DNA from: Bryobacterales bacterium
Lineage (GTDB): Bacteria > Acidobacteriota > Terriglobia > Bryobacterales > Bryobacteraceae
Assembly: GCA_009697455.1 (NCBI GenBank)
Contig: SHUI01000013.1
Coordinates: forward strand, 1 to 34,304
Direction of reading: 5' to 3'
Length of the DNA stretch: 34,304 bases
The notes under the pieces are model-generated. The model had not been told where the DNA came from, searched no databases, and saw nothing but the letters and a program-made list of their open reading frames with translations. Both the position numbers and the translations under genes were made by a program. This document shows, one piece after another, positions 1 through 34,304 of the stretch (position 1 is the stretch's first letter; each line of letters begins with the position of its first letter).

Positions 1-1693
1 GGTCGACTTCGACAAAATCCGCCAATACTCCGAGCGGCTTCAAATCGTCAGCGCGTCCCTTTTCGATTGCGCCGAACAATTTCTTTACGCTCTCGGTCGA
101 GTAGGACCGATGCAGCAAAATCTCGCCCAGGGAATCGCGCCTGGCTTTCAGGCGGCCATACTCGCCGCGAAGCGCGTCGATGCGCCGCCGGGCCTCGGCC
201 GCGCCCAGCTTTTGAATGCCAAGCTCTTCTTCCGAACGACGCCGGCCTGAAGCCACGGATTCAAGCTCAAGCTGCCGCGCGGCGATCGACTCGGAAAGGA
301 CCTTCTTCGAAGTGTCCAAACGCTCGAGATCCGCCGTCGCGGCCTCGCTCTCGCGCTCGGCCCGCACGCGCTCGCGCTCCACTCCGGCGAGATATTCGCC
401 GATTTGCGCAAGCTGATTCTTTAGCGTGGACGCCTCACCCAGGAGACGCAGAACGGAAACACGGGTGGCCTCCATGGCGCCTTGCCTGTCGCGCAAGCGG
501 CCCTGGAGTGCCTGGCGCAATTCGTTGCGCTCGATCATGCGCGCGCGCGCTTCCGACGTGCGCTGCTCGAATTCAGCGACCGTCGCCTGATGCGCCGTCA
601 ACTGTTCGCCGGATTGAACGAGGCGCTGGTCGAGGCCCTGAATCTCCTCCTCGCCGCGGGCCATGCGCTGCTCAATCGCGCCGCTCTGGTTCGCCTGGTT
701 TTCGAGGCGTCCGCGGGCGCGCTCCGCCTCGACTTTCCATTCCGCTACCTGCCGGCGCGCCTCGGTGAGCTTCGACTCCACCTCATAGCAGGCGGCCTGG
801 AGCCGCGCGTGCTCCTCCTCCTTCTCCGAAACCCGAGCGGAGACGGATTTCAACTCCGACGCGGCCTGGTCGAGACCGATGGCCATCTTCGCCGCTTCGG
901 TTTCGAGATTCCGGTACCGCGCCGCGAGCAACAGGCGCAGGCGGCCATCCATGTCAGCCTTGAGTTCCGCATAGCGCCTGGTCTTTGCCGCTTGCCGCTT
1001 CAGCGAATTGACCTGGCGGCCAACCTCTTCCAATATGTCGAACACACGGGCCAGATTCTGCTTGGCCGTTTCGAGCTTCGCTTCCGCCAAACGACGCCGC
1101 GTCTTGTACTTCGTGATTCCAGCGGCTTCTTCGAGAACGGCGCGCCGGTCCTGAGGCTTCGAGCTGAGAATCTGGCCGATACGGCCCTGCTCGATGATGG
1201 CGTAACTCTCGGGCCCAAGGCCGGATCCCATGAAAATATCCTGAATGTCGCGGAGCCGGGCACTGTGCCCGTTAATAAGGTACTCGCTCTCACCCGAACG
1301 GAACAGGCGGCGAGTGATTGTGATCTCTCCGGGCTTGTGCGAAGCCGGGTGGCGGTCAACGGCAACCACGCCGCTTTCCGGCGCGGACGAGGACTCGGGG
1401 AGACTGACGGGGGACTCCTCGTCCGCGGGCTGAACCAGGGTCATGGTAACGGAGGCCATCCCAAGGGGCTTGCGCTCCTTGGTTCCAGCAAAGATCACGT
1501 CTTCCATCCGCGCGCCACGCAGCAACTTGGCGGACTGCTCGCCAAGCACCCAACTGATACCGTCGCTTAGATTGGATTTCCCGCAACCGTTGGGACCAAC
1601 GACCGCCGCAATTCCGCCGCCCGTGAACTTCAGTTCGGTACGTTCGCAGAACGACTTGAAACCTTGCAGCTCGATTCGTTTGAGTTTAAGCAA
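1..1693 (-). CDS. smc: Chromosome segregation protein SMC, N-terminal part (runs off left edge)
   Basis: Reading the minus strand from 1693 gives about 564 codons with no stop to the window edge. The product begins LLKLKRIELQGFKSF and carries a Walker A motif GPNGCGKS at residues 33-40, followed by SNLSDGISWVLGEQSAK, the ABC-type head typical of SMC ATPases. After about residue 170 it becomes a long charged heptad-rich region, the first arm of the SMC coiled coil. SMC dimers with ScpA/ScpB organise and segregate the chromosome. The start is taken as TTG 1691-1693 because a GAGG motif lies about 8 bases upstream and the alignment to SMC N-termini begins there; the ATG a few bases upstream is out of frame. 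The hinge, second arm and C-terminal head lie outside the window. Identification is firm; the exact start is likely. Confidence 0.93.
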   Translation of the reverse strand, partial: MLKLKRIELQGFKSFCERTELKFTGGGIAAVVGPNGCGKSNLSDGISWVLGEQSAKLLRGARMEDVIFAGTKERKPLGMASVTMTLVQPADEESPVSLPESSSAPESGVVAVDRHPASHKPGEITITRRLFRSGESEYLINGHSARLRDIQDIFMGSGLGPESYAIIEQGRIGQILSSKPQDRRAVLEEAAGITKYKTRRRLAEAKLETAKQNLARVFDILEEVGRQVNSLKRQAAKTRRYAELKADMDGRLRLLLAARYRNLETEAAKMAIGLDQAASELKSVSARVSEKEEEHARLQAACYEVESKLTEARRQVAEWKVEAERARGRLENQANQSGAIEQRMARGEEEIQGLDQRLVQSGEQLTAHQATVAEFEQRTSEARARMIERNELRQALQGRLRDRQGAMEATRVSVLRLLGEASTLKNQLAQIGEYLAGVERERVRAERESEAATADLERLDTSKKVLSESIAARQLELESVASGRRRSEEELGIQKLGAAEARRRIDALRGEYGRLKARRDSLGEILLHRSYSTESVKKLFGAIEKGRADDLKPLGVLADFVEVD

Positions 1694-1907
1694 ACCATTA
1701 CCTCGTCTGCTCGGGGGAGTTCTTTAAGATTATCCTACTTTGCGATGATTGTAAAGTGCCATACAAGATATAGGGGTAAATTTCTTGATTAGGCTCTTTT
1801 TGGTATAGAGAGCGAAGTTTTGGTTTCACCGGCGAAAGGTAACGAGCATGGCAATTCTCGACCTGCTCCGACGGGAAGCCAGGATTGGGAAAATCGGCCG
1901 CGTCGGC

Positions 1908-1975
1908 AGAGAGACTCGCAAGCGGCTTTTTATCAAATACTTGCACCTGGGTGACGCAGAGAATTTGTTTTGTGT
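1908..1975. repeat. Imperfect direct repeat, copy 1
   Basis: Resembles 2117-2190 in the same orientation. Shared blocks in order are GCAAGCGG/GTAAGCGTC, TTTTATCA, GGGTGACGCAGA and GAATTTGT. The two copies are about 200 bp apart and lie in non-coding DNA. It is probably a member of a dispersed intergenic repeat family; function unknown. Confidence 0.5.
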
Positions 1976-2116
1976 TTTTGGGGTGCGCACGGGAGCCCGC
2001 AAAGCGGAACGACAGACCGCTGCCTCCGCTTCCGGCCGCGGGTGGCAGGCTGTGTGAAGGGGATTCCCAAAGTATGGAAGAGGTTGCGGCGGAGGAGCGC
2101 GGGTCACGCCTTTTCG

Positions 2117-2190
2117 TGCTGACTTGTAAGCGTCGTTTTATCATATGTTTCCGACAGGGTGACGCAGAAAGTGAATTTGTGTTTGGACGG
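2117..2190. repeat. Imperfect direct repeat, copy 2
   Basis: Second copy of the repeat at 1908-1975, sharing the exact blocks TTTTATCA, GGGTGACGCAGA and GAATTTGT. It differs by small insertions and substitutions, so the copies are old. Confidence 0.5.
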
Positions 2191-2450
2191 AGGAGAGCGT
2201 CGGGGGGCCCTCAATTCGGATTGTACGCACCTCAGACGGCCTGGCCGAGCCATCCTGGGGCTAAGGTCTCTGAAATCAGTGCCAAAAATAGTTGTGACCT
2301 CGTGATCGTGGATCGTGGCGTGAACGGGGATCGTCCCAAGGGGCCTCCGCGGCCCGAGAGGGAGTATCTGATAAAGCTCTCCTGGCACATGCCAAAAATG
2401 GCTTCAAACGCTCAAGTAACTCGAGGACCGTATCCTCTTGCGGCAGTTCA

Positions 2451-2546
2451 GACGCCTTCGCAGAAGGAGAGTCCTCGGAGATGGAAGCCGAGCGGGAATT
2501 GTGGGATACCACGTTCGCGGAAGGCTTGGGTGGAGATCGCTGGTAA
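2451..2546 (+). pseudogene. Remnant of a MazE-like antitoxin C-terminus
   Basis: The frame ending with TAA at 2544-2546 encodes an acidic tail, SEMEAERELWDTTFAEGLGG then DRW. This resembles the toxin-binding C-terminal tails of small antitoxins encoded just before MazF/PemK toxins: short, acidic, with a Trp. The stop lies 1 base before the toxin ATG at 2548, the usual tight coupling of such pairs. Upstream in this frame there is no antitoxin-like DNA-binding domain and no good start codon before an in-frame TGA around 2317, so the N-terminal half seems lost or out of frame. The assignment rests mainly on position and acidic character and is therefore tentative. Confidence 0.4.
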
Positions 2547-2547
2547 G

Positions 2548-3061
2548 ATGCGGCGCGGAGCGATCCACGGGTGCGACCTCGAACCGCGCAGCGGTCAGGA
2601 GCAGGGTGAACGCCGCCCTGTCGTAATCGTCTCGGCGGATCTCTACAATGCCAGCCGGTCACTGTTGATTGGCATCGTTCCTCTCACTCGCTCGCCCGCA
2701 AAGACTCTTCTCCATGTCGCTTTGACGCCCGAAGACACCGGCCTGGAGGCACCCTCGACGGCGCTTGAGGACCATGCCCGCTTCATTGATCGCTCACACC
2801 TGCGCCCGGACGCCGCCGGACGCTTGTTCACGGAAGGCGCTGAGCTCGATCGACCGGAATCTCGCCCGCGTGGTGGGGCTGCCAGCGGAAGGTTTGTCGA
2901 AGGACTCCCGGCAAACCCAAGAAATGTCCGGAGAGACTGGAAGCGCTCCGCGACCAACCCTCAGGTCACGCCAGGGCCTCGCGCACAGGCGGCATGCGAT
3001 CCACGAAACCGGCCTTTGTGCGTTTGAGTTCGGCGATGGCCGCGGCCCGGAATTGCTTTAG
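2548..3061 (+). pseudogene. MazF/PemK-type toxin (endoribonuclease family), frameshifted
   Basis: From ATG 2548 the product reads MRRGAIHGCDLEPRSGQEQG, then ERRPVVIVSADLYNASRS and IGIVPLTRS. This is the pattern of the MazF/PemK fold: RGxIxxxDL, then RPVVIVS, then VVPLT. MazF toxins cleave mRNA. The family C-terminus is found only in the next frame (ALSSIDRNLARVVGLPAEGL). A single extra base near 2833-2837, in a GGAAGG context, would explain the switch. After the shift the frame runs on to TAG at 3059-3061, overlapping the 3' end of the convergent sulfatase by about 95 bp. A normal MazF would be about 110 residues, ending near 2880-2910. It is either a true pseudogene or a sequencing error; the degraded antitoxin favours decay. 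Family call is good, intactness doubtful. Confidence 0.7.
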
Positions 3062-4474
3062 CCGCGCCTGATGCTCGGGCTTGATCGAGAGGTTGTTAAG
3101 TTCGTCGGGATCGGCCTGTAAATCGTAGAGTTCCTCCAGATCGTGGATGAGCGGGCGGACGTATTTGTACCGCTTGTCGCGCAGCATGACATACCAAGGA
3201 ACGCCGTTGTGGAGCGCCTTCGCTCCCTTGGGGATGTTGTCCGTGTCGGAGCCGTAGGTCTGGCCCGTCGCGACCATCATGCACGGATGCGGCCAGTTAA
3301 GGCTGGGATTCTTGAGGAGCGGCGTAAGGTCATGGCCGTGCATCTCCCACGGCGGTTTGATCCCGGCGAAAGAATAGATGGTAGGAGCTATGTTCACCCC
3401 AGCGACCGGCGTGTCACAGACCTTGCCTTCGGGGATGCGGCCTGGAAAAGAGAAGACGAGCGGCGAACGGATGTTGGCGTCGTAAGCCGCGATCTTCGTG
3501 CCCTTGAAGCCGTGTTGGCCGAAAGCGAGTCCCTGATCCGAAGTGAAGATCACAAGCGTGTTCTTTCGCTGGCCCGTTTCATCAAGAGTTTGCATCAAGC
3601 GCCCCACGGCTTCATCGAGCGCGAGCACGCCCTCGTGATACTGCTGTACCCAGGCGCTAAGAGTGCGCCCGCCCGACATCGGAACACCTCCGGGTCCTTT
3701 TTCCCAATGTTGGATTTTTTGGGCCCAATCCGGTTTGCCGGGGCGCGGCGCGAAGATGTCTTTTGGCGTCTCGAAGTCCACTCCCTTGAGTTTTCCGATG
3801 TGGCGTTCAGCAGGAGTGTAGGGGTCGTGCACGGCTCCAAAGCACAGCCAGAGATACCATGGCTTATCTTTCGGACGGCCGTTGCCCTTCATCAGGTCTA
3901 CCGCCCAATCGGTGTATTGGTCGGTTGAATAGCGCTTCAGCATCTCAGTCTTGCCGCCCTGATAGGTGATCGGTTGATCGTAGTAGTAGTGCGTGCTGGT
4001 TTCGAAATATTTTGGACGGTTCCAGACAAGTTGGAAATCCCACTCGCGGTTGAAGCCGGTGTCCTGCCCGGTGTGCCATTTCCCGATCTGCGCGGTGAAG
4101 TAGCCGTTGGCGCGGAGGTGCTTGGGCCAGAAGGGGCACTTGGCGGGGTCGTAGGTCGAATCGGGGTAAGTACCTTGCATGCGCATGGATTCGACCCCGT
4201 GCTGGTGATGTCCCGTGAGCATGGTGGCGCGGGAGGGCATGCACCAGGCGCCGTTATAGGCGGCGGTGAAACGGACGCCCTGTTTGGCGAGCTTGTCGAT
4301 GTTGGGAGTGCGAACCCATGAATAGGCTTCCGGGTAAGCGGAAATGGTGCGGTAGGAGTGGTCGTCGGTGTAGATGAATAGGATGTTCGGACGCTCCTCG
4401 GTGGCGGCTTTTGCGGCCGCGCCGAGCGCGAGGACTCCGAGCACTTCGCGGCGGGTGTGTTTGGTGGTGGGCAT
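2966..4474 (-). CDS. Exported sulfatase (alkaline-phosphatase superfamily)
   Basis: A 502-residue sulfatase hydrolysing sulfate esters, probably on polysaccharides or other organosulfates in the periplasm; the substrate cannot be told. The N-terminus HTRREVLGVLALGAAAKA looks like a Tat signal peptide. Core motifs are PNILFIYTDDHS (D37, D38, metal ligands), the C-x-P-S-R formylglycine site CMPSR with C78 as the residue to be oxidised, GKWHTG (K132, H134), AVHDPYTP (H216) and TSDQG (D313) followed by K325. The usual SDNG is TSDQG here, so one metal ligand is Gln instead of Asn, as occurs in some sulfatase subgroups. It lies 191 bp downstream of another minus-strand sulfatase, with a gap long enough for its own promoter. 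No formylglycine-generating enzyme or anSME is in the window. Confidence 0.93.
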   Translation of the reverse strand: MPTTKHTRREVLGVLALGAAAKAATEERPNILFIYTDDHSYRTISAYPEAYSWVRTPNIDKLAKQGVRFTAAYNGAWCMPSRATMLTGHHQHGVESMRMQGTYPDSTYDPAKCPFWPKHLRANGYFTAQIGKWHTGQDTGFNREWDFQLVWNRPKYFETSTHYYYDQPITYQGGKTEMLKRYSTDQYTDWAVDLMKGNGRPKDKPWYLWLCFGAVHDPYTPAERHIGKLKGVDFETPKDIFAPRPGKPDWAQKIQHWEKGPGGVPMSGGRTLSAWVQQYHEGVLALDEAVGRLMQTLDETGQRKNTLVIFTSDQGLAFGQHGFKGTKIAAYDANIRSPLVFSFPGRIPEGKVCDTPVAGVNIAPTIYSFAGIKPPWEMHGHDLTPLLKNPSLNWPHPCMMVATGQTYGSDTDNIPKGAKALHNGVPWYVMLRDKRYKYVRPLIHDLEELYDLQADPDELNNLSIKPEHQARLKQFRAAAIAELKRTKAGFVDRMPPVREALA

Positions 4475-4665
4475 CGGTTCTCCGTTGACGTAAAATTATC
4501 GTGTCAAGTCTACATGAGTTGGCTCCACGATTCAACTCGAAGACCGAACATGACTCAGCCGCCATCGCAGCCGCCGCACGCCGCCGTGCCCGCAGGGGGG
4601 CGCGAAGGGTTTCGCGGCGGCCCGCAGCAACCCCGCAATAGCGGCAAACCTTGAGCACTACGCTC

Positions 4666-6027
4666 TTATCGCTGCGTCGGCGCCGGCTGAAAACCGGCCT
4701 GATGCGTGGCCATCGCATCCCGCATCCGCGCTACTACATCGGGATGATGGGCTGCGACGTTGAAGCGCTCGCCGTAGTCGGATTCCACGTTATAGAGTTC
4801 GATCTTCGCGGGCTGTTTCGGGTCGCTAAGTCTCAGCTTCCAGACGCCCCGGCGCAGGCCGTGCAATATACCGGAGTGGTAGTAGAAGAAATCCTGTTGG
4901 GTGCGGCCGGCGCCTTCCCACAGCAGAGGAGCAAGGTCGGCGCCGTCGAGCACAAGGTCTTTGGGCGGAGGCCCACCGGTCAGGCGGGCGAGGGTCGGGA
5001 AGATGTCGAGTGTCGAGGCGACGTCCACGCTGACTCGGCCCGGCTGGATACGGCCCTTCCAGCAGGCGATAAATGGCTCGCGATAGCCGCCGTCCCATGT
5101 GGTTCCTTTGCCTTCACGCAATGGACCATTGGATCCGCCATATTCTCCTAACTGAACCGGCGCGCCGTTATCGGAGGTAAACACGATCAGCGTGTCCTGT
5201 TCGAGCTTCAGTTCGGCGAGCGTCTTTCGGATTTCTCCCACGGACCAATCCAGTTCTTCCACGACGTCGCCCAAAAGCCCGCCTCGGCTCTTTCCGCGGA
5301 ACCGGTCGCTGGCGAATAGGGGTACATGCGGCATCGTATGGGCGAAATACAGAAAGAACGGCTTGCCGCCGGTGGCCGCTTTCCGCAGGAATGCCGTGGC
5401 GTCGGCCGTGTAGCGAGCCGTGATTTGAGTTTGGTCCGGATCGCGTTCGAGTACATCCTCGTTCCGCATGAGCGGCACTCCAGGCAGATTCTGGTAGCGC
5501 GAGAGCACGTCCGGAGAACGGGTTTGCCCTCTCCTTTTGTTGATCTCGTCATAGACCACGTTGGTCGCCAGACTCATGTCGTTCGAGTAAGGAATGCCGA
5601 AGTAATTGTCGAAGCCATGCCTGGTGGGCAGGTACTGCGGCAGGTGTCCCAAGTGCCACTTACCCACCATGTGGGTCGCGTAGCCGCGTTGCTTCAGCAA
5701 CTGAGCGATCGTCAATTCCGAGTCGGGCAGTCCGCCGTTCGAGTCAGGGAACAGAACGAAGTTGATGCCGCTGCGGACCGGATACCGGCCGGTTAGCAAG
5801 GCGGCGCGGCTGGGCGAACACAAGGGAGCGGCCGAATAGAACTGCGTGAAACGAATGCCATCGTCCGCCATGCGATCCAGGTGGGGAGTGCGAATTGTGG
5901 GATGGCCGTAGCAACTGAGATCGCCCGACCCCAGATCATCCGCGAAGATCAGAACGATATTGGGTAGTTTCGGGCGTTGCGCCAGCGCAGGAGCGGCGAG
6001 CAAACCAAGCAGGTCTCGGCGTGTCAT
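4666..6027 (-). CDS. Exported arylsulfatase-family sulfatase
   Basis: A 453-residue member of the arylsulfatase A / N-acetylgalactosamine-6-sulfatase type. The short N-terminal signal MTRRDLLGLLAAPALAQ is Tat-like (TRRDLL). Motifs are IVLIFADDLGSGD (D30, D31), the formylglycine site CSPSR with C70, LLTGRYPVRSG, GKWHLG (K123, H125), HTMPHVP (H230) and FTSDNG (D286, N287) followed by K307. All main catalytic residues are present, so it should be active once C70 is matured. It lies upstream of the 2966-4474 sulfatase on the same strand. The two proteins differ enough to be separate subfamilies rather than a recent tandem duplication. The start is the first ATG and places the twin Arg at residues 3-4. 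Confidence 0.93.
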   Translation of the reverse strand: MTRRDLLGLLAAPALAQRPKLPNIVLIFADDLGSGDLSCYGHPTIRTPHLDRMADDGIRFTQFYSAAPLCSPSRAALLTGRYPVRSGINFVLFPDSNGGLPDSELTIAQLLKQRGYATHMVGKWHLGHLPQYLPTRHGFDNYFGIPYSNDMSLATNVVYDEINKRRGQTRSPDVLSRYQNLPGVPLMRNEDVLERDPDQTQITARYTADATAFLRKAATGGKPFFLYFAHTMPHVPLFASDRFRGKSRGGLLGDVVEELDWSVGEIRKTLAELKLEQDTLIVFTSDNGAPVQLGEYGGSNGPLREGKGTTWDGGYREPFIACWKGRIQPGRVSVDVASTLDIFPTLARLTGGPPPKDLVLDGADLAPLLWEGAGRTQQDFFYYHSGILHGLRRGVWKLRLSDPKQPAKIELYNVESDYGERFNVAAHHPDVVARMRDAMATHQAGFQPAPTQR

Positions 6028-6522
6028 GGAGACTTACAAATCTATCACGGCGAAACACTTCCCGCGGAAGCATCGTGGTGGCCTCCGGAATGGCCTCGAC
6101 ATTGGGAGAGCAGTTTCGCGTCTTCCGCGGCACGATGGCGAGTTGGCCTGCCACGAGTATTATCGGCCAAGCCCGGCGCGATCATTTAACGAGCCATAAG
6201 TGATAGTAAGGCAGTGCGGTGGCCATTCTTGACCATCGCCCGGATTGTTTCCGGATGGTACGACCGAATGTGGACGCGAGGAACAAATCCCGGATCGCGC
6301 AGGCGCGGGCCATCGAACACCCGGACCCAGTTCGCAATGCCAACGTATCGGTTGGCCCCCAAAAGGCCCGAATCACCAAGGGGGCGAAACCGAACCAGCA
6401 AGCGCGATTATTTGAAGCTCTTGTCTTGCGGCGGCGCCGGGCGCAGGATAAACTTACACTTGTTTGAGGGGCGCACGCGTGAAAGGTGCGGGCAAAAAAG
6501 GGATATAGTGTTCTAACAGGGT
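6028..6522. other. Divergent intergenic region between the sulfatases and the DUF1592 gene
   Basis: About 495 bp that must hold the promoters for the leftward sulfatase and the rightward DUF1592 gene. I see no clear consensus promoter or RNA gene. One short minus-strand open frame (6186-6401) is listed separately. Confidence 0.5.
6186..6401 (-). CDS. Short hypothetical open frame, possibly a gene remnant
   Basis: 71 codons on the minus strand with natural-looking composition (GANRYVGIANWVRVFDGPRL, then PRVHIRSYHPETIRAMV). I do not recognise a family. It has no clear ribosome-binding site and is not linked to a larger frame. It may be the C-terminal leftover of a lost gene, or chance. Confidence 0.2.
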   Translation of the reverse strand: MLVRFRPLGDSGLLGANRYVGIANWVRVFDGPRLRDPGFVPRVHIRSYHPETIRAMVKNGHRTALLSLMAR

Positions 6523-9024
6523 ATGAGAGCTTTCTTCATCGCGGCAGCCCTTGCGCATTCGATGTGGCTCGCAGCGCCGGTCCGGCTCTTGGCGCAGGCT
6601 TCGCCCCAGTTGAAGACTTTGATCGGCAAAGGGTGCCTCGGATGCCATTCGGGCAAGTCCGCAAAGGGCGGACTAGATCTCGCATCGCTGCCGTTCGACC
6701 TTGCGAGCCGCGCCAACCGGGAGCGCTGGACCCGAATTCACGATCGGATCGAGAAACGCGAGATGCCGCCCGAAGGCTTTGAACTCTCGCCCGCCGCCCG
6801 GGCAGCGATGCTGCGGCAGCTTGCCCCGGCGATCCATCAGGCCGATCTGGCCGATGTCATCCGGAACGGGCGGGGGCCGATGCGCCGCCTGAATCGCGAC
6901 GAGTACGAGCAAAACCTGCGCGATGTCCTGCAACTGCCGAACCTCGACATTCGCGACATGCTGCCAGAGGATCGCGAGGCTCACCACTTCAACAAGGTCT
7001 CCGAAACGCTGGACATGTCGCGCGTCCAGCTTGCGGCCTACCTGGACGCGGCGGAGGCGGCGTTGCGGCAAGCGGCAGCCACGGCTCCGGCGCCTCCGCC
7101 CGTGACGAAGTTCCACACGTCTGGAAGAAACCTGTTTCCGGGAATTCGCAGCACGGGTACCCGCCACTCGATGTTTTTCATCAAAGACAACAAAGGCGTC
7201 AACGTAGAGAGCGAGCGCGCGATGCCATTGTCGAAGGAACTCGAGCAGGACCCTTCCCTCGAGATGGGGCTGTTTCGTTCGCCGGGCTGGCCTTACGGCG
7301 CATTCCCGAGGGGGTTCGCCGCTAAACACGATGGCCAGTATCTTGTCCGTTTCTCGGCGCGCGCGGTACTGCAGCATCCGGGTTTTCAGCTTTCAGACGC
7401 AAAACACAACGTGCCCATGACGTTTCGCTCGCGCCGTCCGACGAATCACGATATTGCTGAGGACATGAAATCCGTGGGCGGCATCCTCGAGATTCAACCG
7501 GGAGCGCACGTCTACGAAACCACGGTCCCGTTGGTTGCGGGCCAAACCGTGGAGTATGGCCTTCTCGGGCTGCCAGTCCCGCAAGTCGACGCCGAGGGGA
7601 AGACCGGGTCGTACCGCTATCCGCCGTTGCCGGCTGGAGGACAGCCGGGCGTGGCTTTCCATTGGATTGAAATCGAAGGACCGATTCCGCCGCCGGTTTG
7701 GCCGCCGCCGAGCCACCGGGTGCTCTTCGACGATCTCGGCGTCAATCCCGCGCCTTCGGATCCAAGGCAGGAAGCGAGCCGTTTGATCCGCCGATTCATT
7801 ACGCTCGCCGCGCGGGGTCCGGCGCCGAAGGAGGCGGTGCGGAAGTTTGAGCAACTCATCGAAGCCCGCCTCGATCACGACGAAACATTCGTCGAGGCCA
7901 TGCTCGCCGGGTATCAGGCTTTCCTGTGCTCGGATCTGTTCCTCTACCTGCGCGAGCCCCATACCGGCTTCGCAATCGCGGACCGGCTTTCGCACTTTCT
8001 CGCGAACACCAGGCCAAGCGCGGAGCTCGCCGCTAGCCGGTTGACCAACCCGGAAACGCTCCGCAACGAAACGGATCGCCTGATTGACGGCAGCGGATTC
8101 GAGCGCTTTGTCAGGAGCTTCACCGGCTACTGGCTGAACCTCCGCCATTTGCGCCGCGACGATCCGGACAAGCGTCTCTATCCCGAATATCAGCTCGATG
8201 AGTACCTGATCGATTCCCTGGAGCGCGAGACGCTCGGGCATTTCACGGCGATGGTGCGTGACAATCTGCCGATCCGTTACCTGGTGCAGGCGGACTTTGT
8301 GTATGCCAATGAGCGTCTAGCGAAGCATTATGAACTCGAACCGCTGCGTGGATCGGCCATCCGGCGGGTCCCGTTGCCGAAGGATAGCCCGCTCGGAGGC
8401 CTGTTGACGCAGGGCGCGATATTGAAGATCACGGCGAACGGCACATCCACATCGCCCGTGCTGCGCGGCGCCTGGATCATGGATCGCATCCTTGGCGAGC
8501 CCCCGCCGCCGCCGCCCCCCGGCATTCCCGCGGTGGAGCCGGATATCCGCGGCGCAAAGACGATTCGCGACCTGCTCGCGCTGCACACGAAATCGAGAAC
8601 CTGCGCCGCGTGTCATGCGAAGTTCGATCCAGCCGGACTCGCGCTTGAGAACTTCGACGTGTTGGGCCGCTGGCGAACGCACTACCGCGGCACTACAGAG
8701 GGTGAGCGCGTCGGCGGCATCGATCATACGGGGCACGACTACGTCTACACCATCGCGGGCCCCGTGGATGCAAGCGGTACGCTTGCCGACGGACGGAGCT
8801 TCCGCGATGTCCGGGAGTTGAAGGCGATCTTCGCCTCCAATCCCCGCCAACTGGCGCGCAATCTTCTGCGGCAACTCACGGTATACGCCACCGGAACGCC
8901 GGTGCGCTTTTCGGATCGCGCGGAGATCGAGCGGATGCTCGACCGGTGCGCCGCGGACGGCTATCGCACCCGCGATCTCATTCACGCGCTCGTTCGAAGC
9001 AAAGTCTTCCTGGGAGAATCCTGA
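6523..9024 (+). CDS. DUF1592/DUF1588/DUF1585 exported protein with two c-type heme motifs
   Basis: An 833-residue protein of the planctomycete/acidobacterial cytochrome-like family. It has a signal peptide (residues 1-26, ending LLAQA). A first heme site CLGCH (C38, C41, H42) lies in a PSCyt1-like segment, followed by the DUF1587 box RRLNRDEYEQNLRDVLQL. The DUF1592/1588 part ends in QGAILKITANGTSTSPVLRG and a proline run. A second CxxCH, CAACH, lies at about residues 694-698, followed by a DUF1585 C-terminus (ARNLLRQLTVYATG). The biochemical role of the family is not established; an oxidoreductase acting on organic matter in the periplasm is usually inferred. It is followed 3 bases later by a DUF1552 gene, the standard partner, so the two are surely co-transcribed. 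The start is the ATG 6523 that gives the signal peptide. Confidence 0.92.
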   Translation: MRAFFIAAALAHSMWLAAPVRLLAQASPQLKTLIGKGCLGCHSGKSAKGGLDLASLPFDLASRANRERWTRIHDRIEKREMPPEGFELSPAARAAMLRQLAPAIHQADLADVIRNGRGPMRRLNRDEYEQNLRDVLQLPNLDIRDMLPEDREAHHFNKVSETLDMSRVQLAAYLDAAEAALRQAAATAPAPPPVTKFHTSGRNLFPGIRSTGTRHSMFFIKDNKGVNVESERAMPLSKELEQDPSLEMGLFRSPGWPYGAFPRGFAAKHDGQYLVRFSARAVLQHPGFQLSDAKHNVPMTFRSRRPTNHDIAEDMKSVGGILEIQPGAHVYETTVPLVAGQTVEYGLLGLPVPQVDAEGKTGSYRYPPLPAGGQPGVAFHWIEIEGPIPPPVWPPPSHRVLFDDLGVNPAPSDPRQEASRLIRRFITLAARGPAPKEAVRKFEQLIEARLDHDETFVEAMLAGYQAFLCSDLFLYLREPHTGFAIADRLSHFLANTRPSAELAASRLTNPETLRNETDRLIDGSGFERFVRSFTGYWLNLRHLRRDDPDKRLYPEYQLDEYLIDSLERETLGHFTAMVRDNLPIRYLVQADFVYANERLAKHYELEPLRGSAIRRVPLPKDSPLGGLLTQGAILKITANGTSTSPVLRGAWIMDRILGEPPPPPPPGIPAVEPDIRGAKTIRDLLALHTKSRTCAACHAKFDPAGLALENFDVLGRWRTHYRGTTEGERVGGIDHTGHDYVYTIAGPVDASGTLADGRSFRDVRELKAIFASNPRQLARNLLRQLTVYATGTPVRFSDRAEIERMLDRCAADGYRTRDLIHALVRSKVFLGES

Positions 9025-9027
9025 ATC

Positions 9028-10329
9028 ATGAAAGCACCACATGTTGCCGCCCGCCCGCTGCCGCGCCGCACGCTGTTGCGCGGAGCCGGCGTTACTCTCG
9101 CCCTGCCGGCGCTCGAGTGCATGACGCCGCTCTTCGCGAAGACGCCGGCGCCGCCACGGCGGATGCTCATAATCTCCAACAACCTCGGCGTGCTGCCGAA
9201 GTTTTTCTTCCCGGTGGCGGCCGGGCGGGACTACGAAACCTCGCCCTATCTGACCGCCCTTGCCGATTTCAGGGACGATCTCACCGTCTTCAGCGGACTC
9301 TCTCACCCGGGCGTTTCCGGCGGGCACAGCGCGGACAACTGTTTGCTGACAGCGGCGCGCGGCGCGTTCAAGAGCGGCTTCCGAAACTCGATCTCGCTCG
9401 ACCAATTCGCATCGGAGAAGCTCGGCCAAGTTACGCGCTTCCCGGCGCTCAATCTTGGCGTCAACATCGACAAAGGCAACCGGAGTCTCTCCTGGACCCG
9501 GGACGGTGTGCTGCTACCCGCCGAAGACAGCGCACCGAAACTCTACGAACGGATGTTTGTGCAGGGAGACAAGGAGTCGGTTGCGCGGCAGATCCACCGG
9601 TTGGAAAGCCGCGGCAGCATTCTCGACACGCTGCTCGATGAAACGAAACGCTTCAGCCGCGATTTGGGGAGTGACGACAAAGTCCGCCTCGATCAATATG
9701 TGACCTCCGTCCGCGAAGTAGAAGAGCGGATGCAGACTGCGCGCGCCTGGGAAACGAGGCCCAAGCCCACCACCGCCGAGCCGCCCCCGGCGGACATCCA
9801 GGACAAGAAACTGTTCTTCGAGAAGTTTGATTTGATGCTCGCGATGGCGCAATTGGCGCTCGAGTCCGACTCCACGCGCATCGTAACGCTGATGGCCGAT
9901 GCGTTCGTGACGCCGGTGCTCAAGTTGAACGAAAACGAGACGTCCACGGAAACTTATCACGGACTCTCGCACCACGGCCAGGCGGAAGAGAAAGTGCGGC
10001 AGTTACAGGAAATCGACCGGCAGCAGATGAAGCTGCTCAACAAGACACTATCGAACCTGGCGGCGAAGAAAGAGAGCGGCGAGCGTTTGCTCGACCGGAC
10101 CATGGTTTTCTATGGCAGCAGCATGGGCGATGCGAACATTCACGACAACACCAACTTACCTATTCTTCTGGCAGGCGGCGGATTCCGGCACGGACAGCAC
10201 ATCGTTTTCAGACGCGACAACAACGCTCCGCTTTGCAACCTCTTCGTGAGCATGATGCAGCGCATGGGCATCGAAACGGAGTCTTTCGCCAGCAGCACGG
10301 GGCGGGTGAGCGGGCTCGAGATGTCGTGA
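9028..10329 (+). CDS. DUF1552 family Tat-exported protein
   Basis: A 433-residue DUF1552 protein, close to the family's usual length. The N-terminus PLPRRTLLRGAGVTLALPAL is a twin-arginine signal, so it is exported folded. Family hallmarks include FSGLSHPGVSGGHSADNCLL, the SISLDQFAS segment, TYHGLSHHG near the middle, and VFYGSSMGDANIHDNTNLPI near the end, which is reminiscent of the DUF1501/sulfatase-like alkaline phosphatase fold. The start codon lies 3 bases after the stop of the DUF1592 gene; this pair is a recurrent two-gene unit in Planctomycetota and Acidobacteriota. The reaction is unknown; a role with the heme protein in periplasmic polymer oxidation or hydrolysis is inference. Confidence 0.9.
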   Translation: MKAPHVAARPLPRRTLLRGAGVTLALPALECMTPLFAKTPAPPRRMLIISNNLGVLPKFFFPVAAGRDYETSPYLTALADFRDDLTVFSGLSHPGVSGGHSADNCLLTAARGAFKSGFRNSISLDQFASEKLGQVTRFPALNLGVNIDKGNRSLSWTRDGVLLPAEDSAPKLYERMFVQGDKESVARQIHRLESRGSILDTLLDETKRFSRDLGSDDKVRLDQYVTSVREVEERMQTARAWETRPKPTTAEPPPADIQDKKLFFEKFDLMLAMAQLALESDSTRIVTLMADAFVTPVLKLNENETSTETYHGLSHHGQAEEKVRQLQEIDRQQMKLLNKTLSNLAAKKESGERLLDRTMVFYGSSMGDANIHDNTNLPILLAGGGFRHGQHIVFRRDNNAPLCNLFVSMMQRMGIETESFASSTGRVSGLEMS

Positions 10330-10652
10330 GATCCGCCCGGGCGTGGAGACGCACGGCCCAGTCGCATGATTCCGGGCGGCCGATTCGAAACTGAGACGGG
10401 TCGCGCTTTCTGTTCGCGGCGCTCAAAAAACGCCGGTCTCAATGCGACGGGAATTCTCCGCGTCGGATCGTCCACGGGGTTCATTCAAGGCAGGCGCCTT
10501 CCGGCCCCCGGTCTTCAAACCACTTATGTAAGCATTTCCCCTTCACTTCAGGCATCTAGCCTAGCGGACTTCCGCGACAATCGACACTCTCCTCGTGTAA
10601 TCTAGATCCAAGGTTTGTAGCGGTACGATTTACGTAAAAGGGGACCGGTTCC
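10330..10652. other. Upstream region of the TonB receptor gene
   Basis: A 323-bp gap. The right half is AT-richer and probably contains the receptor promoter. A perfect 10-bp palindrome lies next to the ribosome-binding site (see 10629-10638). No gene seen. Confidence 0.5.
10629..10638. promoter_or_regulatory. Palindrome TTTACGTAAA before the TonB receptor start
   Basis: A perfect 10-bp palindrome directly before the GGGGA ribosome-binding site (10640-10644) and 14 bases before the ATG. A near copy, TTGACGTAAA (4485-4494), lies 10 bases upstream of the sulfatase start at 4474. It could be a shared operator; this is inference from two sites. Confidence 0.25.
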
Positions 10653-13600
10653 ATGATTCACACTCGATTTGCCGCCGCATGTGCGGTGCTTCTTTTCTTA
10701 CTCCACGCAGCCCAAGCGCAGGAGACGAGATCCATGCTGTTCGGGCGGGTGCTCGATCCGCAGGGCAGCGCCATAGCCGGTGCGACTGTACACGTCCGAA
10801 ACTCGGAGACCGGCGTCGCGCTCGTATTCAAGTCGAACGACGCCGGCTATTACGAGGCGAACCTGCTGCTGCCCGGGAACTACGAGTTGACTGTGGAATC
10901 GGCCGGCTTCAAGAAGCTGATCCGAAACGGGGTGACGCTGCCGGTTTCTTCGCGTCTCGAGGTCGCCCTGCCGCTTGAGGTGGGCGGCGTCTCGGAGACC
11001 GTGTCGGTGACCGCGGAAGCGCCTCTGCTTGAAACCAACGCGGTCAGCTCCGGCCGCGTACTCGACAACAAGACGGTGATGGAACTGCCGGTCCTCGGGA
11101 ACAGCGCCATGCTGCTGGTGAAAATTACACCTGGAATTCAGACCGGCGGCGTCAACAACTATCTCGCCCTGCACTCGAACGCAGGCGGGTCCGACTACAG
11201 CGTGGGCGGCAACATCGGGGGCAACTCGTGGACGCTCGATGGCTCGCCCAACCAGGGACCTGGCCGCCGCAGCGCCTACCTTCCTTACACGGACGCGGTG
11301 AGCGAGTTCAAAGTCGAGACGAACAACTTCGACGCCTCCATCGGACAGAGTTCGGGCGCGGCGATCACGATGATTTCAAAATCGGGCGCGAACGACTTTC
11401 ACGGAACGGCAACGTGGCAACATTGGCAGCAGCGCTGGCAAGGCTCGCCGTTCTTCGTGAAGCAGAACTATTACCGCCGCATCGCGCAAGCTTCGGCGGC
11501 GGGCAATCGCGCGCTTGCCGACGAGATTCGCGCCACCGACCTGCAGCCCGCGGGGCGGTCGAACAACTGGGGCGCCTCGGGCGGCGGTCCCGTCACCCTC
11601 CCGAAGATCTATAACGGAAGGAACAAGTTGTTCTGGTTTTTCACGTATAACGCGTTCAAGGACGTGAAGACCGAAGACGCGAGCACCTTCAACCGCACGG
11701 TGCCTTCGCTCGCCGCGCGCAATGGCGATTTCAGCGATCTGCTCAGCCTGCCGAACGCCGCGAGATACGTGGTTCACGATCCCACGACGGTGGTGGCGGA
11801 CCCGGCGCGGGCCACGCACTTTCTGCGCACGCCTTTCCCCGGCAACACGATTCCGAGGAGCCGCTTTGTCAACCCGTCCTACGATAAAATCGCGAAGCTT
11901 TACCCCGTGCCAAACAATCCACCGCTCCCGGGCCGCGATCCCGTGGACAACTATCTGGCGTCCGCAACCCCCTACAACTGGGATTACAAGGCCTACTCGA
12001 ACCGCGTCGATTACCAACTGAGCGACAATTTTCGCATGTTCGGGCGCTGGTCCTATAACAACTTCGGGCCGGAAGATCGCGGCGACTGGACCTATGAATC
12101 GGCTCGCGGTCTGAATGTCGGCGGATTGGTGCGAAATAACAAGGCCGGCAACATCGACGTGGTTTACACACAGACGCCTACCACGCTCTGGGACTTCAAT
12201 CTGGCCGTGGGACAGTTCCGCGAGGGCAGCATCCAGCCCACGGCGCTGGCCCTGAAGCCCGGAGACATCGGTCTGCCTGCGTATCTCGATCAGAAGGCGG
12301 GCGCCCAGCATATTCTTCCGCAGATGGCGGTGAGCGGCTACACGACCATCAGTCCTGGCGGCGTCTCGAATTGGACCCGCACGCGCAACACGTCGGCGAA
12401 GCTTGAGATGACCCACATCCAGCGGAACCACACGATCAGGGCCGCGTTCGACAATCGCTTCATGTTCCGAACGGGCGGGGGCGGCGGCAACACCAGCGGT
12501 AACTTCACATTCTCGAACTCCTACACGCGACGCGACGACGATGGCAACGCGCCGAGCACCAACCTCGGCCTAGGCTGGGCGGCTTTTATTCTCGGAGTGC
12601 CGAACAGCATCAGCATCGCAACCAACGACAACTACGCGACGCTGACGCCCTATTACGCGGGCTACGTGCAGGACAGTTGGCGCGTGACTTCGAAGCTGAC
12701 GCTGAACCTGGGGCTTCGCACGGAGTGGGAAGGCGGTGCGACGGAACGTTACAACCGCATGATCGCGGGATTCGATCCCACGCTATCGCTGCCTATCACG
12801 GCCGCGGCGCAGGCGGCCTATGCCGCCAGCCCGATCCCCGAATTGCAGGCATCGCAGTTCAAGGTGACGGGCGGAACGCTTTACACGGGATCGAACGGCC
12901 AGCCGCGAAATTTGTTCAAGGGCGAGTTGATGTGGCTGCCGCGCATCGGCGCGGCCTATCAGATGAATTCAAAAACCGTCCTTCGGGCGGGCTACGGCAT
13001 CTTCTACGACACGCTCAACGTGATGAACTTCGGTCCGGATCAGTCCGGCTTTAGCCGCGGTACCGGCACGAATATCACGACGGACTTTGGACAGACCTGG
13101 AATTTTCCGGCGGCGGCGAATCCGGCGAGCGGCAAGAGCCCGCTCGTTGACCCATTTCCGGTTCGCGGTGACGGCACGCGCTTCGACGTTCCGACCCGCG
13201 ACGCGCTCGGGAACATGGCCAAGGCCGGGCGGGGCTTCGGCTTCACGGACTACAGCCAGCCGCATGCCCGTCAGCAGCGGTGGCGCGCGGGCTTCCAGCG
13301 GCAGATCGGGAAAGATATCGTGATCGACGCCGCGTACGCCGGTTCCTATTCCAACCGCATTTCGATCGGCCGCAAGCTGGATTTCTTGCCCGAACAATAT
13401 TGGGCCACGGGGAGCGTTCGCAACGACACGATTGCGAACAATTTGAACGCGAATGTGGCGAATCCGTTTCTGTTGCGCAACTTCGCTTCGCTGCAGCAAT
13501 CGAATCCCCTGGTCTATCAGGACATGAGCACGCAGGGCTTTTTTACGTCCACTACGATCCGAAAGAGCCAGTTGCTGCGCGCGTTCCCTCAGATGAATGG

Positions 13601-14318
13601 CGTTACGAAGAACACGACGCCTTCCTCCTACACACGCACCCACGAGATCCAGTTGAGCGTCACCAAGCGGTTCTCGCATGGTTTTAACTTCAACTTCGGA
13701 TATACCGGCCTCATGATTCGGGAAGCCGATTTCTACGCCAACGAATTCGACGCATTGCCAACGGAACGCACGTCGAACGACGGGCGTCCACATCGGCTGG
13801 TGGGGAGCGCAATCTACGAGTTGCCTATTGGGAAGGGCAAGCGCTGGCTCGGGAGCGCCGCGAGGCCGCTCAACATGCTCGCGGGCGGCTGGCAGTTGGG
13901 GGCGACCTACGAATGGCAGCCTGGACCGCTGATCGATTGGGGCAACCTGTTCTACTACGGCGCGGATCCAGGCGAGGTAAACAACGTTTCGCGGAACTGG
14001 GATACGTGGTTCAACACGGCGAACTTCGAGCGCAACGCGGGCAGGGGGCCGGCGGCGTTTCAGCGGCGCGTTTTCCCCACGCGCATCGACGGCATGCGGC
14101 GCGACTCGACCAACCAGTGGAACGTGAACCTGGCGAAGAACGTGCATCTCAAGGAACGCTGGAACGTTCAATTGCGGCTCGACGCTATCAACTTGACGAA
14201 CCGGTCGCAGATGAACAGCCCGGTCACCGACCCGTTCTCGACGAACTTCGGCCGCATCACGAGCCAGACGGCGGCGACGAATCGCTGGATACAGGTTCAG
14301 GCGCGCATGACGTTTTAG
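10653..14318 (+). CDS. TonB-dependent receptor, Oar-like, with carboxypeptidase-regulatory-like domain
   Basis: A 1221-residue outer-membrane protein. A signal peptide (AACAVLLFLLHAAQAQ) is followed by a beta-sandwich carboxypeptidase-regulatory-like domain at about residues 27-107 (GRVLDPQGSAIAGATVHVRN, then SNDAGYYEANLLLPGNYELT). Next is a plug-like segment with the phrase VSETVSVTAEAPLLETNA. The rest is a very long beta-barrel rich in aromatic and Asn residues, ending in the terminal Phe typical of BAM-assembled barrels (QARMTF). Proteins of this size and order are abundant in Acidobacteriota and are thought to import large oligomers or act as Oar-type adhesion/outer-membrane proteins; the substrate is unknown. 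A GGGGA ribosome-binding site lies 8 bases before the ATG. The position after the DUF1592/DUF1552 pair suggests a shared nutrient-acquisition role. Confidence 0.93.
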   Translation: MIHTRFAAACAVLLFLLHAAQAQETRSMLFGRVLDPQGSAIAGATVHVRNSETGVALVFKSNDAGYYEANLLLPGNYELTVESAGFKKLIRNGVTLPVSSRLEVALPLEVGGVSETVSVTAEAPLLETNAVSSGRVLDNKTVMELPVLGNSAMLLVKITPGIQTGGVNNYLALHSNAGGSDYSVGGNIGGNSWTLDGSPNQGPGRRSAYLPYTDAVSEFKVETNNFDASIGQSSGAAITMISKSGANDFHGTATWQHWQQRWQGSPFFVKQNYYRRIAQASAAGNRALADEIRATDLQPAGRSNNWGASGGGPVTLPKIYNGRNKLFWFFTYNAFKDVKTEDASTFNRTVPSLAARNGDFSDLLSLPNAARYVVHDPTTVVADPARATHFLRTPFPGNTIPRSRFVNPSYDKIAKLYPVPNNPPLPGRDPVDNYLASATPYNWDYKAYSNRVDYQLSDNFRMFGRWSYNNFGPEDRGDWTYESARGLNVGGLVRNNKAGNIDVVYTQTPTTLWDFNLAVGQFREGSIQPTALALKPGDIGLPAYLDQKAGAQHILPQMAVSGYTTISPGGVSNWTRTRNTSAKLEMTHIQRNHTIRAAFDNRFMFRTGGGGGNTSGNFTFSNSYTRRDDDGNAPSTNLGLGWAAFILGVPNSISIATNDNYATLTPYYAGYVQDSWRVTSKLTLNLGLRTEWEGGATERYNRMIAGFDPTLSLPITAAAQAAYAASPIPELQASQFKVTGGTLYTGSNGQPRNLFKGELMWLPRIGAAYQMNSKTVLRAGYGIFYDTLNVMNFGPDQSGFSRGTGTNITTDFGQTWNFPAAANPASGKSPLVDPFPVRGDGTRFDVPTRDALGNMAKAGRGFGFTDYSQPHARQQRWRAGFQRQIGKDIVIDAAYAGSYSNRISIGRKLDFLPEQYWATGSVRNDTIANNLNANVANPFLLRNFASLQQSNPLVYQDMSTQGFFTSTTIRKSQLLRAFPQMNGVTKNTTPSSYTRTHEIQLSVTKRFSHGFNFNFGYTGLMIREADFYANEFDALPTERTSNDGRPHRLVGSAIYELPIGKGKRWLGSAARPLNMLAGGWQLGATYEWQPGPLIDWGNLFYYGADPGEVNNVSRNWDTWFNTANFERNAGRGPAAFQRRVFPTRIDGMRRDSTNQWNVNLAKNVHLKERWNVQLRLDAINLTNRSQMNSPVTDPFSTNFGRITSQTAATNRWIQVQARMTF

Positions 14319-14385
14319 GTTGCGGCAGGAAAGGCATGCGCCGATGCCGTGTTCAGCCATTTGGTCAGCTCTTCAGGCAAGCGGA

Positions 14386-14551
14386 CTCGACTGCGGCGCC
14401 TGAATATATACTTCGACGATCTGGCCGCCACGGTGATTCTTCCGCGGATTCAGAACACCTTTTTCACGCAACCTGAATCTCTGCCGCTCTGCGTTCCCTG
14501 GAGTACCTTCAGCACGGTGCCTCCGTCGATTGTTGGCACTTCGATCAAGGC
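14386..14551 (-). pseudogene. Partial duplicate of the dnaJ 3' coding region
   Basis: This segment is nearly identical to 15340-15520, inside the intact dnaJ. By eye there are about nine differences over roughly 160 aligned bases. The minus strand encodes [20 protein letters not shown] then [13 protein letters not shown], matching DnaJ domain III except Gln to Arg and Asp to Gly changes. One base is missing near 14482 (CCGCTCTG against CCGGTTCTG), which breaks the frame toward the upstream part. Neither the J domain nor the zinc finger is present. High DNA identity including third positions implies a recent duplication or gene conversion. Confidence 0.85.
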
Positions 14552-14866
14552 CGGTTCCTGGGAAGAATATCTGTATTGGAGGGTCCGACGCACGGAATAG
14601 CCGTAATTCCGTTGTTTGGTTTCGCACGCGACGCGGAATCGCCAAGCGGAGGGTCCAAGGAGGTCACTGGTTCGTCGTTATGGCAGATCAACGGCCTTCC
14701 CAGTAGGATCGCCAGATTCTACAGATAGGAAACACCTAAAAAACCGGCCACGGGTGTTTCTTCCCGAGTTCACGGAGCGCCCAAAACAAGGCTTTCACAA
14801 CCATGCCGTCGCGATCGGAGACCGATGGGGGTCCGGGCCGGACGCTTGAAATGAAGAAGGGAGCCG
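14552..14866. other. Intergenic region downstream of hspR
   Basis: No gene seen. It holds two perfect small inverted repeats: ACGGAAT/ATTCCGT (14592-14612, 7-base loop) and GAAACACC/GGTGTTTC (14729-14760, 16-base loop). The latter lies about 107 bases past the hspR stop and might end the chaperone transcript, but it lacks a U-tract. Confidence 0.4.
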
Positions 14867-15241
14867 CTAACTCTCGCGGATCCTAACCACGGGAATCAGC
14901 GAGTTCTTCTCCACCTTGGGAGCCGGCCGGTTCTGCCACGCCAGTTCCTGGTTGAGCCGCGTCATGAACTCCTCAATCTGGCTCTGCATCTCGCTCATCT
15001 TCTCCCTCATGTTCAGGATGATCTCGACACCCGCGAGATTGACGCCGAGGTCGCGCGTGAGATGGAGAATGACTTCGAGGCGCTCCACGTCCTCGTCCGT
15101 ATAGAGCCGCGTGTTGCCTTCCGTGCGCGACGGTTTGAGCAGCCCCTCGCGTTCATAGAGGCGTAGCGTTTGAGGATGGATCTCGTACTGGCCGGCTATC
15201 GCCGAGATCATGAAGGCCGCCTTCGTCTTCTTCTTTGGCAT
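14867..15241 (-). CDS. hspR: HspR, MerR-family heat-shock repressor
   Basis: A 124-residue MerR-type regulator beginning MPKKKTKAAFMISAIAGQYE. The winged-helix DNA-binding domain contains IHPQTLRLYEREGLLKPSRT, then NTRLYTDEDVERLEVI, the pattern shared by HspR proteins. A short amphipathic coiled-coil C-terminus follows (MREKMSEMQSQIEEFMTRLN). HspR represses the dnaK operon by binding HAIR inverted repeats, with DnaK as co-repressor in Actinobacteria. The ATG at 15241 is preferred over 15274 because homology begins here and it lies 7 bases after the dnaJ stop, whereas 15274 would overlap dnaJ. It is the last gene of the dnaK-dnaJ-hspR cluster, fitting autoregulation through the operator at 18429-18449. 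Confidence 0.9.
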   Translation of the reverse strand: MPKKKTKAAFMISAIAGQYEIHPQTLRLYEREGLLKPSRTEGNTRLYTDEDVERLEVILHLTRDLGVNLAGVEIILNMREKMSEMQSQIEEFMTRLNQELAWQNRPAPKVEKNSLIPVVRIRES

Positions 15242-15248
15242 CCCGTTT

Positions 15249-16409
15249 TCAGGCCTCCGCCTTCGCCCACACATCCGCGCGCGGGTCCTCCGGATGGAGT
15301 TGCGCTAGTTCGCGGAGAATTTCGCGCGTGCGTTCATCGCTCGACTGCGGCGCCTGAATGTATACTTCGACGATCTGGTCGCCACGGTGATTCTTCTGCG
15401 GATTCAGAACACCTTTTTCACGCAACCTGAATCTCTGCCGGTTCTGCGTTCCCTGGGGTACCTTCAGCACGGTGCGTCCGTCGATTGTAGGCACCTCAAT
15501 CTTCGCGCCTAAGCCGGCCTCGGTCACCGTCACCGGCACCTGAATCTCGATATCGTCGCCCACGCGCGTAAAAAAGGGGTGCGCTTCGACGCGCGTTGTG
15601 ATGTAGAGATCCCCTGCCGCGCCTCCCATTGTGCCGCTGTTTCCTTTGCCGGCGACGCGCAAGCGCGAACCGCTCTTCGCGCCGGGCGGAATGCGAATTT
15701 CGACCGGTTCCGACCGTGCCACGCGGCCTTCGCCGTGACATGCCGTGCACGCGTTGGCAATCTTGCCCCGGCCATTGCAGCGCGGACAGCTCAGCTCGAA
15801 GCGCATCGCACCCGCCATCTGAGACACCGTTCCCTTCCCACCGCACTGCGGACAGGCCGGGGAAGAATGTCCGGCCACTCCGCTCCCGCCGCAGGGACCG
15901 CAAACCTCCTGCCGCATCACGTTGAGCTTCGACTGCGTGCCCTTAATCGCCTGCCAGAAACTGATGTTAAGCGCGTATTCGAGGTCCGATCCTTTCTCCG
16001 GACCTTGCTCCGGCTCCGCACCGCGCCGGAAGAACTGGCTGAACAGATCGCCGAAGCCACCGCCGTCGCCGCCGCCAGTTGACCTGCCCTTCGAACCGGC
16101 TCGATTCCTCGCCATCTGCTCGAAGTCGAAACCACCGAAACCCATGCCTGGACCGTGCTGCGCTCCCCCAGGCGGAGTTCCGCTCGCGGAGTAGTAGCCC
16201 ACCTGATCGTAGATTTGCCGCTTCCCGGCGTCGCTCAAAACGTCGTAGGCCTCCTGGACGTTCTTGAAACGCTCCTCGGACGACTTATCCCCCGGATTCA
16301 AGTCCGGGTGAAACTTGCGTGCGAGCTTCCGGTACGCCTTCTTGACGTCCTCATCGGAAGCTTCGCGCTCAAGTTGCAGCGTTTTGTAGTAGTCGTGTTT
16401 CGCCGCCAT
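15249..16409 (-). CDS. dnaJ: Molecular chaperone DnaJ
   Basis: A full-length 386-residue DnaJ, co-chaperone that stimulates DnaK ATPase and presents unfolded clients. It has the J domain (residues 5-70) with HPD at 34-36, then a Gly/Phe-rich linker (about 77-125). Four zinc-finger repeats follow at 170-228: [24 protein letters not shown] and CTACHGEG. The C-terminal client-binding domains include the segment duplicated at 14386-14551. It starts 24 bases after dnaK and is followed 7 bases later by hspR. No grpE lies between dnaK and dnaJ, unlike the actinobacterial dnaK-grpE-dnaJ-hspR order. Confidence 0.96.
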
Positions 16410-16433
16410 GTCTCCGCGCCAACGCTTTCGATC

Positions 16434-18371
16434 TTACTTCTTCTTGTCTTCAACGTCCACGAATTCGGCATCGACAACGGTGTCGTTTGGCTTGGACTGT
16501 GAGGCTCCCGCGCCCGCTTGCTGACCGTCCCCGTTTGACTGGGCGCCGGGCGCGCCCGTTCCGGCTTGCCCGGCGGTAGCCTTATACATGGCCTCCGCCA
16601 GCTTATGGCTTGCCTGCGTGAGTTTGTCGGTCGCGGCCGTTATAGCGGCGGCATCTCCGCCGGATATCGCCTTGCGCGTTTCCTCGATTGCCGTTTCAAT
16701 GCTCTTGGCTTCCGCCTCGCCGATCTTCTCGCGATGCTCCTTGAGCGTCTTCTCCACGCTATAAATCATGGAGTCGGCGCGGTTGCGGGCCTCGATCTCT
16801 TCTTTAAGCTTACGGTCCTCGGCGGCATGAGATTCGGCGTCGCGCGCCATTTTCTCGACCTCTTCCTTCGAAAGGCCCGAAGACGAAGTAATCGTGATCT
16901 TCTGTTCGTTGTTGGTCGCGCGGTCCGTGGCCTTCACGTTCATGATGCCATTCGCGTCGATATCGAAGGTGACTTCAATTTGCGGAATGCCTCGCGGCGC
17001 CGGCAGAATGCCCACCAACTGAAAGACACCCAGCAGGCGGTTGTCGCGCGCCATGCCACGCTCGCCCTGATAGACCTTGATCTCAACCGAAGTCTGACTG
17101 TCGGCCGCGGTCGAGAAGGTCTCGCTCTTGCGCGTAGGGATAGTCGTGTTCCGTTCGATAAGCTTGGTGAACACACCCCCAAGCGTTTCGATGCCCAGCG
17201 ACAGCGGCGTGACATCGAGGAGCAGCACGTCCTTCACTTCACCGCCCAGCACACCGCCCTGAATCGCGGCCCCCACGGCCACGACTTCGTCCGGATTGAC
17301 GCCTTTGTGCGGTTCCTTCCCAAACAGGTCGCGCACGATCTGCTGCACTTTCGGAATTCGCGTCGATCCGCCCACAAGCACGACTTCGTCGATCTGGGAC
17401 GGTGTGACACCGGCATCCGCAAGCGCCTGCTTGCACGGGCCCACGGTGCGCTGAAACAGGTCGTCCGCCATCGATTCAAAGCGCGCTCGCGTCAACTTCA
17501 TCAGCAAGTGCTTCGGACCGGTGGCGTCGGCCGTGATGAACGGCAGATTAACCTCCGTTTCGAGCAGCGTCGAGAGCTCCATCTTCGCCTTCTCGGACGC
17601 TTCTTTGAGGCGCTGGAGCGCCATCTGGTCGCGCGAAACGTCGATGCCCTGCTCTTTCTTGAACTCGGTAACAATCCAGTCGATGATGCGCTGGTCGATG
17701 TTGTCTCCGCCGAGGTGCGTGTCGCCGTTGGTCGATTTCACCTCTACGACGCCTTCGCCGACTTCAAGAATGGAGACGTCGAAGGTGCCGCCGCCGAAAT
17801 CGTATACCGCGATGGTTTCGTTCGTCTTCTTGTCCAGCCCATAGGCGAGAGCTGCAGCCGTCGGTTCGTTGATGATACGCATCACTTCGAGGCCAGCCAC
17901 TCTGCCTGCGTCCTTGGTCGCCTGCCTCTGAGCGTCGTTAAAATACGCCGGGACCGTGATGACGGCTTGCGTGACCTTTTCTCCCAGGTAGGATTCGGCC
18001 GCCTCTTTGAGCTTGGTGAGGATCATGGCCGAGATTTCGGGCGGAGAATTTTTCTTGCCTGCGATATCCACGCGGGCATCGCCGTTGTCGCCGCGGACAA
18101 CCTTATAGGGAACCATCTTCATCTCTTCGGTAACTTCGTCCGACCGGCGCCCCATGAAGCGCTTGATCGAAAAGATGGTATTCTCGGGGTTCGTGATCGC
18201 CTGACGCTTCGCCACTTGTCCGACAAGCCGCTCGCCAGTCTTGGTAAAAGCTACAACCGACGGAGTAGTTCGGGTGCCTTCCTGGTTGGCGATGACGGTC
18301 GGCTGCCCGCCTTCCATGACCGACACTACGGAGTTGGTTGTGCCGAGATCAATTCCGATGATTTTGCCCAT
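16434..18371 (-). CDS. dnaK: Molecular chaperone DnaK (Hsp70)
   Basis: A 645-residue Hsp70 chaperone. The nucleotide-binding domain carries [16 protein letters not shown], the phosphate-2 motif [19 protein letters not shown] and [14 protein letters not shown]. The linker and substrate-binding domain follow ([20 protein letters not shown]). The C-terminal lid ends in a Gly/Ala/Gln-rich tail and [14 protein letters not shown], the acidic end of bacterial DnaK. The start [10 protein letters not shown] is standard, with AAGGAG about 13 bases upstream. It is the first gene of the cluster and is preceded by a sigma70-like promoter overlapping an HspR-type operator, so heat induction by derepression is expected. 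Confidence 0.97.
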
Positions 18372-18396
18372 AAAATTTAGAAATCTCCTTGCTTAT

Positions 18397-19155
18397 TTGC
18401 GTCCAGATGGTCCGTTATTATTATTAACCTTTAGTGTTCTATTGTCAAGTTTTCCTGCTTCTTCCCCTATGATAGGAGCGGAAATACTCGTGGCGGCGGC
18501 AGCCGATTTGGCACTTGCCGGACCCGCTCTCGGGGATGCTTTTCATCGGGTTTCCGGGGACACCGTGAGGTACGCATTCGGCGGAAGCGGAGCGTTGGCA
18601 AGGCAGATTGAATCAGGCGCACCGTTCGATCTCTATCTGTCTGCAAATGAGCGTTTTGTAAGGGATCTGGCGGGTCGAAACCGGGTGATTCCCGAGTCCG
18701 TTTTCGTGTATGCTCTGGGCCGCTTAGGTCTGTGGTCAAAGAGTGGAAAATACCAGGCTGTGAGCGATCTCGGACAGCCTGGCGTCCGCTATCTGGCACT
18801 CCCGAACCCTGCGCTTGCTCCCTATGGAGTCGCGGCCAGGGAGTTTCTCGAAACGCAGAAAATCTGGGCTGCGATTGAGCCGAAGATCGTCTACGGAGAA
18901 AACGTTCTTCAAGCAATGCAGTTCGCCGAGAGCGGGAATGCGGACGCAGTGATCACAGCTTGGTCGCTTGTGAAGACGCGCGGCGGAGTGCTGCTGCCGG
19001 AGGGCGGGCATCGGCCGGTTCGTCAGACCGGAGCGGTGGTTCGCACGGCAAGGCAGCCTGCGGCGGCTGGACGGTTCTTGAAATTTCTGGGTGGCGCCGA
19101 AGGCAGGGGGGTGCTCGAGAGTTTTGGATTCGCGGCGGCGGTTCGCGGCAACTGA
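18397..19155 (+). CDS. ModA-like periplasmic molybdate-type substrate-binding protein
   Basis: About 252 residues of the ModA family (periplasmic binding protein for molybdate or a similar oxyanion). Hallmarks are AEILVAAAADLALAGPALGD, FGGSGALARQIESGAPFDLY and LSANERFV near the N-terminus, PNPALAPYGVAA in the middle, and the Asn-Ala-Asp-Ala segment before the C-terminus. The start is uncertain. TTG 18397 would give a signal peptide (GPLLLLTFSVLLSSFPASS). ATG 18469 would remove it, and an AGGAG at 18474-18478 could serve GTG 18487. I chose 18397 because a binding protein needs export. With this start, the 5' end of the gene contains the divergent dnaK promoter and operator. No ModB/ModC transporter genes follow, so it is an orphan binding protein here. 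Confidence 0.8.
   Translation: MRPDGPLLLLTFSVLLSSFPASSPMIGAEILVAAAADLALAGPALGDAFHRVSGDTVRYAFGGSGALARQIESGAPFDLYLSANERFVRDLAGRNRVIPESVFVYALGRLGLWSKSGKYQAVSDLGQPGVRYLALPNPALAPYGVAAREFLETQKIWAAIEPKIVYGENVLQAMQFAESGNADAVITAWSLVKTRGGVLLPEGGHRPVRQTGAVVRTARQPAAAGRFLKFLGGAEGRGVLESFGFAAAVRGN
18421..18448 (-). promoter_or_regulatory. dnaK promoter (sigma70-like)
   Basis: On the minus strand TTGACA (18448-18443) is a perfect -35 box, followed by a 16-base spacer and TAATAA (18426-18421) as -10. The predicted 5' leader to dnaK is about 45 bases. The -35 box is part of the HAIR-like operator, so repressor binding would block polymerase. Confidence 0.7.
18429..18449 (-). promoter_or_regulatory. HAIR-like HspR operator
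   Basis: The minus strand reads CTTGACA-N7-ACTAAAG. The known HspR-associated inverted repeat is CTTGAGT-N7-ACTCAAG, so arm length and the 7-base spacer match exactly with three base differences. It overlaps the dnaK -35 box, and hspR is the last gene of the same cluster. Confidence 0.65.
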
Positions 19156-19194
19156 AAGTTGGAACCTCAGCCGCCGGTCATTCGTAGTCCCTAC

Positions 19195-19893
19195 ATGCGC
19201 TCGACACCGCGTCGCGTCGCCATCCTCGCCCTCGGCGCTTTTGTCCTACAGGCTCAAGACCCGCCTATAGCCGTCTTCGGCACTACTGTCGTGATCCCGG
19301 CCGGTCTGAAAGGGGACATCTACCACCTCCCGCACTCCACCAGGTCGCTCGCGGAGTTGGCGAACCTGAAGCCCCTCGGTTCCATCTACACAGCGTCCCT
19401 AAATGTGCCGCCACAGGATTTCTCCTATGGGTTTCCAGGCGTCACGTCGCGCTTTGAATGGTTTGCGATCGACTACTCCGGCAAATTCTGGATTGAGAAT
19501 CCCGGCCTCTATCGCTTCCGGCTGATTTCCGACGACGGCGCGATGCTTTACATCGATGGGCAACTGATTGTGGACAACGACGGAGTGCATTCACCCGAAG
19601 TACGCCGCGGCAGCGTGCGGTTAGCCGGCGGCTCGCATACCATTCGCGTCCCCTATTTTCAAGGCCCACGCGACACCGTGGCCTTGGTGCTTGAGGTTGC
19701 CGGACCCGGCGAGGGGGAACCACGCGTCTTCAGTACGGAGGAATTCAAGCCGCCGTCGAACCCCGAACAGTGGCGCTTTCCCACGGCACTGCCGCCTCCA
19801 GTGGAAGACCGGGATCTCGATCGTTGGTTGCCGGAGCGCCGTGCCGCGCCAAGCGGTCCCAGGGGCAAGAACAGGCGTAACAACCGGCGGTAA
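19195..19893 (+). CDS. Secreted PA14-domain protein
   Basis: A 232-residue protein starting MRSTPRRVAILALGAFVLQA, a signal peptide. One PA14-like beta-barrel domain follows: FEWFAIDYSGKFWIENPGLY, FRLISDDGAMLYIDGQLIVD, NDGVHSPE, then GGSHTIRVPYFQGPRDTVAL. The DDGAxLYIDG motif is the PA14 core, where the paired Asp usually bind calcium in carbohydrate-binding members. The C-terminus is Pro/Arg-rich and basic (PSGPRGKNRRNNRR), perhaps binding the cell surface or nucleic acids. A TTG at 19159 would be an alternative start; ATG 19195 gives the best signal peptide. It lies 39 bases after the ModA-like gene on the same strand and may be co-transcribed. The ligand is unknown. Confidence 0.75.
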   Translation: MRSTPRRVAILALGAFVLQAQDPPIAVFGTTVVIPAGLKGDIYHLPHSTRSLAELANLKPLGSIYTASLNVPPQDFSYGFPGVTSRFEWFAIDYSGKFWIENPGLYRFRLISDDGAMLYIDGQLIVDNDGVHSPEVRRGSVRLAGGSHTIRVPYFQGPRDTVALVLEVAGPGEGEPRVFSTEEFKPPSNPEQWRFPTALPPPVEDRDLDRWLPERRAAPSGPRGKNRRNNRR

Positions 19894-19939
19894 GGTTGAT
19901 TTCTGGGACAGCACCGCCTCAGGCCGCTGCTGGCCGGGT

Positions 19940-20100
19940 TCACCTGGGTCGTTTGGATCGCGATTTGAGGATTCCAGCCATAACGCGAGGGCTACGGTGG
20001 CCGTGCATGACGGCAATCACGCGAAGCGATTTTTCATCCCGCGGGTAAGCGAACAGGTAATCGCGCACGCGGGTAGGACGTGAAGGGCGACCGGCGGGGT
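19940..20100 (-). pseudogene. Relic of a ParE/RelE-family toxin (C-terminal part)
   Basis: The minus-strand frame ending in TGA at 19940-19942 encodes RDYLFAYPRDEKSLRVIAVM followed by HGHRSPRVMAGILKSR. This matches the conserved end of ParE-type toxins (a YLI.Y strand, then VLRVLHG.RD). Upstream, the frame becomes Pro-rich and unlike the family, and no start or antitoxin gene is visible. ParE toxins poison gyrase or, as RelE, cleave mRNA. Only about 40-50 codons look genuine, so this is a truncated leftover in the 380-bp gap after the PA14 gene. Confidence 0.6.
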
Positions 20101-20134
20101 CCGGGCGGTGAGGTCCGCACTGCGGGAAAGAAAA

Positions 20135-20266
20135 CTAACAGATGAGCCGCGCGGGGTTCCTCTTCTCAGCGCCGTTCGGACCCAGGAATCCGAGGATCTC
20201 GCCGGCGACCGCGCTTCGAGCATCCAACCTCCAAAGGGCGTCAGACACCGGCGCGTCCGTAATTGT
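20135..20266 (-). pseudogene. Relic of an ABC transporter ATPase around Walker A
   Basis: The minus-strand frame reads RLDARSAVAGEILGFLGPNG then AEKRNPARLIC and stop. Functional ABC ATPases have GEILGFLGPNGAGKTTT here. The Walker A Gly-Lys-Thr is lost (AEKRN in place of AGKTT) and the frame ends shortly after, so it is a dead fragment. Together with the adjacent ParE relic it fills 19894-20273, which has no intact gene. Confidence 0.55.
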
Positions 20267-20273
20267 TCTGGCG

Positions 20274-21176
20274 CTACTTGTAAATTCCGGTATACTCTTT
20301 CGGATTCGTCAGCGTAATGGCGAAACCGTTCGGGACGAACGCGTACTGCTTCCTGGTCAGCGTCGTCGTGGTTCCGTTCAAAGGCGCGATCTGCACGCTT
20401 CCCGAAAGAACCGCCAGATGCGTGTTCGCGCGAATCATGAACGGCGGCGTCTTGCGGCCGCCTCGAATCCGTATTAGGCGCACTGTCACACCCAGCGCCG
20501 CATCGCGCTCAACGAATTTTTCGTCGACTCCCTGCGGCCACCCCACGTTCGGATATAGCTTGTCCCAGCCCTTGAATGGAATGATGCCCATGAACTGGCC
20601 GAGCGTCAACACATACTCGCTGCCCGTCTTGTCCGCCGGGACCATCGATCCCTTGAAACTCGGGTCCGCCGCTTGAATCAGCGGGAAAAAAGGAGCTGCG
20701 GTCCAGAGAAACGAATTCGCCTCAAGAATGGGAAGCTCCGGCCCAAAGTCGACACCCACTGGGAATGGCGCATACAGACCAGCCGTCAGATCCACCGGCT
20801 CCTTGTCTGGAATTACCAGGCGGTCGATCCCTTGCATGATCAACACCTTCCCGGCGCCCAAAAAACGGTTGTGCTGCGTAAGGATGTCTTCCTTCTGAAT
20901 GACGAAGCGGAAAGAGTCGTTCGCCTCCGAGTGGAGCGTAACGAAAAACTCGCCTGGGAAGTCCGGTCCGAAAGGCTGCGTGGGCATCTTCAGCGGATCA
21001 CGAGTTTCGAAATCCGTCGCCGTATTCACCGTGGTCGCAGGGACCACAACCGGGTCGCCCACACCCTTCGCGGAGACCGCGTAGATCACCACGTCGCCCT
21101 CTCGGCCGCCAAACTGGGCAAGAGACAAACCCGACGCCAGTAGGCCAATCAACGGCAATAGAATAATGCTGCGCAT
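20274..21176 (-). CDS. Secreted protein with a cupin-like C-terminus, function unknown
   Basis: A 300-residue exported protein; MRSIILLPLIGLLASGLSLA is a signal peptide. The body contains FVTLHSEANDSFRFVIQKED and FPLIQAADPSFKGSMVPADK. The last 60 residues (FMIRANTHLAVLSGSVQIAP, then RKQYAFVPNGFAITLTNP) look like the end of a cupin barrel, but the usual metal-binding His pair is not obvious. The ATG at 21176 is chosen over an earlier in-frame ATG at 21368 because the upstream part overlaps the preceding gene and is not protein-like. AGGAG and GAGGA lie upstream of 21176. It starts 50 bases after the gene at 21227-22027, so the two are probably one unit. Confidence 0.7.
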   Translation of the reverse strand: MRSIILLPLIGLLASGLSLAQFGGREGDVVIYAVSAKGVGDPVVVPATTVNTATDFETRDPLKMPTQPFGPDFPGEFFVTLHSEANDSFRFVIQKEDILTQHNRFLGAGKVLIMQGIDRLVIPDKEPVDLTAGLYAPFPVGVDFGPELPILEANSFLWTAAPFFPLIQAADPSFKGSMVPADKTGSEYVLTLGQFMGIIPFKGWDKLYPNVGWPQGVDEKFVERDAALGVTVRLIRIRGGRKTPPFMIRANTHLAVLSGSVQIAPLNGTTTTLTRKQYAFVPNGFAITLTNPKEYTGIYK

Positions 21177-21226
21177 TCGCTGTCCTCGCTCTCCTGTAAT
21201 GACGCCGGCGGAATCCGGCTCGCGCA

Positions 21227-22027
21227 TTACTGCTGGGCCCGCAATTGCCCGGATACAGCCCAACCCGGAGACGTCACCATCACCATCGCGGTTTCCCCGT
21301 GGCCGCCCAGCGCGCCGTTGATCGCGAGGCTCTCCCCGCCGTACGTATATTTCAGATTCACGAAGCACTTGGCACTGACGTCGTAGGTGCCGTTGAAGTC
21401 TTCCTGAACAAGTCTTCCGGCGTAGTTCCCCAGCGTCTTTGCCGTAAAATTCCCGGCTCCGTCGGCTACGAGACGCCCAAGCCGCTGAAAGAGCCCGGCT
21501 CTTTCCCGAGGCTGGGAAATGCTGCCGCTGATGTCGATCTGATAGGCGCCATTAAAATCGGCGAGCCCGCAGAAACGCTGATCCTGCTTGGCGTGCCGCC
21601 CAACAATCACGGACCCCGGCGGGTCGGTGATCATGACGATATTCTGGCGGTTGGAACCGCTGAGAACACTGGCAAACGTCGAAGGCACGGCCAGTGGGAA
21701 CGGCAAGTTAAGGGAGAACGTCACCAGGCATTCGGGTGTGATCGTGTATGTGGCAGCCGAGTTTCCGCTCTGGACGAACCCGTTATAGCTGGCGGTGGAC
21801 TCGATGATCACATTCCCCTGTCCGTCCGATGTGAAAATGCCCGACTGGGAGAAGGGACCAAGCAACACGGCGGCCTGCGGAGGTAGTTGGAGGAGTGAGC
21901 CCGTCGTGTAGAAGGCGTACGTGCCCGAATAGTCCGACATGCTGCACGTGATTGCGCCCTGCACAGCCATTCCGGAACTCAGAAGCAAAAGGCTGGTCAA
22001 GCTGCCGACGAAATGAAATCGTTTCAT
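21227..22027 (-). CDS. Secreted protein with two tandem beta-rich domains, function unknown
   Basis: A 266-residue protein with signal peptide FVGSLTSLLLLSSGMAVQGA. It consists of two similar halves. Each begins with a Cys and a D-[YF]-[SN]-G-x-Y box (CSMSDYSGTYAF and CGLADFNGAYQI). Each continues with a DG.GN segment (FTSDGQGNVII and VADGAGNFTAK), then a YxxxxxC element (YTITPEC and YDVSAKC), and ends in a hydrophobic segment. The repeated Cys positions suggest one disulfide per domain. I do not recognise a named family; such duplicated secreted proteins are common in Acidobacteriota. A strong GGGAGG ribosome-binding site preceded by eight A residues lies just upstream of the ATG. A TTGACG box at 22107-22112 (minus strand) may be its -35 element. 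Confidence 0.75.
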   Translation of the reverse strand: MKRFHFVGSLTSLLLLSSGMAVQGAITCSMSDYSGTYAFYTTGSLLQLPPQAAVLLGPFSQSGIFTSDGQGNVIIESTASYNGFVQSGNSAATYTITPECLVTFSLNLPFPLAVPSTFASVLSGSNRQNIVMITDPPGSVIVGRHAKQDQRFCGLADFNGAYQIDISGSISQPRERAGLFQRLGRLVADGAGNFTAKTLGNYAGRLVQEDFNGTYDVSAKCFVNLKYTYGGESLAINGALGGHGETAMVMVTSPGWAVSGQLRAQQ

Positions 22028-22537
22028 TAAACCTCCCTTTTTTTTAGAACCCGCGCGCTAAACAAAGCGACACGGCTTGCGCATTAACTCAAGATTTAGA
22101 CGTCAGCGTCAAGGATACTGCTAGGCAAGGCCGGCTGTCAAGGAAGAGAATTGTCCAACTTTTCCAACAGCGATTCCGCAACCAGGTGAATAAATCCCGA
22201 CAAGTGCAATGAGCGGCTGGAGATCCCGTCATTTTGGCGCGAAAAGCGGATTCTCGTCGGGAACTTTGGCCGGAAAAGGCAGGAAGGAAGTGATCGAGCA
22301 CGCCGCGACTATGGGGCTGACGCCCCGCGGCACGGTTGAAGTTTGATCGGCGGACAACCCGAATCCTGACCGGACGGACGGATCATGGCGGCATGGCGGC
22401 TGCGGTTAAATCTTGACAGATTTCCGTCGCCATGCGCCGGCGTCATGCTTAAACACGTGGTCGGCATGTCAGCCGTTGACCAGTTCATTGAAGCCGTAAT
22501 TTTCGATATCCCATCGCTAGTGCCCGAAATCAACCGC
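22028..22537. other. Intergenic region, probably including the damaged 5' part of the intron
   Basis: About 510 bp with no intact gene. The left part holds the leader and likely promoter of the 22027 gene. A small GGGGC/GCCCC hairpin lies at 22313-22326. From about 22385 an open frame leads into the RT relic, but before 22538 it does not resemble a reverse transcriptase, so foreign or rearranged DNA seems joined there. Confidence 0.45.
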
Positions 22538-22994
22538 GTGCAGCTCCCGGCAAACCTGCATTTGCACTGGTTCGACGCCCTGTTTTGCGGTCCGCAAGGG
22601 CCGGGCCAAAGGGCTGATGTCAAGCTGGTGCGTTACGCCGGTTACGCCGATGATTTTGTGGCGCTGGCGAAACAGATGGGATCGGAAACCATTGAGTTCA
22701 TCGAATCGCGGCTGGAAGGGAAGTTCCAGCTGGAGATCAATCGGGAAAAGACGCGGGTAGTGGAGCTGCGGGAAGAAGGGGCCAGTCTGAACTTTCTAAG
22801 GGTGGGCAAACTACTTTTCCTTCGGTTATCCCTCCAGTGTCTACAGTGAGATCGACCGCTATGTTCGGGACCGTCCGATCCAACATTTGCAACGACGCAG
22901 CCAACGACCCTATCGTCGCCCGCAAGGCGAGGGATGGTTACAACACTTGGAGCGGTTGGGGCTGGTTCGTCTGTCGAGGACTGCGCACGCCTGA
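22538..22994 (+). pseudogene. Group II intron reverse transcriptase/maturase remnant
   Basis: The frame from 22538 encodes VQLPANLHLHWFDALFCGPQ, KLVRYAGYADDFVALAKQMG and GKFQLEINREKTRVVELREE, matching the palm of group II intron RTs. A 9-bp tandem duplication (GTTACGCCG, 22632-22640 and 22641-22649) turns the catalytic YADD into YAGYADD. After NFL (about 22800) the thumb region is missing and the protein resumes in another frame at 22803 as WANYFSFGYPSSVYSEIDRY, then IQHLQRRSQRPYR and GWLQHLERLGLVRLS. That is the maturase/X C-terminus, ending at TGA 22992-22994. So it lacks its 5' part, carries an internal out-of-frame deletion, and is dead. Confidence 0.85.
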
Positions 22995-23011
22995 GGCGAA
23001 CGCTTCCAGGA

Positions 23012-23045
23012 GAGCCGGACGTGGGAAATCTGCATCTCCGGATCG
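23012..23045 (+). ncRNA. Group II intron domain V-like element (degenerate)
   Basis: Begins GAGCCGGACGTGGGAAATCT and closes with CTCCGGATC. Canonical bacterial domain V is a 34-base hairpin starting GAGCCG, with a GAAA loop and ending CGGTTC. Start, length, loop and outer stem agree, but several pairs are broken. It lies 17 bases after the RT relic, as expected. Confidence 0.5.
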
Positions 23046-23110
23046 ACGAGGGGAGACTGGGCCGCGCTACTCGCCTCGCCCTCTCTCCTACTCTACCCCC
23101 CGAAAATTGT

Positions 23111-23128
23111 ACGCGTCATACGCGTCAT
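23111..23128. repeat. 9-bp tandem duplication ACGCGTCAT x2
   Basis: Two perfect adjacent copies about 15 bp past the presumed intron end. It could be a slippage product, or a scar from insertion and excision of a transposon with 9-bp target duplication. Confidence 0.7.
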
Positions 23129-23248
23129 GTTGGGCCGTTCAAGAAGACAAAAAAGCTCAAAGAAAGGAGGCCCCACGGCGGATCGCGCAGGTGAGTGACG
23201 GATACCCCCACGGCAACCGTTACCTCTGGCACTGCCGCCGCGGTTTAT

Positions 23249-23264
23249 GATCTAGAAATAGATC
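23249..23264 (+). promoter_or_regulatory. GATCTA-GAAA-TAGATC hairpin before the ceramidase start
   Basis: A perfect 6-bp stem with a GNRA-type GAAA tetraloop, ending 1 base before ATG 23266. It occupies the place of the ribosome-binding site, and no other Shine-Dalgarno is near the start. It could limit translation initiation; no regulator is known. Confidence 0.4.
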
Positions 23265-23265
23265 G

Positions 23266-24651
23266 ATGACTCATCAAATCGCAAGAAGGAAGATTCTCGC
23301 CTCATGCGGAGGAACGCTGCTTGGCGCCGCATCCGCCCACGCGGCCGGACCGCAAGGCAAATTCCGGTTGGCTTTATTTAGCGCCGATATCACACCACCC
23401 GTGGGGACACCCGTGCTGAACGGCGTGCGGAGCCGGTCCGTCGCCGACCCGCTATACGCGAAGGGACTCGTTCTGCTTGGGGCCGGAGAACCGATCGTCG
23501 TGGTTGCGCTCGATTGGTGCGAGATCCGCAACGAATCCTATGCGCACTGGAGATCCGTCCTCGCGAAGGCCGCGGGCACCGCCAGAGAGCGTGTTCTTGT
23601 TTCGTGCGTTCACCAGCACGACGCTCCCTATGTCGATATCGGCGCCCAACAACTTCTGAAAGCTCACCACGCGGATGGCGACCTCTGCGACCCCAAGTCC
23701 AACGAAGAAGCGCTGCGCAACGTTGCGCGCGCATTGCGTTCTTCGCTCTCAGGCGCGAGAGGCATCACCCACATCGGGTGTGGAGAAGGAAGGGTCGAGC
23801 AGGTCGCATCCAATCGCCGTTACGTCACCGCCGACGGCAGGATTTCTTTCGGCCGCACAAGCGCCACGCGCGACCCTGCCATTCGCGCGAAGCCAATCGG
23901 GACGATCGATCCGATGCTGAAGACGATCAGCTTCTGGGCGGAGGATCAGCCCGTAGCCGCCGTCCATTGTTTCGCGACCCATCCCATGAGTTACTACGGT
24001 AAGGGTGACTTGTCGGCCGATTTTCCAGGCATCGCGCGCGCCCGCAGGCAGAAGGATTTTCCTTCCGTCGCGCAAATCTATCTATCGGGATGCGCCGGCG
24101 ACATCATGGCGGGCGCATTCAACGACGGAGATCCGAAGAACCGTTCCCTTCTTGCCAATCGCCTCTACGAAGGAATGGTGGCCGCGTGGGCGGGGACTAA
24201 GAAACATCCGCTCGAAAGCGTCCGCTTCCGCCGCGGCTCCATGAAATTCTCTCCCCGCCAGACTCCTGGTTTCTCGCTTGACGAGATGAGAAAGCAGATC
24301 GCCAGCCCGTCCGAACCGTTCCGCGTCAAATACCAGGCGGCTTTAGGTTTGAGCTGGCGGAAGCGCCTGGATGCCGGTCACCTTGTCGACGTGCCATCGG
24401 TCGACTTTGGCGCGGCGTGTCTGGTGCTCATGCCCGCCGAGTCTTTCGTGCAATACCAGCTTTGGGCCCAGCAGATGCGCCCGGACGCGTTCATCATGGT
24501 CCCTGCCTACGGCGAATGCGCGCCGGGTTATATTCCCACCGCGGAATCCGCGGCAGAAGGTTACGACGATCACTATTGCTGGGTGGCGTTTCCCGATTGC
24601 GAACGCGTGATGCGGGGAGCGCTCGACGCGGCGCTCAGCCGCCAGGGCTGA
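23266..24651 (+). CDS. Neutral/alkaline non-lysosomal ceramidase-like exported protein
   Basis: A 461-residue protein related to the N-terminal catalytic domain of neutral ceramidases, which are zinc amidohydrolases. The signal peptide is RRKILASCGGTLLGAASAHA. The family signature FSADITPPVGTPVLNGV opens the mature part. Likely metal or active-site residues lie in SCVHQHDAPYVD (HxH), CFATHPMSYYG and YLSGCAGDIMAG. The C-terminal part includes MVPAYGECAPGYIPTAESAA and the YDDHYCW box. It is shorter than true ceramidases (about 650 residues or more) and lacks their C-terminal Ig-like domain, so the substrate may not be ceramide. Many Planctomycetota and Acidobacteriota carry such short homologues. 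A hairpin replaces a normal ribosome-binding site. Confidence 0.85.
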   Translation: MTHQIARRKILASCGGTLLGAASAHAAGPQGKFRLALFSADITPPVGTPVLNGVRSRSVADPLYAKGLVLLGAGEPIVVVALDWCEIRNESYAHWRSVLAKAAGTARERVLVSCVHQHDAPYVDIGAQQLLKAHHADGDLCDPKSNEEALRNVARALRSSLSGARGITHIGCGEGRVEQVASNRRYVTADGRISFGRTSATRDPAIRAKPIGTIDPMLKTISFWAEDQPVAAVHCFATHPMSYYGKGDLSADFPGIARARRQKDFPSVAQIYLSGCAGDIMAGAFNDGDPKNRSLLANRLYEGMVAAWAGTKKHPLESVRFRRGSMKFSPRQTPGFSLDEMRKQIASPSEPFRVKYQAALGLSWRKRLDAGHLVDVPSVDFGAACLVLMPAESFVQYQLWAQQMRPDAFIMVPAYGECAPGYIPTAESAAEGYDDHYCWVAFPDCERVMRGALDAALSRQG

Positions 24652-24706
24652 AAGCGTTTCACGAAGGCGGCTCACGCCGTGCCCGATCCTCTGGCATGCT
24701 AGTAGT

Positions 24707-25636
24707 ATGGTCGCTGGCGACCGCCGAAGATCCGTCGTTATTTTTATCACCCTTGGCTCGTGCGTCGCCGCCATCGCCGTGGCGTTTAATATCGGCTGGG
24801 TGGTGCTGAACTGGCGCGCCGGAGTGCTGCTGCTTCTGGGCCTCGTGTTCTTCCCCTTGATCATCACGGGCGTCGTCCTGAACACTATCTTTCTGGTGCG
24901 TGAGATCCGCCGCAACGAACAGCACGACGCTTTCATCAACGCCGTCACACACGAATTGAAAACGCCTGTTGCCTCGATCCGCCTCTATCTCGAGACGCTT
25001 CAGCAGCGCGAGGTCGACGACGCCAAGCGGAAGGAATTCTACGGCATCATGCTCGCCGATAGCGACAGGTTGTTGAACACCATCGAGCAGGTGCTGCGCG
25101 CGGGACGTTCGTCGCCATCGAAGCGGCGCATCGAACGCATCCCCATCGACCTGCCCGAACTGGTTCGCGAGTGCATGCTGCTTGCGAGGACGCGGCACCA
25201 TCTTGCCGTCGATTCGATCCACTTCACGCAGTCGGTTCCGGCGGATGCGCCGGCGACCGTCGTGGGCGACCTGGAGGAGATCAAAGCGGCCGTCTCGAAT
25301 CTGCTCGACAACGCCATCAAGTATTCGGGCCCGAGTGTGCAAGTGCGCGTGGAGACCGCGCGCGTGGACGGGAAGCAGGTCGCCGTTCGCGTCACGGACC
25401 AGGGCGTCGGGATTCCGAACCTCGAATTGAAGCGGATTTTCCGGCGTTTCTACCGGATTCCGGGCTCCGTCGCCATGCGCGTCAAAGGCACGGGGCTGGG
25501 ACTCTTCATCGTGCGCTCGGTGGCGGAGCGGCACGGAGGCCGCGCCTTCGCGGAGAGCGCCGGAGCGGGCCTCGGCAGCACGTTCACGCTCCAACTTCCG
25601 AGCCCCGCGCCGAAGCAAACCGGCAAGACGCAATGA
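24707..25636 (+). CDS. Sensor histidine kinase with no large extracytoplasmic sensor domain
   Basis: A 309-residue HisKA/HATPase kinase. Two membrane helices (about residues 8-30 and 38-65) are joined by only a few residues, so there is no periplasmic sensing domain and no HAMP is obvious; sensing would be intramembrane or through a partner. The H box is FINAVTHELKTP with H82 as phosphoacceptor. The N box is NLLDNAIKYS (N202), G1 is DQGVGIP, the F box is RIFRRFYRI and G2 is GTGLGLFIV. All catalytic motifs are intact. The ATG overlaps no other gene; its ribosome-binding site is poor. The stop overlaps the start of the response regulator by 4 bp (ATGA), a translationally coupled pair. Confidence 0.93.
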   Translation: MVAGDRRRSVVIFITLGSCVAAIAVAFNIGWVVLNWRAGVLLLLGLVFFPLIITGVVLNTIFLVREIRRNEQHDAFINAVTHELKTPVASIRLYLETLQQREVDDAKRKEFYGIMLADSDRLLNTIEQVLRAGRSSPSKRRIERIPIDLPELVRECMLLARTRHHLAVDSIHFTQSVPADAPATVVGDLEEIKAAVSNLLDNAIKYSGPSVQVRVETARVDGKQVAVRVTDQGVGIPNLELKRIFRRFYRIPGSVAMRVKGTGLGLFIVRSVAERHGGRAFAESAGAGLGSTFTLQLPSPAPKQTGKTQ

Positions 25637-26349
25637 CCCGGGTCTTGATCGTGGAGGACGAGCGGCATCTGGCGGACGGCTTGCGGTACAACCTGGAAGC
25701 CGAAGGTTTCGAAGTGGAAACCGTTGACACCGGGGAAGCGGCGCTGTCACTGCTCCTTCCGCCGGCCGCGCGTTTCGACCTTCTGGTGCTGGACGTGATG
25801 CTTCCGGGCAAGGACGGCTTCACGGTAATCTCGGAAGTCCGCCAAGCCGGCCAGTTCATTCCAACTCTGATGCTCACCGCGAGGGGACGCCCGGAGGATG
25901 TGCTGCGAGGTTTCGCCGCCGGCGCGGACGACTATCTTCCGAAGCCCTTCGACTTGTCGATCCTGACCGCGCGACTCCACGGCCTGCTTCGCCGCCATCA
26001 ATGGATCAGCCGGACTCAGGCGCCCGCGGCCGAAGCCGATGTTTTCACTTTCTCCGGCCGGACCATCGACTTCAACGCGCTTGAGCTGCGCGCGCGCGGC
26101 CAGACCTTTCCACTCACCTTGATGGAGGCCAATCTGCTGCGCTATCTGATCCGCCACGAAGGCAAATCCGTCACACGCAAGGCGATGCTCGAAGAGGTCT
26201 GGGGTGTTCGCGAAGACACCGACACGCGGCCGATCGATAATTTCATCGTCCGCCTCCGCCGCTACATTGAAGAAGAACCGTCGCGCCCGAGGCATCTGCT
26301 TACCGTGCGAGGCGTGGGCTACAGGTTTCTCGCCGAACCCGGCGCGTAG
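25633..26349 (+). CDS. OmpR/PhoB-family response regulator
   Basis: A 238-residue response regulator. The receiver domain (1-118) starts MTRVLIVEDERHLADGLRYN, with acidic pocket E8/D9, phosphoacceptor D54 in LLVLDVMLPGKDG, T82 in MLTARG and K104 in YLPKPF. The C-terminal winged-helix domain (about 140-235) contains FPLTLMEANLLRYLIRHEGK, then LEEVWG and RPIDNFIVRLRRYIEE, and ends with HLLTVRGVGYRFLAEPGA, typical of OmpR/PhoB. It starts inside the kinase stop codon. The target genes are unknown; no conserved binding repeats were found upstream of the kinase. Confidence 0.95.
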   Translation: MTRVLIVEDERHLADGLRYNLEAEGFEVETVDTGEAALSLLLPPAARFDLLVLDVMLPGKDGFTVISEVRQAGQFIPTLMLTARGRPEDVLRGFAAGADDYLPKPFDLSILTARLHGLLRRHQWISRTQAPAAEADVFTFSGRTIDFNALELRARGQTFPLTLMEANLLRYLIRHEGKSVTRKAMLEEVWGVREDTDTRPIDNFIVRLRRYIEEEPSRPRHLLTVRGVGYRFLAEPGA

Positions 26350-26372
26350 GCATGACTTCCGCCTTCTGTATC

Positions 26373-28142
26373 CTACTTCAACGTCCTCGCCCGTGCCTCA
26401 ATCTTCTTCGCCTCAGCCGCGCGGCGATTCTTACGCATCGTGCCGGCCAGGTTCCGAAGCACAACCGCCAGGCTACTGTCCGAGGGCCCGAGCGCCTTTT
26501 CGGTGAGCCCGGCAGCACGCAGAAACAGCGGCTCCGCTTCGGTGAAACGGCCCATCTGGCTGCAAAGCATGGCCAGGTTATTCAGGGTGCTGGCCTGGAG
26601 CGCGAGATCGCTTTCGGGAAACGCTTCCCAGATCGCGAGGGCGCGCCTGTAGAGTGGTTCCGCCACGGCTGGGCGCGAGTCGAGATGATAGGCGTTGCCG
26701 AGCGCCGTCAGCGTTGGCGCGAGTGACAGGTGCGACGGACCGGACAGCGCTTCCCTAATCGTCAGCCCTCTTGTGTAATAGCGTTCCGCCTCGGTATAGC
26801 GGCGTAGTGCTACCAGCGCCGTCGCCAACCGGTCCGAGGCATCGGCGGTGGCGCCATGAGTCTCGCCGAAGGATTTCCGTGCGATGTCGAGCGCGCGGCG
26901 GCAGAACGCCTCGGCAAGCTCGAAGTTTGACCGCACGTAATGCAGGTCCGCGAGATTCGTCAGGACCAGGCCCGTGTCGGGGTGCTCGGGCCCCAGAGCC
27001 TTTTCGAAGTTCGCGAGCGCCTTCTTGTAGAGCGCGGCGGACTCCTCCGGGCGTCCTTCCTGGCGCGAGATTGCCGCGAGGTTGTTCAGGACCCTCCCTA
27101 CGCTCGAATGCTCCGGGCCGAGAGCCTTCTGGTAGATTCCCAGCGTTCGCAGGTACAGTGCCTTTGCTTCGGCGAGGCGCCCTTGCAGCCGGTGGAGGTC
27201 GCCAAGATTGTTCAGCACGGCCGCCGTCACAGGGTGCGAAGGTCCGAGCGTTCTCTCGTCCACGGCAATCGCGCGGCGATACATCGATTCCGCTTGCGCA
27301 AGGCGTCCCTGGCTCGCGTAAAGGCTCGCAAGATTACTCAGGAGCCCCGCAACCAGCGGGTGCTCCGGCCCCAGCGCGCGCTCGCGGATTGCCAGAGCGC
27401 GCAGGTAAAGATCCTCCACGCCATCGAAGGCCGCTCGCTTTACGCGGATTTCCGCAAGATTGGCCAGCGCTGTCGCCACGCTCGGACTCTCCGCGCCAAG
27501 CGCCTTCTCCCAAATTTCCAGAGCCCTTCGCGCGATTTGCTCCGATTCGTTGTACTTGCCCGCTTTGTTCAATACAACCGCGAGATTGTTGAGTGTTGTC
27601 GCGACCCGCGGACTGCCGGCATCAAGCGCCTTCTCCTGGATGCCCAGAGCGCGCCGGTGAATTTCTTCGGCCTCTTCGAGCGCTCCCTGCGCGGACCGGT
27701 AGGAAGCGAGGTTGTCGAGAAGGTCCGCAATCTGAAGCTCGTCGCGACCGGGCGCCTTCTCCCGTATCGCAATGGCGCGCCGGACGAGCGCTTCGGCTTC
27801 GGAATAGCGCCCCAACGCGTTAAGCGCCGCGGACAGGTTGTTCATCGTGGCGGCAAGTTCGGAGTGACCCTCCCCGACGCGGTTCCGCCAGATTTCGAGC
27901 GCCCGTTCGTAGTAGGCAATCGCTTCGGCGTAGCGTGCGGTTTCGTAGCAGACGACACCGAGGCTGTTCAGGCTCCGCGGCGCGTCCGAGCCCTCGTCAA
28001 GCGCGCGGAGATACCACCGCTCGGCTTCAACATGCTTGCTTTCGCGGCGGAGCGCGTTGCCCTTCGCCATGAATTCTTCCCACTGTTCCGTTTGCGCGGA
28101 AGCGGCCGCGCACACGAGTACCGTAAAGACAAGAGTCCGCAT
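26373..28142 (-). CDS. Secreted tetratricopeptide-repeat protein (kinesin-light-chain type)
   Basis: A 589-residue protein with a short signal peptide (MRTLVFTVLVCAAASA). The rest is almost entirely 42-residue TPRs of the kinesin light chain / TPR_12 type, roughly a dozen units. Each has the pattern VA..LNNLA....(G)RY.EAE.LYRRALAI.EKALGPEHP. No catalytic domain is present, so it should be a periplasmic or exported protein-binding scaffold. A GGAG ribosome-binding site lies 7 bases before the ATG. It follows the HEAT-repeat gene at 28265-29152 by 122 bases on the same strand, so it may be the last gene of the sigma/anti-sigma transcription unit or have its own promoter. The coding repeats give near-periodic 126-bp DNA. 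Confidence 0.9.
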   Translation of the reverse strand: MRTLVFTVLVCAAASAQTEQWEEFMAKGNALRRESKHVEAERWYLRALDEGSDAPRSLNSLGVVCYETARYAEAIAYYERALEIWRNRVGEGHSELAATMNNLSAALNALGRYSEAEALVRRAIAIREKAPGRDELQIADLLDNLASYRSAQGALEEAEEIHRRALGIQEKALDAGSPRVATTLNNLAVVLNKAGKYNESEQIARRALEIWEKALGAESPSVATALANLAEIRVKRAAFDGVEDLYLRALAIRERALGPEHPLVAGLLSNLASLYASQGRLAQAESMYRRAIAVDERTLGPSHPVTAAVLNNLGDLHRLQGRLAEAKALYLRTLGIYQKALGPEHSSVGRVLNNLAAISRQEGRPEESAALYKKALANFEKALGPEHPDTGLVLTNLADLHYVRSNFELAEAFCRRALDIARKSFGETHGATADASDRLATALVALRRYTEAERYYTRGLTIREALSGPSHLSLAPTLTALGNAYHLDSRPAVAEPLYRRALAIWEAFPESDLALQASTLNNLAMLCSQMGRFTEAEPLFLRAAGLTEKALGPSDSSLAVVLRNLAGTMRKNRRAAEAKKIEARARTLK

Positions 28143-28264
28143 TTCGTGCTCCAGGAATGAAGACGCGACAACGAAAGAAACGGTGAACGCTACAGGCGGA
28201 AATACGGATTCTCCGCGCGGTTTGTTCCCTGACTTAGACGATGCCGCCTGAAAAACGCTTTGCT

Positions 28265-29152
28265 CTACTTCACGAATTCTTCGACGAAGGCGCGAGCGCG
28301 CGCGTCCTTCGATTGCCCGAGCCGCCGCAGCGCCTCTTTGCGGGCGGGCGGATTGTCCTTCGCGCGGGCGATCTCGATCAGCGCCGGTACGCCAAGTTCG
28401 TCACCCACTCGCGCGAGCCCCTGTATCGCCTGTCGCATCACTTCATCGGCGGGATCGTTCCGGATAATCGCCGTGAGCGTGGGGATGGCTTCCCGTCCGC
28501 CGCGGTCCGCGAGCCTTCCCACCGCGTACGAACGCATCTTCATGTTCTTGTCGTCGCGCGCGATCGCGGTCAGCGCCGTGAGCGCTTTCGGTTCCCGGTT
28601 CCGGGCGAGCGCCGAGATCGCACGCTCCCGCAGCCAATCCGGTTCCGATGCGTTCGCCAGCCGTTCAAGTGCCTGTTCGGCTTCCGGGCCTGAGTGCTGC
28701 GACATCACCGAGATCGCCGATTCCCGCACCCGCTGCCGTTCCCGCGTGGCGGAATCCGCGGTCTTTACGATCCTCGTGAGCAGCGCCACGCTCTGCGCCT
28801 GCGTAACTCCGGTGAACACGGTAAAGCTCTGTCCGCCGGCATCGATCTCACATTCCGGAGGCAGCGTCCGTATTCTCGTCACCGCTCCGCTTTCAAGGCG
28901 GACCAGCACCAGAGCACGTTCCGCGCCGTCGAGATGAACCACGTTCGAACAGCTTTGCCAACCGCCGTCGCCCGCGACACCAATGGAATAGCCGAACCAC
29001 CCGGCTGGCTGCTGGCGCGCGAGCCCGGCAGCAGCCGCGTCCAAACCTCCAGCGGCCGGGCGGGTCTCGAGTTTCGCGTTTCTTACGCGCGGTTCCTGCG
29101 CCGCCGCCAAAAGGCACACGAATCCAACTGTGGCAATTCTCAAGGTCTTCAT
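28265..29152 (-). CDS. Secreted HEAT-repeat protein
   Basis: A 295-residue protein with signal peptide KTLRIATVGFVCLLAAA. The N-terminal third (about 25-130) is a beta-rich unknown segment with GWFGYSIGVAGDGGWQSCSN. The C-terminal part (about 135-295) is a set of HEAT repeats: QALERLANASEPDWLRERAI, LTALTAIARDDKNMKMRSYA and VPALIEIARAKDNPPARKEA. These alpha-solenoids bind proteins. A GGAG ribosome-binding site lies 6 bases before the ATG. It sits 25 bases after the other HEAT gene (29178-30632), so both are likely in the ECF sigma operon. Binding partner unknown. Confidence 0.85.
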   Translation of the reverse strand: MKTLRIATVGFVCLLAAAQEPRVRNAKLETRPAAGGLDAAAAGLARQQPAGWFGYSIGVAGDGGWQSCSNVVHLDGAERALVLVRLESGAVTRIRTLPPECEIDAGGQSFTVFTGVTQAQSVALLTRIVKTADSATRERQRVRESAISVMSQHSGPEAEQALERLANASEPDWLRERAISALARNREPKALTALTAIARDDKNMKMRSYAVGRLADRGGREAIPTLTAIIRNDPADEVMRQAIQGLARVGDELGVPALIEIARAKDNPPARKEALRRLGQSKDARARAFVEEFVK

Positions 29153-29177
29153 CGTGGACTCCGTTCCGTTGGGAACT

Positions 29178-30632
29178 CTACTTGTTGAGTACTTCGAGCA
29201 GAAAATCCGCCGCTTCCTTCGACTTCATCCGCGACAGGTTCTGCACCGCCTCACGCTTCAACGCCGGGTTCGTTTCCTTGCGCGCCAACTCCACCAGAAT
29301 CTTCACGTTATTCTGCCTCGCCATCGTGCGCAGAATTTCCTTCTTCACTTCCGCGTCCGCCTCGCCCGGATAGAGGGCCGCGATCGACTCTCCATTCTTC
29401 GCCGCGTCGCGCCGCTGCAAGGCGCGCAACGCTTCGAGGCGCAGTTTCGAGTCCTTATCGGTCTTCAGAATCTCCAGCAGCTTGTCCGAATTGCCGCCAC
29501 CCGCCATCGCTCGCAGAATCTCCTGCTTGATGTCCGGTGCGGCTCCCTGATACATCTGCCACAATTCAACGTCGGCGCGCATTTCGCCCATCAGCCGGAT
29601 CGCATCCCGTCGAAGTTCGGGCGAGGCTTCCGTCTTGGCCGCGTTCACCACGCGCTCCCGGTCGCCGTTCGCGACGAAACCACGCAGGATCTCCCGCTTC
29701 ACTTCCACGCTCGTCGCCGAACTGTAAATCTCGCCCAATACCTGACGGCTCTCCTTGCCCTTCATCGCCGTGCCCAGATAGCGCAGCGCCTTCAACTGCA
29801 AATCCGGATTCGATTTCCCGCGAGCGATCTGCGTCAGCGTCTCGCGTCCTTTGACGGACCCGCTTTGCGCCAGCACGAACAGCGCGCGCTCCTTCATCTT
29901 CGGCGAGTGGCTTCCCATCAGCAGTTTCTCTATCAATGGAACGGCGCGCTCGGGGTCTGAATTGACCAGTCCGTTCAGAGCTATCAGCTTCAACTCGTCG
30001 TCGTCCTGGCTTTCGGGCGAAACCGGCTGTCCCGAAGCCTGACTGATCTCGACCGAAAGCGCCTTCGAATCGTTCAGCCAGCCGCTAGCAGGATAACTCT
30101 TCGCCAGGTCCGCGAGCGCCGCCTGAGCCTCGGGACGCCGTCCCAGTTTGTGCAGCGCGTACGCCTTCCAGTAGAGCGCTCCATCGGATCGCGAGCCGCC
30201 GCGGGAAACGATGCCGGAGAACACGTCCACCGCGCGCTCCCATTTGCGTTCGTCGAGCAGCCGCGTTCCCTCGCGGTATCGGCCGTCTTCCGAGTTGCCC
30301 CCCTTCCATTCGTACTTGAAGTCTTTGTCGAAGTTCTGGGCAATAAGTCCGAGCGTCCTGGCTTTCTCCCTCACGGCGTCCATCTGCTCTGTCACCTGAT
30401 TCATCACATTCATGTTGAAGGTTGCTTTGACTTCGGCCGCAATCCTGCGCGCCTCATCGGCGATGCGATCAAGCTCAAACCGGTCGAACGCCGGCCCCAG
30501 CGGAGCAAGGCCGGGAACGGGCCCCGCTTCAGGCGCGGGATCCGGAGCCGGGGGCTTCGGCGGCTGCGGCTGGGCCGTCACCGGCGCCGCGTAAAGAGTA
30601 GCCAGCAAACAAGTCTTCAAAATCCAGTCCAT
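29178..30632 (-). CDS. Secreted TPR/HEAT-repeat protein
   Basis: A 484-residue protein. A signal peptide (LKTCLLATLYAAPVTAQ) is followed by a Pro-rich linker (residues 22-45). A helical segment has FELDRIADEARRIAAEVKAT. One or two TPR-like hairpins follow (YREGTRLLDERKWERAVDVF, then GALYWKAYALHKLGRRPEAQ). The second half has about seven HEAT repeats (for example LKALRYLGTAMKGKESRQVL, VKREILRGFVANGDRERVV and LKREAVQNLSRMKSKEAAD). It begins 18 bases after the anti-sigma factor stop, with GAGGA before the ATG, so it is translated from the same mRNA as the sigma/anti-sigma pair. Probably a periplasmic scaffold; no enzymatic motif seen. Confidence 0.87.
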   Translation of the reverse strand: MDWILKTCLLATLYAAPVTAQPQPPKPPAPDPAPEAGPVPGLAPLGPAFDRFELDRIADEARRIAAEVKATFNMNVMNQVTEQMDAVREKARTLGLIAQNFDKDFKYEWKGGNSEDGRYREGTRLLDERKWERAVDVFSGIVSRGGSRSDGALYWKAYALHKLGRRPEAQAALADLAKSYPASGWLNDSKALSVEISQASGQPVSPESQDDDELKLIALNGLVNSDPERAVPLIEKLLMGSHSPKMKERALFVLAQSGSVKGRETLTQIARGKSNPDLQLKALRYLGTAMKGKESRQVLGEIYSSATSVEVKREILRGFVANGDRERVVNAAKTEASPELRRDAIRLMGEMRADVELWQMYQGAAPDIKQEILRAMAGGGNSDKLLEILKTDKDSKLRLEALRALQRRDAAKNGESIAALYPGEADAEVKKEILRTMARQNNVKILVELARKETNPALKREAVQNLSRMKSKEAADFLLEVLNK

Positions 30633-30649
30633 ATCGTCCTCACTACCTC

Positions 30650-31405
30650 TTATAGTTTGTCTTGCCGCGCGGACGTTTCCCCGCGCTCTCTGTCGCGAAT
30701 TCTCGTGCCCGCGACCCGTACCTTGAATAAAATTCCTTCCGCTTCGAGGCGCGCCCGCAATCTTTCGAAATCGCTCCGGGGCAGTGCCTCCGGGCTATGC
30801 GCGATCTCGAGCAGCACCCGCTCCAGATCGTCGAGCAGCGACGTCACCGCGCCGTCGTCCGCGGACGCCGCCGTCTGCCGGTACAGCCGATTCGCGTCGA
30901 GCAAATCCTCCGCCGCCGCGCGTCCCGCCGACATATCGACCGCGCGCCCGCCGCGGGTGTTCGCGATCTCCATCAACATCAGTTGCGACCGGTCCAGATG
31001 ATCTCCCACGGCGAGCAGCAATACCCTTTCCCTAACCGCCGGCGAAGCCTGCGCGGCTGCCGAAGGCCCACGCCGCTCCATCGACATGCGCCCGGCGAAA
31101 AAAGCTACGGCCAACATCGCGGTCATAGCCGCCAGCGCGGGAGCCCACTTCCACGCCCGAAGGAAGAACCATGTTCGGGCTCTGCGCTCCGGCAGGCGAG
31201 GCACAAGACTTCGCCAAACTTCGCCGCCGTACTCGTTGCCGCGCTCGGGTACCGCCTCTTCTGCCACCGCGTTCAGTGCGGATTCGAAACGCTTGTACGC
31301 ACGCCGGCAATCTTCGCACGTCGCCAGATGCGCACCGATCCCGCCCGGCGCGCCGCTCTCTCCGTAGTAATGCAATACCAGTTGCTCTTCACTTGGATGC
31401 TTCAT
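30650..31405 (-). CDS. Zinc-finger anti-sigma factor, single membrane segment
   Basis: A 251-residue anti-sigma factor of the ZAS/zf-HC2 type. The N-terminal cytoplasmic domain has the zinc motif H-x3-C-x2-C (H26, C30, C33, in HLATCEDC). One membrane helix (about 87-107: WAPALAAMTAMLAVAFFAGR) leads to a periplasmic region of about 140 residues, mostly helical and charged. Such proteins hold their ECF sigma factor inactive until a signal releases it. It overlaps the sigma gene by 4 bp (ATGA), so the two are made together. The large periplasmic part could bind the exported HEAT proteins encoded downstream; that link is inference. Confidence 0.85.
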   Translation of the reverse strand: MKHPSEEQLVLHYYGESGAPGGIGAHLATCEDCRRAYKRFESALNAVAEEAVPERGNEYGGEVWRSLVPRLPERRARTWFFLRAWKWAPALAAMTAMLAVAFFAGRMSMERRGPSAAAQASPAVRERVLLLAVGDHLDRSQLMLMEIANTRGGRAVDMSAGRAAAEDLLDANRLYRQTAASADDGAVTSLLDDLERVLLEIAHSPEALPRSDFERLRARLEAEGILFKVRVAGTRIRDRERGETSARQDKL

Positions 31406-31965
31406 CGTGTAACTCCGCTCATTAACGGCTCAAGCGCATGCCTTAGCTTTGTCGCGGCCCGGAATATGCTGTTCTTGATCGCTCCGCCGCTTGGCCCGAG
31501 CGACCAGCTGATCTCCTCGATCGATAGTCCGTCAAAGTGCCGGAGCGAAAACGCCGCCCGTTCCATCGGGCTCAACTCCCCGAGTGCCGCCGCGATCCGC
31601 TCGCGTAGTTCCCCGCTAAAGGCCAGACGTTCCGGTTCGGGTTGGGGCGCGCGGAACACGTCGTTCTCCGGCATCGGAGTTGTCCGCCGCCGCTCCCTGG
31701 CCCTCACGAAGTCGAGCGAACAGTTCGCCGCAATCCGGTAAAGCCAGGTTCCGAAACTCGATTCCACGCGGAACGAATCGATGTTCCGGTAAGCTCTGAG
31801 GAACGTCTCCTGGACCACGTCCTCGGCGTCTTGTTCGTTTTGCGTCATGCGAAAGGCCAGCCGGAAGACGTTTCGGCTATGGCGTTCCACCAGCGCGCGA
31901 TACGCGCTCTCGCCGCCCGCCTTTACGCGAGCGACAAGCGCCGCGTCGTCCTCAATCGCTTCCAT
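31402..31965 (-). CDS. ECF RNA polymerase sigma factor (RpoE-like)
   Basis: A 187-residue sigma70-family factor with only regions 2 and 4, the ECF plan. Region 2 is RLAFRMTQNEQDAEDVVQET, then FLRAYRNIDSFRVESSFGTW and LYRIAANCSLDFVRARERRR (core binding and -10 recognition). Region 4 is RIAAALGELSPMERAAFSLR, then HFDGLSIEEISWSLGPSGGA and IKNSIFRAATKLRHAL, the helix-turn-helix for the -35. An AAAGG ribosome-binding site lies 5 bases before the ATG. Its cognate anti-sigma factor overlaps its end. A candidate ECF-type promoter lies upstream (31996-32024), suggesting autoregulation. Confidence 0.93.
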   Translation of the reverse strand: MEAIEDDAALVARVKAGGESAYRALVERHSRNVFRLAFRMTQNEQDAEDVVQETFLRAYRNIDSFRVESSFGTWLYRIAANCSLDFVRARERRRTTPMPENDVFRAPQPEPERLAFSGELRERIAAALGELSPMERAAFSLRHFDGLSIEEISWSLGPSGGAIKNSIFRAATKLRHALEPLMSGVTR

Positions 31966-31995
31966 CCGACCTTTAGACTACACAGTTCGCCGGCG

Positions 31996-32024
31996 GTTAG
32001 GTCCCGTGAGGAAATAACTGTTCC
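31996..32024 (-). promoter_or_regulatory. Candidate ECF-type promoter of the sigma operon
   Basis: The minus strand shows GGAACA (32024-32019), 17 bases, then CCTAAC (32001-31996), placed about 30 bases before the sigma ATG. ECF promoters often carry a GGAAC -35 with a 16-17 base spacer. This is a single-site guess. Confidence 0.3.
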
Positions 32025-32051
32025 AGGGCCGCAGACGGAACTTGTGGTGGC

Positions 32052-32129
32052 GGTGGGGCAAGCCATCGTTGTTTGTGGCCTGTCATTTCCACGGAAAACG
32101 GCAGGCGACAAGAGACGATCAGGCCACGG
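32052..32129. repeat. Dispersed ~80-bp repeat, copy A
   Basis: Similar in the same orientation to 33888-33969. Shared blocks include GTGGGG, TTGTGGCCTG, CGGAAAA, GGCAGG and ACGATC. In this copy GTGGCCTG near the left and CAGGCCAC near the right form an inverted repeat. Confidence 0.6.
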
Positions 32130-32175
32130 CGCGCCGGGGTTGTTCAGAAGCGTTACAAGAACGAGCGGCGGCCTG

Positions 32176-32400
32176 CTACCCGCGCGCCGGGGAGAGACGG
32201 GGGCGCAGCCAGTTCAGGAACCACACTTCAAGCCAGTGGCCCCCGAACGAAGGCCAGAGCGCCAATAAGGTCGCGAGCGGCCAGTTAGCGAGGCCACTCC
32301 ACCATCGCGCGAGCACGGCGCCAACGGCGAACGCAATCATGCCCGTGCGCAATATCGTCATGCGAAGAGGCTCCCGAAAAGGCTGCCATTCGGATGTCAT
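32176..32400 (-). CDS. Small hydrophobic membrane protein, function unknown
   Basis: A 74-residue protein starting MTSEWQPFREPLRMTILRTG. It contains two hydrophobic segments (MIAFAVGAVLARWWSGLA and WPLATLLALWPSFGGHW) and ends LEVWFLNWLRPRLSPARG, so two membrane passes are likely. The ATG at 32400 is chosen because the upstream extension to 32526 overlaps the sulfatase. It begins 23 bases after the sulfatase stop on the same strand and is probably co-transcribed. I do not recognise a named family; composition (Trp-rich, basic end) argues for a real gene. Confidence 0.6.
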   Translation of the reverse strand: MTSEWQPFREPLRMTILRTGMIAFAVGAVLARWWSGLANWPLATLLALWPSFGGHWLEVWFLNWLRPRLSPARG

Positions 32401-32423
32401 CGATCGCTCCGGCCCTCCGCCCG

Positions 32424-33833
32424 TCAGCGGTGTCCGAACTGCCTTTCGTAGAGTTCCACGAACGGATTCACTTTCGGTGGGACGGCATTTTCGTTTTCGA
32501 GCAACGGCAGAATCTCCGCCCACCATTTCTCGTAGGCCGCGTCCATCCGCTTGACCACCTCCGGAAACTCCGCGGCGGCATCCTTCGATTCTCCCGGATC
32601 GGCTTTGAGATCGAACAGCAGCCAGGTGGCCTCGCCCTTCCCGGGGTGCACCAGACTGTAGCGGGCATCACGCACGCGGCAGGTCAGGTGTTTCGATTCG
32701 GCCGCTTTTCCAATCTCCCATCGCCCCAAATGCGTGAACAGGTATCGATCGGGCCACGGCGCGTCGGGCTTATTCAGAAGCGGCACAAGACTCCGGCCAT
32801 CGGGCCGAACTCCGGCTGGAACCTTCGCTCCCGCGATCTCGGCGAGCGTCGGGAACAGATCGATGTGGGCCGCAAGCCTGTTCACATTTCCCGGTTTCAG
32901 CCTCCCGGGCCAGCGGAAGAACGCTGCCGCCCTCGTTCCGCCCTGCCAAGCCGAACCCTTCGCCCCGCGCATCCCCGCGTTGAAGATGCGGACTCCGTTT
33001 GTGCCGCCGTTGTCGTTCATGAAAATCAGCAGCGTGTCGCGATCGATGCCCCACGTCTTCAAGCCGCCGAGCAACCGGCCCACCGCGTCGTCGATATTCG
33101 TGATCATGCCGTAAAACTTAGCGGCGTTCGCATCCACGTTGGGCAGGCCTTTGTACATCGCTTCGTATTTCTCAGGACAGTCGAGCGGCGCGTGCGGCGC
33201 ATTGGGTGTAATGTAGGCGAAGAATGGAGTGGCCGCCTTGGCCCGGGCTTCGATCCACTTCATCGCCTGACCAAAGAACACGTCCGTGCAGTAGCCCTCG
33301 GTCTTCTCAAAGACGCCGTTGTGCAGGATCGCGGGGTTGAAATATTTGTTGCCGGGTGCGTCGCCGCAAGTGCCCGGATAAACCTGCCCAATCCCGCCGC
33401 AGCCGTGGATGAACACTTCGTCGAAACCACGCCGGTTCGGCTGGTACGGCGCTGCGTCGCCAAGATGCCACTTGCCGAAAATGCCGGTCGTATATCCGGC
33501 GGACTTCAGCACCTGAGCAATCGTCGTGGCCTTCAGACTCAGCCGCTCCCGTTCGAGAATCGTGTGCGTCACACCCGACTTGAATTCGTGACGACCGGTC
33601 AACAAGGCCGTGCGCGTGGGCGAGCAGGTCGGGCTGTTATGGAAATCCGTAAACCGCACAGCCTCAGCGTGGATTCGGTCGAGATTCGGGGTCTTAATAA
33701 CGGGGTTCCCGTGGCAGGCCAGATCGCCGTAGCCCTGATCATCCGTGAGGATCAGAATCACGTTCGGCGGACGCGAAGTCTGGGCAAGTGCAACGGCTCC
33801 CGTTGCGTGGATGAATTCCCGGCGATTGAGCAT
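32424..33833 (-). CDS. Exported sulfatase (third in the window)
   Basis: A 469-residue sulfatase. The N-terminus MLNRREFIHATGAVALAQT is Tat-like (NRREFI). The start is set at 33833, where GGGAGG lies 6 bases upstream, rather than at the earlier in-frame ATG 33857. Motifs are VILILTDDQGYGD (D31, D32 region), the formylglycine site CSPTR with C70, LLTGRHEFKSG, FGKWHLGD, PNAPHAPLD and FMNDNGGTNG in place of the usual SDNG. The core residues for metal and sulfate binding are kept. It is only distantly similar to the other two sulfatases here, so the window encodes three different types. It is followed by a small membrane protein and flanked on both sides by copies of an ~80-bp repeat. Confidence 0.93.
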   Translation of the reverse strand: MLNRREFIHATGAVALAQTSRPPNVILILTDDQGYGDLACHGNPVIKTPNLDRIHAEAVRFTDFHNSPTCSPTRTALLTGRHEFKSGVTHTILERERLSLKATTIAQVLKSAGYTTGIFGKWHLGDAAPYQPNRRGFDEVFIHGCGGIGQVYPGTCGDAPGNKYFNPAILHNGVFEKTEGYCTDVFFGQAMKWIEARAKAATPFFAYITPNAPHAPLDCPEKYEAMYKGLPNVDANAAKFYGMITNIDDAVGRLLGGLKTWGIDRDTLLIFMNDNGGTNGVRIFNAGMRGAKGSAWQGGTRAAAFFRWPGRLKPGNVNRLAAHIDLFPTLAEIAGAKVPAGVRPDGRSLVPLLNKPDAPWPDRYLFTHLGRWEIGKAAESKHLTCRVRDARYSLVHPGKGEATWLLFDLKADPGESKDAAAEFPEVVKRMDAAYEKWWAEILPLLENENAVPPKVNPFVELYERQFGHR

Positions 33834-33887
33834 GCGCGCCTCCCTTCTGTCTAACATTCGTCAGGTGAAACCGAGGCAGGGTGGCCG

Positions 33888-33969
33888 GAGTGGGGAAGGC
33901 CCTCGCGGCTTGTGGCCTGCCACGTCCGCGGAAAAAGGCAGGTTGCGGAAAACGATCGCCTGCCACGCC
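33888..33969. repeat. Dispersed ~80-bp repeat, copy B
   Basis: Second copy of the repeat at 32052-32129, in the gap between mqnE and the sulfatase. It shares TTGTGGCCTG, CGGAAAA, GGCAGG and ACGATC. The copies have diverged by scattered substitutions and small indels. Confidence 0.6.
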
Positions 33970-34002
33970 CTGCTAATTGCAACTGTGGTTTCATGACCAC
34001 CC

Positions 34003-34304
34003 TCAGACCAGCACGGTAAATGTCGATTCGGTGCGCGACACCGGGCGGTAAAGAGTATCGCGTTCCACCGGTTCCCGCCCCGCGGCGCGAATCAAGCGAA
34101 GCAATTCGCCGCGGCGCATGGACTGGCTCGTGGTTGCGCCGGCGTCGTGATAGATTTTCTCTTCGACCACCGTTCCGTCCAGATCGTCCGCGCCAAAGCG
34201 CTGCGCAATTTGCGCCACCGATGGCGTCATCATGATCCAGTAGGCCTTGATGTGCGGAATGTTGTCGAGCATCAGCCGCGAGATCGCGATGTTCTTGATA
34301 TCCA
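34003..34304 (-). CDS. mqnE: Aminofutalosine synthase MqnE, C-terminal part (runs off right edge)
   Basis: The last ~100 codons of a radical-SAM enzyme, beginning at the window edge with DIKNIAISRLMLDNIPHIKA and continuing AYWIMMTPSVAQIAQRFGAD, DLDGTVVEEKIYHDAGA. The GADDxDGTVVEEKIYHxAGA signature and the SM.R.EL..LI..AGR.PVERD end fit MqnE (aminodeoxyfutalosine synthase) of the futalosine menaquinone pathway better than MqnC, which has a GADD.GSTM.EENVV pattern. MqnE joins a radical from SAM to the enolpyruvyl benzoate intermediate. The CxxxCxxC iron-sulfur site lies outside the window. Confidence 0.88.
   Translation of the reverse strand, partial: DIKNIAISRLMLDNIPHIKAYWIMMTPSVAQIAQRFGADDLDGTVVEEKIYHDAGATTSQSMRRGELLRLIRAAGREPVERDTLYRPVSRTESTFTVLV

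Follow-up and report, generated by a model that had tools for sequence, protein, structure and literature searches.

An ECF sigma/anti-sigma operon with predicted exported HEAT-repeat proteins, conserved across Acidobacteriota

Closest described systems

In Proteobacteria, the RpoE-RseA-RseB-RseC system brings together within one operon an autoregulated ECF sigma factor, a one-helix anti-sigma factor with a periplasmic domain and an exported protein. RseB binds the periplasmic domain of RseA (PMC8103513), and RseA does not rely on a zinc motif (PMC7406223). ECF sigma factors are defined by the presence of sigma2 and sigma4 domains only, joined by a linker of <50 residues, and are autoregulated from promoters that have AAC in the -35 and a CGT-like -10 element; among the 157 ECF groups counted, 102 are without functional insight (PMC8103513). 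The class I anti-sigma domain (ASDI) is an N-terminal four-helix domain, which in about half of the class carries an Hx3Cx2C motif (PMC7406223).

The locus described here lies in a stretch of 34,304 nucleotides from a Bryobacterales genome (contig C245 of an assembly of 4.49 Mb in 320 contigs, 74% complete); this whole stretch is called the window. As in the RpoE operon, an ECF sigma gene, here predicted to be autoregulated, is followed by genes for a one-helix anti-sigma factor with a predicted periplasmic domain and for a predicted exported protein. However, its exported proteins are TPR/HEAT solenoids, its anti-sigma factor has a zinc motif and an RseC-like gene is absent from the operon. 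The two HEAT-repeat proteins, HEAT1 and HEAT2, match HEAT, TPR and other solenoid-type models in Pfam and NCBIfam, and the RseB family is not among these matches at E values up to 0.05. The locus resembles rpoE-rseA-rseB in its working, but with no RseB family match and with a zinc-motif anti-sigma factor it is not a member of that family of operons.

SigW-RsiW of Bacillus subtilis is similar in having a class I anti-sigma factor with Hx3Cx2C, whereas the periplasmic part of the anti-sigma factor differs. We know of no exported HEAT proteins at the SigW-RsiW locus. In CnrYXH-type systems a periplasmic sensor is co-encoded with the sigma/anti-sigma pair; this sensor, CnrX, is a small membrane-anchored metal-binding protein and not a HEAT/TPR protein. 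CnrH is a detectable, distant relative of the window sigma factor, but no metal site was identified in the window proteins. Finally, the TPR part of HEAT1 weakly matches YbgF (CpoB) and BamD-type models, and distant HEAT1 counterparts reach the Pfam cut-off for YfiO. In contrast to YfiO/BamD and YbgF, HEAT1 has HEAT repeats after its TPR part, is encoded in a sigma factor operon and, as a rule, has no lipobox.

Organization of the locus

The operon reads as follows, in the direction of transcription:

31973..32000, minus strand: promoter of ECF type, CTAACC-N16-GTCTAA, separated from the sigma ATG by 7 bp
31402..31965, minus strand: ECF sigma factor, 187 aa, sigma2 and sigma4 domains
30650..31405, minus strand: class I anti-sigma factor, 251 aa, overlapping the sigma gene
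29178..30632, minus strand: HEAT1, predicted exported TPR+HEAT protein (Pfam; 19-genome alignment)
28265..29152, minus strand: HEAT2, predicted exported protein, N-terminal beta domain followed by HEAT repeats (Pfam, AlphaFold)
26373..28142, minus strand: fifth gene, putatively exported TPR protein, 589 aa (Pfam TPR_12/TPR_10)

The gene coordinates given by an earlier, sequence-only reading of this DNA proved correct on recheck, as did the 4-bp overlap of sigma and anti-sigma genes (31402-31965 against 30650-31405) and the gaps of 25 bp between HEAT1 and HEAT2 and of 122 bp between HEAT2 and the TPR gene. HEAT1 does adjoin the anti-sigma gene closely, at a distance of 17 bp and not the 18 bp given at that time.

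The sigma factor has matches to Sigma70_r2 (2.3e-22, residues 25-93) and Sigma70_r4_2 (3.8e-10, residues 121-174) separated by about 27 residues, that is, the domain content and linker length of an ECF sigma factor (PMC8103513). Among solved structures, its nearest relatives are E. coli RpoE and proteins that bear the name SigE. The anti-sigma factor matches zf-HC2 weakly, below the Pfam cut-off, and its family profile matches RsiW at 4.8e-7 and ChrR weakly. The N-terminal motif HxxxCxxC corresponds to H26-x3-C30-x2-C33; C30 and C33 are invariant and H26 is present in at least 90% of 57 anti-sigma sequences. In the AlphaFold model (pLDDT 87), N-terminal helices span residues 6-13, 22-29, 31-49 and 59-70. 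The conserved H26/C30/C33, the four N-terminal helices and the RsiW profile match are those of the ASDI class (PMC7406223). A long helix (88-108), which fits a membrane span, is followed by about 143 residues, in agreement with the periplasmic part of ~140 residues proposed earlier; from the model, the C-terminal part (122-249) is predicted to be a helical periplasmic domain. A Foldseek search with the anti-sigma model returned nothing at E <= 0.001.

HEAT1 matches TPR and HEAT_2 models (the latter at 4.3e-20). In the alignment of 19 genomes its N-terminus varies and is often rich in proline; a TPR part (about 119-185) and HEAT repeats (about 205-484) follow. HEAT2 matches HEAT_2 at 1.2e-38, and its AlphaFold model (pLDDT 92.3) places a beta domain at about 22-114 with the HEAT repeats behind it. 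When the beta and HEAT parts are searched together by Foldseek and VIA-align, the matches are to HEAT/alphaRep and other solenoid proteins; the match to designed alphaRep proteins comes from the HEAT part and is expected for many HEAT proteins. Two cysteines of HEAT2, C101 (55/55 aligned sequences) and C68 (50/55), perhaps form a disulfide. According to a simple rule, signal-peptide-like N-termini are found in 98 of 101 HEAT1 and 63 of 66 HEAT2 orthologues, compared with 5 of 99 sigma controls, and both proteins are thus predicted to be exported to the periplasm. The fifth gene matches TPR_12/TPR_10 at 1e-104 or better.

Conservation of gene order

In 61 relatives, anti-sigma, HEAT1 and HEAT2 were searched for one by one and the surrounding regions retrieved. 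On every contig of sufficient length, HEAT1 follows sigma and anti-sigma, in that order, and in most cases HEAT2 comes after it. Overlaps of 4 bp (ATGA) recur at the sigma/anti-sigma junction, where they are present in 73 loci, and often at later junctions too. Scanning the genomes of all species with the HEAT1 alignment yielded 254 relatives, the best 80 of which were inspected. Within these 80 loci, sigma, anti-sigma, HEAT1 and HEAT2 follow one another on one strand in 60, and two further loci have the four genes plus the TPR gene. Sigma and anti-sigma lie upstream of HEAT1 wherever there is room for them, and all those of the 80 that lack sigma or anti-sigma end at a contig edge; HEAT2 is missing behind HEAT1 despite available room in 8. 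The record titles among the same best 80 matches are of Acidobacteriota type, with the exception of one (L148) titled Cyanobacteria.

The reverse test, in which the anti-sigma factor was the seed and 396 genomes of the phylum were searched, showed the same arrangement: sigma and HEAT1 adjoin the anti-sigma gene in all 29 strong matches with loci, the window excluded. Behind more divergent anti-sigma genes an exported TPR and/or HEAT protein is encoded in 20/20 loci; it is recognized by the HEAT1 profile in 16 of these and by weak Pfam TPR/HEAT matches only in the other 4. HEAT1 itself occurs in 51 of the 396 Acidobacteriota genomes, and in 49 of them, according to the match lists, an anti-sigma match immediately precedes it on the contig, in the same orientation. 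The exceptions are G081, where the genes are on different contigs, and G339, for which the lists give no position.

The conserved unit is therefore sigma/anti-sigma/HEAT1(/HEAT2), its order and strand being kept across Acidobacteriota. The order of five genes for which conservation had been envisaged does not extend to the TPR gene: HEAT1 and HEAT2 are kept beside the sigma pair across the phylum, while the TPR gene was found next to them only in the genus of the window (G001, G002, L106 and L107) and for this reason is left out of the core. No recurrent flanking genes were seen beyond shadow frames of the core genes and neighbours common to small groups of loci, and HEAT1 or HEAT2 homologues were not found on plasmids. 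In two of the divergent loci (L327 and L330) the next gene after the exported TPR/HEAT gene encodes a small protein (about 127 aa), also exported, which is similar in both and unlike HEAT2.

Promoter and candidate targets

The promoter copy at 31973-32000, CTAACCGCCGGCGAACTGTGTAGTCTAA, is the sole exact match within the window, and the 11-base core TAACC-N16-GTCTAA has a single exact match in its own genome, before sigma. Upstream of sigma, TAAC-N17-GTCT is present in 66/98 loci versus 0 in shuffles; if one or two changes are tolerated and the spacer may be 16 or 17, the promoter is found in nearly all 98 sigma-upstream regions, usually 6-13 bp ahead of the start codon. The base before the G of GTC is mostly A or C. 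The position of the motif directly before sigma corresponds, by computation, to the AAC/CGT promoter and autoregulation of ECF sigma factors (PMC8103513), and sigma is predicted to be autoregulated via CTAACC-N16-GTCTAA. The sigma ATG follows the end of the -10 element by about 7 bp, so that the transcript may carry no leader or almost none. In the 122-bp gap between HEAT2 and the TPR gene, the motif was not found with up to three mismatches allowed.

The number of exact matches in relatives, 0-4 per genome and mostly no greater than that of a reversed-pattern control, makes the regulon look small. A wide regulon was considered and rejected on the same count and because in the window's own genome most matches with one mismatch are not followed by a clear gene start. 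The motif is also found before HEAT1/HEAT2 pairs that are unlinked to sigma, in G006 and G033, which ties the HEAT genes to the promoter independently of position and makes them probable sigma targets. A possible additional target, of this sigma factor or of a related one, are ADOP-family permeases (TIGR03434): TAACC-N16-GTCTAA stands just ahead of the start codon in G005, G025 and G036, and the similar TAACC-N16-GTATAA in G022, G029, G030 and G032. These duplicated permeases (L262, L266, L268, L288, L291, L294 and L301) belong to several genera.

Two sites deserve separate mention. At L260 (G033:C58:14500-19500, about 1225-1714 of that region), a reading frame behind the motif joins the ~38 N-terminal residues of sigma in frame to a remnant of HEAT1, which looks like a deletion of the remainder of sigma and of anti-sigma, or may be an assembly error. 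The other site, L251 (G001:C23:39772-39799), is a nearly palindromic form of the motif, TAACCATAGTTAGACTATGGTAGTCTAA, 8 bp ahead of the gene for a PadR-like regulator; it is probably an operator, not the ECF promoter.

A possible envelope-signalling module

Computation supports the linkage of the genes, the promoter match, the conservation of both, and the predicted export, folds and inhibition domain. Whether HEAT1 and HEAT2 also act upon the anti-sigma factor was approached by rate covariation, expressed as partial correlations within the same loci with shared effects removed. Sigma and the cytoplasmic anti-sigma domain gave 0.40, and this value, together with the gene overlap, leads us to infer that the anti-sigma factor binds and inhibits sigma. 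HEAT1 and HEAT2 gave 0.43. The correlation of HEAT1 was 0.19 with the periplasmic anti-sigma domain (95% range 0.02-0.35), 0.04 with the cytoplasmic domain and 0.25 with sigma; the contrast in favour of the periplasmic over the cytoplasmic domain held in 87% of bootstraps. This is a hint of a link between HEAT1 and the periplasmic domain of the anti-sigma factor.

Our preferred reading, to which we give a probability of about 55%, is that of an autoregulated envelope-signalling module with HEAT1 and HEAT2 as its main output, which probably also act on the periplasmic domain of the anti-sigma factor. At rest, sigma would be held by the membrane-bound class I anti-sigma factor via its zinc-motif N-terminal domain. 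An envelope signal would inactivate the anti-sigma factor, probably through cleavage, and the freed sigma would drive the single promoter CTAACC-N16-GTCTAA ahead of its own gene. The resulting transcript would cover sigma, anti-sigma and the alpha-solenoids HEAT1 (TPR+HEAT) and HEAT2 (beta domain+HEAT); it is this joint transcription with sigma from a sigma-driven promoter that would make the two proteins the main output. Like RseB, they would probably also set the threshold by docking: HEAT1 would bind the periplasmic domain, and HEAT2 would bind HEAT1. The parts of this scheme that we infer are the use of the promoter for transcription, the binding, the signal, a stress response, proteolysis and feedback. 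The functional link originally proposed for all five genes is supported for sigma, anti-sigma, HEAT1 and HEAT2, which are linked across Acidobacteriota and share an ECF-type promoter, and is dropped for the TPR gene. That the HEAT proteins form the sensor side, as also proposed, is possible in view of their predicted export and of the weak covariation with the periplasmic anti-sigma part, and the pairs with their own promoter away from sigma suggest that they are output as well.

It is quite possible, at somewhat under even odds, that the module belongs to an ordinary catalogued ECF group with the HEAT proteins as its known neighbours, a view compatible with either mechanism. The sigma factor, the anti-sigma factor and the promoter have the general ECF features (PMC8103513), and the module may be an already catalogued but unstudied group among those without functional insight. 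However, in the literature outside the main ECF classification, which is where the search was made, an ECF pair with HEAT-repeat proteins was not found.

The odds lie rather more clearly against HEAT1 and HEAT2 being effectors only, engaged in repair or assembly while the anti-sigma factor alone senses damage and receives no feedback. The unlinked pairs of G006 and G033 agree with such a role, as does the resemblance of the third protein of distant relatives to BamD/YfiO-type TPR proteins. In the G033 genome, moreover, the anti-sigma factor was not found while HEAT genes and promoters are kept, which favours an output over a sensor role. On the other hand, the HEAT genes adjoin anti-sigma almost obligatorily throughout the phylum, often with 4-bp overlaps, and HEAT1 shows some rate covariation with the periplasmic and not the cytoplasmic anti-sigma domain. 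An RseB-like feedback is one simple explanation of why the HEAT genes almost never leave the anti-sigma gene; the same adjacency would arise if the HEAT proteins were a stoichiometric output kept there by translational coupling.

Chance adjacency of unrelated exported repeat proteins behind a sigma/anti-sigma pair is plausible for the fifth gene but otherwise highly improbable, and is refuted for HEAT1 and HEAT2 because the four other genes are ordered alike, on one strand, over about 100 loci from many families phylum-wide.

If the preferred reading of an envelope-signalling module is taken further, the exported TPR/HEAT solenoids would be nearly the whole regulon as well as the periplasmic input, and the circuit would mainly sense and replenish its own scaffold in a phylum-wide and previously unstudied manner; this stronger version we consider doubtful. 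The phylum-wide operon and promoter do look like a built-in circuit for monitoring the cell envelope in Acidobacteriota. As these are abundant soil bacteria, a conserved circuit provides a concrete entry to the protection of their envelope, and the predicted promoter opens the regulon to direct testing. If HEAT1 binds the anti-sigma factor, this would represent a type of sensor or feedback not seen in the RpoE or SigW systems.

Neighbouring genes

On the plus strand, a response regulator gene (25171-26349; Response_reg and Trans_reg_C) converges on the TPR gene; as called, this ORF includes a long stretch ahead of the receiver domain. Two minus-strand ORFs (25747-26295 and 24659-25750) were rejected as genes: they probably are not genes since they have no family match and overlap the response regulator. 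A plus-strand ORF at 22385-22849 matches a group II intron reverse transcriptase (4.7e-10) and is apparently a fragment. Upstream of the operon, on the same strand, lies a sulfatase gene (32424-33857); of the relatives examined, G002 alone has it next to the operon. Two further sulfatases are encoded in the window at 2966-4474 and 4666-6027.
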